From the NCBI RefSeq assembly GCF_024296685.1, contig NZ_CP100763.1, positions 3,472,001 through 3,536,000 on the forward strand: a stretch of DNA of 64,000 nt, given 5' to 3'. This document shows, piece after piece, positions 1 through 64,000 of the stretch (position 1 is the stretch's first letter; every line of letters starts with the position of its first letter). Below the pieces are notes generated by a model. The model searched no databases. It had not been told where the DNA came from and saw only the letters and a program-made list of their open reading frames with translations. The DNA is from Natrinema marinum. GTDB taxonomy: Archaea > Halobacteriota > Halobacteria > Halobacteriales > Natrialbaceae. Position numbers and translations under genes: made by a program.

Positions 1-495
1 GACACGACCCACTGGCGCGACGGGGCGACGATCTACGTCGTCTGCCGCGCGCTCGAGGTCGAGACCGCCGTCGAGACCGGGGTGCTGTTCGGCTCGTTCG
101 ACGCCCATGTTCTGGCGGCGATGGAAGAAAACGGCGGCGGGACGCTACACTCCGTCGATCTGCCCGGCGGCCCGCCAGGGCCGTTCGAGTACGGCCACCT
201 GATTCCCGATCGGTGTCGCGACCGCTGGGAGCTTCACGAGGGCGACGCCCGCGAGGTGGTGCCCGACCTGCTCGAGCGCGTCGGCCCCGTCGATCTGTTC
301 TTGCACGACTCGGACCACCGACTGCCCCACATGCGCTTCGAGTACGAGACCGCGGTGGATCGGCTCGCGCCGGGCGGAGTGCTGGCGAGCCACGACGTGC
401 GGCTCTCGAAGTTGTTCGATCGATTCACCGCGGAAAACGGGCTGCGGTCGTGCGTGGTCTGCGATACCGGGATCGCGCGGCGACCGCGACGATGA
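1..495 (+). CDS. Class I SAM-dependent methyltransferase, 3' part only
   Basis: The reading frame is open from the first base, so the N-terminus lies outside the window. The visible 164 residues look like the Methyltransf_24 type: a glycine-containing SAM loop (ETGVLFGSFDAH), an acidic residue ending the next strand (HSVDLPGG), then VDLFLHDSDH and a late strand APGGVLASHDV typical of small Rossmann methyltransferases. The substrate cannot be told. The last residues (IARRPRR) are arginine-rich and unlike the rest, so a C-terminal alteration is possible. The next gene is convergent. Confidence 0.75.
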   Translation, partial: DTTHWRDGATIYVVCRALEVETAVETGVLFGSFDAHVLAAMEENGGGTLHSVDLPGGPPGPFEYGHLIPDRCRDRWELHEGDAREVVPDLLERVGPVDLFLHDSDHRLPHMRFEYETAVDRLAPGGVLASHDVRLSKLFDRFTAENGLRSCVVCDTGIARRPRR

Positions 496-603
496 CCGGA
501 TCGAGCCCTCGAGGGCGATGAACCGATCGCCGCGCTCGCGGCTGCCGGGGCACATCTCGCGATCGGTTTCGTGAGCCGAAAGAGTGGGTAAGGGCGGCGT
601 CGG

Positions 604-873
604 TCAGGACGTGGTCGGGGTGCAGTTCCAGCCGGGGTCGTGACCGGTGCGGTCGATGCGATCGGACCGACACGCCGGGCAGTAGTCGGGAGTCGTCGAT
701 TCGCCTCGAGGGACGTACACCGCGCCGTCGCACTCCACGCACGCGTCCGCAACGATAGTTACGCAGTCCGCGCAGACGTTGAAGTCGTCAACCGTGAGAT
801 CGCGCAGCGGTTCGAGTTGTTTGTCCAGTTCGTACTCGTCGATGACCGACTGACAGCTGTGACACGGTTTCAT
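604..873 (-). CDS. Small zinc-ribbon protein, hypothetical
   Basis: This is an 89-residue acidic protein with four Cys pairs: CHSC near the N-terminus, CADC, CVEC and CPAC. The spacing fits two treble-clef or zinc-ribbon sites. It has no signal peptide and no membrane segment. It starts with ATG (MKPCHSCQS). Short Cys4 proteins of this kind are common in haloarchaea and are usually thought to bind nucleic acid or protein partners, but no function can be assigned here. The neighbours are a methyltransferase gene (convergent) and a cold-shock gene (divergent), with no operon partner. Confidence 0.75.
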   Translation of the reverse strand: MKPCHSCQSVIDEYELDKQLEPLRDLTVDDFNVCADCVTIVADACVECDGAVYVPRGESTTPDYCPACRSDRIDRTGHDPGWNCTPTTS

Positions 874-1072
874 GGCGATGCGTGTGTACCATGTGAACTC
901 ATACCTAAATATCTGCCTCTCGGAACTGTCAGACCTACGGCGAGTAAACGCGCGATCGGTGCGCCGCTGTAGATCGACCGCCCCGCCATCTCAGCGGCTC
1001 ACTTCCAGCAGGGGTCGTGGTACCGCAACCCTCGGAAGCGTTATCCGGGTACGGCGACTCCGTTCGTTCGTA

Positions 1073-1279
1073 ATGGCAAACGGTACGGTTGACTTCTTCA
1101 ACGACACGGGCGGCTACGGTTTCATTTCGACTGACAGCGACGAAGTAGACGACGACGAGGACGTGTTCTTCCACATGGAAGACGTCGGCGGCCCCGACCT
1201 CGAGGAAGGCACGGACGTCGAGTTCGACATCGAATCATCCCCGAAGGGACCCCGCGCGACGAACGTCGTTCGTCAGTAA
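1073..1279 (+). CDS. cspA: Cold-shock domain protein
   Basis: A 68-residue single OB-fold cold-shock protein. RNP1-like GGYGFI lies at residues 13-18 and RNP2-like VFFHM at 31-35, both in the expected places. The length matches bacterial CspA. Such proteins bind single-stranded RNA or DNA and act as RNA chaperones. The start is the ATG giving MANGTVDFFN; the frame stays open upstream, but that part has no CSD homology. Haloarchaeal members are more acidic than bacterial ones, as here (DSDEVDDDED). Monocistronic by position. Confidence 0.93.
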   Translation: MANGTVDFFNDTGGYGFISTDSDEVDDDEDVFFHMEDVGGPDLEEGTDVEFDIESSPKGPRATNVVRQ

Positions 1280-1437
1280 GCCGGATTTCGCCCGTCGTTC
1301 ACAGCGATAGGCGCGATTCCGTTCTTTGACACTCGTCCGCCGTAGCCGCCGCTCTCTCCGGCCGCGAGCGACCAGCCAGCGACGACCTCGAATCGGAACC
1401 TCCCCGAATCCCGGTCTCCGCCGCGGCTCGAGCCCGA

Positions 1438-1869
1438 TCACTCGTCTCGATCCCCATCACCTCGAGCGGCCGCCACTCCGACACCTGCGCTGCCCCGGAG
1501 ATCACAGAGGACGGCGAGGCGTTCGGCCCGCTGGAGCAACAGCGCGCGCCCGGCACCCGTGAGGCGATAGGTGACTGCGCGCTCGTCGGGCTCGCGTCTC
1601 GCCAGCAGCTCGCGACCGACGAGCGCACGCAGGTTGGGCCCGAGGCGAGTCGGACTCACGCGGGGATACCGGCGCTCGAGGCTCTCCCCGATCCCCGACC
1701 GGGTGGTGGCCACCCCGTCGCGTTCGCGCCGGGCGACGGCCTCAAGGCAGTCCCGTTGGAAGCCGGTGAGTTCGATCCACGCGCGCCGGCCGTCCGTGGT
1801 CGGGTAGCTGGCGGGCGATGCGGCTGCTCGAGCGGGGGCTTGAAGGCCCCGCGAATCGTGGTCTGACAT
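1438..1869 (-). CDS. Winged-helix (PadR/MarR-like) transcriptional regulator
   Basis: About 143 residues. After a low-complexity N-terminus comes ELTGFQRDCLEAVAR, then a recognition-helix region (RVSPTRLGPNLRALVGRELL) and a wing (RREPDERAVTYRLTGAGRALL), a pattern seen in haloarchaeal PadR-like wHTH proteins. I chose the internal ATG (MSDHDSRG) because the 16 residues before it look like untranslated sequence. The target is unknown. The tail after residue 125 is Gly/Ala/Arg-rich and probably disordered. Confidence 0.65.
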   Translation of the reverse strand: MSDHDSRGLQAPARAAASPASYPTTDGRRAWIELTGFQRDCLEAVARRERDGVATTRSGIGESLERRYPRVSPTRLGPNLRALVGRELLARREPDERAVTYRLTGAGRALLLQRAERLAVLCDLRGSAGVGVAAARGDGDRDE

Positions 1870-2102
1870 GGCTTTCAGTGGGTTACACGGAAGCCGCGCG
1901 GACCGGTGTGGGCGCACCGGTCTGCATTCTCTCGAGGACCGATTCGGGTAGTTCTGGGTCCGTCTAGCTTCCGGTAGTCCAGTTGACGAGTGGACAGTAC
2001 TTCAAACTAGTGCATCGAATACAGTACTAGGGAGCGCCAAACAGCGTACAAATACTATCGAATCGAGCGTTCTAACACGGTGTTTCGTGTGTTCACGGTC
2101 GA

Positions 2103-2384
2103 ATGCGACGGCCACGGGTGGACTGGATGACGCGGGCCGACGACGCGATCCTCGAGTTTCTTCTCAACGAGGGCAATCGACCCCTGATCGCGAATCCGTC
2201 CACGGTCGAGGCCAACATCGATTACAAAATCTCGCACGTGCGGCGCAGACTACGGGCACTGCAAGACGGTGGGCTCGTGGAGTACTACGACGAGGATCGG
2301 GGTCTATATCAGATCAGTAAGCGGGGTCGAAAGTACCTCGCTGGGGAACTTGATGCCGATGATCTCGGGCCAACTGAAAGTTGA
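2103..2384 (+). CDS. Winged-helix DNA-binding protein
   Basis: A 93-residue protein with one winged helix: helix 1 DDAILEFLLNEG, helices 2-3 up to DYKISHVRRRLRALQDGGL, then the wing VEYYDEDRGLYQISKRGRKYLAGELD. This fits the short haloarchaeal ArsR/PhiH1-repressor-like family whose N-terminus often reads RVDWMT, supporting the first ATG. The 230 bases upstream hold two copies of ACAGTACT (near 1990 and 2020), which could be an operator, though this was not tested. No partner gene is adjacent. Confidence 0.75.
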   Translation: MRRPRVDWMTRADDAILEFLLNEGNRPLIANPSTVEANIDYKISHVRRRLRALQDGGLVEYYDEDRGLYQISKRGRKYLAGELDADDLGPTES

Positions 2385-2448
2385 TCGCTGAATGCGTTCG
2401 CTGGTATCGTGGCCCCTTAGGGGCACGAACGTACCGATTTGTATCAGG

Positions 2449-3504
2449 TCATTCAAATAGCGGATCAGTAAACAGATCCGCAGCCCCCGAGACCCCTGAC
2501 AACGCATCCGCGGCCAGCACCGCCGCCCCGCAGGTCCACGTCGGCCGCTCGCCCGGCCAGAACTCCTCGTCTTCGAACTGGTAGCCCGTCCAGAATATCC
2601 CCTCGTCGTCGGTCCACTGGAACAGCCACTCGTAGATCTCGCGGGCGCGCTCTTGTCGCCCCACCGCAGCCAGCGAAATCACCAGTTCGCAGGACTCGGC
2701 GACGGTCACCCACGGCTCGTCGTCGACGCACCGACATCCCAGGCCTTCCTCGAGAAACCGGTCCAGTCCGGCCTCGAGCCGATTGCGCGCCGGGTCGCCG
2801 GTCAGGACGCCACAGAGGACGGGGTAGAACCAGTCCATCGCGTACCGGGACTTGCTCTCCCACGTGCGGTCGAAGCGGTCGGGTCGGGTGCGGATCGCCT
2901 CGCCGAGGCGGGTGCGGGCCTCGAGCCAGCGCTCGCGGGCGTCGGTGAAGCCGAGTTCGCCCGCGATCGCCGCGCCGCAGGCCAGGCTCTTGTACAGCGA
3001 GGCGCAGCCCGAAATCAGCGCGTCCTCGTAGGGCTCGCCGTCCGGGCTGACCGACCAGTAGATCTCGCCGCTGTCGGCCTGCTGGGCGCACGCGAACGCG
3101 AGCGCGTCGCGGACGGTCGGCCACAGGTCTGCGAGAAACCCGCGGTCGCCGGTACACAGGTAGTGGTGCCAGACGCCGACGGCGACGTAGGCGCTGCGGT
3201 GGGTCTCCTTGCGCGGCTCGTCACCCGCGTGGGCGCCGTCCCCGTCTTCGGGGTCGCCGTAGGTCGCCCAGAGCGCGCCGTCATCGTGCTGGGCGTCGGC
3301 CACCCACCGATAGGCGCGCTCGGCCGCGTCACGGCGACCGGCGACCGACAGCCCCATCGCGCTCTCGACGTGATCCCAGGGGTCGGCCGGGCCGTCGGGG
3401 TACCAGAGGACGAGGCCGTCCGCGCGCTGGGCGCGCTCGATGTAGTCGACCGCGGGCTCGAGGCCCCACGCCGACAGCGACTGCCGGCCGGTGGCGTCGC
3501 TCAC
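2449..3504 (-). CDS. Alpha/alpha-toroid protein (prenyltransferase- or glucoamylase-like)
   Basis: A 351-residue protein of repeated helical hairpins with many Trp and Tyr (WVADAQHDDGALWATYGDP, SRYAMDWFYPVLCGVLTG, YEWLFQWTDDEGIFWTGYQF), suggesting an (alpha/alpha)6 toroid as in six-hairpin glycosidases or terpenoid-cyclase-like proteins. I see neither a DXDD motif nor QW repeats, so a squalene-cyclase-type activity is doubtful despite the common prenyltransferase label. The start is the GTG at 3504, which overlaps the TGA of the upstream methyltransferase in a GTGA junction, showing translational coupling. It is the last gene of the GT4-methyltransferase operon and probably acts on the same glycan or glycolipid. 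Confidence 0.75.
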   Translation of the reverse strand: MSDATGRQSLSAWGLEPAVDYIERAQRADGLVLWYPDGPADPWDHVESAMGLSVAGRRDAAERAYRWVADAQHDDGALWATYGDPEDGDGAHAGDEPRKETHRSAYVAVGVWHHYLCTGDRGFLADLWPTVRDALAFACAQQADSGEIYWSVSPDGEPYEDALISGCASLYKSLACGAAIAGELGFTDARERWLEARTRLGEAIRTRPDRFDRTWESKSRYAMDWFYPVLCGVLTGDPARNRLEAGLDRFLEEGLGCRCVDDEPWVTVAESCELVISLAAVGRQERAREIYEWLFQWTDDEGIFWTGYQFEDEEFWPGERPTWTCGAAVLAADALSGVSGAADLFTDPLFE

Positions 3505-4223
3505 GCCTGTCCCTCCAGCCGGAAGTAGTAGACGACGCTCTTGCCGACCACGGGGTCGAGCGCCCGCTCGAGCAGCCGTACCGGACGGGGCGACTCGAGG
3601 ATGTCCCACTCCAGAAAGCGGTCGTAGGCCCGCAGCGGCAGCGGCGCGTCGCCCGCCTGATCGCGGTCCCACCAGAGACACTTCAGCCACCAGTAGGGCG
3701 CGTGCAGGGCGTGGGCGAAGTGGCCGCCGACTTTTCGGAAGCCCCGGCGCTCGACCGCGGCCCGGAGCTCCTCGCGGTCGAAGATGCGGACGTGGCCGCC
3801 CTCGACCTGGTGGTACTCGTCCGACAGCGCCCAGCAGACCCGCTCGGGCCCCGCTCGGGGCACGCTCACCGCGAGCGTCCCGCCGGGCGCACAGACCCGC
3901 CGGAGTTCGTCTATCGCCGCCTCGTAGTCCGGAATGTGCTCCAAAACTTCGGTACAGCAGACGACGTCGAACGCGCCGTCCGCGAAGGGGAGCCGGAGCG
4001 CGTCCCCGGACAGGAAGGTGACCGGTACGTCGGTCTCGCCGGTGATGTACTCCTCGTAGTCCTCGCGGGCGGCCGCCAGGCTCGCCGGCTCGAGGTCGAG
4101 GCCGACGACCTCCCCGACGTTCTCGAGGGCCGCGGCGTGGACGTGCCGGCCCTCGCCACAGCCCACGTCGAGAAGGCGCGTACTCGGCGTCAGCGGCAGC
4201 CGATCGAAGTCGATCGTCTCCAT
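3501..4223 (-). CDS. Class I SAM-dependent methyltransferase
   Basis: A 240-residue enzyme with motif I LLDVGCGEG at residues 17-25, the acidic end of strand 2 (VVGLDLEPASL), motif II around FDVVCCTEVLEHIPD and motif III APGGTLAVSVPR, as in the UbiE/Methyltransf_11 family. It begins one base after the stop of the GT4 gene and its TGA overlaps the GTG of the toroid gene, so all three are surely one transcript. Methylation of a sugar or lipid intermediate made by the upstream glycosyltransferase is an inference from this context. Confidence 0.88.
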   Translation of the reverse strand: METIDFDRLPLTPSTRLLDVGCGEGRHVHAAALENVGEVVGLDLEPASLAAAREDYEEYITGETDVPVTFLSGDALRLPFADGAFDVVCCTEVLEHIPDYEAAIDELRRVCAPGGTLAVSVPRAGPERVCWALSDEYHQVEGGHVRIFDREELRAAVERRGFRKVGGHFAHALHAPYWWLKCLWWDRDQAGDAPLPLRAYDRFLEWDILESPRPVRLLERALDPVVGKSVVYYFRLEGQA

Positions 4224-4224
4224 C

Positions 4225-5586
4225 TCAGCTCACCCGCGTTTCGATCGCGTCGCGGTACGTTCGGACGGTCTCGCGGGCGGCCCGTTCCCAGTCGAACTCT
4301 TCGACGATGCGCTCGCGACCTCGCTCGCCGAGCCGTCGGCGGCGCTCGTCGTCGGCCAGCAACTCGCGGATCGCCGCCGCGAGCGCGTCCGAATCGGCCG
4401 GCTCGACCAGCACGCCGGCGTCGCCGACCACTTCGGGCAGCCCCCCACCGGTGGTCGCGACGACCGGAACGCCGCAGGCCAGCGCCTCGCCGGCGGGAAG
4501 GCCAAAGCCCTCGTAGATCGACGGGACGACGGCGAGGTCGGCGGTGCCATAGAGGTCGACCATCCGATCGTAGCTGATCTCGCTGTGGGTCTCGATCGCG
4601 TCCTCGATTCCCAACTGCGCGATCAGCCGGTCGCAGTCGCCGCCCTCGTCGAACTCGCCGACGACGACGAGTTCGGCGTCGATGGTCTCGCGCACCTCGG
4701 CGAAGGCGGAGAGCAGGTAGCGCGCCCCCTTCAGCGGTACGTCGGCGCTGACGGTCGTCATGATCCGCGGGCGGTCGCGGGGCCGCTCGCGGGGCTCGAA
4801 CAGCTCCGTGTCGATGCCGTTGTGGACGACGCGGATCGCGTCGGGGTCGGCATCGAAATCGGAGACGGTGTGGCGCTTGGCCGACTCGGAGACGGTCAGA
4901 ACGTGGGGGAGGTCCTGAACGACCTCGCGTTGCATCTCGAGGAAGCGGTACCACCGCCGGATCAGCAGTCGCTCCGTCCAGTCGTCGGCCGCGCCGAGGG
5001 CGGCGTCGCGGTCGACGGTGATCGGGTGGTGAACCGTCGCCACGACGGGGTGGCCCCGCTCGCGCAGCGCGTGGAGCCCGTGACAGAGCGACTGGTTGTC
5101 GTGGATCACGTCGTACTCGGGCTCGTGTTCGTCGAAGTAGTCGACGACGCGACGGCCGAAGGCGTAGGGGTCGGGGAAGCCGCCGGTGAGCGCGCTCAGC
5201 CACTCGTAGAGCGCGAGCGGATCGCGGAGATAGGCGGGCTCGAACTGGCCCAGTCGGTCGAGTTCGTCGACGATGTTCTCGCCGGGCAGTTTCACCAGCC
5301 CGACGTCGTCGTCCAGTTCCGGATAGGGCTTGCCCGAGATCACGTCGACGGAGTGGCCGAGGTCGGTCAGCGCCCGGCTCAGATACTTCACGTAGACGCC
5401 CTGGCCCCCCGAATACGGGTTCGACCGGTAGCTCAACAGACAGATATCGAGCGGCGCGTCGGGTTCGGCCGCCTCGAGCGACGGTTCCGACTCCGCCGTC
5501 GCACCCGCGGCGGTCGCCCCACCTGCCGACGCGGACGAGGTAATAACGCTCCCCCGGAGAAGACGTCTGAACGTACCAATGACCAT
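4225..5586 (-). CDS. GT4-family glycosyltransferase
   Basis: A GT-B enzyme of 453 residues. The GT4 N-domain begins near residue 47 (DICLLSYRSNPYSGGQG) after a disordered Ala/Glu-rich leader of about 45 residues. The C-domain carries the nucleotide-sugar signature EGFGLPAGEALACGVPVV (an E-x7-E motif) and ADSDALAAAIRELLADD. The leader may be untranslated, as no later good start is obvious. It uses a nucleotide sugar to extend a lipid- or protein-linked glycan. It is first in a three-gene operon with a methyltransferase and a toroid protein; the upstream 270 bases hold no gene. Confidence 0.88.
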   Translation of the reverse strand: MVIGTFRRLLRGSVITSSASAGGATAAGATAESEPSLEAAEPDAPLDICLLSYRSNPYSGGQGVYVKYLSRALTDLGHSVDVISGKPYPELDDDVGLVKLPGENIVDELDRLGQFEPAYLRDPLALYEWLSALTGGFPDPYAFGRRVVDYFDEHEPEYDVIHDNQSLCHGLHALRERGHPVVATVHHPITVDRDAALGAADDWTERLLIRRWYRFLEMQREVVQDLPHVLTVSESAKRHTVSDFDADPDAIRVVHNGIDTELFEPRERPRDRPRIMTTVSADVPLKGARYLLSAFAEVRETIDAELVVVGEFDEGGDCDRLIAQLGIEDAIETHSEISYDRMVDLYGTADLAVVPSIYEGFGLPAGEALACGVPVVATTGGGLPEVVGDAGVLVEPADSDALAAAIRELLADDERRRRLGERGRERIVEEFDWERAARETVRTYRDAIETRVS

Positions 5587-5857
5587 CGCAGTCTATCCTG
5601 CATGTGTGGGCACTCCCTCATAAACCTCCCGCTCGTGTACTGTTTCTTGACAGTGTGCAGTCTCGAAACGCGCCTCGAGAGTGGGTCGGCCGGCGGGCAC
5701 GCGATCGGATAGTTGTGTCCTCGAGCGGGCGGAACGCGCCGTCTCGACTCGAGGTGTCGCGGCGCGGGCGACCGGTCGCCACACTGGGTGGTCCGCTCGG
5801 CTGTTCGCCGGCCGACATCTTCCGTGCCGACCGCTGACCGCCGACGCCGCGATCGGG

Positions 5858-6418
5858 TTATCGGGTGTCCCGCCGCATGGCGATCTCGAACCACGGACAG
5901 AGCCGGAGCTGGCGGTACCACTCCGGATGGGTGTGGAGTCGCTCGTAGGGAACCCACATCAGCCCGGCGACCTCCTCCTCGTTGGGATCGAGACTGCGGT
6001 CCGACAGCGTCAACTTGAGGACGGCACAGACCTCGTGTTCGACGCCCTCGTTCTCGAAGTAGCGCTTGTACTCGAAGCGGTCGGTCAGCCGCAGGTCGTC
6101 GTACTGGTCGGGCGTGATCCCCAGTTCCTCCTCGAGACGCTCGCGGGTCGCCTCCTCTTGGCTCTGGCCCTCGACGGGGTGGGAGGCGACGGTGCCGTCC
6201 CAGTAGGTCCCCCAGAGGCGCTTGTCGGGCGCTCGCTGGGCGAGCAGTACGTTGCCCTCGCCGTCGAAGACCAGCGAGGTGAACGCGCGGTGGCGGATGC
6301 CGTCGCCGGTGTGTGCGTCGAGTCGGTTGACCAACTCGAGTTCGTTGTCGTCGCCGTCGACGGCGATCACGTCCTGTCCCGCGTTCTTGTGTTCCAGCTC
6401 CTCGTCCGGGGTGCTCAT
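5858..6418 (-). CDS. Type 1 IPP-isomerase-like NUDIX protein lacking the catalytic Cys
   Basis: A 186-residue homologue of type 1 isopentenyl-diphosphate isomerase. Metal ligands corresponding to E. coli His25, His32 and His69 are kept (H36, H43, H80) and so are the acidic residues of the ENEVC motif (E127, E129). However, the bacterial segment VCGHP reads VASHP here: the catalytic Cys67 equivalent is Ala78. The NUDIX box is degenerate (GITPDQYDDLR follows RERLEEELG). It may be a divergent isomerase or a NUDIX hydrolase on a related diphosphate. It is followed on the other side by a lipid-kinase gene on the same strand. Confidence 0.8.
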   Translation of the reverse strand: MSTPDEELEHKNAGQDVIAVDGDDNELELVNRLDAHTGDGIRHRAFTSLVFDGEGNVLLAQRAPDKRLWGTYWDGTVASHPVEGQSQEEATRERLEEELGITPDQYDDLRLTDRFEYKRYFENEGVEHEVCAVLKLTLSDRSLDPNEEEVAGLMWVPYERLHTHPEWYRQLRLCPWFEIAMRRDTR

Positions 6419-6511
6419 ACCCGCACAATTACGTCGACTCTTGAAACCAGTATCGTCTCGTCGCGGGGGTTTCGAATCGATACACGGGGACTATTGCGGT
6501 CGATCGAACGA

Positions 6512-7462
6512 CTACAGTTCTCCGCCGTCCGGATCGGGTTGATACCGCTCGCCGACGGCGATGGTGAGCGTTTCGGCCTCCGTTTCGAGCCTGAGAGTTT
6601 CGGTCTCGAGCATCTCGCCGTCGAGGCTGTACTCAACGGAGTCCCGCCGGCTCTCGATCGCGAGCGACGGCGTTCGTCGCCGGACGATGTGGGTGCTATC
6701 GCGTCCGAACAGCTTTTGCATGGCCGCACCGCCGAGCAGGTTCACGGCCGCAGCGTCCTCGACGATCGTCACCTCGAACAGGCCGTCCTCAGCGTTGGCC
6801 TGTGCCGTTCGCGCGCCGGTGAACCGTCGACAGTTCCCGATGAGGACGAACATGGCCCGCCCTTCCCAGGCCCGCGTTCGTTTCCCGTCCGGTCCCGGCG
6901 CCGTCTCCACTCGGAGCGGCAACGAGTCGAACGACCCCACGGTCTCGAGTGTGTTTTTCACGTACGCGAGGACGCCCAGATTCGATTTGCTCTCCGGCGT
7001 CGTATTGCTGCTCGCCTCGGCGGTGACGCCGCCGACGCAGGAGTTGACGAAGACGCGCTCGTTCGCGATTCCGACGTCGATCGAGCGGCGTCGTCCCTCC
7101 TCGACCACCGTAAACGCGTGTTCGATACCCTCGATCCCGACGTTCGCCGCGAAGTTGTTTCCCGTCCCCGCCGGGACGACGGCGACGGTCGTCGTTGCGA
7201 ACTCGTCCGCGGCGGCGATGCCGTTGACGACCGCGTTGAGCGTGCCGTCGCCACCGACGGCAGCCACGAGGTCGGCGTGGGATGCCGCGTCGCGTGCCAG
7301 GCGTTTCGCGTCGCCTTCTTCCTCGGTCTTTCGAACTTCGAACCCGTGTTCCGCTGCGAGTCGCTGGACATCGTCGACGTGATCACCGCTCCCGCTGACG
7401 GGATTGAGAACGAGAACGCGATCCTCGTCGGCTCGCCGTCCGTTCGGCCCCTCCGATCGCAT
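6512..7462 (-). CDS. Diacylglycerol/lipid kinase family protein (YegS/DgkB type)
   Basis: A 316-residue protein with the catalytic-domain signatures LVAAVGGDGTLNAVVNG (GGDGT at 70-74) and PAGTGNNFA (98-105), and the conserved first strand VLVLNPVSGSG. The C-terminal beta domain ends in EYSLDGEMLETETLRLE, as usual in this family. Members phosphorylate lipid hydroxyls such as diacylglycerol or, in archaea, possibly archaeol-type lipids. The start is the ATG at 7462 (MRSEGPNG); the longer upstream frame is the antisense of the PHP gene. The gene is divergent from the PHP gene with a gap of about 54 bases. Confidence 0.88.
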   Translation of the reverse strand: MRSEGPNGRRADEDRVLVLNPVSGSGDHVDDVQRLAAEHGFEVRKTEEEGDAKRLARDAASHADLVAAVGGDGTLNAVVNGIAAADEFATTTVAVVPAGTGNNFAANVGIEGIEHAFTVVEEGRRRSIDVGIANERVFVNSCVGGVTAEASSNTTPESKSNLGVLAYVKNTLETVGSFDSLPLRVETAPGPDGKRTRAWEGRAMFVLIGNCRRFTGARTAQANAEDGLFEVTIVEDAAAVNLLGGAAMQKLFGRDSTHIVRRRTPSLAIESRRDSVEYSLDGEMLETETLRLETEAETLTIAVGERYQPDPDGGEL

Positions 7463-7516
7463 ACCACTGGAAACGCCGGCCGAGCGCAAAAGGGTCTGGC
7501 CGGCGTATGCGTTGCC

Positions 7517-8224
7517 GTGTACTCCGTCGACCTGCACGCGCACACGCGATTCTTCCACGGTCGTCGCGACCTCGGGGACCGTTTCGACCCGCTCGGCGTC
7601 CGACTCCTCGCCGAAGCGGCCGAGCGACGGGGTCTGGAGGGGGTCGCGACGACCAACCACGACTACTACACGCCGCTCGAGCCCGACGGCGGCGCCACCA
7701 CGCTGCCGGGGATCGAGATCACGACGGACAGGGGCCACGTCCTCGTCGTCGGCCCCGACCCGCCGGCGGCGACGAAACCCGGCGCGCTCTCGCCCCGCGA
7801 GGCGGTCGCGCTGGCCCACGATCGCGACTGCGCCGCGATCGTCGCCCATCCGTTCCGCAATAGCTCCGTCCGGAAACTCGAGGACATCCCCTTCGACGCC
7901 ATCGAGGTCAACGGCAAACACCCCCGGTCGCGCCCACTGGTCGAGGAACTAGCCCGCGAGCGCGACCTGCCGCTGGTCGGCGGCAGCGACGCCCACTACC
8001 CGTTCGAGGTGGGCCGGGCCTACACCGTCGTCGAGGCCGACTGCCTCACGCCCGAGGCTGTCGTCGATGCCATCCGCGACGGCCGGGTGAGCGCGCGCGT
8101 CTCGCACTCGTGGGTCGACAGCCTCCTGCGCCGGGGCTATCGGGTCATCCACGATCGCAAGCAGGTGACCGACGCGATAGAACAGCCGACGCCGGGTGTG
8201 GGGATGCCGCCGGGCGAAGAGTAA
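7517..8224 (+). CDS. PHP-domain metal-dependent phosphoesterase
   Basis: A 235-residue single PHP domain. The first motif is VYSVDLHAHT with H7 and H9, followed by TTNHDYY, PGIEITTD, AIVAHPFR and VGGSDAHYP, which supply the metal-binding His, Glu and Asp residues of the PHP fold. The likely start is the GTG giving VYSVDLHAHT, since PHP proteins begin directly at this motif; the frame before it is antisense to the idi-like and kinase genes. The substrate is unknown (phosphoesters, histidinol-phosphate-like or nucleotide). Divergent from the lipid-kinase gene, so a shared promoter region is likely. Confidence 0.88.
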   Translation: MYSVDLHAHTRFFHGRRDLGDRFDPLGVRLLAEAAERRGLEGVATTNHDYYTPLEPDGGATTLPGIEITTDRGHVLVVGPDPPAATKPGALSPREAVALAHDRDCAAIVAHPFRNSSVRKLEDIPFDAIEVNGKHPRSRPLVEELARERDLPLVGGSDAHYPFEVGRAYTVVEADCLTPEAVVDAIRDGRVSARVSHSWVDSLLRRGYRVIHDRKQVTDAIEQPTPGVGMPPGEE

Positions 8225-8423
8225 CTCACAGCTGGCGGTCGCGAACGCGGTGCTGTGGACGCGACGGGCGGTTGGGGTGGACACCGTCGGAAGTGGTAGT
8301 CGCGCGGCCGCGCCCGGCGACGGATGAGGGCTAGCCTCGACGGCCGGCCGACCGCTCGATGCCGCGGATCCACCGCCGCGGTGCGATCGGTCGACGCCGG
8401 CGCTCGAGTCGCTTTCCGCCAGC

Positions 8424-8729
8424 TTAGAACTCTGCGATGAGATCGGCTAGACACTCCAGCGAGGCGTGACCCTGATACCGGATCGTCTCGCTCCGTTCGT
8501 CGTATTCGATGACGTTCGCGTCCGACAGCCGGGGGAGCACCGAGTGGCGAAGTGCGACCCGGTCTTCGCGGTGATCGTCGCCCTCGAGTTCGTTCGCGAG
8601 GTCCCGTACTGACGCGATGTCGTCCGGCGAGTTCCGGAAGTAGGCCAGGACAGCGCGGCGGCGGTGGTCAGCGAGCACGGTTAGGAGTTCGTCTTTCCTC
8701 TCGGGTGGAAGTGTGTCTTGGCAGCCCAT
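8424..8729 (-). CDS. DUF7344-like HTH protein
   Basis: A 101-residue protein beginning MGCQDTLPPERKDELL. The core ELLTVLADHRRRAVLAYF and the later HSVLPRLSDANVIEYDERSETIRY match the halobacterial winged-helix domain often labelled DUF7344, also present in the gene at 52506. These are presumed transcription regulators with unknown ligands. I took the internal ATG; the upstream frame is only noise. The 250 bases upstream include a partly symmetric GTGTCCAT/GTGGACAC pair (8768-8850) that could be an operator. Confidence 0.8.
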   Translation of the reverse strand: MGCQDTLPPERKDELLTVLADHRRRAVLAYFRNSPDDIASVRDLANELEGDDHREDRVALRHSVLPRLSDANVIEYDERSETIRYQGHASLECLADLIAEF

Positions 8730-8980
8730 GGTCGTGATTGCTGTGGTGCCCTCGCTGGGGTACTGCGTACGTGTCCATGTGTTGATCCACGAAATGGACG
8801 ATACGTTACTGCCACTGGGGTGCTTACTGTGCGTAAAGTGGACACATACTGTCTGTTCTCCGTGTGAGGCCACACGTGTGTCAGACGGATAAGGATGGTT
8901 TTCACCCGGAAGCGTACAGTACGTTCCGATCGTCGTTTCGAGGAGTAGCAGGACTTCCAGCGGGGAGTCCGACCGTCGAC

Positions 8981-9394
8981 CTACCCGAGTTCTTCGTCGA
9001 GAATCAGGCGCGTCTTCGTGCTCACGACCTCCTCCTGATCGCGGGCCTTCGTGATCAGATCGTTGACCCCGCGGGTGTCTGCGGCGTCGACGACGAGGAC
9101 GATGTCCTGTTCGCCCGAGACCATCCAGACGAAGTCGACCTCCGCCCACTCGGCCATCCGCTCGGAGACCGCCTTGGTGTCGACGTCGACCGCGACGCCG
9201 ATCTCGAGCATCGCCTGGACGTTGCCCGTGCGGGTCGAGATGGTAAAGCGCTCGATGACGTCGTCGTCCATCATGCGCTCGACGCGGTTGCGAACGGTCC
9301 CCTCGCTGGTCCCCACCTCGTCGGCGATCTCGGTGTACGGCGTCCGGGCGTCCCGCCGGAGGATATCGAGGATCCGTCGGTCTAGATCGTCCAT
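8981..9394 (-). CDS. Lrp/AsnC-family transcriptional regulator
   Basis: A 137-residue regulator. The N-terminal HTH spans about residues 1-50 (MDDLDRRILDILRRD, then YTEIADEVGTSEGTVRNRVERM) and is followed by an AsnC-type RAM ligand-binding domain (IGVAVDVDTKAVSERMAEW, ending VVSTKTRLILDEE). Such proteins sense amino acids and autoregulate. The gene is divergent from carA, and the 102-base gap contains a perfect inverted repeat with an AT core, so control of both itself and carbamoyl-phosphate synthesis is plausible. Confidence 0.92.
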   Translation of the reverse strand: MDDLDRRILDILRRDARTPYTEIADEVGTSEGTVRNRVERMMDDDVIERFTISTRTGNVQAMLEIGVAVDVDTKAVSERMAEWAEVDFVWMVSGEQDIVLVVDAADTRGVNDLITKARDQEEVVSTKTRLILDEELG

Positions 9395-9430
9395 GGAGAT
9401 GCGTGGCTACGACCGACCCGCACTTACCGA

Positions 9431-9445
9431 TTACGAAAATCGTAA
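9431..9445. promoter_or_regulatory. Inverted repeat TTACGA-AAA-TCGTAA, putative Lrp operator
   Basis: A perfect 6-base inverted repeat with a 3-base A core lies between the divergent Lrp gene and carA. A weaker TACG-N5-CGTA pair lies at 9484-9496 next to the carA ATG, and a TATA-like CTTATG at 9465-9470 stands about 27 bases before that ATG. Seen from the Lrp gene, the repeat covers the place where the TATA box would sit, so binding would repress the regulator itself. The assignment to this Lrp protein is inference. Confidence 0.55.
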
Positions 9446-9496
9446 CTGAGCTTCGAAGACAACACTTATGAGCGTCCATCCGATACGTAGATCGTA

Positions 9497-10576
9497 ATGA
9501 CGGAAGCCTACGTCGCACTGGAAGGCGGCCACGTGATCGAGGGACGTGGTCGTGCTCCGGGAACGGCTCGCGGGGAACTCGTTTTCACGACAGCGTATAC
9601 GGGCTACGAGGAGAGTCTGACCGACCCCTCCTACGAGGAACAGGTCCTGACTTTCTCGTACCCGCTGATCGGCAACTACGGCGTCCGCGAGGAGCGATTC
9701 GAGGACGACCGCGTCCACCCCCGCGCCGCGCTCGCCAAGGAGTTCACCGACGACGTCGCCGAGTGGCTCGCAAGCGAGGGCGTCCCGGCGGTCGACCATC
9801 TTGACACCCGAGAGGTCGTCATTGACATCCGCGACGGCGGCGCGATGAAATGCGGCATCGCCGTCGGCGAGGACGTCACCGAGGAAGACGCCATAGCGCA
9901 ACTCGAGGCCTGTAAGGCAATGAGCGACCACACCGATATCGGCGCGCAGGTCAGCGTCGACGACCCCGAGGTCCACGGCGCAGACAACGACGGCGAGACG
10001 GTCGCCCTCGTCGACTGCGGCGCGAAGGGCTCGATCATCAGTTCGCTGCTCGAGCGCGACGCGACGGTCCACGTCCTGCCCTACGACGCCGCCATCGAGG
10101 ACGTCGAGGCCGTCGACCCCGACCTGCTGTTCATCTCGAACGGCCCCGGCGACCCGGTCAACTTCGGCCAGGCGATCTCGCTCGTCGAGGCGTTCGTCGA
10201 GGACACGCCCGTCGCCGGCATCTGTCTCGGCCAGCAGATCGTCGCCGAGGCGCTGGGCGGCTCCACCGAGAAGATGACCTTCGGCCACCGCGGCGTCAAC
10301 CAGCCCGTCCTCGATCTGGAGTCCGGACAGGTCGTCATGACCACGCAGAACCACGGTTACACGGTCGCCGACCCCGGCGACCACCTCGAGGTCACCCAGA
10401 TCAACGTCAACGACGACACGCCCGAGGGGATCGACGGCGTCGAGTACGATGTCATCACCCGTCAGTACCACCCCGAAGCGAACCCTGGCCCCGAAGACAC
10501 CCTCGACTTCTTCGACGACGTGCTCGCCATGGCTTCCGGGCGAGCGGACACGCAGGCGGTTCCCGCCGACGACTGA
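9497..10576 (+). CDS. carA: Carbamoyl-phosphate synthase small (glutaminase) subunit
   Basis: A 359-residue protein of normal CarA length. The N-terminal domain begins TEAYVALEGGHVIEGRG and includes TAYTGYEESLTDPSYE. The class I glutamine amidotransferase half carries the nucleophile in AGICLGQQ (C243) and the His-Glu pair in RQYHPEA (H325, E327), so the triad is complete. It releases ammonia from glutamine for CarB to make carbamoyl phosphate for pyrimidines and arginine. carB is not adjacent in this window. The ATG is about 27 bases downstream of a TATA-like element, so the transcript is probably leaderless. Confidence 0.97.
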   Translation: MTEAYVALEGGHVIEGRGRAPGTARGELVFTTAYTGYEESLTDPSYEEQVLTFSYPLIGNYGVREERFEDDRVHPRAALAKEFTDDVAEWLASEGVPAVDHLDTREVVIDIRDGGAMKCGIAVGEDVTEEDAIAQLEACKAMSDHTDIGAQVSVDDPEVHGADNDGETVALVDCGAKGSIISSLLERDATVHVLPYDAAIEDVEAVDPDLLFISNGPGDPVNFGQAISLVEAFVEDTPVAGICLGQQIVAEALGGSTEKMTFGHRGVNQPVLDLESGQVVMTTQNHGYTVADPGDHLEVTQINVNDDTPEGIDGVEYDVITRQYHPEANPGPEDTLDFFDDVLAMASGRADTQAVPADD

Positions 10577-10707
10577 GCGGTCCGAGCTCGCCTCGGTGGG
10601 TATCAGTCGCACCCGATCGCTCTCTTTGTCGACCGTTGGATATGCGACGAGTGCGGAATCCGCAACGCGATCGGCATCCAACCCTCGAGGTCACCTCTCC
10701 CGCGGCG

Positions 10708-11844
10708 CTACTTCTCGTAGACTCCCTCGTACGCCACGAGTCCACTTTCGGTTCTGACGGTGATCATGACCCACTCCGTATCGATGGTGGCAGCCCCATC
10801 GGGTTCAACGTCGACGGTCGCCAGTAACTGATCGTCTCTGACGGTGAGATACAGCGTCTCTCCCGGTTCGAACGCCTCGTCCACGCTCGCCCCGTAATAG
10901 TTCGCACCGATCGAAGACAACGAGACCGTCGCGTTTTCGGGTATCGGCTCGCCCGATTCCAGCGCGAGTGCGATGGGGTCTCCGTCATCGATCGAAATCG
11001 ACGCTTCGGGAGCCCGCTCGAACCCTTCGTCGACCCACCCCGGTCTCCCGAGTTCGCTCTCGCCGACGCCCGAGAACGTCGTTTCCACCGCGACCGATTC
11101 GGTGTTGCCGTTCCTCGTCTCCCCCTCGAATTCGTACGCGTAGCGTTCGATGCCGTCGTCGGAAACGGTGACCGTCGCGGCGAACTCGCCGTACTCGTCC
11201 ACCAACGGATACAGTTGCTCGAGGTCGTCGCCCATCTCCGTCCCTTCGTAGGTGACGGCCGTCGAACCGTCGGTTTCCTCGACATCGATCAGTTCGTACC
11301 CCGAAACTCCCAGCACGGCTTCAAGTTCGTCGCGGATATTCTGCTCGGCCGTCGTGCGCATCCCCGGTCCGCTTTCGACCCGGTATCGTTCGTTCGAATC
11401 GACGGTCCGGCGAATGAGCGTCTCGTTCCCCGTCTCCGTGAACAGCCAGGTTTTCTCCGTCGACGACACGAACATGCTGTCCTCCGTCAAGGGGGTGAAG
11501 TCGTATTTCGTTTTCTGCATCTTCTGCTCGCCGTCGACGGTGAGCGTGATCGACTCCTCGTACGTCTCCGTGTCGTATTCGATCGTTTCGTGCGTCTCAA
11601 CCGTGTACGACCTGTTTTCGAGAACGGTCTCCTGTCGAGACTCGAGTTTGCTAGCATCGAGTCCGGATTTCCCGGTACCGTCCGGGTAGTCGATGGCCTC
11701 ACTTGCTTCGTCTTTCGTCGCCACTCCCGTTTCGCCCTCTCCGTCATCATCCTCGCTCGTGGTACCGCCGTCGAGGACCCCTGCACATCCCGCAGTCATC
11801 GCTATGACCACGACGACTACAATCATGATTACTGACTTATTCAT
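10708..11844 (-). CDS. Secreted lipoprotein, hypothetical
   Basis: About 378 residues. A hydrophobic Sec-type signal (NKSVIMIVVVVVIAMTAGCAG) ends in a lipobox with Cys, followed by an acidic linker (EDDDGEGETG). The mature part is beta-rich, with a LolA/outer-membrane-lipoprotein-like pattern in the first half (YTVETHETIEYDTETYEESITLTV) and an Ig-like C-terminal region (VSLSSIGANYYGASVDEAFEPGETLYLTV). It is likely anchored outside the cytoplasmic membrane. I prefer the ATG at 11844, five codons inside the longest frame, because it places the signal peptide at the N-terminus. Confidence 0.78.
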   Translation of the reverse strand: MNKSVIMIVVVVVIAMTAGCAGVLDGGTTSEDDDGEGETGVATKDEASEAIDYPDGTGKSGLDASKLESRQETVLENRSYTVETHETIEYDTETYEESITLTVDGEQKMQKTKYDFTPLTEDSMFVSSTEKTWLFTETGNETLIRRTVDSNERYRVESGPGMRTTAEQNIRDELEAVLGVSGYELIDVEETDGSTAVTYEGTEMGDDLEQLYPLVDEYGEFAATVTVSDDGIERYAYEFEGETRNGNTESVAVETTFSGVGESELGRPGWVDEGFERAPEASISIDDGDPIALALESGEPIPENATVSLSSIGANYYGASVDEAFEPGETLYLTVRDDQLLATVDVEPDGAATIDTEWVMITVRTESGLVAYEGVYEK

Positions 11845-11934
11845 GAATGAATACATCAATCCACGGGATATGAAAGAACTGATCGAGCCCTCACCGAACG
11901 GTGACCGGCACTGACCGATCTCCGTCTCGAACGC

Positions 11935-12873
11935 TTACCGGTCAGCCGCGGATCCGGACCGCTCGAGTGCCACAGCCCGTTCCCGGATCGCCTCGTCGTC
12001 GACGGCCTCGAGCAGCACGTCGTCGTCGAGCGCGGCCGCGAGCCGCCGTTGTCCCCGTTCGGCGCGCTCGGTCGCGGTCGCCGAATCGACGTAGGCCGCG
12101 TCGCGGTCCGCGGCGTAGGTTTCGGCCAGGCGGCGGACCGTCTCGGGCTCGCGATCGTCGGCTGCTGCTCCCTCGAACAGCTCGACCCATCGTTCGGGAT
12201 CGGCCCACTCGTCTCGACGGTTTTCGGCTTTGCGCCGCCAGTCGTAGTGGGTGGCAAAGCGGCCCCAGTAGCCCTCGTCCTCGCGCAACTCCCGGAGCAG
12301 CGTGCGGGCAACCGACGCACCGTGGCCGGCCGCGATGATCGCCTGATCGCCACAGCCCGCGAGCGGCCCGGCGACGTAGAGCCCGTCGACGGGCGTGCGA
12401 CCGTCGGCGTCGGGATAGTCGCGGTCGAACCGCTCGTCGGCGTCGTCGGCCCCCTCGGCGACGAACATCGCGTCCTCGTCGAGCCCGCGGAGATACGAGC
12501 CGTCGTACTTCGTCGCGGCGATCACGAACCGGGCCGTGACGGGATCGCTTTCCTGTGGCTCGAGCCGAAAGCCCCCGCCCTCGAGCGCCGTTACCGACTC
12601 GATCAGATCGTCCTCGATCCGACAGCCCGCGGTGTCGGCGTGGTCTCGCGCCAACGCGAGGAAGGTCTCGGGGTCGATCGCGGGGAAGCCGAGGTAGTTC
12701 TCGAGGGAGGCACACCGACGCAGCGAGGACGGCCCGCGATCGAAGAGGACGGTCTCGAGGCCCGCGCGGGCGGTGTAGACGCCGGCCGAACAGCCGGCGG
12801 GGCCGCCGCCGACGACGGCGACCGCGGCGTCGCGGTCCGTGTCGGCGTCGAACGCGGCGTTCTCACTGCCCAT
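11935..12873 (-). CDS. FAD-dependent reductase-like protein (thioredoxin-reductase relative, no CxxC)
   Basis: A 312-residue flavoprotein. The FAD loop AVVGGGPAGCSAG lies at residues 18-30 and the second FAD motif PVDGLYVAGPLAG near 165-177. Compared with thioredoxin reductase, the redox CxxC is absent and the central NAD(P)H domain is missing or very short. Residues from about 200 onward are a helical acidic extension of no known family. The gene overlaps the 3' end of the iron-type substrate-binding protein gene by 11 bases and must be cotranscribed with it behind an iron box, which suggests a role in iron release or reduction. That role is inference. Confidence 0.75.
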   Translation of the reverse strand: MGSENAAFDADTDRDAAVAVVGGGPAGCSAGVYTARAGLETVLFDRGPSSLRRCASLENYLGFPAIDPETFLALARDHADTAGCRIEDDLIESVTALEGGGFRLEPQESDPVTARFVIAATKYDGSYLRGLDEDAMFVAEGADDADERFDRDYPDADGRTPVDGLYVAGPLAGCGDQAIIAAGHGASVARTLLRELREDEGYWGRFATHYDWRRKAENRRDEWADPERWVELFEGAAADDREPETVRRLAETYAADRDAAYVDSATATERAERGQRRLAAALDDDVLLEAVDDEAIRERAVALERSGSAADR

Positions 12874-14056
12874 CGGTAGCTGCTCCGCTGACGACGTTCG
12901 CGACCCGCTCGCGGTCGAACAGGCGTTCGTCTTCCGGAATCTCCGGATAGGGCTGGCCGGATTCGTAGCCCGGCCACGTGCCGAACTGCTCGGGGTAGAG
13001 CTGCTTGGCGGTCATCTCGAGCTGGAACAGGTTCATGATCGGTCCCTGGTAGCGCATCCCGCTGGCGACGACGCGATCGTTTTGTACCGCCGCGAGTTCG
13101 CTGCCGGCGGCGTGGGACTCGAGACGCTGGCGGATGTCCCCGATGGCGTAGCTCGAGGTGATCCCCCAGAGGTGGAGGACGACGTCCGGGTCGGCCTCGA
13201 GCATCGTCTCGTAGCTGACGGTGCCCCAGTCGCCCGACCACTCCACGTCGGCGAGCGCGTCGCGTGCGCCGAGCGGTCGCGTCTCGGCCTGCCAGAAGCC
13301 CGGCGTGTTGAGGTGATAGGAGTAGAATACGCCGTCGCCCAGCGTGACGCGGGCGACCGTCGGCCGCTCGTCTTCGGGCGGCAGGTCCGACTCGATCCGG
13401 GACAGGGTGTCCTCGTAGACCCCCCGGAGCGCCTCGTAGCGCTCCCGCTCCTGGAAGACGGCCGCGACCTTTTCGAAGAGCTCCCAGAGCGTGTAGTACT
13501 CGTAGCTGTCGGCGTACGCGTCGGCGGGCTCGCTGTGGACGCCGCTGTGATAGCTGCCGACCCACGGCGCGACCGTGTCGGCGATCTCTTCGATGTCCGA
13601 GGCGTCCCAGTCGTTCTGGGTCGTCAGCACGTACGACGGGTCGAGGAAGTGCACGTCGCTCTCCGCGCCGTAGAGTTGCTCCTTGGTCACGCCGTTCTCG
13701 AGCGGGTTCTCGAGTCCCTCCCAGTCGAAGGAGACGCCCGGGAGCCGCTCGTAAAACTTGTTCATCGTCGTCCCCGACATCTCGGGGGCGAAGAGCGTGC
13801 TCACCGCGTCACCGTGACCGAGCGCGACCGCCATGTCCGCGTACTGCGTGAACGTGACGAAGGCGTCCTCGGGGACGGCGTCGAACTCCATCTCCCCCAT
13901 CGGTGCCATCGACACCGTGTACGAGCCGTCTCCACTCCCGTTTCCGTTCTCCGAGCCGGTGTCGCCGATACAGCCGGCCAGCGCCGCTCCTCCGGCTGCG
14001 ATCCCTGCCGTCACGAACGTTCGCCGACTCGAGCCGAACTGCCGTGTCGTATCCAT
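12863..14056 (-). CDS. Iron/siderophore-type ABC substrate-binding lipoprotein
   Basis: A 397-residue secreted lipoprotein. The N-terminus has a Tat twin-arginine motif (SSRRTFVTAG) and a lipobox (ALAGCIGD). The mature protein has the periplasmic-binding-protein style of the FecB/PeripBP_2 class, with a long central helix region and PSYVLTTQNDWD and VAAVQNDRVVASGMRYQGP segments. No permease or ATPase gene is adjacent, so it either feeds a transporter encoded elsewhere or works alone. A DtxR-like operator lies six bases upstream of its ATG and the FAD protein gene follows in the same transcript. Confidence 0.82.
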   Translation of the reverse strand: MDTTRQFGSSRRTFVTAGIAAGGAALAGCIGDTGSENGNGSGDGSYTVSMAPMGEMEFDAVPEDAFVTFTQYADMAVALGHGDAVSTLFAPEMSGTTMNKFYERLPGVSFDWEGLENPLENGVTKEQLYGAESDVHFLDPSYVLTTQNDWDASDIEEIADTVAPWVGSYHSGVHSEPADAYADSYEYYTLWELFEKVAAVFQERERYEALRGVYEDTLSRIESDLPPEDERPTVARVTLGDGVFYSYHLNTPGFWQAETRPLGARDALADVEWSGDWGTVSYETMLEADPDVVLHLWGITSSYAIGDIRQRLESHAAGSELAAVQNDRVVASGMRYQGPIMNLFQLEMTAKQLYPEQFGTWPGYESGQPYPEIPEDERLFDRERVANVVSGAATDGQ

Positions 14057-14061
14057 GCGGT

Positions 14062-14103
14062 TTAGGCTCGCCTAATAATCCAAAAGTCGTTCGATTTTAG
14101 GCC
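14062..14103 (-). promoter_or_regulatory. Iron box and promoter of the substrate-binding protein operon
   Basis: The palindrome TTAGGC-TC-GCCTAA (14062-14075) is the classical DtxR/IdeR/SirR-type operator seen before iron-uptake genes in haloarchaea. On the minus strand a TATA-like CCTAAAATC (14094-14102) stands about 25 bases upstream of it, so the start site would fall inside or beside the palindrome. The GGCCTAAAA string itself resembles another operator half-site. Repression under iron-replete conditions is the expected outcome. Confidence 0.8.
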
Positions 14104-14167
14104 GGCCGAAAGCGATGGCGAGGGGACGGGAGGGGGCCCGCCAGCACCGTTCTCGCGGCCAGCGCGA

Positions 14168-14923
14168 TCACTCGGCGAACGCGTACGTGACGGTCACGCT
14201 GGCGCTGACGCTGACGGGGTCGGCGTCGATCTCCGTCGGCGGCGCGCCGCCGGCCGCGTCGCCGCTCGTCACGGCCTCCTGTCGGACCGGGTGGACCTGC
14301 ACGCCGCCGGTCGTGACGGCCGTCGTCCCCGCGAGGCTGACGCCGCGGTTGTCGGCGATGTGGGCTGCCTCCGCGTCGGCGTTTGCCAGCGCCGCGTCGA
14401 TCGCGTCCTTTCGGAGTTCGGCGCGCGTCTCCTGCTGGAGGGTGAAGTTCACGTAGCCCACGTCGTCCGCGCCCGCGGCGACCGCCGCGTCGATGACCTC
14501 GCCGACGCGGTCCACGTCGGTCAGCGTCACCTCGAACGAGTGGGTTCCTTCGAACCCCGCCGACTCGCCGGTTCGCCTGCGGACCGGGGAGATCCGGTAC
14601 TGGCCCTCCTCGACGTTTTCGTCGGCAATCCCCAGTTCGTCGAACGCCGCGCGGAGCCGTTCGGCTCCCGTCGCCAGTTCGTCGGTGACGGCCTCGGCGC
14701 TCTCGCCGCCGGCCTCGACGCCGACGCTGACGATCGCCCGATCCGGTTGCGCTTCGACTGCGCCGTCGGCGCTGACCGTGATCTCGCCTCGATCGGCGCT
14801 CTGAGTGCCGTTCCCGTCCGAATCGCCACCGTCAGTACTGAGCGGGCTTCCCGCACAGCCCGCCACCGCGGCCGCGAGTCCGACCGTCGATGCCGCGAGG
14901 AACTGTCGTCGATCCATACTCAC
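14168..14923 (-). CDS. SIMPL-domain (DUF541) Tat lipoprotein
   Basis: A 251-residue protein with a Tat signal (MDRRQFLAASTVG) and a lipobox (AVAGCAGS), then a SIMPL/DUF541 domain that starts ITVSADGAVEAQPDRAIVSVGV and ends VSASVTVTYAFAE, the usual first and last strands of this family. SIMPL proteins are exported and sit near membranes; bacterial members have been linked to oxidative-stress and signalling roles, but the function is not settled. The start may be the second ATG (MDRRQ), two codons in. It stands alone, upstream of the cysteine synthase gene on the opposite strand. Confidence 0.88.
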   Translation of the reverse strand: MSMDRRQFLAASTVGLAAAVAGCAGSPLSTDGGDSDGNGTQSADRGEITVSADGAVEAQPDRAIVSVGVEAGGESAEAVTDELATGAERLRAAFDELGIADENVEEGQYRISPVRRRTGESAGFEGTHSFEVTLTDVDRVGEVIDAAVAAGADDVGYVNFTLQQETRAELRKDAIDAALANADAEAAHIADNRGVSLAGTTAVTTGGVQVHPVRQEAVTSGDAAGGAPPTEIDADPVSVSASVTVTYAFAE

Positions 14924-15048
14924 ACGTCAGGGGGAACGGGGAAAAGCACGACCCAAGCTCAAACGGCCCTTTGACCCTGCACGGGTACGCTGTCGACCGA
15001 ACCGGTTCGGGGCAAACCGTACCGCGGTTCTCCCGAATGTCTTGCCCC

Positions 15049-15990
15049 ATGGACTCGAGTCTCGAATCCGCGGCCGACATCGACGCCGCCGAGCGCGTCG
15101 ACGAACTGATCGGCGAGACGCCCTTGCTGCGACTGGACGCCTTCGCCGACAACTGCTTCGGGAAGGTCGAGGCGGCGAACCCCTACTCGGTCAAAGACCG
15201 GATCGCCCGCTCGATCGTCGACGCCGCCGAGCGCGCGGGCGCGCTCGAACCCGGCGGCACCGTCGTCGAATCGACCAGCGGCAACACGGGGATCGGGCTC
15301 GCAGCGGTGTCCGCCGCGCGGGGGTACGACTGCGTGCTGACGATGCCGGCATCCATGTCCGTCGAGCGCCGGAAGCTCCTGCGGGCGCTGGGGGCCGACC
15401 TCGAGCTCACCCCTGCCGAGGACGGGATGGGCGGGGCCAACGAGCGTGCCGCCGAACTCGCCGCCGAGCGCGAGGACGCGATCCTGGCCAGCCAGTTCGA
15501 GAACGAGGCAAACCCGGCGGCCCATCGGGAGACGACGGGCCCGGAGATCTGGGCGGCCACCGACGGCGCGGTCGACGCGGTCGTCGCGGGCGTCGGCACC
15601 GGCGGGACGATCACCGGCGTCTCGGAGTACGTCAAAGAGGAGCAGGGAAAGACCGACCTCACGTCCGTCGCGGTCGAGCCCGCCGAGTCGCCGACCCTCT
15701 CGGAACGCAGTTCCGAGGGCCACGACATTCAGGGCATCGGCCCCGGGTTCGTTCCCGATATCCTCCGGACCGAACTCGTCGACGAGGTTCGCGCCGTCGA
15801 GGCGAGCGAAGCCAAAGACGCGGCCCGGAAGCTGGGCCGCAGCGAGGGGCTGCTGGTCGGCATTTCCTCGGGTGCGGCGCTGGCCGCCGGTGCCGAGTAC
15901 GCGACCGAGCACCCGGACGAACTGGTCGTCGTCGTCCTCCCCGACACCGGTGAGCGCTACCTCTCGACCGACCTCTACGAGTTCGAGTAG
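15049..15990 (+). CDS. cysK: PLP-dependent cysteine synthase
   Basis: A 313-residue fold-type II PLP enzyme. The Schiff-base lysine is in NPYSVKDR (K49), the substrate loop is STSGNTG (75-81), the phosphate-binding loop is GVGTGGTITG, and the serine that contacts the pyridine nitrogen is in GISSGAA. The length is that of CysK/CysM. It makes cysteine from an activated serine and sulfide. An ATG four codons earlier (15037, MSCPMDSS) is possible. No serine acetyltransferase gene is nearby; the upstream neighbour is divergent. Confidence 0.93.
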   Translation: MDSSLESAADIDAAERVDELIGETPLLRLDAFADNCFGKVEAANPYSVKDRIARSIVDAAERAGALEPGGTVVESTSGNTGIGLAAVSAARGYDCVLTMPASMSVERRKLLRALGADLELTPAEDGMGGANERAAELAAEREDAILASQFENEANPAAHRETTGPEIWAATDGAVDAVVAGVGTGGTITGVSEYVKEEQGKTDLTSVAVEPAESPTLSERSSEGHDIQGIGPGFVPDILRTELVDEVRAVEASEAKDAARKLGRSEGLLVGISSGAALAAGAEYATEHPDELVVVVLPDTGERYLSTDLYEFE

Positions 15991-16036
15991 CGCGGTGGGC
16001 CGACTGCGGGCTCCCGCGACGCCGCGACCGGCGGCC

Positions 16037-16432
16037 TCAGACCCCTTCGTCGCGGATGACCATGACCTTCACGCGGCGGACGCCGTCGAAGTCGCGAAGT
16101 CTATTGGTGAGGTCCCGGACCCGTTCGGCCGGCCCGCGACAGAACAGCGACTCGAGACACCACTCGCCCTGATGGGTGTGGCTCGTGTTGAGGATCACGC
16201 CCTGATATTCGTGCTGGACGGCGTGGAGTTCCCCGATCACGTCGTGGTGACGGTAATCGAAGCCGACGAGCGCGACGATCTCGCCGGTCGTCTCCTCGAG
16301 GCGTGAGTGGGCCTCGATGTACTCCTGCATCGCCTCCCTGACCGCTCGAGAGCGGTTGTCGATGCCCTGCTCGCGCCAGATCCGGTCGAACTCCTCGAGG
16401 ACCTCGTCCGGAACGTTGAGCGACGTTCGCAT
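16037..16432 (-). CDS. nikR: Nickel-responsive regulator NikR
   Basis: A 131-residue protein. The N-terminal ribbon-helix-helix (MRTSLNVPDEVLEEFD through SRAVREAMQEY) is followed by an ACT-like nickel domain. The square-planar ligands are all visible: H74, H85 and H87 in the SHTH segment, and C92 in WCLES, matching H76, H87, H89 and C95 of E. coli. It should sense Ni(II) and repress uptake or induce export. It is divergent from a His-rich transporter gene, with an inverted repeat in the gap. The start is the ATG at MRTSLNV; the longer frame runs back through the operator region. Confidence 0.94.
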   Translation of the reverse strand: MRTSLNVPDEVLEEFDRIWREQGIDNRSRAVREAMQEYIEAHSRLEETTGEIVALVGFDYRHHDVIGELHAVQHEYQGVILNTSHTHQGEWCLESLFCRGPAERVRDLTNRLRDFDGVRRVKVMVIRDEGV

Positions 16433-16505
16433 ATCGCTGGTACCGTCGCGGTTCCACAAGAGTCCCCCGTATGATCGAACCCCCGTTTCGGTAGTAACAA
16501 CCGTT

Positions 16506-16523
16506 AACCGTGCCGTCACGGTT
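16506..16523. promoter_or_regulatory. Inverted repeat AACCGTG-CCGT-CACGGTT between nikR and transporter
   Basis: A perfect 7-base inverted repeat with a 4-base spacer lies 14 bases upstream of the transporter ATG. It differs from the E. coli NikR site (GTATGA and TCATAC halves 16 bases apart). A GTATGA half is present nearby at about 16470, but its partner half is not clear. The repeat could therefore be a haloarchaeal NikR operator or the site of another regulator. The position at the start site favours repression. Confidence 0.5.
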
Positions 16524-16536
16524 GCTCCGACACACG

Positions 16537-17322
16537 ATGATTCCCGGCGACGCGCTCGGACTGTTCGCGGGCGCCGTCGCGCTCGGTGCCGTCCACGGTA
16601 TCGAACCGGGTCACGGCTGGCCGATCGCGGCGTCGTACGCGCTCGACAAGGGCAACGAGTGGGCGTACGGTCTCGCGGCGAGTCTCATCATCGGTGTCGG
16701 CCACCTCGTGAGCAGCATCGCGATGGTGGCGGTGTTCTTCTACGCGAAGGGGTATTTCGGCCTCACGCAGCTCAACGAGCCGATCACGGTCCTCGGCGGC
16801 GTGCAGATCGGCGGGCCGGTGAGTCTGGTGGCCGGCGTCTTGCTCATCGCGCTCGGCGTTCGCGAGTACCGCCACGGCCACACGCACGGGAGCAGCGACG
16901 ACGGGCACGTCCACGATGGCGCTCACTCCGAGCACTCGCACGATCACGGCCATTCCCACGATCACGGCCACTCGCACGGCGACCTCGAGCACTCTCACGA
17001 CCACAGCCACTCGCACGGCGGCCACGAGCGCGACGCCGACCGCGGCTTGCTCGGCATCGCCTGGTTCGCGTTCGTCCTCGGATTCGCCCACGAAGAGGAG
17101 TTCGAGATCATCGCACTCTGTGCCGGCTCGACGCACTGCCTCGAACTGATGAGCGCCTACGCGCTCACGGTCATCGTCGGTATCGTCGGGCTGACGATGC
17201 TCCTGATCGCGGGCTATCAGCGCTCCGAGGAGACGGTTGAGCAGTACGCGCCGTACCTTCCCGTCTTCTCCGCCGCGGTCCTCGTCGTCATGGGCATCGG
17301 CTTTATCATCGGCCTGTTCTGA
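16537..17322 (+). CDS. His-rich nickel/cobalt transporter (NicO/RcnA-like)
   Basis: A membrane protein of 261 residues with about six segments. The first helix has the HGIEPGHGWPIAAS signature of nickel/cobalt permeases. A loop of about 55 residues is packed with His (HSHDHGHSHDHGHSHGD) and probably binds metal. The second half has VLGFAHEEEFEIIALC and a C-terminal helix VLVVMGIGFIIGLF. I chose the ATG at 16537 because the upstream codons overlap the palindrome. Direction of transport (uptake or efflux) cannot be told; the His loop resembles RcnA efflux proteins. NikR control is implied by the divergent layout. Confidence 0.9.
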   Translation: MIPGDALGLFAGAVALGAVHGIEPGHGWPIAASYALDKGNEWAYGLAASLIIGVGHLVSSIAMVAVFFYAKGYFGLTQLNEPITVLGGVQIGGPVSLVAGVLLIALGVREYRHGHTHGSSDDGHVHDGAHSEHSHDHGHSHDHGHSHGDLEHSHDHSHSHGGHERDADRGLLGIAWFAFVLGFAHEEEFEIIALCAGSTHCLELMSAYALTVIVGIVGLTMLLIAGYQRSEETVEQYAPYLPVFSAAVLVVMGIGFIIGLF

Positions 17323-17397
17323 TCGACCGACGACCGGATATCGGCAGCACGTTCCCCCTCACCGATAACTAAGAACGTCGCTTGTGATCTCTCCCCC

Positions 17398-18186
17398 ATG
17401 GAATCCGTTGGTAGTGGACTCGCAGCGATCGAGTGGCACGATCACCGCGCCGATGTCTACCTCTCGAGACCGGACAAGCGCAACGCGATGACCGTCCCGC
17501 TCATGCGGGATCTGATCGAGGCCTTCGAGCGAGTCGACGCGAACGACGACGTCCGCGCGGCGACCTTGCTGGGCGAAGGCCCCGTCTTCTCCGCCGGGAT
17601 GGACCTGAACATGATGCGCGGCCGCGTCGAACCCGACTCCGAGACCGACCGCGACGTCTTCCCCGAGGTTCTGAACACGATCGAGGACCTCCGCCAGCCG
17701 GTCGTCGCCGGTATCAAGCGGGCCGCGCCCGCGGGCGCGTTCGAACTCACGCTCCCCTGTGACTTCCGCGTGATCGGCCGCGACGCGACGTACGGCCTGC
17801 TCGAGATCAAACTCGGCACCTTCCCCCACGGCGGTGGCACCCAGCGCCTGCCCCGTCTGGTCGGGCTCTCGAAGGCCAAAGAGATCGTCCTGACCGGCGA
17901 CTGGGTCGATCCCGAAGACGCCGCCGACATGGGGCTGGTCCACGAGGTCGTCGACGCCGACGCGGTCGACGAGCGGACGAAAGCGTTCGCCGACAATCTC
18001 TGTGAGAACGCGCCGCTCGGCCTTCGCAACGGGAAACAGGCGCTCAACGCCGCCCTCGACATGCCGTTAGAGCAGGGTCTGGAGTACGAACGCCAACTCG
18101 GTCACGAACTCGACGACACCCACGACTACCGAGAAGGGTTCGAGGCGCGACTCGAGGACAGGGAGCCGGAGTTCCGCGGCGAGTGA
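17398..18186 (+). CDS. Enoyl-CoA hydratase/isomerase family protein
   Basis: A 262-residue crotonase-fold enzyme. The first oxyanion loop is EGPVFSAGMDLNMM, and the second is in AGIKRAAPAGAFELTLPCD. The Glu residues of AFEL and LLEIKLG match the two catalytic acids of classic enoyl-CoA hydratase, followed by the family signature GGGTQRLPRLVG. It could hydrate enoyl-CoA in fatty-acid or amino-acid degradation; the exact substrate is not shown by context. The upstream neighbour is the nickel transporter gene, 75 bases away, probably a separate unit. Confidence 0.92.
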   Translation: MESVGSGLAAIEWHDHRADVYLSRPDKRNAMTVPLMRDLIEAFERVDANDDVRAATLLGEGPVFSAGMDLNMMRGRVEPDSETDRDVFPEVLNTIEDLRQPVVAGIKRAAPAGAFELTLPCDFRVIGRDATYGLLEIKLGTFPHGGGTQRLPRLVGLSKAKEIVLTGDWVDPEDAADMGLVHEVVDADAVDERTKAFADNLCENAPLGLRNGKQALNAALDMPLEQGLEYERQLGHELDDTHDYREGFEARLEDREPEFRGE

Positions 18187-18205
18187 GTTTCCCGTCTGTG
18201 GCCGC

Positions 18206-19105
18206 TCACCGACGGTCGTAGATCTGGACCGCCCGATCGTGGCGCGCCGAGAGCCCGTTCGGGTTGCGTCGTTTCGAGCGGTCGGCGTATCTGGCGCGAA
18301 TCCCGTCCCACAACCCGCGTGCGACGTTTTTGCTCACGTCGGTGCCGTCGGAGAACCAGTCAGTCGGCGTCGCTTCGCCCGAGACGAGCCGGCGAGCGGC
18401 GGCGACACCGTCTCGGACGGCGCTGTTCCCGGTCCGGACGACAATGCTCGGTCGCGGCCCGTAGTTTTTCGCGAGCCGGTACGCCATCGACCGATAGGTC
18501 TCTCCCCAGTCGGGATCCGCCCGGCCGCCGTCGGTTCCGACCTCACACCGGGCGGCCATCGCCGCGTCCCACGACACCTCGTAGCCGAGATGAGCCGCAC
18601 GGTGGGCACAGTCGCGCTCGCCGGCTCCCTCGAGGTACTCGTCGAACCCGTCTAAGGTCTCGAGGACCGGTCGCTCGAAGGCGACGTTGTCGCCGTGAAA
18701 CCGCGTTACCGTTCGGCCGCTGACCCGTTCGGGCGACCGCAGGTCGGTCCCGCCGGGGCCGCCGGTGACGGGGCCGGTGACGATGTTCGTCCCATCGCCG
18801 ATCTCCTCGTCGATGGCCCCATACCAGCTGTGGTCGATCGTGTACTCGCCATCGAGGAAGGCGACGACCTCGCCCGTGGCCTGCTCGAGGCCGGCGTTTC
18901 GGGAGACGCCGGCGTTTCGCTCGGAGATCTCGATGAGGACGTCGACGTCGTCGCGTTCGCGCACCACTCCGGTCGTCCCGTCAGAGGAGGGACCGTTGAC
19001 GACGATGATCTCCGTCGACGGCGGCGTTCGTTCCGCGAGGGCGTCGAGACACGACAGCAACTGCTCCCGGTTGTTGAGCGTCGACACGACTACCGAGAGC
19101 TCCAT
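18206..19105 (-). CDS. GT2-family glycosyltransferase
   Basis: A 299-residue GT-A enzyme that opens MELSVVVSTLNNREQLLSC, with the donor-binding region VSRNAGLEQATGEVVAFLDG ending in a DxE-type motif (FLDGEYT) instead of the usual DxD. There is no membrane helix at the C-terminus. The product could be an S-layer, N-glycan or extracellular polysaccharide sugar. It lies about 50 bases downstream of a methyltransferase gene on the same strand; the two probably form a small unit. The 200-residue frame upstream of the ATG is antisense or wrong-frame sequence of that methyltransferase. Confidence 0.88.
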   Translation of the reverse strand: MELSVVVSTLNNREQLLSCLDALAERTPPSTEIIVVNGPSSDGTTGVVRERDDVDVLIEISERNAGVSRNAGLEQATGEVVAFLDGEYTIDHSWYGAIDEEIGDGTNIVTGPVTGGPGGTDLRSPERVSGRTVTRFHGDNVAFERPVLETLDGFDEYLEGAGERDCAHRAAHLGYEVSWDAAMAARCEVGTDGGRADPDWGETYRSMAYRLAKNYGPRPSIVVRTGNSAVRDGVAAARRLVSGEATPTDWFSDGTDVSKNVARGLWDGIRARYADRSKRRNPNGLSARHDRAVQIYDRR

Positions 19106-19157
19106 ACCGCCCGTTAGGGGCTCCTGATAGTAAATAGATGGGATTTTCCCGGATCGA

Positions 19158-19865
19158 TCAGCGGACGCGCGCGTTCCAGTACGACACCGACGCGAAGTGG
19201 TCGGTGACCGGGAGTTCCCCGACCGATTCGTCGAGCCGCCGTAGCGGGGACGCCAGCCCGTTGGGGATCGATCGGTAGAGGCCGTACGGCAGGAGGAAGT
19301 CGTCTTCGACGTCCTCGAGTCGCAGCTCCGTCTTCGCGAGCAAAACGGCCACTTCGCTCTTCGAATACAGTCGCGACCCCATCGGGAGCGCCCAGTTGTA
19401 GACGCTGCGCGACGAGAAGCGATTGAACGTGTCGAAGACGATCTGCTCCCGCGAGACGCGTCGCATCTCCCGCAGGAACGCCTCCGGATCGTCCGCGAGG
19501 TGGAAAAACCGCATCGCGACGACGGTATCGAAGTGATCGTCCGGAAACGGGAGTCGACCCGCGTCGCCGCGGAGGAACTCGAGTGTCCCCTCCGTCTCGG
19601 CGTTTCGCGCCTTCCGCCGTCCCTGCTGTAACATCGCCGCCGAGATGTCCAGCCCGACGACGTCGGCCCCCTGGTGGGCGAGCATGAGGGTAAACCGCCC
19701 GGTACCACAGGCGATCTCGAGGATCGACCGGTCCTCGACGGGCATGATCGCCTCGAGGACGGCCTCTTTCTCCCGGCGGTCGATCAGCTGTCCGCCCCGA
19801 GAGAACCGCTTATCATCGTATTCCTCGGCGACGTCGTCGGCTTGGTACCACTCCTGTCCTTTCAC
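19158..19865 (-). CDS. Class I SAM-dependent methyltransferase
   Basis: A 235-residue protein with motif I ILEIACGTGRF at residues 48-58, GLDISAAML after strand 2, FPDDHFDTVVAMRFFHLAD as post-II, and the later REMRRVSREQIVFDTFN. The N-terminus WYQADDVAEEYDDKRFS is typical of UbiE/COQ5-like enzymes that act on lipids, quinones or sugars. It precedes the GT2 gene by 52 bases in the same direction, so the substrate may be the same glycoconjugate. The promoter should lie in the 220-base AT-richer gap upstream. Confidence 0.87.
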   Translation of the reverse strand: MKGQEWYQADDVAEEYDDKRFSRGGQLIDRREKEAVLEAIMPVEDRSILEIACGTGRFTLMLAHQGADVVGLDISAAMLQQGRRKARNAETEGTLEFLRGDAGRLPFPDDHFDTVVAMRFFHLADDPEAFLREMRRVSREQIVFDTFNRFSSRSVYNWALPMGSRLYSKSEVAVLLAKTELRLEDVEDDFLLPYGLYRSIPNGLASPLRRLDESVGELPVTDHFASVSYWNARVR

Positions 19866-20088
19866 ACTGAGCGAACCTACTGTCCCGATGGGATAAAACG
19901 ATACTGGACTCCGTCCGCGACCGACCGTCAGGTCCGCGTTCGAATTCCGCTCGCTCTCGCGGTGAACGGGGCCGAAACGAGGTCCTGAGGTTCTGTGTTA
20001 ATACCTCATTCATACGCCTTATACAAACTACAGTATTCGTATCTGAATATAGGGAAGCTTTACCATCACCGATTCCGCTCAGGTAGGT

Positions 20089-20370
20089 ATGAGCACGAGT
20101 ACAGCCGAGGACCGTGGTGCTGCCGCCGAAGAAACACTTTCCGAGGACGAATACCGCGACCGCCTCCGCGATCTGCCACCGAGCGCGAAGCTCGTCGCGA
20201 AAGTGCTGGAGACCGATTCGCCGCTCTCACAGGGACAGCTCGCCGAAGAATCGCTGCTTCCCGACCGGACCGTTCGCTACGCGCTCAACCGGCTCGAGGA
20301 TGTCGGCCTCGTCGGCTCGCGATACAGTTTCCGTGACGCCCGGAAACAGGTGTACTTCCTCAAGCACTGA
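20089..20370 (+). CDS. MarR-like winged-helix regulator, small haloarchaeal type
   Basis: A 93-residue protein. After an acidic Thr/Ala/Glu N-terminus comes the helix PPSAKLVAKVLETD, an HTH (SQGQLAEESLLPDRTVRYALNRLEDVGL) and a wing ending in YSFRDARKQVYFLKH. This is a widespread small haloarchaeal MarR/TrmB-like domain; the ligand is not known. AT-rich elements such as GAATATAGG (20045-20053) upstream could be part of the promoter. It is followed by an MBL-fold gene about 110 bases later, in the same direction but probably a separate unit. Confidence 0.85.
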   Translation: MSTSTAEDRGAAAEETLSEDEYRDRLRDLPPSAKLVAKVLETDSPLSQGQLAEESLLPDRTVRYALNRLEDVGLVGSRYSFRDARKQVYFLKH

Positions 20371-20480
20371 CCGGTTCGTCCGCGGCCGACCTGTGGTCCA
20401 CTGCTCGGGGGAACGGGGGTGGATCGACCGGCGTTGCCTCTGGCGATACATCCTTTTCCATCCGATCGTATTGTCGACGT

Positions 20481-21323
20481 ATGCACGTGAGCCGGTGTGT
20501 CGTCCCGGTCGCGACGCGCGCGCCCAGCGGCGATACCAACGCCTATCTGCTCCGAGCGACATCGGGGTCGTCTCCGACCGACGAGCGGCGACGCAGCGAG
20601 TCCGAGACCGGTCCCGCGATCCTCGTCGACCCGGCGGCCCGAACCGACGACCTCGATCGACTCGTCGCCGACCACGCCGTCGAGCACGTCCTCGTCACCC
20701 ACACGCATCCCGATCACGTCGGTGCCGTCGACGCCTACGCCGACGAGACCGACGCCACGGTCTGGGCCCGGTACGGCCGAACCGACCGCTTCCGCGACGC
20801 GACGGGCCGCGAGCCCGACCGCACGTTCGCGCCCGGAACGACCGTTCCGCTCGGTGACGACCGCGTTCGCGTCCTCGACGCGCCCGGCCACGCCCCGGAC
20901 CACGTGGCCCTCGAGGTCGGTCGCGGCGGCCCGATCGTCTGTGGCGACTGTGCGGTCCGCGAGGGCAGCGTCGTCGTCGGCGCGCCCGAAGGTGACATGC
21001 GCGCGTACGTGACGACGCTGCGCCGGCTCTGGGCGCGGAATCCGCCGGCGCTCCATCCGGGTCACGGCCCGGAGATCGACGCTCCCCGCGAGGCCCTTGA
21101 GCGACTGCTCGCCCACCGCGACGAGCGCGAAGAGCGGGTGGTCGCGGCCGTCCGCGACGGTGCGGAAACGCTCGACGGGGTCCTCGACGCGGCATACAAG
21201 AAGGATCTCTCGGGCGTGCGCGACCTTGCGCGGGCGACGGTGGTGGCTCACCTCGAGAAACTCGCCGTCGAGGGACGGGTCGCGTGGGACGGCGAGCGCG
21301 CGACGCCGCCCGCGGACGACTGA
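20481..21323 (+). CDS. MBL-fold metallo-hydrolase
   Basis: A 280-residue hydrolase with the metal motif HTHPDH at residues 74-79, DAPGHAPDHVALE holding the third His, VCGDCAVREG supplying the bridging acid, and HPGHGPEID with the last His. The C-terminal 80 residues form a winged-helix-like tail (YKKDLSGVRDLARATVVAHLEKL, then GRVAWDGERA), as in the LACTB2/glyoxalase-II-like group. Substrate unknown: a thioester, RNA or nucleotide diphosphate is possible. A YkgJ gene begins 29 bases downstream, so the two are likely cotranscribed. Confidence 0.9.
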   Translation: MHVSRCVVPVATRAPSGDTNAYLLRATSGSSPTDERRRSESETGPAILVDPAARTDDLDRLVADHAVEHVLVTHTHPDHVGAVDAYADETDATVWARYGRTDRFRDATGREPDRTFAPGTTVPLGDDRVRVLDAPGHAPDHVALEVGRGGPIVCGDCAVREGSVVVGAPEGDMRAYVTTLRRLWARNPPALHPGHGPEIDAPREALERLLAHRDEREERVVAAVRDGAETLDGVLDAAYKKDLSGVRDLARATVVAHLEKLAVEGRVAWDGERATPPADD

Positions 21324-21352
21324 CTTTTCCGCCTCGGCGCCCACGTTCGGGT

Positions 21353-22027
21353 GTGCAATCGCTCGAGGCCGAACTGGAAACCGCCCGCCAGCTCGCGATC
21401 GACGACCTCGCGGACGCGATCGAGTCGATCGGCTTCGACTGTACCCGCTGTGGGGCCTGTTGCAAGGCCGACGCCGAGGACGACCACACGGCGACGGTGT
21501 TTCCGGACGAAGTGCGCACGCTGGAGGCGAGCGACGAATACGACGGCGACTACGACTGGCGCGATATCGCTCGTCCCATGCCCTACGGACTCTCGGAGAC
21601 CGCCAACGGCGGGCTCGAGGGCGAGACCTTCGAGTGGGCGCTCCAGACCGACGATTGTGGCGACTGTACCTTCTACGAAGAAGACGAGTCGGGCACCGGT
21701 GCGTGTACCGTCCACGACGACCGTCCGCTGATCTGTCGGACCTACCCGTTCAGCGTCGCGCTCGCGGGCACCAGCCAGCCGATGGGCGAAGCCGTCGATG
21801 AAGCCGGCGTGGTCCGCGCCCACGAATGCGAGGGCCTCGGCCGCGACATCTCCAGAGACGACGCCGAGGAGCTGGCTCGAGCGCTCAAAGCGCGAGCGGT
21901 GCGGGAACTCGAGGAAGCGATCGCGGTCCGCGACGAGTACGAGCCCGCCGATCCCGATCCCGGCGAGGTCGTCGTCCACGACTCCGAAGGCGCGAAACGG
22001 GTCGACGGAACGCCGCTCGAGGAGTGA
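21353..22027 (+). CDS. YkgJ-family cysteine-cluster protein
   Basis: A 224-residue protein with the metal-binding cluster CTRCGACC (C30, C33, C36, C37) near the N-terminus, CGDCTFYEE in the middle, and GACTVHDDRPLICRTYPF, the signature of the YkgJ family (CxxCxxCC and CxxYPxxP-like). These bind zinc or an Fe-S cluster, and the function is not settled. The likely start is the GTG 29 bases after the MBL gene. It ends before a run of strong hairpins that probably terminates transcription from both sides. Confidence 0.85.
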   Translation: MQSLEAELETARQLAIDDLADAIESIGFDCTRCGACCKADAEDDHTATVFPDEVRTLEASDEYDGDYDWRDIARPMPYGLSETANGGLEGETFEWALQTDDCGDCTFYEEDESGTGACTVHDDRPLICRTYPFSVALAGTSQPMGEAVDEAGVVRAHECEGLGRDISRDDAEELARALKARAVRELEEAIAVRDEYEPADPDPGEVVVHDSEGAKRVDGTPLEE

Positions 22028-22141
22028 GACGAACCTGCGGCTGATCGTTCACTTGTTAACCGATGGTCGAGTCCGATCGCCCCACTTTCTGTAACGAGAT
22101 CGAACGATAGCTGGCGGCTTAACTACGAGAGCAGCTATTGT

Positions 22142-22262
22142 ACGGCGCGCTTCGCGCGCCGTTTCACCGAGCGCGCCACCGGCGCGCTCGGCCTTTTTGG
22201 TCGAGATTTTTACCGGGGGCATCGGCCGGCGTCTTCGACGCCGGCCTCAACCCCGGTAAAAA
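22142..22262. terminator. Cluster of three strong hairpins between convergent genes
   Basis: Three perfect stems follow one another. First, ACGGCGCGC and its complement with a TTC loop (22142-22162). Second, an 11-base stem with loop ACC (22167-22191), followed by GCCTTTTTGG. Third, a 12-base outer stem (22207-22218 with 22251-22262) enclosing a 10-base inner stem with a TTC loop (22224-22246). The outer arms end in runs of T and A, so it can terminate RNA from either direction. It lies between the YkgJ gene (plus) and the TRAM gene (minus). Confidence 0.75.
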
Positions 22263-22271
22263 AGGTCGTTC

Positions 22272-22715
22272 TTAAAAGGTATCCTCGATGATCTCGCCGA
22301 CGGCGAAGTTCGATTTGACTTCGGTGACTTCGATCTTGACGCGCTCGCCGACGTCGGCACCGGGGACGATGATGACGTAGCCGCGCTCGACGCGGGCGAT
22401 GCCGTCGCCCTGTTTGCCGATGTCCTCGATCTCGACGTACCGCGTTTCGCCCACGTCGACCGGCGGCTGGGGCTCCGACGGCGCGGTCGCCGGCTGGCTG
22501 GCCGCCGCGGTCTCGTCGTCGCTGGCGGTCTCATCGCGCGAGATGAGCGCGACGCGGTAGACCTCCCCCGGGTCGATGTCGCCGGTCTCGACTTCCTGAC
22601 GCGGGACTTCGATGACGTACCGATCCTCCTCCTCCGAAACGTCCGTACTGAACAGACACAGCAGTTTGTCAGAGATTTCCACAGGTAGACCCTCTATTTC
22701 AGTGCAGATCCCCAT
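22272..22715 (-). CDS. TRAM-domain protein
   Basis: About 147 residues. The C-terminal third is a TRAM domain (VDVGETRYVEIEDIGKQGDGIARVERGYVIIVPGADVGERVKIEV), a small RNA-binding beta-barrel as in haloarchaeal TRAM proteins that act as RNA chaperones. The N-terminal part starts with MGICTEIEGLPVEISDKLLC and is joined by an acidic Ala/Pro linker (DETAAASQPATAPSEPQPP). The start is the ATG at 22715; the seven codons before it (MSVVLLW) are less likely. It lies just downstream of the hairpin cluster, which would end its transcript. Confidence 0.9.
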   Translation of the reverse strand: MGICTEIEGLPVEISDKLLCLFSTDVSEEEDRYVIEVPRQEVETGDIDPGEVYRVALISRDETASDDETAAASQPATAPSEPQPPVDVGETRYVEIEDIGKQGDGIARVERGYVIIVPGADVGERVKIEVTEVKSNFAVGEIIEDTF

Positions 22716-22834
22716 CCATAATAGAACTACCGACACCGAGCCGCCGGCTGACGGGCGAATCGGCGTGTGCGCTGCGCCCTCGAGCGCCCCGGAGATATAC
22801 TGTTAGATGTTCACGAGCCGCGAGGGGCGATAAC

Positions 22835-24562
22835 TCAGTCTGCGCGCTCGAGCGGCCGCGTCGTGACGAACTGCGAGAGGTCGAACCCCGTCTCGAGGTC
22901 GGCGTCGCCGACGGACTCGTAGGGGCGGTTGATGACGATGTCGCCCGCGGTGCGGTCGCCGATACCCGGGATGGCGGTGAGTTCGTCCATCGAAGCCGCG
23001 TTGAGATCGAGCGGGTAGGGGACGCCGGTGACCGAGCGGTAGCCGTGGTCGACGACCGCCGCGTCGATCGTCTCCCCGAGTTCGCGCTCGCCCGGGATGC
23101 CGACCAGCAGCGGGTAGGTGCCGAGTTGGCGGCCGAAGGTCTTGCCGTCCTGGTGGTACTCGAGGTGGACGTTCGGTAGGACGGTTCCGGGGGGTGCGAC
23201 TCGCTCGAGCATCGGGTTGTCGATCTCCTCGCGGACCCGTTGCTTGTAGCGTTTGAACAGCTTCTTGTGCTCGTTTGCGATCTCCGCTCCCGTATCGCTC
23301 ATGTCGGTGCCGTCGAAGGCCATCACCTGCCGGATGTTGATGCGGCGGAGCATGTAGCCCTCGTCGTAGACCCGCTCGAGGAACTGCCGGTTGCGCTCGT
23401 AGGTCTCCTCGCGCTCGCCCTTGAGCCCGTGCAGGAGGTTGATGCCAGGCAGGAGTTTGGGGAGCCGGCGCGGGGCGTCGTCGCCGAAGGTCGGGGCGTC
23501 CTCGGGATCCTCCCCGGGACGCCACCCTGCTTCCTCGTTGACGATCCGGACCGCCTCGAAACACTCTTCGGCGGTGACGTTGAGGTTGTTCTCCTCCTGG
23601 ACGACCGGATCGGCGGACTCGAGGCCGAACGCGGCCGTGTCGCCCGGCGTGTTGTGCTCGGCAATGATCCGGATCCCCTCGCGGCTGGCTTCGGGCCACT
23701 CGACGATCGTGATGGGGTTCATGTTGTCGAGGTGCAGCGTTTCGAGGTCGGGCGCGACCTCGCGGATGCCGCCGTAGAGTTGGCGCAAGGCGTCCGGATT
23801 CGGCGCTTCGCCGTCGCCGCCGTAGGCGAGGATGTCGGCCTGCCGGCCGAGCCGGAAGTGTTTCACGCCGTAATCGGAGAGCGCGTCGACCTCGCCGACG
23901 ACGGTCGGCGGCGGGCGAAACTCGGGGTTGCCGTACAGCGGCTCCGTACAGAACGAACACCGGTAGGCACAGCCCCGCGAGGTCTCGAGTTCCGCGATGA
24001 GGTGGTCCGGATGATTCGGATGCTGCTCGACGATGAAGGCGCCCGCCTGTGCCCACCGTGAGACCTCCTCGATGTCGCGCATCCGGTTGTTGAAGCCCTC
24101 GAGGCCGCTCTCGACGAGGTTGAAGACGGCGGCCTCGACGTCGCCTTTCGCGACGAAATCGAAGTCCAGATCCTGGCGTTCGGTCTCGGTCGCGCCGGCG
24201 TTTTCCTCGCCGACGCCGAACTTGACGGGGCCGCCCATCAGGCTCGTCCCGTTGGCGGTCCAGGCGAGTTTGCGGACTTCGTCGGGTTCGGCGGGCGTGC
24301 CGCCGACGTACTTGCCGGGGACGGTCATCCCGCCGAGGTAGATCAGGAGATCGGCCTCGTCGACGGCCCGCCACCGGTCGGGTTCGTCGCGGAGACCGTC
24401 GATGGTGTGATAGGTGATACGCTCGCGTGGAACGCCCGCGTCGACGAGCGCCCCGGCCGTGTACCGCGGGTACGTCGAGATGTACGGCGGCACCCCGAAG
24501 TGTGCCGGCTCGTCGACGTAACCGTCGACGATCGTCACGGACAGCGTCTCGGGGTCGGTCAT
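22835..24562 (-). CDS. Radical SAM protein with C-terminal HhH domain
   Basis: A 575-residue protein. The N-terminal third resembles a B12-binding-like Rossmann domain (SVTIVDGYVDEPAHFGVPPYIS). The radical SAM cluster is CAYRCSFC with C198, C202 and C205, in an elongator-like core. The C-terminus (ASMDELTAIPGIGDRTAGDIVINRPYE) is a helix-hairpin-helix pair that probably binds nucleic acid. It matches a group common in archaea (COG1031-like) whose reaction is unknown; RNA modification is a fair guess because of the HhH domain. Stands alone on its strand. Confidence 0.9.
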   Translation of the reverse strand: MTDPETLSVTIVDGYVDEPAHFGVPPYISTYPRYTAGALVDAGVPRERITYHTIDGLRDEPDRWRAVDEADLLIYLGGMTVPGKYVGGTPAEPDEVRKLAWTANGTSLMGGPVKFGVGEENAGATETERQDLDFDFVAKGDVEAAVFNLVESGLEGFNNRMRDIEEVSRWAQAGAFIVEQHPNHPDHLIAELETSRGCAYRCSFCTEPLYGNPEFRPPPTVVGEVDALSDYGVKHFRLGRQADILAYGGDGEAPNPDALRQLYGGIREVAPDLETLHLDNMNPITIVEWPEASREGIRIIAEHNTPGDTAAFGLESADPVVQEENNLNVTAEECFEAVRIVNEEAGWRPGEDPEDAPTFGDDAPRRLPKLLPGINLLHGLKGEREETYERNRQFLERVYDEGYMLRRINIRQVMAFDGTDMSDTGAEIANEHKKLFKRYKQRVREEIDNPMLERVAPPGTVLPNVHLEYHQDGKTFGRQLGTYPLLVGIPGERELGETIDAAVVDHGYRSVTGVPYPLDLNAASMDELTAIPGIGDRTAGDIVINRPYESVGDADLETGFDLSQFVTTRPLERAD

Positions 24563-24799
24563 AGCGCCCGATAGCGCCTCGAGGGCTAAAACGGTGACTA
24601 CACGACCGTCTCGACTCGGCGAGTTCTCGAGCCCGCCGAGTCGTCCATTGCTGTCCCACCCGGCGGTGATTCGACCGGCCGGCAGACAGGGGTGGCCTGC
24701 AAACCGAGTGCGAACGCGACGGTACCCGTGGAGGCGAACCGAGCACCGTCGGGTGCCGCAACCCCGACGTTGATGGTCGTCGTGACGCTACTACCGGGT

Positions 24800-24958
24800 A
24801 TGCCCCCAACGGAAGAGGTCGTGTGCACCGACGATGACTGCTTTCTCGACATCTTCGAGAACCACTACACCTACGACGTACCCGACGACCTCGAGGTCTC
24901 GCAGCTGTCGTGTCCGGTCTGTGGCGGCACCGACTGCCTCGAGCGGGTGGAGCTCTAA
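24800..24958 (+). CDS. Small zinc-binding protein, hypothetical
   Basis: A 52-residue acidic protein, MPPTEEVVCTDDDCFLD..., with Cys pairs CTDDDC and CPVC and a late CLERVEL. The two pairs could bind one zinc ion. Short proteins like this are common in haloarchaea and probably have regulatory or structural roles. I chose the ATG at 24800 because the longer frame upstream has no sensible composition. It is on the opposite strand from the radical SAM gene and stands about 200 bases before the Hsp20 gene. Confidence 0.75.
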   Translation: MPPTEEVVCTDDDCFLDIFENHYTYDVPDDLEVSQLSCPVCGGTDCLERVEL

Positions 24959-25163
24959 CCGAGCGAATGCGACCGGCTCGGACGACGAGACCGACCGCCT
25001 CGCAGTCGATTTCGTCTGACGTTTCTTTTGAACCTGCCAAAAGGGATATGAACGCGGCTGTCGTAGCCCTCGATAGAGTCGTCTCTTCCATGGATCGCCA
25101 CGCCCCTCTCTCGGTCCCCGAGACCGCTGTCAGCCTCCCACGCACCGCCCGGGGTGACCGCCC

Positions 25164-25646
25164 GTGACCCTCAAAGATCTCGGCAGGTCGGTCGGCAACG
25201 CGTTGTACCGTCAGGTCGGCCGCGCGAACAGCCGCGTCCAGAGCTACCGCTCGCTCCCCGTCGACATCCTCGAGGACGACAACACCTACCGCGTCGTCTT
25301 CGACGCGCCCGGTGCCGAACCCGACGACGTACAGGTCCGCTACCTCGAGGGAACCGTCAGGATTCGGATCGACCGGTTCCGCCAGTTCCACGAGGGACAC
25401 GAGATGCGCTTTCCCGGCCGCGGGATGGCCCTGAGCGGTGAGGCCGAACTGCCGGCCGACGCCGTCGTCGATCCGGACGCCGGCACCGCGAAACTCTCCG
25501 AAACGGGAACGTTGGCGGTCGAGATCCCGAAGGATTCGGCGGTGAGGGGAACCGAGACGACCGACGCCGCGGTCGAGGTCGACTCGCCCGACGAACCGTC
25601 GTCGGACGCGAGCACCGAGACGGAACCCGTCGCCCTCGACGACTGA
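25164..25646 (+). CDS. Hsp20/alpha-crystallin family small heat-shock protein
   Basis: A 160-residue protein with the alpha-crystallin domain: LPVDILEDDNTYRVVFDAPGAE, VRIRIDRFRQFHEG and the conserved late strand GTLAVEIPK. The IxI motif is not evident, since the tail is a Ser/Thr/Glu-rich disordered stretch of about 35 residues. Function: ATP-independent holdase chaperone. The start is the GTG giving MTLKDLGRSVGNALYRQ. The preceding intergenic bases hold no obvious HSF-like element that I can name. Confidence 0.88.
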   Translation: MTLKDLGRSVGNALYRQVGRANSRVQSYRSLPVDILEDDNTYRVVFDAPGAEPDDVQVRYLEGTVRIRIDRFRQFHEGHEMRFPGRGMALSGEAELPADAVVDPDAGTAKLSETGTLAVEIPKDSAVRGTETTDAAVEVDSPDEPSSDASTETEPVALDD

Positions 25647-25647
25647 C

Positions 25648-26838
25648 TCAGTTCGGCTCGAGCGCCATTCCTGCCCCGATCTCGAACGCCTCGTCGCCGT
25701 CGAACCGCGTCGGATCGAACGCGTCGATCCCTTCCCCGCCCAGTATCTCCGTTGTGATTCGCTCCCCGATCGCCGGCGCGCGCATGAAGCCGTGGCCCTG
25801 GAAGCCGGTCGCGACGTAGAGTCCGTCCTCGAGCGCTCCGACCAGCGGATCTCGATCCGGCGTCGCGGTACAGAGGCCGGCCCACGCTCGCTCGAGACTC
25901 GCGTCCGTCTCCGCGATGGCCGGAACGCGATGTGCGACCCGCTCTCGAAGACCGTCGGCGAACCCGTCATCCGCATCGCGGTCGTAGCCGTCGGGATCGG
26001 CCTCGCGGGTCTCGGTCCCGTCGCCCGCGAGGAGGCCGTCAGCGTGGGGCCGCACGTAGAAGTCGCCGGTCGCGTCGTAACACATCGGCTCCGCGAAGTC
26101 GCCACTCGAGACCAGCGCCTGCACGCGGTAGGGTTTCATCGCGAGGTCGATGCCGGCGTCCGCGAGCAGCGCTTTCGTGTGTGCGCCCGCAGCTACCAGC
26201 ACCGCGTCGACCTCGTGCAGTTCGCCGTTCGGACGGACCACCCCCGTCGGGTCGGATCGGATCTCGACGGGCGTCTCGGTCTCGAGGGTGGCCCCCGCAC
26301 CGGTGGCCGCGGCCGCGAGGCAGGCCGCGTACTCGGCCGGATCGGCGTACCCCGCCGCGCCGGCGATCCCCGCGACCGCAACGTCGTCGGTTCGCAGGAC
26401 CGGAAACCGGTCCGCGAGCGCGTCGGCGTCCATTTCGAAGGCGACGACGCCGTTGTCCTGCATCCGCGCGACTTCCTCGCGGACGGCGTCGGCCCGTTCG
26501 TCGTCGCCCTCGCGGGCGAGCCAGACGTAGGGGCACTCGACGAACGGGAAGGTGTCGTCGCCCGACAGCGCGCGGAAGCGTTCGATCGCGTCGCTCGCGA
26601 TTTCGGCGTCGAGCCCGTCCGCAAACGCGTCGTAGCAGATCCCCGCCGCGCGTCCGGTGGAACCGCTCGCGACGCTCCCGCGGTCGTAGAGTGTCACGTC
26701 CGCGCCCTCGCGGGCGAGGTCGTAAGCCGCGGTCGCGCCGACGGCACCCGCGCCGACGACCGCCACCTCGAGACCCGCACCCTCCTCCGTGAAGGCATCT
26801 ACACCGACGGCCAGATCAGGGTCGTCGGCTCCGCTCAT
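25648..26838 (-). CDS. FAD-dependent oxidoreductase of the DadA/glycine-oxidase type
   Basis: A 396-residue protein. The FAD dinucleotide fold EVAVVGAGAVGATAAYDLAREGADVTLYDRG is clear, followed by GSTGRAAGICYDAF (the usual S-GRxxG region), VLVAAGAHTKALLADAGI and the C-terminal GLYVATGFQGHGFMRAPAIGE, which matches D-amino-acid dehydrogenase, sarcosine oxidase and glycine oxidase relatives. The substrate is an amine or amino acid but cannot be specified. It stands alone; the 388-base upstream gap has palindromes that may be operators. Confidence 0.9.
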   Translation of the reverse strand: MSGADDPDLAVGVDAFTEEGAGLEVAVVGAGAVGATAAYDLAREGADVTLYDRGSVASGSTGRAAGICYDAFADGLDAEIASDAIERFRALSGDDTFPFVECPYVWLAREGDDERADAVREEVARMQDNGVVAFEMDADALADRFPVLRTDDVAVAGIAGAAGYADPAEYAACLAAAATGAGATLETETPVEIRSDPTGVVRPNGELHEVDAVLVAAGAHTKALLADAGIDLAMKPYRVQALVSSGDFAEPMCYDATGDFYVRPHADGLLAGDGTETREADPDGYDRDADDGFADGLRERVAHRVPAIAETDASLERAWAGLCTATPDRDPLVGALEDGLYVATGFQGHGFMRAPAIGERITTEILGGEGIDAFDPTRFDGDEAFEIGAGMALEPN

Positions 26839-27226
26839 GGGCGTTCACTCGCCGGTGCAGGCGAACAGGTACGGCTCGAAACGGGGTGTCGACGAGCGGT
26901 CGCGCTTTCGGGGTCGGCGTTCATGCGGGCCACTGGGGCCGGAACCCACTTACGTCTGTGTGGTTCGGCCGACTCTCGTCTCCGGTACGCGAGCCGAGTC
27001 GCGGCCACTGGTCGTGACCGGATGGAAGGAATGGGGGGTACGACGGCAGGGCGGACGGAACGCCGTGGTTCAGTGCCGTATGTCCCTGCCGTATCGCTAC
27101 GTATATCATGGGCTCGGATACCGGTATCTCCAAACATATTTGGTACCGCTATGCGGTCGGCTTCGAACACGCGGCCGTGTGCCCGAGAGGAACGTGAGGG
27201 GGGCCGAAACGCGCGGCGAGACGCGA
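26839..27226. other. Noncoding 388-base gap with two AT-core palindromes
   Basis: No convincing gene is seen here. The stretch becomes AT-rich near 27100-27140 and contains the perfect palindrome GATACCGGTATC (27117-27128) followed directly by CCAAACATATTTGG (27130-27143), which is symmetric apart from one mismatched pair. As the upstream region of the FAD oxidase gene on the minus strand, it could hold operators or a distant promoter, but the distance (about 280 bases) is long. Confidence 0.4.
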
Positions 27227-27517
27227 TCAGGTCACGTACAGCGAGCGGGCGATCACGAGGAAGCCGGCCAGCACGAGCAGGCTCTCGAGCAGGATGCCGG
27301 TCATCAACGGCACGCCGAGCACTTCGGTCAGCATCCCGGCGAGCACCAGGCCGAGAGTGACGAGGCCGAAGCCGAGCGAGAGATAGCCAAGCGCCGGCTG
27401 ACGGGTTCGCCGGTAGGCCTTGTACGCGAAATAGGAGATGACGCCGCCGACGATGAGGACGAGCGTTTTGACGACCGCGAGCGCGATCGCAGTCGGCGTT
27501 GCGGCGGCGGGCGACAT
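27227..27517 (-). CDS. Small haloarchaeal membrane protein
   Basis: A 96-residue protein with three predicted helices: TAIALAVVKTLVLIVGGVISYFAY, LGYLSLGFGLVTLGLVLAGML and TGILLESLLVLAGFLVIARSLY. The composition fits a halobacterial family (DUF7521-like) of unknown function, sometimes found near winged-helix genes. The start is MSPAAATPTA. It is divergent from the CDGSH gene and separated by about 140 bases. No catalytic residue is apparent. Confidence 0.82.
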   Translation of the reverse strand: MSPAAATPTAIALAVVKTLVLIVGGVISYFAYKAYRRTRQPALGYLSLGFGLVTLGLVLAGMLTEVLGVPLMTGILLESLLVLAGFLVIARSLYVT

Positions 27518-27657
27518 AGCTGTGTTCGGATATCCGAGACCTGTACCAAGAACCTTGCCGTTCCCGTAACGAGTGGGGTATGCCAGCTATTCTCTCGGCA
27601 GCGCCCCCCGAACGCTGTGAGCGAAGCGTTTTGGAGCCGGCGATCGGAGACGCGAGC

Positions 27658-27894
27658 ATGACGCGACTGGTCGAACTCGAGGAACAGGGACCGCGGAAGC
27701 TCGACCCCTCGGATATCGACGACGAGAAGGGCGATATCGCGGTCTGTCGGTGCGGGCTCTCGGAGTCGTTTCCTTTCTGTGACGGGAGCCACCGACGGAC
27801 GCGCGACGAGGACGAGGGGACGACCTACGTCTACGAGGACGGACACCGGCGGGAAGTCGAGCGGGTCGTGACGGCCGACGACGGCGACGAGTAG
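27658..27894 (+). CDS. CDGSH-type iron-sulfur protein
   Basis: A 78-residue protein with the mitoNEET-type motif CRCGLSESFPFCDGSH: C30, C32, C41 and H45 are the three-Cys-one-His ligands of a 2Fe-2S cluster. An acidic tail follows. There is no membrane anchor. I chose the ATG 27 codons into the longest frame, because the stretch before it is only intergenic sequence. Such proteins are thought to carry clusters or electrons. The convergent neighbour is the copper ATPase gene. Confidence 0.9.
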   Translation: MTRLVELEEQGPRKLDPSDIDDEKGDIAVCRCGLSESFPFCDGSHRRTRDEDEGTTYVYEDGHRREVERVVTADDGDE

Positions 27895-27928
27895 GTCCCG
27901 GCCGGCCGCGAATGGGGACGACTGTGCT

Positions 27929-30394
27929 TCACATCGAGCGCGCGGAGTTACAGACGACCAGCGCGCTGCTCGCCGCCATCGCGACGGCCGCGAAGAGCGG
28001 GTTCAGGAGACCGGCGACCGCGAGCGGGATCGCGACCGCGTTGTAGGCGAACGCCCAGCCGAGGTTCTGGCGGATCCGACGGCGCGTGCTCGACGCGATA
28101 TCGAACGTCTCAGCCACGGCCGCGAGGTCGTCGCCGACGATCACCGCGTCGGCAGCGTCGGTCGCGAGTTTCGTCCCGCTTCCCATCGCGATGCCCACGT
28201 CGGCGGCGGCCAGCGCTGGCGCGTCGTTGCTCCCGTCGCCGACCATCGCAACCGTTCCCCGCGAGCGGAGCCGGTCGACGGTTTCGGCCTTCGCTTCCGG
28301 CGGAACGCCGGCGAAGACCTCGTCGACGCCCTCGAGCGCGCGGAACTCCTCGGCGGCCGGCCCCTCGTCGCCGGTGAGGACGACGATCTCCCGTCCGCTC
28401 GAGAGCGTTGCGAGCGCCGCGTCGAGATCCTCGCGCGCCGAATCGCCCACCACGATCGTTCCGCGGGCCCGTCCGTCCCAGCCGACGACGACCGGGACGT
28501 CGCCCGCCGCACGTGCATCGTCGATCGTCGACTCGAGGGCGCTCGGAACCGCGAGCCCGCGCACGCGAAGGTAGTCGGGGTGGCCGACGACGACGCGCTC
28601 GCCGTCGACGAGGCCGCTGACGCCGCGATCTGCGCGTTCGAAGCCCTCGACGGCGCTCGCGGCCTCGGCGGTGGCGTCGTCGGGTGCTGCGTCCGCGACG
28701 GCGGCCGCGATCGGGTGCTCGGTGAGCGCTTCGACCGCGCCGGCCCGCCGGAGCAGGTCGTCTGCGTCGGTGCCCTCGACGGTGTGTGTCGCTTCGACGG
28801 CCATCCGACCGGTCGTGAGCGTCCCGGTCTTGTCGAGGACGACGACGTCGATGTCTCGAGCGTCCTCGAAGATCGTCTCGGCGGCGACAACGATCCCCCG
28901 CTCGGCGGCGTTCTGGACGCCCGCGGCGATGGCCAGCGGCGTCGCGAGCCCGAGTGCGCACGGACAGGAGACGATGACGACCGTCAGCCCGAGCAAGAGC
29001 GCGGTCGACGCGCTCGAGCCGGTCGCGAACGTGACGGCGGCCGTCGCGACGGCGAGGACGACCACCAGCGGGACGAAGATCGTCGCGAGCTTGTCCGCGA
29101 GGCGCTGGACGCCGGGGCGGGCGCTCTGGATCGACCAGAGCAGCGAGACGAGCCGGTCGTGGGTGCTCTCGGCGTCCTCGCCGACCGCGAGGACGATCGG
29201 CGCGTCGGTGACGACGGTGCCACCCCGGACCGGGTCGCCCGGCCCCTTCCCGACGGGCAGCGATTCGCCGGTCACGAGCGACTCGTCGACCGCTGCCGTG
29301 CCCTCGATGACTTCGCCGTCCAGCGGGACCCGCTCGCCGGGTCGCACGAGCAGGCGGTCGCCGGGATCGACGGCCTCGAGCGGGACCGTCTCGCCGCGCT
29401 CGAGGCGGGCCTCGTCGACCTGCCCCTCGGTCAGCTCGGAGAGCAGCCCGGTCGCGCGGCGCTTGACCGAGCTCTCGTAGCGGGTCCCTGCGGTGACGAC
29501 GAGGATGATCGCGACGGTCACGTCGAAGTAGAGGTGGCTCTCCCCGAGGGCGAGCGCGACGGCGCTGTAGCCATACGAGCCGAGCGCGGCCGTCGCGACG
29601 AGTAGGTCCATGTTCGGCCGTCCAGCCCGGAGGCTGACGGACGCGCCCCGGAGGATCGGGTACCCGGTGTAAAAGAGGATGAACGAGGTGAACGCCCAGA
29701 TGTTCGCCGACAGGAAGGTAAGTTCGTAGCCGCCGAACTCGACGACAGGCTCGAGGCCGAAGTAGGTCGGGTAGAGAAAGAGAACGTACCACACCATGAC
29801 CATCATGCCGAAGAAGCCGCCCAGCAAGAGCCGAGCGAGGCTGTCGTCGGCGCCCGCGTCGCCGTCGGCGGCCGCTCGATCGGCCGCGGTATAGCCGTAG
29901 CCAGAGACGAGGTCGGGGAGATCCTCGGCCGCGAGCCGGTCGGGATCGTAGACGAGCCGGATCGTGTCCGTCGCGTAGCTCGCCGTCGCGCCGAGGATGC
30001 CATCCTCGCGTTCGGCCGTCGTCTCGAGGAAGGCCTCGCAGGTCGAGCAATGCATGCCGTCGACCGCGAGGTAGGCGTCTTCGCCCTCGAGGGCGTCGAG
30101 ATCGGTGTCCTCGCTCCGTCGGTCGAGTCGCGACTGGACTGCCGACTCGTCGGGCGCGTTGGCACCCTCGAGCGCACGTGAGACCTCGAGACAGCCCCGA
30201 CAGCAGAACGTGCCGTCGACATCGGCTGCGGTGATCGGCTCGGGGGGTGTCGGTAGCTCGCAGAGGTCACAGGTACCGGTGTCGACTGCGGAGCCGTCTC
30301 CGGCCGCGGTGTGGACGTTCGATTCCGCGGTCGGCGCGCCCGCTTTCGACGGCGATGCGTGCGGTCGTGCGGTCGGGCGTGAGTTATCTCCCAT
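27929..30394 (-). CDS. CcoI/FixI-like copper-translocating P1B-type ATPase
   Basis: An 821-residue ATPase. Residues 42-68 hold a Cys-rich zinc-like region (CDLC, CCRGC) typical of the CcoI group; an HMA domain follows with GMHCSTC at 113-119. The CPC metal motif SCPCALG (C477, C479), phosphorylation motif DKTGT (D521), TGES and GDGSNDAP are all present, the last having Ser in place of the usual Ile. It probably loads copper for the ba3 oxidase encoded divergently. It starts two bases after the SafE gene ends, so the three minus-strand genes form one operon. Confidence 0.93.
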   Translation of the reverse strand: MGDNSRPTARPHASPSKAGAPTAESNVHTAAGDGSAVDTGTCDLCELPTPPEPITAADVDGTFCCRGCLEVSRALEGANAPDESAVQSRLDRRSEDTDLDALEGEDAYLAVDGMHCSTCEAFLETTAEREDGILGATASYATDTIRLVYDPDRLAAEDLPDLVSGYGYTAADRAAADGDAGADDSLARLLLGGFFGMMVMVWYVLFLYPTYFGLEPVVEFGGYELTFLSANIWAFTSFILFYTGYPILRGASVSLRAGRPNMDLLVATAALGSYGYSAVALALGESHLYFDVTVAIILVVTAGTRYESSVKRRATGLLSELTEGQVDEARLERGETVPLEAVDPGDRLLVRPGERVPLDGEVIEGTAAVDESLVTGESLPVGKGPGDPVRGGTVVTDAPIVLAVGEDAESTHDRLVSLLWSIQSARPGVQRLADKLATIFVPLVVVLAVATAAVTFATGSSASTALLLGLTVVIVSCPCALGLATPLAIAAGVQNAAERGIVVAAETIFEDARDIDVVVLDKTGTLTTGRMAVEATHTVEGTDADDLLRRAGAVEALTEHPIAAAVADAAPDDATAEAASAVEGFERADRGVSGLVDGERVVVGHPDYLRVRGLAVPSALESTIDDARAAGDVPVVVGWDGRARGTIVVGDSAREDLDAALATLSSGREIVVLTGDEGPAAEEFRALEGVDEVFAGVPPEAKAETVDRLRSRGTVAMVGDGSNDAPALAAADVGIAMGSGTKLATDAADAVIVGDDLAAVAETFDIASSTRRRIRQNLGWAFAYNAVAIPLAVAGLLNPLFAAVAMAASSALVVCNSARSM

Positions 30395-30396
30395 CG

Positions 30397-31266
30397 TTAG
30401 AACAGGGGTTCGAACGGCAGCGGGACGTGCGGTAGATGGATGCCGTACAGCATCAGGCCGTGCGAGAGCGGGATGTAGCCGAGGACGATGAACGCCGCGC
30501 CCAGCCCGCGGTGGAGCCTGACTCGCGTCTCGGGTTCGATCGTGTTCAAGACCGTGCCGTAGGCGAACAGCGTCGGGATCGTCCCGAGGCCGAGGACGGC
30601 CAGCGAGAGCGCGCCCTGCGTCGGCGATCCCAGCGCGAACGCGTAGAGGTAGGCCGGGTAGATGATCGGACACGGCATGAACCCGTGGACTGCGCCGAGC
30701 GCGACGATCCCCGGCGAGGTCGCGAGCCGGTCGACCCGACTCGAGAGCAACGTCGTGAGACGGCGGAACAGCGCGCCGACGACGGGCAGGTTGTGGCCGG
30801 GGACTGCAGTCCGCCCGCGGACATAGTAGACCCCGCTCGCGACGATCGCGATCCCGACGAGGATCCCCGTCGCGCCGCGGACGCCGTTCCCGAGCTCGGC
30901 GACGGCCTCGCTCGAGGCGATCGTGACCGCGCCGAGCAGACCGAACAGGCCGCCGATGGCCGCATAGCTGACCGTCCGACCGAGATTGAACAGCGCGTGC
31001 TGGCGCACTTCGTAGCCGGTGAGCGTGTCGTCGCGACGCTTCTCGCTCGCGGCGCCGATCCGGTCGGCGTAGGTCGTCACCAGCGGACCGCACATCCCCA
31101 GACAGTGCGCGCCGGCCAGCAGGCCGACGACGAGGAGGACGAGCAGGTTCACGTGCTCGGGGACAGTGCCCGGACCCATCGCCATCAGCGGGGCGACGGA
31201 GGGCGGAGGCGCCCCAGATACCGCTGACGCGGGAACGAGCGACGCTACGAGTGAAACTGGGGACAT
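30397..31266 (-). CDS. SafE/UreH-type membrane protein, copper handling
   Basis: A 289-residue protein with about six membrane segments. It carries the motif GAHCLGMCGPL in the first helix pair, a Cys-rich signature of the UreH/SafE domain that occurs with CcoI-type copper ATPases. A second Cys site GFMPCPIIYPAYLYAFALGS follows in helix 4. Probably moves copper or related ions to the assembly site of the haem-copper oxidase. Operon with the CcoI-like ATPase (two bases apart) and the 71-residue membrane protein upstream. Confidence 0.85.
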   Translation of the reverse strand: MSPVSLVASLVPASAVSGAPPPSVAPLMAMGPGTVPEHVNLLVLLVVGLLAGAHCLGMCGPLVTTYADRIGAASEKRRDDTLTGYEVRQHALFNLGRTVSYAAIGGLFGLLGAVTIASSEAVAELGNGVRGATGILVGIAIVASGVYYVRGRTAVPGHNLPVVGALFRRLTTLLSSRVDRLATSPGIVALGAVHGFMPCPIIYPAYLYAFALGSPTQGALSLAVLGLGTIPTLFAYGTVLNTIEPETRVRLHRGLGAAFIVLGYIPLSHGLMLYGIHLPHVPLPFEPLF

Positions 31267-31280
31267 GTCGACGGCCGGAG

Positions 31281-31496
31281 TCAGCCGGCGGCGCCGCTTC
31301 CGTCGTGGTGGTCGTCGCCGTGCCCTCCCTCGACTGGCGACATCGCGAGGTACAGCGAGCCGATGATGATCGCGACGTTGACCGCGCTAACGACGCCGGC
31401 AGCGACTGAGTTGGTCGTTCCGTAAACGAGTACTGGGACGATCGCAAGAAGCCCCGCGGTCGCCGCCAGCCGCGGTGCGACTGTCTCGAGGTTCAT
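31281..31496 (-). CDS. Small two-TM membrane protein with His tail
   Basis: A 71-residue protein with two helices (ATAGLLAIVPVLVYGTTNSVAAG and SAVNVAIIIGSLYLAM) and a hydrophilic His/Asp-rich tail (GGHGDDHHDG) that could bind copper. First gene of the minus-strand copper operon, 14 bases before the SafE gene. Small proteins with a similar layout occur beside cytochrome oxidase clusters in haloarchaea; no assigned function. It is divergent from the cba operon, so the 67-base gap up to the next gene carries promoters for both. Confidence 0.7.
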   Translation of the reverse strand: MNLETVAPRLAATAGLLAIVPVLVYGTTNSVAAGVVSAVNVAIIIGSLYLAMSPVEGGHGDDHHDGSGAAG

Positions 31497-31596
31497 ACCG
31501 TAGAATGGGTCCGGCCAGCGCTTAATACCCTAACCTCTTCCCACCGATCGGGAACTACGGCTGATGGTAAGTCTTCCCCATTTCCTACTCAACCGT

Positions 31597-31800
31597 ATGA
31601 GTCCCAGGACTGAACAACGAGAGCCCGAGCAGGTTCGTGAACTCGGGCACGAGGAGTACGATCCCATCGGAACGGCGATCCTGATCGGGATTTACTTCCT
31701 GATACTGGTGTTGCTGTGGATATTCATGTACTTCGTCGAGTTCCTCGGCAACGGACCGACCGTCGTCGACCTGCTCCTCCCGGTGGTGGGACTGGCATGA
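31597..31800 (+). CDS. cbaD: Small subunit IIa-like protein of ba3 oxidase (CbaD-like)
   Basis: About 67 residues with one helix (GTAILIGIYFLILVLLWIFMYFVEFLG), as in the IIa-type subunit of ba3 oxidase and in halobacterial CbaD. The start is MSPRTEQREPE, since the longer frame begins with a hydrophobic stretch of dubious character. Its TGA overlaps the ATG of the next gene (ATGA), showing coupling. The cbaDBAC order matches the operon known from Natronomonas pharaonis. Symbol given by this order, not by sequence match. Confidence 0.78.
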   Translation: MSPRTEQREPEQVRELGHEEYDPIGTAILIGIYFLILVLLWIFMYFVEFLGNGPTVVDLLLPVVGLA

Positions 31801-32588
31801 ACATCCACACCTACGAGAAGGCGTGGCTGGTCGCCTCGATGGTGTTGATCGTCGGCTTCATCGCGACGATCACGTACGGCGCCGTCGGCCCCGGCATCGC
31901 GATGATCGACGACGACGGTGGGTCGATCAATCCGGACGAGATCAACGACCACGAACGGTTCGCGGAACCCGGTGTCACCCACGTCGGCGGCAACGAGTAC
32001 GAGGTCGCCGTCGTCGCGCAGGCGTGGTCGTACAGCCCGAGTCAGATCGAGGTGCCCGCAAATAGCGAAGTGACGTTTTACATCACGAGCCGTGACGTGA
32101 CGCACAGCTTCACCGTCGTCGGGACGAACATGAACACGATGGTCATCCCCGGTCAGGTGTCACAGATGACCGTCAAGTTCGACGAACCCGGCGAGTACGG
32201 CATCCTCTGTAACGAGTACTGCGGCGAGTATCACCACACCATGGAAGGCAAACTGAACGTCGTCCCCGAAGATGAGTTCGACCTGACCGAACTGTCCGTC
32301 GAGGCACCCGACGAGGTCCAGGCGGGCAACGAAACGACCATCACCGCGACCGTGAGCGACGGCATGCAGAGCGACCTCGAGACGACCGTCACCCTCGAGC
32401 TCGGCGAGCAGACCCTCGAGCGCGATGTCACGATCTCGGGTGAGGGCAGCGAGACCGTCGAGTTCGCGGTCGATACCGCGGAGCTCGGCACGGGCGAGCA
32501 CGACTGGACGGTGACCGCCGACGGCCACGAGGAGAGCGGGACGCTCTCGGTCGTCGACTCGACCGACGGAGGTGATGACAGTGCGTAA
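31797..32588 (+). CDS. cbaB: ba3-type cytochrome oxidase subunit II with CuA site
   Basis: A 263-residue protein. One membrane helix at the N-terminus (LVASMVLIVGFIATITYGAV) is followed by the CuA domain: H103 (DVTHSF), C138, C142, H146 and M149 in the CNEYCGEYHHTM segment, a complete binuclear CuA site. From about residue 160 a second domain of about 100 residues (VTLELGEQTLERDVTI...) looks Ig-like/CARDB and is not part of normal ba3 subunit II. It accepts electrons from a blue-copper protein such as halocyanin. The ATG overlaps cbaD by four bases. Confidence 0.93.
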   Translation: MNIHTYEKAWLVASMVLIVGFIATITYGAVGPGIAMIDDDGGSINPDEINDHERFAEPGVTHVGGNEYEVAVVAQAWSYSPSQIEVPANSEVTFYITSRDVTHSFTVVGTNMNTMVIPGQVSQMTVKFDEPGEYGILCNEYCGEYHHTMEGKLNVVPEDEFDLTELSVEAPDEVQAGNETTITATVSDGMQSDLETTVTLELGEQTLERDVTISGEGSETVEFAVDTAELGTGEHDWTVTADGHEESGTLSVVDSTDGGDDSA

Positions 32589-34332
32589 CGCCTACGTCGA
32601 CCAATTCCCCGACGAGGCAGCCGTGATCAAGGCGGCGTTCTGGAGTTCCTTCATTGTGCTGGCGATCGGCGGGACGCTCGGGCTCATCCAGGCGCTCCAC
32701 CGGACGGACGTGTTCCGGTTCATCCAGTCGGCGGACTACTACACCATCCTCACCGCACACGGTGTGTTGCTGGCGGTCACGTTCACGATCTTCTTCCTCG
32801 TGGGCATCTTCACCTGGGCGATAACCACCGGCTTGGACCGCGGGGTCGTGGACATCCGCTTTACCTGGGCCTGGTACGCGCTGATGGTCGTCGGCGCGCT
32901 GCTGGCCACCGTCACGATCTTCGCCGGCCTCCTCGAGCAAGCGCCGACGGTGCTCGGCTCGGAGCTGTACGCGGACGTGCTCTTCACGTTCTACGCGCCG
33001 CTGCAGGCCCATCCCCTGTTCTACCTGGGGCTGGTGCTGTTCGTCGTCGGCTCCTGGCTCGCCGGCGTCGACTGGTTCCGGACCTGGTGGGCCTGGCGCA
33101 AAGAGAACGCCGACGAGCGCATCCCGCTGCCGGCGTTTATGGTTCTGGCGACGACGCTGTTCTGGTACATCTGTACGCTCGGCGTCGCGATAGCGATCCT
33201 CGCCTTCCTGTTGCCGTGGTCGCTGGGGATCGTCGATTCGGTCAACCCGCTGTTGACCCGGACGCTGTTCTGGTACTTCGGTCACGCCGTCGTCTACTTC
33301 TGGCTGATGCCGACGTACCTGATGTGGTATCTCATGCTGCCGAAGTTCGCCGGCGGGAAACTGTTCAGCGATCCGCTCGCACGCGTCGTCTTCGTGCTGT
33401 TCCTGTTGCTCTCGACGCCGCTGGGGATTCACCACCAGTATCTTGACCCCGGCATCGCGGAAGGGTTCAAGTTCATCGCGATGACGAACACGATGTTCCT
33501 CCTGCTGCCGAGCCTGTTGACGGCTTTCACCGTCGTCGCGAGCATGGAACACGGCGCTCGCCAGCGCGGCGGCGAGGGCTACCTCGGCTGGCTCAAGGCG
33601 CTCCCGTGGCGCGACCCGGTCTTTACCGGCATGGCACTGGCGGGCCTGATGTTCGCCGCGGCCGGCTTCTCCGGCATGATCAACGCGGGGATGAACATCA
33701 ACTACCTCGTCCACAACACCTGGTGGGTCGTCGGTCACTTCCACCTCACCGTCGGCACCGCCGTCGCGCTGACCTTCATGGCGGTGTCGTACTGGTTCAT
33801 CCCGCAAGTGACCGGCAAGCCGCTCTGGAACCGCTCGGTCGCGCTGGCACAGGTCCTGCTCTGGTTCATCGGCATGACGTTCATGTCGAACGCGATGCAC
33901 CGCTCCGGCCTGTTCGGCATGCCCCGCCGGACCGCCGAGCCCCAGTACCAGGGCTTCGACTTCGAGCCCGCCGTCGGTACCGTCGGCGAGATCAACGCCC
34001 AGGTCGCCCTCGGCGCGGTGTTGCTAACCCTCTCGCTGGCCGTCTTCCTCTTGGTCATGATCATGACCTCGCTCAACGGCACCAGCGACGACATTCCGGA
34101 CAACACCTACGCCGACGCGCTCTCCGGACCCGAGGACTCGCCGGCGATCCTCGATAACCTCAAAGTCTGGACCGCGATCGCGATCGTCCTCGTGATCTTC
34201 GCGTACACGCTCCCGTTCGCGGCCATCATCGACTCCGGCGGCCTGTTCGGCGAGGGCATCGAGGGCTTCCAGCTCACCCTCGGGACCGATCCCGCGCTCG
34301 CCCTCGAGTCCCTCAGCGAGGTGATTCGGTAG
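32575..34332 (+). CDS. cbaA: ba3-type cytochrome oxidase subunit I
   Basis: A 585-residue protein with about 13 helices. Haem and copper ligands are visible: H62 (low-spin haem b), H237 (CuB) and Y241 in GHAVVYFW, H286 and H287 (CuB) in HHQYLDPGI, and H388 and H390 in GHFHLTVG for the haems. The HxxxY cross-link pattern puts it in the B/ba3 family. It reduces oxygen to water in the cytoplasmic membrane. Possible starts are the GTG at 32572 or the ATG at 32575; I chose the ATG. It overlaps cbaB by 14 bases. Confidence 0.95.
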   Translation: MTVRNAYVDQFPDEAAVIKAAFWSSFIVLAIGGTLGLIQALHRTDVFRFIQSADYYTILTAHGVLLAVTFTIFFLVGIFTWAITTGLDRGVVDIRFTWAWYALMVVGALLATVTIFAGLLEQAPTVLGSELYADVLFTFYAPLQAHPLFYLGLVLFVVGSWLAGVDWFRTWWAWRKENADERIPLPAFMVLATTLFWYICTLGVAIAILAFLLPWSLGIVDSVNPLLTRTLFWYFGHAVVYFWLMPTYLMWYLMLPKFAGGKLFSDPLARVVFVLFLLLSTPLGIHHQYLDPGIAEGFKFIAMTNTMFLLLPSLLTAFTVVASMEHGARQRGGEGYLGWLKALPWRDPVFTGMALAGLMFAAAGFSGMINAGMNINYLVHNTWWVVGHFHLTVGTAVALTFMAVSYWFIPQVTGKPLWNRSVALAQVLLWFIGMTFMSNAMHRSGLFGMPRRTAEPQYQGFDFEPAVGTVGEINAQVALGAVLLTLSLAVFLLVMIMTSLNGTSDDIPDNTYADALSGPEDSPAILDNLKVWTAIAIVLVIFAYTLPFAAIIDSGGLFGEGIEGFQLTLGTDPALALESLSEVIR

Positions 34333-34542
34333 ATGCGCATCTCCGGCGGGGCACTCCTCGTCGTCCTGGCCATGCTCGTCCCCTTCATCGTCGAACTCCG
34401 GACGGCGCTCTCGTGGTTCGGCATCGAACTGACGCTCCTCGAGACGGCCGTGCTCGGCTCGGCGACCGTGCTCGCGGTCCTCGCGTGGGCGGTGTGGCCG
34501 CTGGACGACGACACCAACGGGGAGTCGTCACGGCCCAGCTGA
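34333..34542 (+). CDS. cbaC: Small membrane protein of cba operon (CbaC-like)
   Basis: A 69-residue protein with two helices (ALLVVLAMLVPFIVELRTALSWFG and LLETAVLGSATVLAVLAWAVWPL). It begins directly after the stop of cbaA, so it is fourth in the operon and is named CbaC by position in the known cbaDBAC order. No ligand residues are visible. It is followed by a convergent mannose-1-phosphate guanylyltransferase gene, so the oxidase operon ends here. Confidence 0.7.
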   Translation: MRISGGALLVVLAMLVPFIVELRTALSWFGIELTLLETAVLGSATVLAVLAWAVWPLDDDTNGESSRPS

Positions 34543-34566
34543 CTCGCACTCGTACTCCCCGGTTTC

Positions 34567-35640
34567 TCAGAACGCGTCGCGCTCGCGCAGCCGTTCGACG
34601 ATCGTCCGCACCCGCTGGGACGCCTCGCGGGGTGCGACGAGAATTCGATCGTCGAACGCCGCGATGATCAGGTCGTCGACCTCGAGCAGCGCGACGTGCG
34701 CGTCGGGCGCGGCGACGACGTTGTTTTCGGCGTCGATCGAGAGGACGTCGCCGGCGACGGTCGCGTTCGCGCCGTCGCCGTCTTCCCTGCCATCATCGTC
34801 GCCTGCGAGGACGCGCCCGACGGCGTCCCACGTTCCGAGATCGTCCCACTCGACCGGCAGCGGCGTCACGACGACGTCGCTCGCCCGCTCCATGATCGCG
34901 TAATCCACGCTGACGGGTTCGACCGCGTCGAATCCCCGGTCGGGATCGCCGTCCTCGAGCGCCGCGACGAGAGGCGCGAGCGGCGAGTCGCGAGCCTCGC
35001 GTAGGAGCGCACTCGGCGTCCAGGCGAATATCCCGGCGTTCCAGTACGCGCTGGCCTCGATGAGCCGCGTCGCTCTCTCGCGGGCGGGTTTCTCCGTGAA
35101 GCGCTCGACCGCGGCGTAGTCGTCGGCTCCGGTTCCGTCGCCGTTACCCTCGAGCCGACCCTCGCCGGCGCTCTCGGGGACGATATAGCCGTAGCCCGTC
35201 GCCGGCCGCGTCGGCTCGACGCCGAGCGTGACGAGCCCGTCCGTCTCGACGGCGATCTCCGCGGCGCGCTCGAGGCGCGTGGCGAACGCGGCGTCGTCGG
35301 CGACGTGGTGGTCGCTAGGGAGGCAGAGTAACACCGGCTCCGCGTCGAACTGCTCGCGGAGCCGCCAGGCGGCGTAGACCAGCGCCGGGCCGGTGTCCTT
35401 GCCGGCGGGCTCGACGAGCACGCCCGCCTCGGGCGCGTGGTCGCGGACCTCGTCGGCGAAGGCCTCGCGGGTCAGCACGTAGCGCTCGTCGGCGACGGCC
35501 GTCCGATCGAGCGTCCTCGAGAGCAGCGAGCGCTCGCCGCCGAACGCGAGGAACTGCTTGGGGCGGTCGCTTCGGCTCGCGGGATAGAGTCGGCTGCCGA
35601 TACCGCCGGCGAGCACGCAGGCGACGATGGGCCGATCCAT
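34567..35640 (-). CDS. Mannose-1-phosphate guanylyltransferase-like nucleotidyltransferase
   Basis: A 357-residue sugar nucleotidyltransferase. The signature VLAGGIGSRLYP is at the N-terminus; LCLPSDHHVADD contains the metal-binding Asp, and EKP in RFTEKPARERA is a substrate motif. SAYWNAGIFAWTPSAL and DYAIMERASDVVVTPLPVEWDDLGTWD match GDP-mannose pyrophosphorylase. It supplies GDP-mannose for glycans. It begins two bases after the 103-residue protein encoded upstream, so they are coupled. Some relatives accept other sugars, so the substrate is a family-level call. Confidence 0.88.
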   Translation of the reverse strand: MDRPIVACVLAGGIGSRLYPASRSDRPKQFLAFGGERSLLSRTLDRTAVADERYVLTREAFADEVRDHAPEAGVLVEPAGKDTGPALVYAAWRLREQFDAEPVLLCLPSDHHVADDAAFATRLERAAEIAVETDGLVTLGVEPTRPATGYGYIVPESAGEGRLEGNGDGTGADDYAAVERFTEKPARERATRLIEASAYWNAGIFAWTPSALLREARDSPLAPLVAALEDGDPDRGFDAVEPVSVDYAIMERASDVVVTPLPVEWDDLGTWDAVGRVLAGDDDGREDGDGANATVAGDVLSIDAENNVVAAPDAHVALLEVDDLIIAAFDDRILVAPREASQRVRTIVERLRERDAF

Positions 35641-35642
35641 CT

Positions 35643-35954
35643 TCACCAGGTCTCGATCCGGCCCTTGCGGACGTCTTCGGCACACCCCTCGCAGTCGGGG
35701 TGGCCGGCCTCGTAACAGGCCGGCCGGTACTCCTCGTCTAGCTTCGCCGCGCGCTGCTCGGCGTAGCGCCGGCAGACGATCTTCGCCCGGCCGGCCTCGT
35801 CAGTGGGCAGCCCACGGGCGTTTCTCGCCACTTCGTAGGAGTCGCGGGCCTCCTCGAGTTGCTCGTCGGTCGATCTGCGCCACTCTTCGAATTGCTCGCC
35901 CGCGCCCTGCAGCGTCGTGCGCAGGAGCCGCTCGAGTCGACGCCGGTCCGCCAT
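35643..35954 (-). CDS. Small charged protein with Cys motif, hypothetical
   Basis: A 103-residue mostly helical protein with a long charged N-terminal half (RRRLERLLRTTLQGAGEQFEEWRRST), a middle ARNARGLPTDEAGRAKIVCRRYAEQRAAKL and an end CYEAGHPDCEGCAEDV that could bind a metal through Cys and His. A halobacterial-only family (DUF7091-like). It is cotranscribed with the nucleotidyltransferase gene. The start is the ATG giving MADRRRLERLL; the longer frame is intergenic noise. Confidence 0.75.
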   Translation of the reverse strand: MADRRRLERLLRTTLQGAGEQFEEWRRSTDEQLEEARDSYEVARNARGLPTDEAGRAKIVCRRYAEQRAAKLDEEYRPACYEAGHPDCEGCAEDVRKGRIETW

Positions 35955-36055
35955 TACCCGTCGTTGGGCCGCCGGGCACATATACTGTTGGCCGTCGGCG
36001 GTCGACCCGCCCGGCCGACGGCAACGACTTTGGGGAATCGAACGGACTCTCGAGC

Positions 36056-36946
36056 ATGGACGTTCGAAACGCACTTCGGGGCATCACCTGTCCGCTGGTG
36101 ACTCCGTTCGACGACGGATCGATCGACGAACCGGCGCTCGCCGACCTGCTCGAGCACGTACAGGCCGGCGGGATCGACGCGGTCTTCCCCTGCGGGACGA
36201 CCGGCGAGTTCCCGAGCCTGACGCCCGACGAGCAGCGCCGCGTCGTCGAGGCGACCATCGAGCGCGCCGAGGTGCCCGTTATCGCCGGCGCCGCCGCGAC
36301 GAGCGTCGGCGAGACGGTCGCGGCCATCGACCGCGCCGCCGATGCCGGGGCCGACGCCGCCGCGATCGTCGCGCCCTACTTCACCACCGCCAACGCGCCC
36401 GCGGGCGACCGGCGGTTCTTCGAGGCAGTCCTCGATGACGCCTCGCTCCCCCTTTTGCTGTACAACATCCCGCAGTGTACGGGCCAGCGCATCGAGCCCG
36501 AGACCGTCGCCGCCGTCGCGGAGCGCGATGGGGTCGTGGGGATCAAGGACTCGAGCGGCGACCTCGAGTATTTCCTGTCGGTCCTTCGTGAGACTCCCGA
36601 CGATTTCCGCTGTCTGCAGGGGTACGACGCCTTGCTGGTCCCCGCGCTGCGGATGGGTGCCGACGGCGGGATCAACGCGCTGTCGAACGTCGTACCCGAG
36701 GTACTGTGCGAGGCGCTCGAGCGAGCCGAGGACGACCGCGGGCGAGAACTACAGAACGACGCGATTGCGCCCTTGTTCGAAGCGTGTACGACCCACGACT
36801 TCGCCCCGGCGACGAAGGCGGCGCTGGCCCACCGCGGCGTCGTTCCCTCCGACGAGGTCCGCCCGCCGCTCGTTCCGGTCGACGACGCGGGAGCCGAGGC
36901 GATCGGCGACGCGCTCGAGGCCGCAATCGCGGTCGGCGAGCGGTAG
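36056..36946 (+). CDS. DapA-family aldolase, KDG-aldolase-like
   Basis: A 296-residue TIM-barrel aldolase of the DHDPS/NAL family. Schiff-base K164 is in VGIKDSSGD, Y136 in YNIP and Y108 in APYF; GTTGE at 47-51 binds the pyruvate carboxylate. In E. coli DapA the segment after YN-P reads SRTG with Arg138; here it reads QCTG (C141), so the Arg that binds the aspartate semialdehyde is missing. That argues for a KDG/KDPG-type aldolase of sugar-acid degradation and against lysine synthesis. The ATG follows a 100-base gap; neighbours are not metabolic partners. Confidence 0.87.
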   Translation: MDVRNALRGITCPLVTPFDDGSIDEPALADLLEHVQAGGIDAVFPCGTTGEFPSLTPDEQRRVVEATIERAEVPVIAGAAATSVGETVAAIDRAADAGADAAAIVAPYFTTANAPAGDRRFFEAVLDDASLPLLLYNIPQCTGQRIEPETVAAVAERDGVVGIKDSSGDLEYFLSVLRETPDDFRCLQGYDALLVPALRMGADGGINALSNVVPEVLCEALERAEDDRGRELQNDAIAPLFEACTTHDFAPATKAALAHRGVVPSDEVRPPLVPVDDAGAEAIGDALEAAIAVGER

Positions 36947-37039
36947 CAACAGCGAGGGCGTCGTAGCAGTCTTCCCACGGTTGATTACGCCGCTTCTACG
37001 ATGAACTGGCAGAAAACGAGGTCTGCGTAACGAGCGACG

Positions 37040-37660
37040 CTATTTGCCAGTCTCATTCGATCGCCAGAGGTGATAGCCGAGACCGATCCATGCGAGCCCG
37101 AAGATTCCCGTGTAGTAGTTCATACCGACCGAGTAAAGCCCGAGTGTCGTAGCCCCGATGTAATTACTGGCTGCTGTTACAGGGAGCGCCGACGGCAACC
37201 ACACTGCGATCCATCTGGATGGGATTCCGGTCTGCCACGCGTCAATCGCAATTGCGATCGTTCCTACTTGTGCGAGTACTGCACCGAAAAACGCGATCAC
37301 TAACAGGACCACTCCGGTTGGCAGTGTGTATGAGATTAGTGTCCTGTGGGTCGCTATCGGAATGAAACTGAGAACTCCGACGCCGAGAAGCCACACACCG
37401 GCCCGACCACCGACAGAATACGCTGGCGTGTACTCTCGATAATAGCCAACGAGACCGATGACAAGAAACAGCGGCGTGATCAGGACGAGGTAGTCATACT
37501 GGATTGTCCAGCTCAACCGATAGGTATTGAGTACGAGCGGAGCGATTAGCCAGATAGTCCCCCCGATTATCGCACAACCAGCGGACCAAAACTGTTTTCT
37601 CATAAATAAAAATAAATCGTCACTAACATAGTAAGTGTCTTCTGGTGTTTCATCTCTCAT
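37040..37660 (-). CDS. Multi-spanning membrane protein, hypothetical
   Basis: About 206 residues with roughly six helices (SAGCAIIGGTIWLIAPLVLNT, YLVLITPLFLVIGLVGYY, VWLLGVGVLSFIPIA, GVVLLVIAFFGAVLAQVG and others). No known motif. Two starts are plausible: MRDETPEDTYY (37660) or MRKQFW (37603); I used the first. The region is clearly less GC-rich than its neighbours, and codons end more often in A or T, which suggests recent transfer or weaker selection. It lies alone between the aldolase gene (convergent) and the RPA gene. Confidence 0.65.
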   Translation of the reverse strand: MRDETPEDTYYVSDDLFLFMRKQFWSAGCAIIGGTIWLIAPLVLNTYRLSWTIQYDYLVLITPLFLVIGLVGYYREYTPAYSVGGRAGVWLLGVGVLSFIPIATHRTLISYTLPTGVVLLVIAFFGAVLAQVGTIAIAIDAWQTGIPSRWIAVWLPSALPVTAASNYIGATTLGLYSVGMNYYTGIFGLAWIGLGYHLWRSNETGK

Positions 37661-38120
37661 CAACTCCCTGAAAACACTGGGTATCGGGAAGATAAAACCG
37701 ACAATGGTACAGTCACCACGCAGATGTCCGTTAACTACCAAAACGAGAAAAATGGAGGGCAGGGGTGGTTACGGCTTATGACGATAGACACTTTTGACCA
37801 GACAGTATCTACACGAATATATTCGCCAGTTCTGGACCGATGGAGTTTCTTTCCCTCTGAAAGATTCTCTGTCTCCATATGAAGAGAGGTGTGCGACGAA
37901 TCCTGTGATACCCTGGTAAGAGTACCGCCTGACACACTTCAGTGAACTCGATGTAGTCGACTACGCCAGCACCGGTCGCCTGATCGGACGTGCCACATCG
38001 GCGCCCGCTGGCGGTTTCTTTCGCCGCCGTTCACTTCCGCTCCGGTGGCGGTACTTTAAATACTATCGGGCGCGAACGGACGTATGCCTCCCAGTGAAAC
38101 CAAAGAGGAGGCGAGACACT
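37661..38120. other. Noncoding AT-richer gap upstream of RPA
   Basis: About 460 bases with no convincing gene. Short frames exist (for example 37735-37935 on the minus strand) but their composition gives no support. The last 80 bases before the RPA start are GC-rich with TACTTTAAATACTATCG near 38051-38067, where TTTAAATA is a good TATA box about 60 bases before the ATG. That is the likely RPA promoter. Confidence 0.55.
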
Positions 38121-39050
38121 ATGAGCGACGTACGACAGCACGCGGACGATATCCACGAGCAGTTTTCGGACCACCTCGACGTGAGCGTCGAGGATGTCGA
38201 AGGGCGCTTGACCACGCTCGTCGACGAATACAAAGTACCGATCGACGAGGCGCGCCGGAGCGTCACGAATCACTACCTCGAGGAGGCCGGCTTGGAGCGC
38301 GAGGACCTCGCGGGCGGCGACAGCGAGTCGGCCACCGTCGAGGATGTCGACGAACCCGAGCAGTGGATCGACCTCACCGCCAAGGTCATCGAACTCTGGG
38401 ATCCCCGCAGCGACTCGGTCGCGCAGGTCGGCCTGCTGGGCGATCCGACGGGGACGATCAAGTTCACCAAGTGGGCGAAATCAGACCTCCCCGCCCTCGA
38501 GGAGGGGAAGGTCTACGAGCTTCGCAACGTCGTCACCGACGAGTACCAGGGTCGATACTCGGTCAAACTCAACTCGACGACCGTGATCGAGGAACTCGAC
38601 GAGGAGATGGAAGTCGGCGACGACACCAGCGAGATCGAGGGCGCGTTAGTCGACATGCAAAGCGGCAGCGGGCTCATCAAGCGCTGCCCGAAAGACGACT
38701 GCACGCGCGTCCTCCAGAACGGCCGCTGTAACGAACACGGCGAGGTCGAAGGCGAGTTCGACCTCCGGATCAAGGCCGTCGTCGACGACGGCATCGACGC
38801 CCACGAGGTCATCTTCGACAAGGACGCCACGGAGGAGCTGACGGGACTCTCTCTCGAGGAAGCCAAGGAGATGGCGATGGACGCGCTGGACACGACCATC
38901 GTCGCCGACGAGATCCGCGAGGACATCGTCGGCATCTACTACCGCATCGAGGGACCGACCTTCGGCCGGTACGTGCTGGCCGACGAGGTCGAGGAACTCG
39001 ACGGGCCGATCGATGCGGAGGAACTGCTGATCAAAGCGAGGTCGATGTAA
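38121..39050 (+). CDS. rpa3: Replication protein A (ssDNA-binding), RPA3-type
   Basis: A 309-residue ssDNA-binding protein. An N-terminal helical part (to about 80) is followed by an OB-fold (QWIDLTAKVIELWDP to about 165), then a zinc-finger-bearing second OB-fold with C189, C194, C203 and H206 (CPKDDC, then CNEHG). The length and the partner gene (COG3390) one base downstream match the haloarchaeal rpa3-rpap3 pair. It covers single-stranded DNA in replication and repair. The symbol is by length and layout; confirmation against RPA1 is needed. Confidence 0.9.
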   Translation: MSDVRQHADDIHEQFSDHLDVSVEDVEGRLTTLVDEYKVPIDEARRSVTNHYLEEAGLEREDLAGGDSESATVEDVDEPEQWIDLTAKVIELWDPRSDSVAQVGLLGDPTGTIKFTKWAKSDLPALEEGKVYELRNVVTDEYQGRYSVKLNSTTVIEELDEEMEVGDDTSEIEGALVDMQSGSGLIKRCPKDDCTRVLQNGRCNEHGEVEGEFDLRIKAVVDDGIDAHEVIFDKDATEELTGLSLEEAKEMAMDALDTTIVADEIREDIVGIYYRIEGPTFGRYVLADEVEELDGPIDAEELLIKARSM

Positions 39051-39051
39051 C

Positions 39052-39693
39052 ATGAGCCAGGCAGAACTCACCCGCGAAGTCGCCCGTCGCGTCTTCGCCT
39101 CGGAATTCAACGATGCGACGTACGCGTTCAAAGAGAGCGACGACGAGCGCGCGCCCAACTACGCGCTGCTCCCGACCGGCGACCGCGCGAACCGCGTGTT
39201 CGTCGCCGGTACCCTGACCGAGACCGAAGACGTCGGCGAGGAAAGCGAGTACTGGCGCGGCCGCGTCGTCGGCCCGACGGGGACGTTTTTCGTCTACGCC
39301 GGCCAGTATCAGCCCGAGGCCGCGTCGGTCCTTCGCGACACCGAGCCGCCGGCGTACGTCTCCATCGTGGGCAAACCGCGAACCTACGAGACCGATGACG
39401 GCACCGTCAACGTCTCCCTGCGACCCGAGACCATCTCGGTCGTCGACGACGCCACCCGCGACCGCTGGGTCGTCGAGACCGCCGAGCGTACCCTCGACCG
39501 CATCGAGGCCTTCGAGGAGTGGGAACGAGAGCAGGAGGCGCCGGAAAGCGCCTCGACCGCGCCCACCAACGAGTACGCCCAGATGGCCCGCGAGCAGTAC
39601 GACTCGCCCGTCGTCAACTACCGTAACGACGTAATCCAGGCCTTAGAGAGCCTCGAGACCGTCGATGCGGAGGACGCGGAAGCGTCCGTCTGA
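39052..39693 (+). CDS. rpap3: RPA-associated protein
   Basis: A 213-residue protein of COG3390 type: AREVARRVFASEFNDATYAFKE opens the family domain, with an OB-like core GRVVGPTGTFFVYAGQYQPEA and the late helix PVVNYRNDVIQALESLETV. In Haloferax such proteins bind their cognate RPA and help DNA repair. It begins one base after the RPA stop (TAA then ATG), so it is coupled. The third gene often seen in such operons, a calcineurin-like phosphoesterase, is not present here. Confidence 0.88.
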   Translation: MSQAELTREVARRVFASEFNDATYAFKESDDERAPNYALLPTGDRANRVFVAGTLTETEDVGEESEYWRGRVVGPTGTFFVYAGQYQPEAASVLRDTEPPAYVSIVGKPRTYETDDGTVNVSLRPETISVVDDATRDRWVVETAERTLDRIEAFEEWEREQEAPESASTAPTNEYAQMAREQYDSPVVNYRNDVIQALESLETVDAEDAEASV

Positions 39694-39740
39694 GCGGTCG
39701 CTCGATCTCTGTTCTCCGGTTTTCGACCCGAGAGCGGCCG

Positions 39741-40430
39741 CTACGTTGCGTCGGCGAGCACGGCTTCGAGCAACGCGCCGATCGCGTCGAACTCGTCGTC
39801 GGTGACCGCGTGGCCCGCGTCAGGATAGCGCCGCTCGTCGACCGCGGCGTCGGCCCGCTCGAGCACACGGATCGTCTCGGCGACGCGCTCGCGGTCGACG
39901 TGGTGATCGTCCGCGCCGTAGCCGACGAGCACCGGCGTCCCCGCGAGCGAGCCGTCGACCGACGCCGATCGAAGCTCGTCGCTCGAGCCCGGTAGCGTCC
40001 CCGAGAGGAGGAAGACGCCGCCGTACTGTGCCGAAGTCCGGCGGACGAACTCCGCGGCGACGGTCGCTCCCTGCGAGAAGCCGCCAATCAGTGTTCGCTC
40101 CGGCGGGATCCCGATGTCGGCCGCGTCCGCGAGCGCCGCAGCGACCGCTTCGACGCTCGAGGAGAGCCACGGCTCGTTGTCGGCTCGGGGCGCGGCCGCC
40201 GGATTCGGATACCAGCGACTGCGCTCGGCCTGTGGGGCGAGGAAGGCGACGCCGTGGCGATAAGTTGGCTCGAGCAGATTGACGATACCCTGCGCGGTCG
40301 CGCCTCTGCCGTGACAGGCGATCACAGCGGCTTCGGCGGCCAGCGCGGGCGCGCCGGCTGCGAGCAGTGGCTGGCCGGTGTGGGGGCCGGAGACGGCGTC
40401 CATCGTCCGATTCGAGTCCGATCCGGTCAT
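39741..40430 (-). CDS. Alpha/beta hydrolase (phospholipase/carboxylesterase type)
   Basis: A 229-residue hydrolase of the Abhydrolase_2 group. The nucleophile is S119 in GGFSQGA, His is in PDAGHAVTD, and ACHGRGATAQG forms the oxyanion region. Its start overlaps the stop of the VOC-dioxygenase gene by four bases (ATGA), so they are translated together. In Bacillus the MhqD carboxylesterase and MhqO dioxygenase are likewise encoded in one regulon and detoxify quinones. That function is inference here. Confidence 0.87.
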   Translation of the reverse strand: MTGSDSNRTMDAVSGPHTGQPLLAAGAPALAAEAAVIACHGRGATAQGIVNLLEPTYRHGVAFLAPQAERSRWYPNPAAAPRADNEPWLSSSVEAVAAALADAADIGIPPERTLIGGFSQGATVAAEFVRRTSAQYGGVFLLSGTLPGSSDELRSASVDGSLAGTPVLVGYGADDHHVDRERVAETIRVLERADAAVDERRYPDAGHAVTDDEFDAIGALLEAVLADAT

Positions 40431-41392
40431 CCGTCGGGTCTCTCGTCGGTCTCGTTCGTCGGCATCGTCAGCGCCGGGAGTTGACTCTCGATCAGGTCTC
40501 GGTCCCGCTCGAACCAGTCAGGCAGGTACAGCGACTCGCCGGGCCGGTCCGTCTCGCCGCTCGCCGCGACGCCGTCGGTCTCGGTCGCCAGCTCGAAGAG
40601 GATCCCGCCCGGCTCGCGGACGTACAGCGAGTGAAAGAAGTGCCGATCCTTGACCCGCGACACGTCGTAGTCACGGTCGTCGAAGAGCGCTCGCCACTCG
40701 TGGAGGTCCGCTTCCGTCTCGACGCGGACCGCGACGTGGTGGAGGGTCCCCGTCCCTTCGCGGCCGAACGGCGCGTCTCGGTCGAGGACGTCCACGATGG
40801 TAGCGCGGTCGCCCGGTGCCCGGTAGCGGACCCGACCGTCCCGCTCCGCCTCATACTCGAATCCGAGCGTCTCGAGCGTCCCCGCGGTTGCGTAGGGGTT
40901 GACCGACAGCGTCGCGACGCCGTGGAGGCCACAGATTGCGCGGTCCGTCGGCACCGGGCCGTCGACCCAGGGCTCGATCCCGTCGGGGAGCGGCGGGCCT
41001 GCGACGAGTTCGACCCGCGTCCCCGCCGGGTCTTCGAACCGCAGGACGCGCTCGTCGAACCGCCCGAGCGGCCCCTCGACCGCGATATCGTGAGCTGCGA
41101 GCCGCTCGGTCCAGTACGCGAGCGCGTCGGCGGGGACGACGAACGCGACCGACTCGACCTGCGGTTTCCCGACGCGGCCCGGATCGCCGTGGGGATTGGG
41201 GAAGTGGGTCAGAACCGTCCCCGGTGTGCCGGCGGCGTCGCCGAAGTAGAGGTGGTGCTGGAGGATGTCCTCGAAGTTGACGGTCTGGGTGACGAGCCGG
41301 AGACCGAGCACGCCGCTGTAGAACTCGATCGCCGCCTGGGCGTCCCCGACGATCCCAGTCACGTGGTGGAGTCCGGGCGTGTCGGACGGCAT
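40427..41392 (-). CDS. VOC-family ring-cleaving dioxygenase (MhqO-like)
   Basis: A 321-residue protein with two VOC domains. Metal residues fall in the usual places: LHHVTGIV near the N-terminus, TGTLHHVAVRV in the second domain, and GILFELATETDG as the late Glu. It resembles the glyoxalase/extradiol-dioxygenase group and Bacillus MhqO. It would open an aromatic ring or handle quinones. It is coupled to the downstream esterase gene by a four-base overlap. No regulator of the MarR type stands next to it. Confidence 0.88.
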   Translation of the reverse strand: MPSDTPGLHHVTGIVGDAQAAIEFYSGVLGLRLVTQTVNFEDILQHHLYFGDAAGTPGTVLTHFPNPHGDPGRVGKPQVESVAFVVPADALAYWTERLAAHDIAVEGPLGRFDERVLRFEDPAGTRVELVAGPPLPDGIEPWVDGPVPTDRAICGLHGVATLSVNPYATAGTLETLGFEYEAERDGRVRYRAPGDRATIVDVLDRDAPFGREGTGTLHHVAVRVETEADLHEWRALFDDRDYDVSRVKDRHFFHSLYVREPGGILFELATETDGVAASGETDRPGESLYLPDWFERDRDLIESQLPALTMPTNETDERPDG

Positions 41393-41541
41393 TACCGCCC
41401 AGTTGGGTCGCCAGCGGGATAGCCTCCCGGGTCGGCGACTACCTGGCTGTCGATCGCTCGAGTCCGACCGCCAGTCGCTGCCGCTCGCACCCGCTTGTCT
41501 GACGAATGGTTAAGTGTCGTGAACGACGACTAGGGGTATCG

Positions 41542-41955
41542 ATGGGGAACAAGAACAAGACTATCTCGTTTCGGGTCAACGAGGACGCGTTCGCGGCGCT
41601 ACAGGAGATCGCCGAGGAGCGCGATATCTCGCTGTCGGCCGTCTTCCGTGACTACGTCGACCAGCTCGTCGAACACGACGGTCAGGTCGAGGTCGTTCCC
41701 GACGACGAACTCGAGGCCCGGACGAGCACCGATGAGGGCGGTGAAGAGGTCTCGTTCCCGCCGACCGTCGAGGTTCCAAAGCGGTTCATCCGCGAGCACG
41801 AACGGCTCGAGCTCGAGGCCGAACACCTCCGGGAACAGTTAGACGAGTACAAGGGCTACGTCAACGACCTGCAGGACCGACTCGAGGATGAGGAAGACGA
41901 GGTGCTGTTGCTCGACGAACTGGACGAAGAAGACGAGTCGTACCAGCTGCGGTAA
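41542..41955 (+). CDS. Ribbon-helix-helix protein with coiled-coil tail
   Basis: A 137-residue protein: NKTISFRVNEDAFAALQEIAEERDISLSAVFRDYVDQLVE is a ribbon-helix-helix DNA-binding domain, followed by an acidic linker and a predicted coiled coil (EHERLELEAEHLREQLDEYKG) and a very acidic end. It could be a DNA-binding regulator that oligomerises. The start is the ATG at 41542 (MGNKNKTISF). It is convergent with the gene at 42016. Confidence 0.85.
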   Translation: MGNKNKTISFRVNEDAFAALQEIAEERDISLSAVFRDYVDQLVEHDGQVEVVPDDELEARTSTDEGGEEVSFPPTVEVPKRFIREHERLELEAEHLREQLDEYKGYVNDLQDRLEDEEDEVLLLDELDEEDESYQLR

Positions 41956-42015
41956 GTGACAAGGCGGTCGTCCCTTCCGCCTGGGTCGTGGAAAGCGGGA
42001 CGCTCAGTCCTCGCG

Positions 42016-42471
42016 CTACCGCGCGAGATCTTGCTTTGCCTGCCGAATCTCGTCGTACTTCTCGTCTGCACCGTCGACGCGAGCGAGACCTTCGGCCGCC
42101 TCGAGGGTGCGAACGGCGTTGTCGAGAAAGGAGAGCACGTCGCCGGAGTAGGCATAGACCATGTAGTCGTCGGTCATCACGTCCACGATGGCGTCCGGAC
42201 CGAGCCCCTGAGCGCGCAACTCGAGCAGGTAGCGCATGAACTTCCGCTCCGGGCAGCCACAGTAGGGGTTGTTGTCGCAGTCGCAATCGAGGAAGTCCTG
42301 TGCGAAGTCGAGGACGCGATCGCGGGTCGCCTCGTCTAACTTCTCGAGGCCTTCGCCCTGGAAGAGCACGTCCAGCGTCGCGCCCTTGAACGCCCCCTTG
42401 GGGATGTTCGTCTCGAGTTGGGAGCTAAGCTGGCGGTGATTCTTGACGTAGATCTTGTCGGTGATGGCCAC
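42016..42471 (-). CDS. DUF5814-like haloarchaeal protein
   Basis: A 151-residue protein starting VAITDKIYVKNHRQLSSQLE with a GTG. It holds a Cys cluster FLDCDCDNNPYCGCPERKF that could bind zinc or an Fe-S cluster, and a helical C-terminal half. It resembles the small domain (DUF5814) that also occurs with superfamily-2 helicases in haloarchaea. Function unknown. The frame before the GTG (23 codons) is GC-rich noise. The neighbour at the 5' side is a tRNA-His gene. Confidence 0.75.
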   Translation of the reverse strand: MAITDKIYVKNHRQLSSQLETNIPKGAFKGATLDVLFQGEGLEKLDEATRDRVLDFAQDFLDCDCDNNPYCGCPERKFMRYLLELRAQGLGPDAIVDVMTDDYMVYAYSGDVLSFLDNAVRTLEAAEGLARVDGADEKYDEIRQAKQDLAR

Positions 42472-42649
42472 GCGTTGGCGGTTGTAGCGCCCGTGGGCCG
42501 AAAAACGTCTCGGTCGCGTCCGGCCGATTCGCGGTGGCAACTGCGCCTCGCCCCTGCCGCCCGAAATCGCGCGGTACGGAGTCGCACACCCCGATCACGG
42601 AGTCGTAACGTATTTCAGGCCGACCGCGTGTAGGATAACGTGCAAGCGT

Positions 42650-42722
42650 GTCCGGGTTGGGGTAGTGGTTATCCTTCAGCCTTGTGGAGGCTGAGACGCG
42701 GGTTCGATTCTCGCACCCGGAC
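42650..42722 (+). tRNA. tRNA-His (anticodon GTG)
   Basis: Cloverleaf: extra G-1 at 42650 opposite the final C 42722; acceptor TCCGGGT pairs with ACCCGGA; anticodon stem CAGCC/GGCTG; loop TTGTGGA with anticodon GTG at 42684-42686; T arm GCGGG-TTCGATT-CTCGC. The G-1 is the identity mark of tRNA-His. CCA is not encoded. A T run (ACTTTTT) follows directly and may end transcription. Confidence 0.97.
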
Positions 42723-42807
42723 TTTTTCGCGACGAACGGCGTAAGGAGCGATAGAGCCGGAAGGCGAGATCGTACCACGCGAGACGAGCGAGAGCGAGTC
42801 TCGCAGT

Positions 42808-42831
42808 CGGGTTCGATTCTCGCACCCGGAC
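42808..42831 (+). repeat. 24-base direct copy of tRNA-His 3' end
   Basis: Identical for 24 bases to the T-arm and acceptor end of tRNA-His (42699-42722), 109 bases downstream and in the same direction. This is what an att site or duplicated tail looks like after an element integrates into a tRNA gene; the space between is too small to hold an element, so it would be a scar. Confidence 0.8.
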
Positions 42832-42917
42832 GTTCTGTGGCGTCATCGCGAACGGAGTGAGCGATGGCTCGGAGCAGCCTTTCCGGCGAACAAACCCGTG
42901 AGCCACGGAAATAGTCG

Positions 42918-42931
42918 GAGAATCGAACCCG
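42918..42931 (-). repeat. 14-base inverted copy of the tRNA-His T-arm
   Basis: The complement of GAGAATCGAACCCG reads CGGGTTCGATTCTC, which equals tRNA-His bases 42699-42712. This is a third, inverted partial copy. Being short, it may be due to chance with T-arms in general, but it lies within 100 bases of the direct copy. Confidence 0.5.
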
Positions 42932-43080
42932 CCAGTCACAGCGGTCGAACTGTGGAGCGAGCACGTCCGGTTCCGGTCGGTTCTCACGCCGGTGTTCCCC
43001 TGTTTTGAATCCCGTTGCTGAGACAGTCAGCGCGGGACTGACTGGGTAGTCATACCCGACCGAGTTCTACGCTCGAGCGC

Positions 43081-43578
43081 TTACGCGGCCACTTCGTCTG
43101 CGGCGAAGTGCTCGCGGAGTTTCTCTTCGTCTTCCGGCGAGAGGTTCGTCTCTAGAACCTCGGGATCGTACGGTTCGAGTTCCTCGGTAACGCGTTCGCC
43201 CTCTACGTCACTCACGAGCAAGAACAGTGCGGACTGGCCGGGACCGATCGTTGTGCCGACCTCCTTGATGAACGAATCGTCGATTCCGATATCGGAGAAC
43301 TTTCCGCCCAATGCACCGGTTACCGCGCCAACCGCCATTCCCAAGACCGGTGCGAGAAAGATGAGCCCGATGAGCAGCCCCCAGAACGCCCCGCCGAGCG
43401 CACCCGCTCCGACGAGGCTCTTGGCTTGTTTGACATCCGTTTTGCCGTCCTCGTTTCGAACCACGACGGCGGCGTCTTCCATCGTGATCAACTCCTGTTT
43501 TTGCAACTCGAAGAGCTTGTCCCGCACCTCGAGTGCGCCGGTTTCGGTATCGAACGCGAGTACGATGAGTTTCTTCAT
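43081..43578 (-). CDS. DUF1269-family membrane-associated protein
   Basis: A 165-residue protein of the DUF1269/YlaN-like group: MKKLIVLAFDTETGALEVRDKLFELQ opens the domain, ITMEDAAVVVRNEDGKTDVKQ follows, and a glycine-rich hydrophobic stretch GAFWGLLIGLIFLAPVLGMAVGAVTGALG near the middle anchors it in or near the membrane. The family is widespread and its role unknown, though stress association is often proposed. The start is at 43578; the long frame upstream is not real. Confidence 0.85.
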   Translation of the reverse strand: MKKLIVLAFDTETGALEVRDKLFELQKQELITMEDAAVVVRNEDGKTDVKQAKSLVGAGALGGAFWGLLIGLIFLAPVLGMAVGAVTGALGGKFSDIGIDDSFIKEVGTTIGPGQSALFLLVSDVEGERVTEELEPYDPEVLETNLSPEDEEKLREHFAADEVAA

Positions 43579-43772
43579 TTCGAACTCCGGAGAAATTTCC
43601 ACCGAGGACTGAAAAGTACCTTTCCGGTGGTGGGAGAGAATGTCCATCGATGAGTGAATCAGCAAACCAGACTGTGGCCGAGAACGGGTCCTCTCTCTGT
43701 GATTCGCGACTGTTGCCGTACCGGCCGTCCACCTCTCGAAATCGACTGTCCGGTTTCGAAGATCTCGGTCGA

Positions 43773-44390
43773 TCAGCGTCGATTTCTGTTGCGGTTCTGA
43801 CTCGCCAGTACGTCGAGCGCGACGGTGCAGGCGATGGCGAGTCCCGCGTCCATCTCCGGTGAGACTTCGACGCCGTACGTATCGCGGAGGCGGAACCATT
43901 TCTTCGAAACCCCAGCGATACGATTCCCGTTTCGGATCATGCGGTACTCGTGGTTGAGGATGTTTCCGACGGACTGGATCGGTGGTCCTTCCGGCATGAG
44001 GATGATGAACCGGTCACGGATGGGCGTAACGAGCGCTCTCTTTACCGTCGCTGCGCGCTCTCCGTTTTTCTCGATGACCATCGTGTCCGTGACGCGAGCG
44101 ATTTTCTCCTGAATCGAATACTCGTCTCCGGTCGCGAGGTCCCGCATCTGCAGCGTGTTTCGAACGCGAAGCGCCTTCCCGTCGACGATGAACGCTTGTT
44201 GCCCGGCCTCGTCTTCGACGTAGTAATCGTCTCCGATGGAGACGAGTCGTTGCGTCATCTTGTATCGTTCCCAGCCACGTTCGCCATCGGTTGCCCCGTA
44301 GCTCTGCCCTGTGCGGTTATTTTGAAGTCGTTCCTGTCGCCTTGCTCGTCGGTTTTGGCGCCGTTTCTGGCGGTTCGCTCGTCGTCCCAT
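43773..44390 (-). CDS. LURP-one/scramblase-related protein
   Basis: A 205-residue protein. After a basic N-terminus (RRANRQKRRQNRRARRQERL) comes a beta-rich LURP-one/Tubby-C-type domain: RLVSIGDDYYVEDEAGQQAFI, VIEKNGERAATVKR and IRNGNRIAGVSKKWF. The late helix GLAIACTVALDVLASQ is typical and may be membrane-seeking. Relatives in bacteria and plants are membrane-linked or stress-related, but function is open. The basic N-terminus is unusual for a haloarchaeal protein and might bind nucleic acid or membranes. Confidence 0.83.
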   Translation of the reverse strand: MGRRANRQKRRQNRRARRQERLQNNRTGQSYGATDGERGWERYKMTQRLVSIGDDYYVEDEAGQQAFIVDGKALRVRNTLQMRDLATGDEYSIQEKIARVTDTMVIEKNGERAATVKRALVTPIRDRFIILMPEGPPIQSVGNILNHEYRMIRNGNRIAGVSKKWFRLRDTYGVEVSPEMDAGLAIACTVALDVLASQNRNRNRR

Positions 44391-44595
44391 ACGCGATGGA
44401 CGCTCCTGAGTGATATCAATGTGTAGTTCGTTTGACTAGTATGTCCGTCGGGACTGACGTTCTGGGGGGCGAAAAAGGCGATCGAAACCGTGACACGGCA
44501 GAGAAAGCGGCCGCCTCTCGAGTTCGCAGCGCGAGTGTGCCCGTGCGTTCACCACACACGCCACGGCGTTCCTTCCGACACCGGTTGACGGCCAA

Positions 44596-45969
44596 TCACG
44601 TACTGCTCGGTCGAGCGTGCGAGGCGTTATCTGCAGCCGTGACCGTAGCGGGAGGCCATCCGAGCGGCGGGTCCGGGGGTTCCGTCTCCGACACCTCCGC
44701 TTCGACGAACCCGACTCGAACGAAGACGTCTTCCCCTAGTTGCTCGGTCAGGAGGTCGTCGAGTTGCTGAGCGAGGTCGGGTGGTGCCGCGCGGTCGCGC
44801 GGAATGCCGATGAGGACGTTGACCTCCGGTTCGTTCCCGAGCAGTAAGTCGATGGGTTCGTAGTCGACGGTCACCCTGACAAGTTCGACATCGTCGATAT
44901 CGGCTTCGTTGAACTGTCGCTGGATTTCGTCCTGCGCGTTTGCTTCGTAGGACTGGGTCTGAAACGTGGTCCACGTGACGGCACCGAGGACGACCGAGAG
45001 GACCGCGATCCCGACGACGATAACCGCGATGCGAGAGACCACTGACTCTCGCACATCGGGGGACTGTTCGGGCTCGAGCGGTCTGAAGCCGGCTGCGTAG
45101 AAGAGAACGAGCGCCGAGAGGTTGATCGCGAGGAGGTTCACGAGGACGAGGACGCCCGCCCCGATAGCGACTCCAGGGGGGCCGAACGCGATTCCGAGAC
45201 CGGCGGTCGCCGCGGGTGGAATGAGGGCCACGGCGATGGCGACGCCCACGAGCGTCGAACCGCTTCCCCGCATGATACTGATCGCCCCCGCAAGGCCCGA
45301 ACCAAGGGCGAGAAAGAGCGCCAGGAAGTTCGGATTCGTCCGTTCTGTGACCTGCGGGATGGTCAGAATGTCGAGGTCGGGGGGAATGAGGATCGTCCCT
45401 TGGAGCACCCAGCCCATGATCGCACCGATCGCAATGGCGGAGACGAGGCCCGTCACCTGGAGGAAGACGCCGCGAGTGGCCATGCGCTGGTCGTCGAGAA
45501 TCGTTCCGACGCTCGCGGAGATGGCGGGTCCCATGAGCGGCGCGACCACCATCGCGCCGATGATGGTGGCGGCGGAGTCGAGTAACAGTCCCGTGGTCGC
45601 GATGATCGTACTCAGGACGAGGAACGCGAAAAACGTCGAGTTCGCCGGCGCGAGATCTTCCGCTCGCGCGTACAATTCCTCGCGCGAGATGCGAAGTCCC
45701 GGAAACCGTTCGATCAACGCGGAGAGTCGTTGTGAGACGACGGTCTCCGTCGCCATGACGATCGTGTAGGCGTCTTCCCGAACTCCTGCCGACGTCAATC
45801 GCTCCAGTATCGGTTCGACACCGCTCGGAGGGACGGGAAACTGGACCATCGCCTCGAAATCGCCTCGCCCGACTTCCTCGAAGACAGCGTAGTCGATACC
45901 TTCCTCATCGAGAGCCTCGAGAACTCCCTCCTGCTTCCCCTCCGGGATTAACACCTGCACGAGACGCAT
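44596..45969 (-). CDS. DUF389/TIGR00341 membrane protein
   Basis: A 457-residue protein. An N-terminal cytosolic ferredoxin-like domain (MRLVQVLIPEGKQEGVLEAL) is followed by about eight membrane helices in the DUF389 core (ATTGLLLDSAATIIGAMVVAPLMGPAISASVG, VGVAIAVALIPPAATAGLGIAFG) and a C-terminal soluble part. Family members are found in all domains; function unknown. Start at 45969 (MRLVQV), since the ORF before it is AT-rich leader. Nearby genes on the same strand (LURP-one, DUF1269, GAP) are not tightly linked. Confidence 0.9.
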   Translation of the reverse strand: MRLVQVLIPEGKQEGVLEALDEEGIDYAVFEEVGRGDFEAMVQFPVPPSGVEPILERLTSAGVREDAYTIVMATETVVSQRLSALIERFPGLRISREELYARAEDLAPANSTFFAFLVLSTIIATTGLLLDSAATIIGAMVVAPLMGPAISASVGTILDDQRMATRGVFLQVTGLVSAIAIGAIMGWVLQGTILIPPDLDILTIPQVTERTNPNFLALFLALGSGLAGAISIMRGSGSTLVGVAIAVALIPPAATAGLGIAFGPPGVAIGAGVLVLVNLLAINLSALVLFYAAGFRPLEPEQSPDVRESVVSRIAVIVVGIAVLSVVLGAVTWTTFQTQSYEANAQDEIQRQFNEADIDDVELVRVTVDYEPIDLLLGNEPEVNVLIGIPRDRAAPPDLAQQLDDLLTEQLGEDVFVRVGFVEAEVSETEPPDPPLGWPPATVTAADNASHARPSST

Positions 45970-46110
45970 ACTGAGAATAGAGTGTGTAAGATTATAAACA
46001 TATGTCCTGAGTAGCGAGACGGTCAGGGTTGTTTTCCGGTTGACAATATCGAGCACGCACGCTGGGCGGAACGATTACCCGCCACGGCACAGTGCCAGCA
46101 TCGGTCGTTG

Positions 46111-46743
46111 TCATCCGAGGAGGTTCTGGAGCGTCAGGACGACGAAGAGTGCGATCACCGCCTCAGAGATGATCCACGAGTTATCGCTCATCCAATCGCG
46201 AATCTCCGGGAGTGCGGACTCCGCCCGCTCGCCGAGTGCAAGCACGCCGAGTGAGGGGAGCGCCAAAATAAAGAGCGTAAGCAGGACGAACCCGGCCGCG
46301 TCCGCGACCGAATCGCCGTTTGCCGCGAGGTAGGTGCCGACGCTCATCGAGGTGACGATATCGGTCGGAAAAAAGCCCAGCAGGAGGAATCCCAGTCGAA
46401 ACGAGAACCGCGGCGTCGCGGCGGTCAATTTCCCCATCCACGCCGGCGGCTCCGAGACGTTCCGCGTCCGGTAGGTGTTCACTGCCGCGTAGAGGAGGAG
46501 GACGAGAACGACGACATAGAGCAGTTGTTTTGCGCTTGCACCGAGCAGGCTCCCACCACCACCGAGACTGCTCCCGAGGAAGTACGCCACGACGACGACG
46601 AGACTGATAGAGAGGAGCGCACCGAGGACGTACGCCGCCGAGTTCGCTCGCCACTTTTCGCTCGTGGCGAGGAAGATGGGTGAAAGTATCTGTGGGCCGG
46701 CGATCATCACGATCGCCAACGGAAGCACCTGTATGAGGCTCAT
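46111..46743 (-). CDS. GAP-family (LysE-like) membrane protein
   Basis: A 210-residue protein with six helices: SLIQVLPLAIVMIAGPQILSPIF first, then the repeat-like ISLVVVVAYFLG, LLYVVVLVLLLYAAV, FPTDIVTSMSVGTYLA and AAGFVLLTLFILALPSLGVLALG. The pattern fits the GAP/Sap group of the LysE superfamily, in which mycobacterial members move lipids to the surface. Here the substrate is unknown. It begins at the ATG at 46743. Confidence 0.82.
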   Translation of the reverse strand: MSLIQVLPLAIVMIAGPQILSPIFLATSEKWRANSAAYVLGALLSISLVVVVAYFLGSSLGGGGSLLGASAKQLLYVVVLVLLLYAAVNTYRTRNVSEPPAWMGKLTAATPRFSFRLGFLLLGFFPTDIVTSMSVGTYLAANGDSVADAAGFVLLTLFILALPSLGVLALGERAESALPEIRDWMSDNSWIISEAVIALFVVLTLQNLLG

Positions 46744-47221
46744 GGCTCGAACTCGTTTTTCTTCGGTTCGGTCTGTCGACCGGAGCCTCCGTTTTCGGGA
46801 ACGTGAATCCTTCGTAGCATTATCGTGCGTTTCTCTCGGAACGTCGTAAGCCGGCGGCGGCAATTAATGTTCCCAGATCATCAAAAAGACTATTTTCCAT
46901 TTTTCTTAGAAGTGTCGTGGTCGCTCGCGGTTACTTCGGTGTTGATCGCACCCAGCGAGCGCGTTGACGTCACTCGACGGTCGGCGGAAGACCGGTTCTT
47001 CGGGTACACTGCCTCCAGAAGAGTTCTCTGCTATACGGTCTCTTTCAGTGCGCGCCGAATATGGAGTGTCGTCTCTTCGGTACTATGTCGCGTATAGTTT
47101 GGGAGGTGGATATATTACTATGTATAACTGGCGGAATATGGAACATTATTCAGAATAGTCGTATGATCTGGATTCTATGAAGTGGGGTTTATAATAGGTG
47201 ACAGCGTAGTAATAATTGACC
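46744..47221. other. AT-rich divergent gap with promoter of the DUF5518 gene
   Basis: About 480 bases without a convincing gene between the divergent GAP and DUF5518 genes. It is strikingly AT-rich from 47080 to 47220. TTTATAATA at 47188-47196 is a good TATA box about 26 bases upstream of the DUF5518 ATG, so a leaderless transcript is expected. Short frames (46964-47158) lack protein character and are not claimed. Confidence 0.55.
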
Positions 47222-47626
47222 ATGACAATCAACTGGACAGCTGTCGTCGTCGGATTTGTCGTAACCCTCGCGTTAGGGTTCATCAGCGGCCTCATCTACG
47301 TTGGATCAGGAGCCTCGGTCGCGCTTCTGTACTGGGGAGGAATCGGCCTGTTCGGTGGGCTCACCGCCGGATACCTCGCAGGCGGAGCGATGAGCTCTGG
47401 CATGATCCACGGCGGTATGGCGACCGTCTTCGGGTCGCTGATCTTGCTGGTCATCACGTCCTTTACCACCCTGCTCTTCGGGGGCCTCGTCGCATCGTTC
47501 GGGGTGTTCACCGTCGGCGTACTCCTGCTCGCGTTCTACGCCATCCCCGGCGCCGTTGGTGGCGCGGTCGGATCGTGGGCGAAGCACCGCCGGGCCGCGA
47601 GAGAAATGACCGGTACTCGAGCCTGA
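47222..47626 (+). CDS. DUF5518-family membrane protein
   Basis: A 134-residue very hydrophobic protein with four helices (AVVVGFVVTLALGFISGLIY, GGIGLFGGLTAGYLAGG, ATVFGSLILLVITSFTTLLFGGLVASFGVF, VGVLLLAFYAIPGAVGGAVGSW). The glycine-zipper style and GLTAGYLAGGAMSSGMIHGG signature fit the haloarchaeal DUF5518 family, of unknown function. ATG 47222 follows a TATA box at the leaderless distance. Confidence 0.85.
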   Translation: MTINWTAVVVGFVVTLALGFISGLIYVGSGASVALLYWGGIGLFGGLTAGYLAGGAMSSGMIHGGMATVFGSLILLVITSFTTLLFGGLVASFGVFTVGVLLLAFYAIPGAVGGAVGSWAKHRRAAREMTGTRA

Positions 47627-47869
47627 GACCGGACTGAAACCTATTTTCTCTGACGAGTTCGGGGGAGTGACTGGAATCCGGCGCCGCTGAGTCGAGCTAC
47701 GGGCACTCGGTATCAGGACCCCGTCGGATTCGAGTGGGCGAAACGGACGTTACGCTTGGGGCGACTATCCGCGACTTGTCTCCCGCGACCTTGGCGGTAA
47801 ATAATAGTCTGTCCGGACACATATCAAAAAGCCAAAACCTTCATAACAGGTTATTTCTTCCATGAATGT

Positions 47870-48928
47870 ATGGTCTCGGAAGACATTCGACGGCGGCGAT
47901 TGTTACAAGTCTGCGGTGCGACACTAGCTGCCGGTGCAGCCGGCTGTCTCGGTGGCGGTTCGGGGAACGGAAGCGGCTCGGGGTCGGGGAACGGCGGCGC
48001 GGGGACGTCCGACACGCCGGCGTACGCACAGTGGGTGACGACGGTCGAGGACGAGGTCTCGCTCAGCTATCTCGATCTGGCGGCGCTGAACGAACTCGAG
48101 AGCGACGACGAGGACTCGAGCGGCGGCTCGAGCGGCCTCGAGGACATCGAGGATCCGATGCTTCGGCTGCCGCTGGCGGGTGCGTTTTCCGCCATGTTCG
48201 CCGCGGGCTTTGGCCTGTCGGGGTCGGGTCTCAGCGGTCTCATCAGCGATCAGCAGACGAGCGATACGAGCTTCGAGACCGCGATCGATGCCTTGCTCAT
48301 GACCAACGAGACGATCGTGCTGTCGGGCGACGTGGTGACCGACGAGATCGACGGCGAGTTGACGACCGTTGCGGAGAACTCGTTCGCCGAGATCGAGTTC
48401 GAACACACGTCCGACATCGGCGAGTACGCGGTCTACGAGCCCGCGGGCGACCAGGGGACGACGACGACGCTGGCCGTCGCTGGCGAGGCGATCGTGCAAG
48501 GGTCGAGCCTCACGGCCGTCGAACGGGCCATCGAGACGAAGCAGGGAGAGCGCTCCCGCGCCGTCGATGAACACGAGACGTTCCGGCGGCTGCTGGCGAC
48601 CGGCGGGCACGGGGAGATGGTGTTCGGTGGCTACAGCCCCGACGGATTCGACGGAGCCGGTTCGGGGGGGTCCTCGAGCGGGTCGTCCTCCGGGTTCCAG
48701 ATCGACGCGTTCACCGCCCTCAACGGGGCCGTCTCGTCGCTGTCGTTCTCCGGGTCGTCGGACGTGACTGGAGAGACGGCGCTGTCTTTCGACGAACTCG
48801 ACGAGACGGCACGATCCGACCTCGAGTCGGCGCTCGGCAAAACCAGCTCCGACGTGTCCGTGAACTTCGACGGCACCTTCGTCTCCGCGTCGGCGACGTT
48901 CTCGGACGACGCGCTTCAAAACGCCTGA
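47870..48928 (+). CDS. Tat lipoprotein, hypothetical
   Basis: A 352-residue protein with a Tat-type signal (RRRRLLQVCGATLAAG), a lipobox (AGAAGCLGGG) and a Gly/Ser linker. The mature part has a repeated two-half layout (VSLSYLDLAALNELE and later SSLTAVERAIETKQGE; QIDAFTALNGAVSSLSFSG) like many haloarchaeal extracellular lipoproteins of unknown function. The upstream sequence carries TCATAACAGG and TTATTTC AT-rich stretches near 47840-47855, a likely promoter. No neighbour suggests a role. Confidence 0.8.
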   Translation: MVSEDIRRRRLLQVCGATLAAGAAGCLGGGSGNGSGSGSGNGGAGTSDTPAYAQWVTTVEDEVSLSYLDLAALNELESDDEDSSGGSSGLEDIEDPMLRLPLAGAFSAMFAAGFGLSGSGLSGLISDQQTSDTSFETAIDALLMTNETIVLSGDVVTDEIDGELTTVAENSFAEIEFEHTSDIGEYAVYEPAGDQGTTTTLAVAGEAIVQGSSLTAVERAIETKQGERSRAVDEHETFRRLLATGGHGEMVFGGYSPDGFDGAGSGGSSSGSSSGFQIDAFTALNGAVSSLSFSGSSDVTGETALSFDELDETARSDLESALGKTSSDVSVNFDGTFVSASATFSDDALQNA

Positions 48929-48977
48929 ATCGGACCGCTCGTCAACGCGCCGTTTCAGCGTCCGCTCGAGCGACCCG

Positions 48978-49826
48978 TTAGGCCGCGTCCTCGAAAAACG
49001 TTGTCACCCGATCGACGAAGTACGCCGGCCGCTCCTCGGGGAGCCAGTGGCCGGCGCGGTCGACGACCTCGCCGTCGACGTCGGTGGCGACCGCGTTCAT
49101 GTCTCTGATGGGGAGCTCGCGAAAGGAGGCCTCGCCGCCGAGCGCGAGGACGGGGATCTCGAGCGGGTCCTCGGCGTGCTCTCGGTTGTTCTCGGCGTCG
49201 GCCTCGTAGGCGCGATAGTACTCGAAGCCGCCTCGCAGTCCGCCGGCTTGCGAGTAACAGCGGACGTACTCGTCGCGGGCGTCGTCGTCGATCGCTGCCG
49301 GGTCGTACGCGCCCTCCTTGTAGAACCAGTCGAGATAGAGCCGCTCGCGTCCGGCGACCAGCCGCTCCGGCAGGTCGCGGACGCCGTGAAAGCGAGTGTG
49401 CCAGAGGTGGCGTTTCTCGTCCTCGTTGACGCCCGGCAGTCCGGCCTCGAGAACGACGAGCGCGCGAACTTCGTCGCGGTACTGGGCGGCGTACGCGTAG
49501 GCCGTCGGCATCCCCCAGTCGTGACCGACGAGCCCGATCGGTTCGTCTCCGAAGCCGAGTTCGTGAACCAGCTCTCGCACGTCGGTCGCGACGGTGTCTT
49601 TATCGTAGCCCGAAACGGGGGTCTCGGAGTCGCCCAATCCCCGGAGGTCGGGCGCGATGACGGTGTACTCCTCGGCTAACTCCGGAATTACCTCCCGCCA
49701 CTCGTACCACGTCTGCGGCCAGCCGTGGAGCAAGACCACCGGCGGTCCGTCGCCGGCGGTGACGTAGTGCAGTTCGACGCCGTTGACGCGGGCCCGTCCG
49801 TGCTCGAAATCGTCACTTGCGACCAT
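48978..49826 (-). CDS. Alpha/beta hydrolase (epoxide hydrolase/dehalogenase type)
   Basis: A 282-residue hydrolase. HGWPQTW is the oxyanion HGxP motif at 34-40, the nucleophile is an Asp (D103 in GHDWG), and RAGHWLPEERP holds the His. An Asp nucleophile and HGWP are typical of epoxide hydrolases and haloalkane/fluoroacetate dehalogenases. Cap-domain Tyr residues are present (YYRAYEAD). Monocistronic by layout. The next gene on the same strand is an aldo/keto reductase, 112 bases upstream. Confidence 0.88.
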   Translation of the reverse strand: MVASDDFEHGRARVNGVELHYVTAGDGPPVVLLHGWPQTWYEWREVIPELAEEYTVIAPDLRGLGDSETPVSGYDKDTVATDVRELVHELGFGDEPIGLVGHDWGMPTAYAYAAQYRDEVRALVVLEAGLPGVNEDEKRHLWHTRFHGVRDLPERLVAGRERLYLDWFYKEGAYDPAAIDDDARDEYVRCYSQAGGLRGGFEYYRAYEADAENNREHAEDPLEIPVLALGGEASFRELPIRDMNAVATDVDGEVVDRAGHWLPEERPAYFVDRVTTFFEDAA

Positions 49827-49938
49827 ACCTCAGTGTCGGGGCGGTGATCTATCAGTCTTCCGTGATTCGGCGGGGACGACCGGTCGTACCGGGCGCGCTT
49901 CTCGCTCGCGGACCCGGCTCGAAGTCGACCGTTTCGAC

Positions 49939-50802
49939 TTACTCCGCCGCGTCGGTCAGCCGCTGTACCTCGTCGTCGGACAGCGACAGCCGCGAGGCGG
50001 CGACGTTCGACTCGAGGTGGTCGGGGTCGGACGTGCCCGGAATCGGGAGGATCACGTCGGAGCGCTCGAGCAGCCACGCCAGCCCGACCTGTCGCCGGGT
50101 CGCGTCGTGCTCGCCGGCGATCTCGTCGAGCAGATCGCCGTGTGCGTCCAGGTCGTCGCCGTTGATCGGCGCCCACGGGATGAAGCCGATGTCGTGTTCG
50201 TCGCAGTACTCGAGGGCCTCGCGGCTGCCGCGGTCGTTCAGGTTGTACCGGTTCTGGACGGTCGCGACCTCGACGTGTTCGCGGGCGCGCTCGATGAGGT
50301 CGACCGAGACGTTGCTGAGGCCGACCTGATCGACGAGCCCGTCGTCCTGAAGGTCGGCGAAGGCCTGTACGGAGTCTTCGAACGGCGTGTCCTCGTCGTC
50401 AGGTCGGTGAAACTGGTAGAGGTCGATGGTGTCGGTCCGCAGCCGGTCGAGCGAGGTGAGGGCCTGATTGCGGATGTAGTCGGGGTCGCCGTGGGCGATC
50501 CAGTCGCCGGAGCGGTTGCGCAGCAGGCCGGCCTTGGTCGCGACCAGCACGTCGTCGGGGTCGCCGATCGCCTCCCCGATGAGCCGCTCGCTGACGGCGG
50601 GGCCGTAGGAGTCGGCCGTGTCGACGAAATCGACGCCGCAGTCGACGGCGTGTTCGACGACCTCGCGTGCAGTCTCCTCGTCGTCGGGCGCGCCGATGAT
50701 GTCCTCGCCACAGAGCCGCATCGCACCGAAGCCGAGGCGGTGGACGGTCCTGTCGCCGATCTCGAACGTGTCGCTCTCGTTGGTGATCGAGTTGCTGCTC
50801 AC
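49939..50802 (-). CDS. Aldo/keto reductase
   Basis: A 287-residue TIM-barrel reductase. The catalytic tetrad is complete: D61 (VDTADSYG), Y66, K90 (VATKAGL) and His in LYQFHRP. The tail STSDPDHLESNVAASRLSLSDDE-like region (GTSDPDHLESN) binds NADPH. The start is the GTG at 50802 (VSSNSITNE), since the longer frame passes through the upstream gap. Substrate unknown; a second aldo/keto reductase at 59611 is clearly different. Confidence 0.92.
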   Translation of the reverse strand: MSSNSITNESDTFEIGDRTVHRLGFGAMRLCGEDIIGAPDDEETAREVVEHAVDCGVDFVDTADSYGPAVSERLIGEAIGDPDDVLVATKAGLLRNRSGDWIAHGDPDYIRNQALTSLDRLRTDTIDLYQFHRPDDEDTPFEDSVQAFADLQDDGLVDQVGLSNVSVDLIERAREHVEVATVQNRYNLNDRGSREALEYCDEHDIGFIPWAPINGDDLDAHGDLLDEIAGEHDATRRQVGLAWLLERSDVILPIPGTSDPDHLESNVAASRLSLSDDEVQRLTDAAE

Positions 50803-50950
50803 GGTTTCGGTACCGGGCCGCGGAGGGAAAATCGTTAGCCGTTGCGAGTGCCTTGCCGGAACCGCTGCTGGAGAGCGGTTCGGATCGAGCCTCTGGGGCT
50901 GTTCCTCTGCTCGAGCGGATCGATCCGTTCGGAATTTGGCCAACAGACTG

Positions 50951-50985
50951 TAATATTAAAACATTATTTATTATCATGTAGCTTC
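50951..50985 (+). promoter_or_regulatory. AT-rich promoter before RDD gene
   Basis: TAATATTA followed by AAACATTATTTATTATC directly precedes the ATG at 50986. The first element is about 30 bases from the start and fits a TATA box for a leaderless or short-leader transcript. No named operator is recognised. Confidence 0.5.
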
Positions 50986-51441
50986 ATGCAACGGTATCCA
51001 ACACCGAACACGAACGAAATTGCCGGCGTTCTCGACCGACGCGCCGAAGCACTCATCATCGACGGCTTGCTCGTCGCGATCGCAGTCGGTATGCTCGGCT
51101 ACGTCTTGGGACTGGTCGCAATCGGCGGCTCGCTCGGCGGATTCGGCGGCTTCTTGCTCGCCGTCCAGTTCGGCGCACCGGTCGCACTCGTGGTGTATCA
51201 GGCAGCCTTCGAAGGGTACTACGGACAGGCGGTCGGCAAACGGGCGCGGGGAATCGTCGTCGTTAGAAAGGACGGGTCTCGCTGCACCTGGGGGGCGGCC
51301 GGACTTCGGAACCTTCTCCGAACCGTCGATATCCTCCCGGTTTTCTACATCGTCGGCATCGTCACCGCCTACATCTCCGCCGACCAGAAACGCCTCGGCG
51401 ATCTCGCCGCGCGGACGGTCGTCGTTTCGACCGATTCCTGA
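50986..51441 (+). CDS. RDD-family membrane protein
   Basis: A 151-residue protein. VLDRRAEALIIDGLLVAIAVGMLGYVLG holds the R..D pattern of RDD proteins in the first helix. A second helix pair (QFGAPVALVVYQAAFEGYYGQAVGKRARGIVVVRKDG) and the final TVDILPVFYIVGIVTAYISADQKRLGDLAARTVVV complete the family shape. RDD proteins are small integral membrane proteins of unclear, possibly transport, function. The start is the ATG MQRYPTPNT, next to an AT-rich promoter. Confidence 0.87.
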   Translation: MQRYPTPNTNEIAGVLDRRAEALIIDGLLVAIAVGMLGYVLGLVAIGGSLGGFGGFLLAVQFGAPVALVVYQAAFEGYYGQAVGKRARGIVVVRKDGSRCTWGAAGLRNLLRTVDILPVFYIVGIVTAYISADQKRLGDLAARTVVVSTDS

Positions 51442-51484
51442 CGGGCCTCGCGTCGCTGCCTCGTCCGATACCTCCCGTCGTCGC

Positions 51485-51663
51485 TCACCCGTCGGTGATA
51501 AACGAGTTCCGTGCCGGTGGGTAGCTCACGATCGTCGAGAGCCACAGCGTGTACGACAGGAGGAACGCGAGCGGGGCGAAGGAGACGGCACACAGCAGGT
51601 GAATGCGGCCCGCAACATCATCTTCGAGATCGGCGGCTGGATCGGAGCGTCGTAGACGGGCAT
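51485..51663 (-). pseudogene. Frameshifted one-TM microprotein
   Basis: Two frames make one sensible protein of about 58 residues. MPVYDAPIQPPISKMMLR runs in the first frame from 51663; after TGCTGTGTG (about 51589-51597) the second frame continues as CAVSFAPLAFLLSYTLWLSTI, then VSYPPARNSFITDG and a stop. The first frame is open for only 45 codons and becomes Arg/Ser-rich noise after the shift. A 2-base gain (TG repeat) or 1-base loss would explain it. It could be a pseudogene, a sequencing error, or a programmed shift. Confidence 0.4.
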
Positions 51664-51758
51664 CGCGACCGCCGAACTGCCGATCGCGACTCCCCTCTGG
51701 TTCTTGCCGACTGACACCAATGCACACGATCTAACTTGCCGGCGACCGTAGCTCTGCT

Positions 51759-52049
51759 GTGGTCTCCCCCGGACAGATTTACGCCGCGGTCTGCATTGGC
51801 CTCCTGCTCGCCGCGTTAGGGATCTGTCTCCCGGTCCTCGGCGGCATCTTTCGGGACGGCCTCGAGCGCCAGCGAGACCGTCAGTCCGAAGCAAGCAGCC
51901 GCGACGCTGCGGACGAGACGGCCGTTCGAACGTCGACGACTTCGCTCGAGGAGGACACGGCGGAGGGATCGAAACTGACCTGTCGACAGTGCGGTGCGGA
52001 GAACGATCCTGCGTTTCGGTACTGTCGATGCTGTGTGGGGCTGATCTGA
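51759..52049 (+). CDS. Zinc-ribbon protein with N-terminal TM helix
   Basis: A 96-residue protein. A hydrophobic segment (GQIYAAVCIGLLLAALGICLPVLGG) near the N-terminus is followed by a hydrophilic disordered stretch and a C-terminal zinc ribbon CRQCGAENDPAFRYCRCC. Start is GTG at 51759. Resembles the halobacterial DUF7577-type zinc-ribbon proteins of unknown function. It is divergent from the frameshifted microprotein. Confidence 0.75.
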   Translation: MVSPGQIYAAVCIGLLLAALGICLPVLGGIFRDGLERQRDRQSEASSRDAADETAVRTSTTSLEEDTAEGSKLTCRQCGAENDPAFRYCRCCVGLI

Positions 52050-52167
52050 CCGCCGACCCCACGGCGTTGCGTTTTCGGACATCGACACCGCGCACGGACC
52101 AACCGGTACCCGTACGTCGTCCGTGGATTGCAACGCTCTTCCACAGATATCCACGTCGGAGAGAAAT

Positions 52168-52240
52168 GCCGCCTCCCGGATTTGAACCGGGGACAGCTCG
52201 ATCTTCAGTCGAGTGCTCTCCCAGTCTGAGCTAAGGCGGC
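52168..52240 (-). tRNA. tRNA-Phe (anticodon GAA)
   Basis: Minus-strand cloverleaf: acceptor GCCGCCT with AGGCGGC; D arm around TAGCTCAGACTGGGAGAGCA; anticodon stem CTCGA/TCGAG and loop CTGAAGA with anticodon GAA (52204-52206); T arm with GGTTCAAATCC. No intron and no encoded CCA. No copy of its 3' end is seen downstream, unlike the His and Val tRNAs in this window. Confidence 0.97.
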
Positions 52241-52505
52241 CCACTCTTCTCTCCGTCCATGGTATAAAAAAGGATTTCGGATCGGAATCGTCGTCCCCGG
52301 TCCCCTTACAGGAAATTCGTCCTCGGTTCGAGCTGGTCACCCACTGACGGTTACAACGACAATACCGTCACGTCTTCTCACGTAAGGTACGCGAACAACA
52401 TGTTACAGGTCGGATACAGTGGCGCCTCCACACGATTCCTCCTCGTCTGTTAGATTATCGGATATTCAAGACACCCTTTTGCGCTCCGGGGGGTAATATC
52501 ATGTT

Positions 52506-52952
52506 ATGGAAGCCCTTACCTCGAGCCGGGCGGCCGAAGAGCTGTCTGCCGACACGATCCTCGAACTACTGGCGAACCGACGGCGACGCTACTTGCTCTA
52601 CGCGCTCCGTGGACAGGAGGCCCCGATCGAGCTTTCGACGCTCGCCGAGACGGTCGCCGGCTGGGAACACGACGTGCCGCCGGACGAAGTCGCGAAAAAC
52701 GAGTACAAGAGCGTCTACGTTTCCTCGGTGCAGTGTCACGTCCCGAAACTGGACGACGCCGGCGTCGTCGACCACGACGAGGACAACCACACCGTTATCC
52801 TCGCGGACAACTTCGACCAGCTCGAGCCGTACCTCCGGGTCGTCGTCAAAGACGAGCCGGAGAACTCGACGCTCCACGCCGCCTTACAGACCGAGTCAGG
52901 CGACGGCCTGCTCGGTCAGATCCGGGAGAACGTAGCGCGCCTCAAGCAGTGA
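52506..52952 (+). CDS. DUF7344-like HTH protein
   Basis: A 148-residue protein: ADTILELLANRRRRYLLYALRGQE opens a winged-helix of the halobacterial DUF7344 group, then YKSVYVSSVQCHVPKLDDAGVVDHDEDNHTVIL supplies the recognition helix and wing. It carries a longer C-terminal tail than the gene at 8424 but clearly belongs to the same family. Regulator of unknown target. ATG start at 52506, with TAATATCATG just before it. Confidence 0.87.
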   Translation: MEALTSSRAAEELSADTILELLANRRRRYLLYALRGQEAPIELSTLAETVAGWEHDVPPDEVAKNEYKSVYVSSVQCHVPKLDDAGVVDHDEDNHTVILADNFDQLEPYLRVVVKDEPENSTLHAALQTESGDGLLGQIRENVARLKQ

Positions 52953-53098
52953 CTACTCCGATTCCCGCCCGTACGACCCGGCATAGTGAGTGATTAGCCT
53001 GTCCGGACTCGAGGGATCGGCTGATGCGTCGGTGGGTTCGCCCGCCTGCTGTCGGTTCTTGGCCGCTCGAGCGGTTCGTACTCGATCGGCCGATCGAA

Positions 53099-53118
53099 GG
53101 ACTCGGGCGGGTTCGAAC
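53099..53118 (-). repeat. 20-base copy of tRNA-Val 3' end
   Basis: GGACTCGGGCGGGTTCGAAC matches tRNA-Val bases 53220-53239 with one mismatch, 121 bases downstream of the tRNA 3' end and in the same direction as the tRNA. TCGCTCACTGCGTTCGC (53130-53146) beside it equals, with one change, the complement of the 17-mer found near tRNA-His. Confidence 0.75.
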
Positions 53119-53219
53119 GACGCGAAGACTCGCTCACTGCGTTCGCTCCGTCTTCTCTCGTTCGAACCGCCGCTCGCGACAGATGTCTGCCGCTCACGTA
53201 TTGTTTGCGGCAGAAATAT

Positions 53220-53292
53220 GGGCTCGGGCGGGTTCGAACCACCGACCTCGGCCTTGTAAAGGCCGCGTCATGACCAGCTAGACCACGAGCCC
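53220..53292 (-). tRNA. tRNA-Val (anticodon TAC)
   Basis: Minus-strand cloverleaf: acceptor GGGCTCG with CGAGCCC; anticodon stem CGGCC/GGCCG and loop TTTACAA with anticodon TAC (53256-53258); T arm GGTTCGAACC. No intron, no encoded CCA. A partial copy of its 3' end lies 121 bases downstream. Confidence 0.97.
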
Positions 53293-53354
53293 GCATTCGG
53301 GTGGAGTGCCCCCGTCCGAATAACCTTTACCTTCTCGCGGCACAGCTATCGTGC

Positions 53355-53969
53355 ATGGCACTCGAGCGCGTATGGAAGGTGCTTCTCGTCGTCGGGATCG
53401 TCGGCCTCGGTAGCGTCGTCCTCGTCCAGGCCGGATTCGTCTCGCCCCCGTGGGGACCCGACGAAGGGACCGCCCGCGTCACCGACAACGAATCCGACGA
53501 CGATCCCAAGGCCGTCATCGATGTGGAGGTCGCAACTTCCTACCAGGAAAAGCGTACTGGACTGAGCAACCACGAATCGCTCGAGTCGGGCAACGGCATG
53601 CTATTCGTCTTTGACCAGGAAGCGGACCGAACGTTCGTGATGCGGGAGATGGACTTCCCCATCGACATCATCTACATCGGTGCCGATCACGAGATCACGT
53701 CGATCCACCACGCCCGTGCACCCGGCCCAAACGAGGACGGGAACAACATCCGGTACCCCGGTCGCGGAAAGTGGGTCCTCGAGGTGCCACGCGGCTACAC
53801 GAACGAGACGGGGATCGACGTCGGCGATTACGTCGAGATCGATCTCGAGTCCAATCAGACGATCGTCTCCGAAGCAGGCGCGAGTGCCGGCGCGGTCGCG
53901 CCGATCGCCGCGAGCGGTGTCTCGAGTGCACGACGAGCGGCCGAGCGCGCGAGCTATTTCGATTCGTAG
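53355..53969 (+). CDS. DUF192-family protein, membrane-anchored
   Basis: A 204-residue protein. One N-terminal helix (VWKVLLVVGIVGLGSVVLVQAGF) anchors it, then the DUF192 core: YQEKRTGLSNHESLESGNGMLFVFDQEADRTFVMREMDFPIDIIYIGADHEIT and a late GKWVLEVPRGYTNETGIDVGD. DUF192 is a small beta-barrel family of unknown function. Start at MALERVW. The C-terminus is Ala-rich. Upstream of an ABC exporter gene by about 37 bases; likely separate. Confidence 0.88.
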   Translation: MALERVWKVLLVVGIVGLGSVVLVQAGFVSPPWGPDEGTARVTDNESDDDPKAVIDVEVATSYQEKRTGLSNHESLESGNGMLFVFDQEADRTFVMREMDFPIDIIYIGADHEITSIHHARAPGPNEDGNNIRYPGRGKWVLEVPRGYTNETGIDVGDYVEIDLESNQTIVSEAGASAGAVAPIAASGVSSARRAAERASYFDS

Positions 53970-54006
53970 GTAACTCTTTTTGCCGGCGGTCCCTGAGCCC
54001 CGGTCA

Positions 54007-55944
<1,938 letters not shown>

Positions 55945-55968
55945 AGCGCTGGCATCGGCGCGCTTCGC

Positions 55969-56313
55969 TCAGAACGACTCCTGTTCGCGCTGGTCGTCCT
56001 GCTCCGGCGCGCCCTCGTCCTGTCTGTCCTCGCCCGCCGCGGGCGGCGTGCGGTCGCTGTAGTTCTTCCGCCCGATCGCCTCGTCGCTCACCATGGTCAT
56101 GATCGCCCCCTCGAGCTCGCCGTAGTCCCGATACTCGTCTTCACCCAGCGGGCCGATGACGCCCTCGAGCGTCGCCGTCTCGCCGCTCATCTCGATCTCC
56201 TCGTCGCCGTATTTCTCGAGTAACTCGTCGTGGCCGATCGGGTACGCCTCGTTCTCGAGGTCCGCTTGCAGGTCGCCGAGTTCGACGCCCCGTTCGCGAC
56301 TGTCGTCTGGCAT
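55969..56313 (-). CDS. DUF5789-family haloarchaeal protein
   Basis: A 114-residue acidic protein: GVELGDLQADLENEAYPIGHDELLEKYGDEEIEMSGETATLEGVIGPLGEDEY-like core, of the DUF5789 group, then IMTMVSDEAIGRKNYSDRTPP and a disordered Gln/Glu/Asp-rich tail. No motif tells the function. Possibly a small regulatory or structural protein. Stands alone, convergent with the ABC gene. Confidence 0.8.
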   Translation of the reverse strand: MPDDSRERGVELGDLQADLENEAYPIGHDELLEKYGDEEIEMSGETATLEGVIGPLGEDEYRDYGELEGAIMTMVSDEAIGRKNYSDRTPPAAGEDRQDEGAPEQDDQREQESF

Positions 56314-56474
56314 ACTCGGGTCTTCGTGACGCTGCGGAAACGGGTTCGCCCTGCGCTCGCCACGAGGGCGTCGGACCGGTAAGACGAGGCTCGGACTGGC
56401 GAGACGAGTCCCGGACCGGCCGGTCCAACGGGGTTACCGCGGGTTTCATGTCCGCGCGGTCGGCATACTCCCGC

Positions 56475-57212
56475 ATGGATCTCTCCGACGCGACGTGGAC
56501 CGACGTGCGCGACCTCGAGACGGACCTCGCGGTCGTCCCCGTCGGGAGCACGGAACAGCACGGCCCTCACGCGCCCCTCGGGACGGACGTGCTGACCGCC
56601 GAGGCGGTCGCCGACGCCGGGATCGAGCGCGTCGACCGCGAGGTCGTGCGCGCGCCGGCGATTCCGGTCGGGATCGCCGAGGAACACCGCCAGTTTCCCG
56701 GGACGATGTGGGTCTCCGCGGACACCTTTCGGGACTACGTCGGCGAGGCGGTCGCGAGCCTCGCCCACCACGGCTTCGACCGGGTCGTCCTCGTCAACGG
56801 CCACGGCGGCAACGTCGACGCGCTGCGGGAGATGGGTGGGCGACTCACGCGGGACGGCGACGCCTACGTCGTCCCGTTCACCTGGTTCGAGGGCGTCGGC
56901 GAACACACCGCTGACATGGGTCACGGCGGCCCCCTCGAGACCGCCCTCTTGCGCCACTGCGCGCCGGATCTGGTCCGCGAAGATCGGATCGAAGAGTCCC
57001 GCGCGGGCGCGGCCGACGGCTGGGGCGACTGGACGAGTTACGTCAATCTGGCCTACGACGCGGCGGAGTTTACGGAAAACGGGGTCGTCGGCGATCCGAC
57101 CGACGGCGACGCCGATCGGGGTGACGAACTGCTCGAGTTAGCGGCCGACGCGCTGGCGCGATTGCTCGAGGCGGTCGCAGAGCGGAACGTCTCGCGACCC
57201 GAGCGCCGATAG
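56475..57212 (+). CDS. Creatininase-family amidohydrolase (ArfB-like)
   Basis: A 245-residue protein with the family motif STEQHGPHAPLGTD giving E27, H29 and D38 as metal ligands, VLVNGHGGN for another His, and DMGHGGPLETALL near the C-terminus. In archaea this family includes ArfB, the deformylase of riboflavin and F420 biosynthesis, so this may be that enzyme; creatinine itself is not a likely substrate. Start at MDLSDATW. Confidence 0.87.
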   Translation: MDLSDATWTDVRDLETDLAVVPVGSTEQHGPHAPLGTDVLTAEAVADAGIERVDREVVRAPAIPVGIAEEHRQFPGTMWVSADTFRDYVGEAVASLAHHGFDRVVLVNGHGGNVDALREMGGRLTRDGDAYVVPFTWFEGVGEHTADMGHGGPLETALLRHCAPDLVREDRIEESRAGAADGWGDWTSYVNLAYDAAEFTENGVVGDPTDGDADRGDELLELAADALARLLEAVAERNVSRPERR

Positions 57213-57248
57213 GGTCCGGGAGCGGTTTGGCTGTGCGGTCAGTGTCGC

Positions 57249-57695
57249 TCACTCCTCGGCTTCTTCGTCGTCCGTGGCGTCGTCGGCATCGTCCGCGTCC
57301 GCTGGCCCGGCACCCTCGAGCGTGCCACGCAGCGCCGGAATCGTCGAGGTGAGTTCGCTCACCTGTTCGCCGGCTTCGGAGATGTCTGTGATCGCGTCCT
57401 CGAGGTCGGCGATCTCATCCTCTAAGTCGTCGGCGTCGTCGAAGGCGTCGGCGCGCTGGCCCATGGTGAACCACTTCTTGGCGTCGCGGAGGTGCTCCTC
57501 GGCGTCGCCGGCGTTTAACGCGGAGTTTAAGCCGTTGAGGACGCCCAACACGTTGTCGGCGTCGGCCTCCCAGACGTCGTCGGCGTCGGGCAGGGCCGCC
57601 CAGGCTGCTGCGAGCGAGGATTCGACGTCCTCGCGCATCTCGTTTGCCGCTTCCCCGAACAGTTCGTCGTCGTCGCCGAACGTGGCTTGGCTCAT
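57249..57695 (-). CDS. DUF5790-family haloarchaeal protein
   Basis: A 148-residue acidic protein: MSQATFGDDDELFGEAANEMREDVESSLAAAWAALPDADDVWE belongs to the DUF5790 group. The middle (NVLGVLNGLNSALNAGDAEEHLRDAKKWFTMGQRADAF) is all helical, and EDEIADLEDAITDISEAGEQVSEL suggests a coiled coil. Function unknown. The upstream gap has competing hairpins (57852-57916). Confidence 0.82.
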   Translation of the reverse strand: MSQATFGDDDELFGEAANEMREDVESSLAAAWAALPDADDVWEADADNVLGVLNGLNSALNAGDAEEHLRDAKKWFTMGQRADAFDDADDLEDEIADLEDAITDISEAGEQVSELTSTIPALRGTLEGAGPADADDADDATDDEEAEE

Positions 57696-57851
57696 GTCAT
57701 CGCCTTTGCGGGCACCGGGGTTAAAAGGTCGCCCGAAAGTGAAAGTGAAATCGGTCGCGAGCGGATCGATATCGGTCGAACGGCGGCGAGGTTTCGAAAG
57801 GGAGGTCCTCGGGTGGGACCGATTAGCCGGGACCAGAAAGCATATTCCATG

Positions 57852-57916
57852 CACCGTCCACCCTCCCAGTAGGACGGTGGACAGCGGGTAGGGGTACTCG
57901 CGGATTCTGTCCACCG
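57852..57916. other. Competing hairpin arms with GTCCACC repeats
   Basis: CACCGTCC (57852-57859) can pair with GGACGGTG (57872-57879), and CGGTGGACA (57875-57883) can pair with TGTCCACCG (57908-57916). The two stems share CGGTG and so exclude each other. It is in the 310-base gap upstream of the DUF5790 gene (57696-58005), the rest of which holds no gene. It may be an RNA switch, a three-site operator, or chance. Confidence 0.4.
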
Positions 57917-58005
57917 GTTTATCGACCGCCGAGCGGCGCGTTGGTCTCGGTTTCGCGACATCCCAGTTTTGCCAGCCGGTGACCGCTCGGAGCGCGGTCG
58001 GCGCG

Positions 58006-58365
58006 TCACTCTCGGACCGACTCGAGGCGCATCAGCGGATAGCCGTCTTCCATTTCCATGCGGGTAACGACCTCGCAGCCCTCGTAGTCGACGACGATCT
58101 CGACCTCGAGGAAGCGCCCCGTCAGTTCGGTGTAGTCGGCCGTCGACTCGGCGAGTGCGGCCTCGAGGTCGTCGCGTTGGACCGCGACGGTGACGGCCGT
58201 GCAGTGGGGCTGGTTCTCGATGGCCTCCTCCATGGCGGTCTCGAGGCTCGCGGCGCTGTCCGGCGAGAGCGGGGTGCCGGCGAACTGGTGGTAGAGCGAG
58301 CCGAACTTGATGCCGGCCTCGAAACAGGCTGCTTCGGCGTCCGTGGGTGAGGTCTCTGGAGACAT
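58006..58365 (-). CDS. mptD: Archaeal dihydroneopterin aldolase
   Basis: A 119-residue protein of the MptD family: DAEAACFEAGIKFGSLYHQFAGTP holds the conserved Glu, Tyr25 and His26, and the end VVDYEGCEVVTRMEMEDGYPLMRL is also typical. MptD cleaves dihydroneopterin to 6-hydroxymethyl-dihydropterin and glycolaldehyde in pterin synthesis. Start at MSPETSPTD; the longer frame is upstream gap. No other pterin gene is adjacent, though an ArfB-like gene is about 1 kb away. Confidence 0.88.
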   Translation of the reverse strand: MSPETSPTDAEAACFEAGIKFGSLYHQFAGTPLSPDSAASLETAMEEAIENQPHCTAVTVAVQRDDLEAALAESTADYTELTGRFLEVEIVVDYEGCEVVTRMEMEDGYPLMRLESVRE

Positions 58366-58735
58366 ATTGGGTGACTCGAGTGCGGTCGGGAAGGGGATTG
58401 CGATGAAAGGGGCTGCCGGAGACATCGTCCCGTTCCGGAGGGCACCGCAGTGTCGTATCTCGAGCAGGCGTTCTGTTCTCGTGGGCACAGGGGATTTCCT
58501 CATCCTCCCCAGCCGATTCGCTCACTCCCAGTGGTCGTTCGCTCATCCCTCGCGCACTGTCGTCGGCTCCCCTCACTGTTGTTCGGTCAGCCGACAGTAC
58601 GCGCCACCGCAGTGAGATCGTCGGTCGGGAACAGGTCGCGAGTCGTCCCTCTTCTCCGAGAGCCGCGTGCCACCACCGCTCGCGCTCCGGGCGAACCGCA
58701 TGGTTCTTATCGCCGCTTTCCCACACACCGAACGA
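58366..58735. other. Noncoding gap between mptD and azf
   Basis: About 370 bases between divergent genes. No gene is seen. The 55 bases before azf include CATGGTTCTTATCGCCGC, where TTCTTATCG could be a TATA-like element about 30 bases upstream of the ATG. Otherwise nothing specific. Confidence 0.4.
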
Positions 58736-59509
58736 ATGGCACAGTCAGTCCTGCTCACGGGGGCTGCGGGGCGGGTCGGAGAGGCCATCCTCGGCGGCCT
58801 CGCGGACGACCACGAGTGGCGGTTGCTGGATCGCGACCCGCCGACGGAAGAGCAACCGGGCGAGTTCGTCGTCGCGGACATCACCGACGGAGAGGCCGTC
58901 CGCGAGGCGATGGACGGCATCGACGTCGTCGTCCACCTCGCGGGCGACCCGCGACCGGAAGCGCCGTGGAACAGCGTCCTGACCAACAACATCGATGGCA
59001 CGCAGACGGTTTTCGAGGCCGCTGCCGATGCCGGCGTCGAGAAGGTCGTCTTCGCCTCGTCGAACCACGCCGTCGGCAACTACGAGACCGACGCGCGCAC
59101 GCCCGACATGTACCGCACGCACGACGAGTACCGCCTCGATGGGAGTGAACTTCCCCGCCCGAGCAATCTCTACGGCGTCTCGAAGGCCGCCGGTGAGACG
59201 CTGGGACGGTACTATCACGACGAGCACGACCTCTCGGTCGTCTGTGTTCGCATCGGCAACCTCACGCAGGGCCACCCGCCGATCGACTACGAGCGCGGAC
59301 AGGCGATGTGGCTCTCCTACCGGGACTGTGCACACCTGTTCGATCGCTGCATTCGCGCCGACTACGAGTACGAGATCGTCTACGGCATCTCCGACAACGA
59401 CCGCAAGTACTACTCGATAGAGCGCGCCCGCGACGTGCTGGGCTACGAGCCGCGGGACAACTCCGCGTACTACGACGGCGAAGAGCGGGTCGTCGAACCC
59501 GACGCCTGA
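58736..59509 (+). CDS. azf: NAD-dependent glucose-6-phosphate dehydrogenase (Azf type)
   Basis: A 257-residue extended short-chain dehydrogenase. The NAD loop is GAAGRVG (9-15), the catalytic YxxxK is in NLYGVSKAAGE, and the segments VHLAGDPRPEAPWNSVL, RTPDMYR, LSYRDCAHLF and IVYGISDNDRKYYSIERA are like archaeal zwischenferment Azf of Haloferax, as I remember it. It starts the oxidative pentose-phosphate pathway using NAD. Start at the ATG of MAQSVLLTG. Confidence 0.9.
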   Translation: MAQSVLLTGAAGRVGEAILGGLADDHEWRLLDRDPPTEEQPGEFVVADITDGEAVREAMDGIDVVVHLAGDPRPEAPWNSVLTNNIDGTQTVFEAAADAGVEKVVFASSNHAVGNYETDARTPDMYRTHDEYRLDGSELPRPSNLYGVSKAAGETLGRYYHDEHDLSVVCVRIGNLTQGHPPIDYERGQAMWLSYRDCAHLFDRCIRADYEYEIVYGISDNDRKYYSIERARDVLGYEPRDNSAYYDGEERVVEPDA

Positions 59510-59610
59510 ACGCGCCGTTTCGCCGGCCGTCGGCCGCCACCCTTCTCGAGAGCCGGCAACCCACCCCGAAGAGCCGCGCCCTTTTGCCGCTCGGCGTGGG
59601 ACCGACCGGC

Positions 59611-60582
59611 ATGGAGTACACCACCCTCGGATCGACGGGGATGACGGTCAGTCGCATCTGTCTGGGCTGCATGAGCTTCGGCACGGGGCGAGAGTGGATG
59701 CTCGAGCCCGCGGAGAGTAAGGAACTCATCGACCATGCGATCGATCTCGGGATCAACTTCTTCGACACCGCGAACGTCTATTCGACGGGCGAATCAGAGG
59801 AGATCCTGGGCGACGCGCTCGAGGGGTACGACCGCGATTCGCAGGTGGTCGCGACGAAGGTCTTCGCCGAGATGGACCCCGAGAACCCGAACGCGAGCGG
59901 CCTCTCGCGGAAGGCCATCGAGCAGGAACTCGCGGCCAGTCTCGATCGGCTGGGGATGGACACGATCGACCTCTACCAGACCCACCGCTGGGACTACGAG
60001 ACGCCGATCGACGAGACCCTGCGAGCGCTCGACGATGCGGTCCGGCGCGGGCAGGTCCGGTACGTCGGGACCTCCTCGATGTGGGCCCACCAGTTCGCCG
60101 AGGCCTTGCAGACCAGCGACGCGCTCGACCTCGAGCGCTTTGCGACGATGCAGAACCACTACAACGTTCTCTACCGCGAGGAAGAGCGGGAGATGCTGCC
60201 GCTCTGCGACAAGGAGAACATCGGCGTCATCCCGTGGTCGCCGCTCGCCCGCGGCGTCGCGGCCCGGCCTCACGAAGAGATCGAGGCCACTACGCGCGGA
60301 CAGACCGACCAGTACTTAGAGCAGATGTCCTACCTCCAGGGTGGCGGCGAGGCGATCAACGAGCGAATTCAGGAGATGGCCGACGACAAGGGCGTCTCGA
60401 TGGCCCAGATCTCGCTCGCCTGGCTGCTTCACAAAGACTGGGTCGACGCGCCCATCGTCGGGACGACCAGCGTCGAGCATCTGGAAGACGCCGTCGAAGC
60501 CCTCGAGATCGACCTCTCCGACTCCGAGATGGAGTACATAGAGGAACCCTACGAGCCGCTGCCGGTGGCGGGCCACGAGTGA
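59611..60582 (+). CDS. Aldo/keto reductase
   Basis: A 323-residue protein of the Tas/YajO group: MEYTTLGSTGMTVSRICLGCMSFG at the start, catalytic D52 and Y57 in FFDTANVYSTG, K83 in VATKVF, His in YQTHRWDY, and the NADPH loop GTTSVEHLEDAVEAL. It follows azf by about 100 bases in the same direction and could reduce sugar or aromatic carbonyls. It differs clearly from the reductase encoded at 49939. Confidence 0.92.
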   Translation: MEYTTLGSTGMTVSRICLGCMSFGTGREWMLEPAESKELIDHAIDLGINFFDTANVYSTGESEEILGDALEGYDRDSQVVATKVFAEMDPENPNASGLSRKAIEQELAASLDRLGMDTIDLYQTHRWDYETPIDETLRALDDAVRRGQVRYVGTSSMWAHQFAEALQTSDALDLERFATMQNHYNVLYREEEREMLPLCDKENIGVIPWSPLARGVAARPHEEIEATTRGQTDQYLEQMSYLQGGGEAINERIQEMADDKGVSMAQISLAWLLHKDWVDAPIVGTTSVEHLEDAVEALEIDLSDSEMEYIEEPYEPLPVAGHE

Positions 60583-60627
60583 CGGCCGCGAGCCTCGAGT
60601 ACCGAGCCGGGCTGCGGTTCGCGGTCC

Positions 60628-61500
60628 CTACAACAGATCCGTTTCGCGCAGGACTTCGGCGACGTGCTCGAGGTGCTCCGTGTGTTCCTCGCCCTCGAGG
60701 CCCTGGTACATCGTCGTGATCGAGAGGTAGTCCGCGCCGAGGTCGTGCCAGGCCTGCGCGCGGTCGATCCAGTCGTCTTCCTCGTCGGGGACGGCGTACA
60801 TCCGCCCGCCGAGGCCGATTTCGTCGGGGTCGCGGCCGGCCTCCTCGGCGTACTCGTAGAGGTCGGCGAGGTGTTCTTCGGCCTCCTCGCCGGGCTGGAA
60901 CTGGGGCAACCAGCCATCCGCGAGGCGGGCGACGCGGCGTTTGACCGGCTCGGCCATCCCGCCCATCCAGAGCGGGATCGGCTGCTGGACCGGCAGCGGC
61001 CGAATGCCGGCGTCGGGAATCTCGTGGAACTCGCCCTCGAACTCGACGAGTTCGTCGGTCCACAGGTTCCGGAGCACTTCGACCTGTTCTTCGATGCGTC
61101 GGCCGCGTTTCGAGAAGTCCTCGCCCAGCGCGACGTACTCGGGTTCGTTCCAGCCGACGCCGACGCCCAGGCGGAACCGGCCGTCGGTGAAGCGATCCAG
61201 CTGTGCGGCCTGCTTGGCGACGAGCGCGGTCTGGCGCTGCGGCAGGACGAGAATGCCGGTCATAAAGGCCAGCTCGTCGGTCTGGCCCGCCAGATAGGAG
61301 TACGTGGTCAGCGGCTCGTGAAACGTGCTCTCGTAGTCGTAGGGGCCGTCCCACCCCTCGCGGTCGGGGTTTACGCCCAGCACGTGATCGTACGCGACGA
61401 CGTGTTCGTACCCCGACTGCTCGACCCGTTTCGCGTAGTCGGCGAGCGTCTGCGGGTCGTGGCCGATCTCGAGTTGCGGGAGCACGGTACCGATTTCCAT
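60628..61500 (-). CDS. LLM-class (F420-type) oxidoreductase
   Basis: A 290-residue bacterial-luciferase-like TIM barrel: EIGTVLPQLEIGHDPQTLADYAKRVEQ, AYDHVLG, TGILVLPQRQTALVAKQAAQLDRFTDGRFRLGVGVGWNEPEY and PLWMGGMAEPVKRRVARLADGWLP are the family motifs. Haloarchaea make F420, so F420 is the probable cofactor. The substrate is unknown. Convergent with the aldo/keto reductase gene. Confidence 0.92.
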   Translation of the reverse strand: MEIGTVLPQLEIGHDPQTLADYAKRVEQSGYEHVVAYDHVLGVNPDREGWDGPYDYESTFHEPLTTYSYLAGQTDELAFMTGILVLPQRQTALVAKQAAQLDRFTDGRFRLGVGVGWNEPEYVALGEDFSKRGRRIEEQVEVLRNLWTDELVEFEGEFHEIPDAGIRPLPVQQPIPLWMGGMAEPVKRRVARLADGWLPQFQPGEEAEEHLADLYEYAEEAGRDPDEIGLGGRMYAVPDEEDDWIDRAQAWHDLGADYLSITTMYQGLEGEEHTEHLEHVAEVLRETDLL

Positions 61501-61877
61501 ACCCTCGCGTTCGGCCGGGCCGCCCTTGAAACTCTGGTCGCCGGCGAGCGACGGCGGCTATCGGCGTTCCGAACCGTCGACGGTCAGTGGCGCGCGCTGT
61601 TGGCGGCCCGAACGCGAGTGAGTGTCGGCCGACAACTTCGTGCGAGGGATGAGTGAGCGCCGACCGGCGCGAACGTTAGCGCGGGACCGTCGATCCCGCG
61701 AACCATACGAACGGGGCGAATCCCTGTGAGTAGAAATCGGCTGGGGAGGGCGTGGCACTTCCGTGTTGCCACGATAGCAGAGTTCGCCACTGCGGTGTCG
61801 ATACTCGAGTCACGAACTCTTCGGCTATCGTCTCCTGTCCGTCTGTCGTCGCTTACGGCTCGAGCACCACCAGTCGA
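61501..61877. other. Noncoding gap with a GC hairpin
   Basis: No gene is seen in these 377 bases. The stem CGCGGGA/TCCCGCG (61680-61686 with 61694-61700) and the palindrome ACCGTCGACGGT near 61575 are the only structures. They may serve as the DUF309 gene's terminator or be without function. Confidence 0.35.
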
Positions 61878-62492
61878 TCAGAACAGCCCGTCTACGTCTT
61901 CCTCTCGAGCCCGCCGACGCGAGACGTGATCCGTGAGCCGCCGATAGATGATCCCGCGGTGGTCGTCCTCGCGGACGAAATCGAACAGCAGCGTGATGAA
62001 CCGACTGTCGTCCTCGCCGGCCTCGAGATCCTGTCGCGCGTACGCTCGCGCCCGTCCGACCGGTTCCTCGTCGTAGCCGAACTCCTCGGCGAGGACGACC
62101 GCCGCGATCGCGGTCGGCTCGAATCCGATGTCCGCGAGCGTTGGCGTCGTCCCCTCGTGTTCGATTTCCTCCGCTTGCCGCCGCTCGACGACTTCGGGAT
62201 CGGCCGCGAGCCGGGCGAGAAACGAGCGGATCGGCTCGAGTCGAAGGTCGCGATAGTCGGCGGGCAGTCCCGCAAGGTACTCGCCGGCGCTCTCGGCGAG
62301 CCCGACGGCCCCCTCCCAGTTGCGCTCGCGGGCGTGGTAGACCGCGGCGCTGTACTGGATGAGGCCGTGGAGCAGCAACTCGTCGTCGCTGTCGGCCGCG
62401 AGCTCGAGCCAGCGGTCCTCCCAAGCGTCGTGGGCGGCGTGGTAATGGCCGTCGTTGAAGACGGCCGCACCCGCCCGGAGCCGATCGCGCAT
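61878..62492 (-). CDS. DUF309-domain protein
   Basis: A 204-residue protein. RAGAAVFNDGHYHAAHDAWEDRWLEL is the DUF309 signature (HxAHDxWE-W), followed by LLHGLIQYSAAVYHARERNWEGAVGLAESA, a tetratrico-like helical repeat. The C-terminal half has REDDHRGIIYRRLTDHV. Function unknown; the family is present in bacteria and archaea and may bind partners. Start at the ATG giving MRDRLRAG. Confidence 0.87.
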   Translation of the reverse strand: MRDRLRAGAAVFNDGHYHAAHDAWEDRWLELAADSDDELLLHGLIQYSAAVYHARERNWEGAVGLAESAGEYLAGLPADYRDLRLEPIRSFLARLAADPEVVERRQAEEIEHEGTTPTLADIGFEPTAIAAVVLAEEFGYDEEPVGRARAYARQDLEAGEDDSRFITLLFDFVREDDHRGIIYRRLTDHVSRRRAREEDVDGLF

Positions 62493-62834
62493 AGCCGTCG
62501 TTGGGGCTCGAGACTCGAGAGCGTGACGAAAACGGTGACCGCCGGATACTCCGCCGGGCGCGGCGACGGGGTCGCTCCGGGAGTAAGCGACGCCGTCCCG
62601 GACGCCCGACGACGGAGAGACCGCCTCCGGCGAGGCGGGGCAGACAACTATGGATGGGCCGTTCGGGGACACGAAACCCCGATACCGGTTATTGGCCGCC
62701 ACCGGTGAGGCGGTACTCGACGTGAGGCGACGCGTACGTATTAGTATGGAGTAATTTCCGCGTTCTGGGCGCGGGCGTCCGCGGCCGTAATCGGTGCCTA
62801 CGGATCGGTCGCTCCCACTGATGTGGCGGCTGGA
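62493..62834. other. Noncoding gap upstream of DUF309
   Basis: No gene found in 342 bases. Near 62735-62755 the sequence CGTATTAGTATGGAGTAATTTCC is AT-rich and may be a promoter or the terminator of the aminopeptidase gene, whose stop lies at 62835. Nothing else stands out. Confidence 0.35.
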
Positions 62835-63932
62835 CTATCCGCCGAAGCCGTCTTCGAACCAGAACGTGCCGTCGCGCTGGACGACTTCGCCGTCGACCTC
62901 GAGGCGAGAGTCTTCGCTCACGTCGGTGATGAGGTCGACGTGGACGGCCGACTCGTTGCCCGTCTCGCCGTCGGGCAGACAGGCGTCGTAGGCCCGGCCG
63001 AGCGCGAGGTGGACGGTGTCGCCCATCTTCTCGTCGAAGAGGATGTTATCCGTGTAGCGATCGATGCCGCGGTTCATCCCGATCCCGAGTTCGCCCAGTC
63101 GGCGCGCGCCGTCGTCGGTTTCGAGTACGTCCTCGAGCACGTCTGCGCCCTGGTCGGCGTCGAAATCGACGACCTCACCGCCCTCGAACTCGAGGCGGAC
63201 GTTGCGGATGGACTCTCCCCGGATCGTCATCGGCACGTCGAAGGTCACCTCACCCTCGGTCGCGTACGGCGCGGTGAAGACCTCGCCGCTAGGCAGGTTG
63301 TGCGAATCGTAGGCGACCGAGGCGGCGCTGTTGACCGCCGTGCGGCCGTCGATCTGCATCGTAAGGTCGGTCCCTTCCGAGACGAGTCGAACCTCGTCGC
63401 CGTCGTCGAGCAGATCCTTCACTTGAGCCATCTCCTCGGCCAGCGACTCCCAGTCCCGCAGGATCGCCTCGTAGGCGAAGTCCTGATACTCCTCGTAGGC
63501 CATGTTCGCCTGCTGGGCGAGCGACCGCGTCGGGTGGACCGTCGAGACCCAGCACGTTCCCAGCCGCAGTTCCCGGAGTTCGCTCCTGGCAGTATTGTAC
63601 GCTCGTCGCTGCTCGCCGGGCACGTCGGCCGTCGCGCTCGTGTTCCGACCACCGCCCAGCGAGAGGTAGACGTCTGCGTTCTCGAGCAGCGCGCGCTCGT
63701 GGGCCGGGTCGTCGTCGAAGTCGCCGTCGTGAGCCCGGAGATACGCCCGCGTGATCTCGCCCGAACTGTAGGTCGCGAGCAGGTTCGCGCCTCGCTCGCC
63801 GAGTTTCTCTGCGACTGCAACCGCCAGCTCGTGGGCGTCCGGCCCGACCGAGACGACGACGTCGTCGCCCGCGTCGACGCGAGCGCTCCAGTCGACCAGT
63901 ACGTCGGCGTGTTCGCGTACGCGTTCGTCCAT
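62835..63932 (-). CDS. M29-family aminopeptidase
   Basis: A 365-residue metallo-aminopeptidase. LPSGEVFTAP carries a metal-binding Glu, ELGIGMN another Glu, GDTVHLALG a His and HVDLITD the His and Asp, all typical of the M29 C-terminal domain. The N-terminal part (REHADVLVDWSARVDAGDDVVVSVG) is the usual dimerisation region. It removes N-terminal residues from peptides in the cytosol. Start at MDERVREHAD; the upstream 8 codons are less likely. It is the last gene of the window. Confidence 0.92.
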   Translation of the reverse strand: MDERVREHADVLVDWSARVDAGDDVVVSVGPDAHELAVAVAEKLGERGANLLATYSSGEITRAYLRAHDGDFDDDPAHERALLENADVYLSLGGGRNTSATADVPGEQRRAYNTARSELRELRLGTCWVSTVHPTRSLAQQANMAYEEYQDFAYEAILRDWESLAEEMAQVKDLLDDGDEVRLVSEGTDLTMQIDGRTAVNSAASVAYDSHNLPSGEVFTAPYATEGEVTFDVPMTIRGESIRNVRLEFEGGEVVDFDADQGADVLEDVLETDDGARRLGELGIGMNRGIDRYTDNILFDEKMGDTVHLALGRAYDACLPDGETGNESAVHVDLITDVSEDSRLEVDGEVVQRDGTFWFEDGFGG

Positions 63933-64000
63933 ACGCGTTCCTCTCGAGCGGGCCACTAAACGCTCCCCGTTTCCCGGGCGGCAACCGCTCGCGGCCGCTG

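Follow-up and report, generated by a model that had tools for sequence, protein, structure and literature searches.

The window analysed here is the whole 64,000-nt stretch C1:3472001-3536000 of the 3.77-Mb genome of Natrinema marinum (labelled G000), and it contains two tRNA genes that are followed by a compact unit rich in hairpins. A tRNA search places the first of these, tRNA-Val (TAC), at 53219..53292 on the minus strand. Downstream of it, on the same strand, a first module that begins with nt 74 occupies 53176..53218 and contains, by eye, the hairpin CTGCCGC..GCGGCAG (53187-53213); a second hairpin at 53104..53174 (MFE z -3.87) consists of an arm antisense to the T-arm, an inner stem, a tip and the first part of a copy of the tRNA tail. 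This tail copy (G53 to nt 73) spans 53098..53118 on the minus strand with 2 mismatches in 21, and the tip is formed by the 17-mer TCGCTCACTGCGTTCGC (53130..53146, plus strand), which reads GCGAACGCAGTGAGCGA on the minus strand. The second unit-bearing gene, tRNA-His, lies on the plus strand at 42650..42722 (42650-42723 by ARAGORN, 42651-42722 by RF00005). Its unit comprises a first module at 42723..42761, a second hairpin at 42762..42825 (MFE z -3.88) and a tail copy without mismatches at 42811..42831, all on the plus strand. Distal to it, at 42832..42993 on the same strand (right end set by eye), is a decayed older unit that contains the tRNA-His 17-mer (42848-42864) and whose start abuts tRNA-His directly in another genome (G018). 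Between the two genes, tRNA-Phe (52167..52240, minus strand) has no tail copy in N. marinum. ARAGORN also calls a tRNA-Arg at 44465-44562 of the window, which is absent from the RF00005 matches of the genome and is probably false.

The original prediction had noted that the tail of tRNA-Val recurs downstream with one mismatch in 20 bases, accompanied by a 17-mer within the inverted repeat GAAGAC/GTCTTC, and that tRNA-His shares copy distance, direction and companion motif in a way that is hard to explain by chance. Our analysis confirmed the observation and supported the reading of a non-chance link. At up to 3 mismatches, the 20-base tail pattern occurs at 2 places in the window, the tRNA itself and the copy with its 1 mismatch, against 0.07 expected from dinucleotide shuffles; the inverted repeat is present; and the two 17-mers differ by one base, with 6 window places at up to 3 mismatches against 0.74 expected from the same kind of shuffles. 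The companion motif stands only in part: it is enriched behind tRNA genes, but it does not sit at the equivalent place in the two units, being the hairpin tip at tRNA-Val and lying past the tail copy, inside the decayed older unit, at tRNA-His, so this detail of the shared motif is partly fortuitous. Similarly, tRNA-Phe, cited as the gene in between that lacks the pattern, does lack a unit in N. marinum, but a tail copy is found there in other genomes of the genus.

The N. marinum genome has 45 tRNA matches above the Rfam cut-off (RF00005), and ten of these genes (Ile-GAT, Gly-GCC, Val-GAC, Val-CAC, Val-TAC, Ser-GGA, Ser-TGA, His, Leu-TAA and Leu-TAG) are followed 88-128 nt downstream, on the same strand, by a copy of their own 3' end with at most 3 of 22 mismatches. 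Ser-GGA has a second copy, with 3 mismatches, beyond 128 nt. Within 500 nt upstream of the 45 genes the best tail match has at least 7 mismatches, the sole exception being one tRNA-Asp gene whose match is the neighbouring tRNA-Asp gene, which also gives the only other match beyond 128 nt downstream. A tandem tRNA-Asp pair with identical tails, 262 bp apart, lies at C1:3270512-3270846. Two extra sequences resembling tRNA-His (C1:3134265-3134338 and C1:3431194-3431266; 93% and 91% identity to tRNA-His) are absent from the RF00005 list, and many genomes of the genus have comparable second copies.

Allowing up to one mismatch, the 17-mer occurs 11 times in the genome; four of these matches fall in the 200 nt that follow a tRNA gene (binomial p 1.1e-8) and the other seven lie away from tRNA genes. 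The link was to count as accidental if most tRNA loci lacked both elements and the 17-mer were a common genome word. Half of this holds, in that 35 of the 45 tRNA genes have no tail copy at this distance, yet the 17-mer is rare, and with 11 matches and such enrichment we rejected it as a common word. Three of the matches outside tRNA loci (L034, L038 and L040, at 148310, 2576894 and 2974496 of G000) share a longer intergenic context, ...GAGGGA(T/C)GAGCGAACGNAGTGAGCGA(A/G)TCGGCTGGGGAGGGCGTG..., and apparently represent another repeat family of N. marinum that uses the same hairpin tip. An IS605-like right end was considered as a candidate source of the 17-mer; the three loci share their context, and the ORFs at two of them were viewed by eye. 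Tail copy, distance and direction agree beyond chance across genome, genus and order, and hairpin units behind tRNA genes are more widespread than the two cases in the window.

A typical unit, about 100-160 bp long, begins at nt 74, immediately behind the tRNA, and its last part repeats the tRNA from G53 to nt 73. Its layout, by eye, comprises a first hairpin behind nt 73, usually present and often T-rich at its start, and then a second hairpin (hairpin 2), in which a 5' arm antisense to the tRNA T-arm faces a 3' arm made of the tail copy itself. Read 5' to 3', the antisense arm is followed by about 2 unpaired bases, an inner stem, a TCGC-like stretch and a tip such as GCGAACGNAGTGAGCGA, which often resembles the 17-mer; beyond the tip come CGT, the inner stem again, about 3 unpaired bases and the tail copy. 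The lengths of the inner modules cluster at 37, 45 and 53-55 nt.

The ends of the copied segment are sharp. Set against the final 21 nt of the tRNA, the unit tail shows 0-2 differences in 108 of 144 units from six further genomes and none in 64. We profiled the 108 units that have at most 2 mismatches over T54-73, a selection that partly sets the values inside the tail. Agreement with the tRNA runs at 0.22-0.35 over nt 49-51, climbs to 0.69 at nt 52 and 0.99 at G53, stays at 0.92-1.00 from T54 to nt 73 (0.94 at nt 73 itself) and then drops to 0.58. CCA follows the tail copy in just 1 of 120 cases, which argues against copying of mature tRNA, and we rejected a retro-copy on this count. A one-base insertion relative to the tRNA is indicated in 13 of the 144 units, where allowing for it improves the match by at least 3; 12 of these 13 insertions fall at nt 57-59 and leave 0-3 mismatches. 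The antisense arm has on average 2.76 mismatches in 13 to its own tRNA against 4.17 to the other tRNAs of the genome, yet its own tRNA is the best or tied match in only 82 of the 144 units.

Hairpin 2 is conserved in its pairing. The eight N. marinum units that were folded reach z values of -2.77 to -5.84 against shuffles, and first modules of the six other genomes (20-100 nt, 30 mononucleotide shuffles each) have a median folding z of -2.71, with 63 of 95 below -2. Covariation is strong: in ten N. marinum units, 27 cells changed on both sides of a pair against 10.3 after shuffling, and in an alignment of 144 hits, drawn from 100 of 111 fetched loci and fitted to the model, we counted 438 changes on both sides against 138.6, with 21 of 24 pairs contributing and the signal lost when the partner was slid. 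The sense strand folds better than its complement in 102 of 140 units and worse in 37 with RNA parameters, and better in 88 and worse in 50 with DNA parameters, the rest being ties. CGNAG occurs anywhere in 131 of 140 distinct units, with all four bases seen at N, and its complement in 48, a count that does not enforce the tip position. Loops of the CGNAG type are exceptionally stable in DNA, and the GCGAAGC mini-hairpin of DNA has been the subject of published work.

To follow the feature more widely, we used R1, a covariance model of hairpin 2 built from ten N. marinum units. It finds 11 hits in that genome at E <1e-8, all behind tRNA genes; ten are the training set, among them the tRNA-Val unit with 66.1 bits, and the eleventh, at Val-CAC, is a near-copy of the Val-GAC unit. 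Weak matches fall at Lys-TTT (E 0.13) and at the tRNA-His unit (17.2 bits, E 0.14). At E <=0.001, R1 has matches in 36 of 41 genomes, the source genome included. Among 246 genomes sampled over the phylum, 39 have matches at E <=1e-6, and all 39 are labelled as the same genus, family or order; four listed genomes of the order lack a match at this threshold. Within the order, then, 39 of 43 sampled genomes carry 1 to 18 matches each at this strict threshold, and up to 41 were counted at a looser one; here 187 unlisted genomes without a match were taken, from the sort order, to lie outside it.

The association with tRNA genes is close. The six further genomes (G014, G020, G027, G230, G239 and G279) together gave 164 R1 hits at E <=0.001, and the 150 hits listed were examined; a tRNA 3' end lies within 536 nt upstream of 144 of these (three of them read on the other strand of a near-palindrome), and the remaining 6 are directly preceded, by eye, by a tRNA-like tail, which interrupted tRNA genes or earlier units would be expected to leave. 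The listed hits cover 35 ARAGORN tRNA labels and 11-22 tRNA loci per genome, with 22 in G279. Because R1 includes letters of the T-arm, we ran a second scan with AAGTCGCAGCGCGAACGNAGTGAGCGACCGTCTT, which lies inside the hairpin and is free of tRNA letters. It matched genome contigs 13 times in 12 stretches of 12 named records, and a same-strand tRNA gene precedes every one of the 12 (Glu, Leu, Gln, Leu, Ala, Leu, Lys, Gln, Ala, Pro, Pro and Phe). The carriers of this inner hairpin belong to Natrinema, Halostagnicola, Halovivax, Natrarchaeobius, Halorientalis, Halobacterium, Halomicrobium and Halosegnis and include one Halobacteriales MAG. At these 12 loci, Rfam 15 at gathering score returned 13 tRNAs and, elsewhere in one of the stretches (L060), a ribosomal-protein leader; in window positions 42600-53400 at E <=1 it returned, besides 3 tRNAs, a single sub-threshold match on the strand complementary to tRNA-Phe. 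Neither search returned a family covering the units, which are a recurrent feature of tRNA 3' flanks in haloarchaea.

Units also turn over. They occur in tandem, with up to five behind one tRNA-Gly, and relatives carry unlike units at the same tRNA. Across 29 genomes of the genus, the source genome included, a tail copy is found at tRNA-Val in 26, at tRNA-His in 22 and at tRNA-Phe in 11, the latter two at up to 4 of 21 mismatches. At tRNA-Val the genus shows, by eye, several unlike types of inner and first hairpin, combined differently between genomes, and over 300 pairs of 25 genomes the identity of the unit hardly tracks that of the flank (rho 0.13). In one pair (L101/L105; flank 0.95, unit 0.88) the first module is kept and, by eye, the inner hairpin alone differs. 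Of 26 arrays, 12 have a first tail that fits the tRNA better than the last tail does, 3 show the opposite and 11 are tied (p 0.035; two groups at equal distance, the two tRNA-Gly and the two tRNA-Asp genes, were left out), which is a weak polarity. Identical inner modules form 6 pairs among the 144 units, each behind one tRNA of one genome, and one Halorientalis locus (L127) has identical tandem duplicates. We also looked for spread of inner modules within a genome: 23 pairs with at most 3 mismatches sit at different tRNA labels, 6 of them within one genome, too few to name a donor.

Filled and empty sites offer a further view of turnover: what follows the tail copy in one genome can be aligned with what directly follows the tRNA in another. 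From the best-scoring comparisons we picked six pairs and give, in turn, identity over the 80 nt compared in this way, identity over the next 100-300 nt and, as a control, identity of the two sequences that follow the tRNA. At tRNA-Phe these figures are 0.96, 0.88 and 0.33 (L297/L302), 0.89, 0.92 and 0.66 (L290/L285) and 0.94, 0.58 and 0.15 (L291/L283); at tRNA-His they are 0.89, 0.88 and 0.66 (L315/L321) and 0.88, 0.60 and 0.64 (L309/L334, where L309 is the window's own locus); and at tRNA-Val they are 0.93, 0.85 and 0.64 (L109/L100). L291/L283 and L309/L334 are less clean because similarity falls to 0.58-0.60 beyond 100 nt. The top-scoring tRNA-His pair (L312/L307, 0.97) has 0.44 over the further 100-300 nt. 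What separates filled from empty in the best pairs is a single unit adjoining the tRNA, beyond which older units or the former 3' flank have been displaced; in L315 and L109 a new, unlike unit stands in front of an older, displaced one. The event is therefore the gain or loss of one unit plus a 21-bp tail at the tRNA end, and an empty site could reflect precise loss instead of gain.

We propose, with belief and doubt in about equal measure, that the feature behind tRNA-Val is one of a family of cassettes that carry no genes, measure about 100-160 bp and recombine as folded DNA at the tRNA tail. Hairpin 2 would be a folded, single-stranded DNA attachment site: by folding, the antisense arm would pair with the tail and rebuild a double-stranded T-arm, and a putative recombinase acting in trans would carry out strand exchange with the T-arm of the tRNA gene close to G53/T54. 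This would restore the tRNA, and the new unit would land between the tRNA and older units, which would then decay; the 21-bp direct repeats would also permit precise loss of a unit. In favour of this proposal are the sharp ends, covariation, position, filled and empty pairs, turnover, polarity and the hints of folded DNA. Against it, two of the six pairs, the window's own included, lose similarity beyond 100 nt. A crossover at G53/T54 predicts that the distal tail is the former tRNA tail, so the insertions at nt 57-59 must have arisen later. The proposal does not account for the match between antisense arm and local tRNA, given that the arm fits its own tRNA best or equally in little more than half of the units, and a difference confined to the inner hairpin, as in L101/L105, is not predicted by simple insertion of whole units. 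More tentatively, and with doubt outweighing belief, we envision an archaeal cassette system in which tRNA genes serve as primary sites and single-stranded hairpin cassettes that mimic the T-arm are inserted in trans, piling up into tRNA-proximal arrays across a whole order as an integron-like chronicle without genes.

An enzyme and a carrier for such cassettes were sought in several ways. The IntI-type integrase model TIGR02249 gave no hit over cut-off in 12 unit-bearing genomes, with sub-threshold hits in 9 of the 12 and also in all 14 control genomes, and Cas1 (PF01867) was found in 5 of the 12 (one partial) and not in N. marinum, so neither is supported as a universal enzyme. Three exact patterns gave no match in viral contigs and one unit gave none in phage records, and these searches turned up no free circle, virus or phage form of the units, which likewise counts against the proposal, as does the lack of a matching enzyme.

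The same features might instead mark a structured RNA, transcribed with or after the tRNA, in which hairpin 2 acts in tRNA 3' processing, in termination or as a small RNA and the antisense arm pairs with the tail copy or with the tRNA. The strong covariation, the location behind tRNA genes and the strand bias in folding, larger with RNA than with DNA parameters, are consistent with this, as are G-U pairs at some positions (U-G 39 and G-U 18 of 140, at two pairs) and TTT within 8 nt after 40 of 94 tRNAs and 35 of 120 copies. We nevertheless consider it unlikely: 35 of the 45 tRNA genes of N. marinum lack a tail copy, as do tRNA-Phe in 18 and tRNA-His in 7 of the 29 genomes of the genus; relatives bear unlike units at the same tRNA, with up to five units per tRNA; and no Rfam match was found.

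It is also possible that no dedicated element is involved and that arrays lengthen when replication slips, when templates are switched at palindromes or when 21-bp tails recombine with each other. The tails are direct repeats, the hairpins are palindromic, and the identical tandem duplicates in L127 and the six identical pairs of inner modules are what such processes might leave. At two tRNA-Val loci (L111 and L101), an older hairpin 2 behind the whole unit is, by eye, reduced to its 3' half and truncated near the tip, as though breaks occurred at hairpin tips, and the half unit in L111 fits a palindrome-driven rearrangement. However, new units are unlike those that they displaced (L109/L100 and L315/L321), a 34-nt inner hairpin with one free position is found downstream of Glu, Leu, Gln, Ala, Lys, Pro and Phe tRNAs in 12 named records, and recombination between tails does not account for the first unit at an empty site. 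We consider this route unlikely.

The att identity block of elements that target tRNA genes usually reaches nt 73, and a tail copy ending there could be an attR left behind by a provirus or integrative plasmid that used the tRNA 3' end as attB. According to PMC8371274, archaeal integrases target tRNA genes at three places: the 3' end, the anticodon stem-loop and the T stem-loop. Yet all 150 listed hits lie near a tRNA gene or, by eye, just behind a tRNA-like tail, and with 2 kb of flank examined none of their hairpins 2 turned out to terminate a long element. Hairpin 2 is moreover conserved and covarying, and viral and phage searches gave no match. We regard relics of this kind as very unlikely, and an ordinary provirus or plasmid scar was rejected as the main account on the positions of the listed hits. 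Chance or a common GC-rich word, for which the seven 17-mer matches away from tRNA genes might speak, can be dismissed in the face of the tail copies at 10 of 45 genes, the 12 of 12 pattern loci, the 144 of 150 hits, the covariation, the filled and empty pairs and the 17-mer enrichment.

Returning to gene-less cassettes as our preferred explanation, the nearest likeness is to integron cassettes, which have folded attC sites and in which the newest cassette comes first. Both form tandem units that each end in a hairpin of variable sequence, conserved architecture and unpaired internal loops, both have a G^TT-like boundary, and the newest unit may likewise be proximal, an order with which the filled and empty pairs agree and toward which the decay of tails leans (12 against 3, with 11 ties). 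In contrast to integrons, no IntI passed the cut-off in the 12 genomes, no attI is known, and a tRNA gene serves as primary site and supplies the site sequence from its own tail. The units also leave no room for cargo genes, a judgement made on size only: hairpin 2 starts 3-341 nt after the tRNA in the nearest listed unit of a locus and 536 nt after it in the most distal one. With IntI not found and no room for genes, the resemblance to integrons lies in the mode of working, not in membership.

Integrative elements that target tRNA genes by tyrosine recombinases, at T stem-loop and 3'-end sites (PMC8371274), share with the units an intact tRNA, accretion at one tRNA and an identity block in the 3' part of the tRNA up to its end, here G53 to nt 73. 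They differ in that the units, at about 100-160 bp, are too short for an integrase gene (again judged on size only), occupy many tRNA genes at once, as at the 22 loci among the listed G279 hits, and have a conserved hairpin. Duplication of the casposon or CRISPR-repeat type, with a short target and proximal growth, would likewise give local tails, and five cases of casposon target sites overlapping tRNA 3' ends appear in PMC4046053. Unlike such duplications, the units have a 21-bp copy of the tRNA itself and are far too short for PolB, and Cas1 was not found in 7 of the 12 unit-bearing genomes, N. marinum among them. Haloarchaeal MITEs and palindrome-associated elements (PATEs), tabulated for Haloquadratum in PMC3119063, are also short, gene-less, palindromic and repeated; by description they are set apart from the units, which among the 150 listed hits were seen only behind tRNA genes or tRNA-like tails and which carry a local tRNA tail. 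The same paper describes partial tRNA copies that end prophage-like regions of 6.7-52 kb in Haloquadratum. In the portions of the literature that we searched, mostly outside subscription journals, we found no account of the hairpin units, and an older report is possible. Their clean gain or loss beside the tRNA makes the units look like an undescribed kind of small, gene-less mobile cassette.

If these are cassettes, folded DNA sites would be in use outside classical integrons, tRNA genes would gather small pieces of DNA without damage, and the arrays could serve as strain markers. If they are instead RNA, they would form a large new family of structured RNAs linked to tRNAs. For annotation, a tRNA tail copy about 100 nt downstream in a haloarchaeon is not proof of a provirus. 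Unit architecture can also grow more elaborate than the common layout: behind tRNA-Val in one genome (L124 in G007), the hairpin loop holds further nested palindromes, and the unit is about 55 nt longer than usual.
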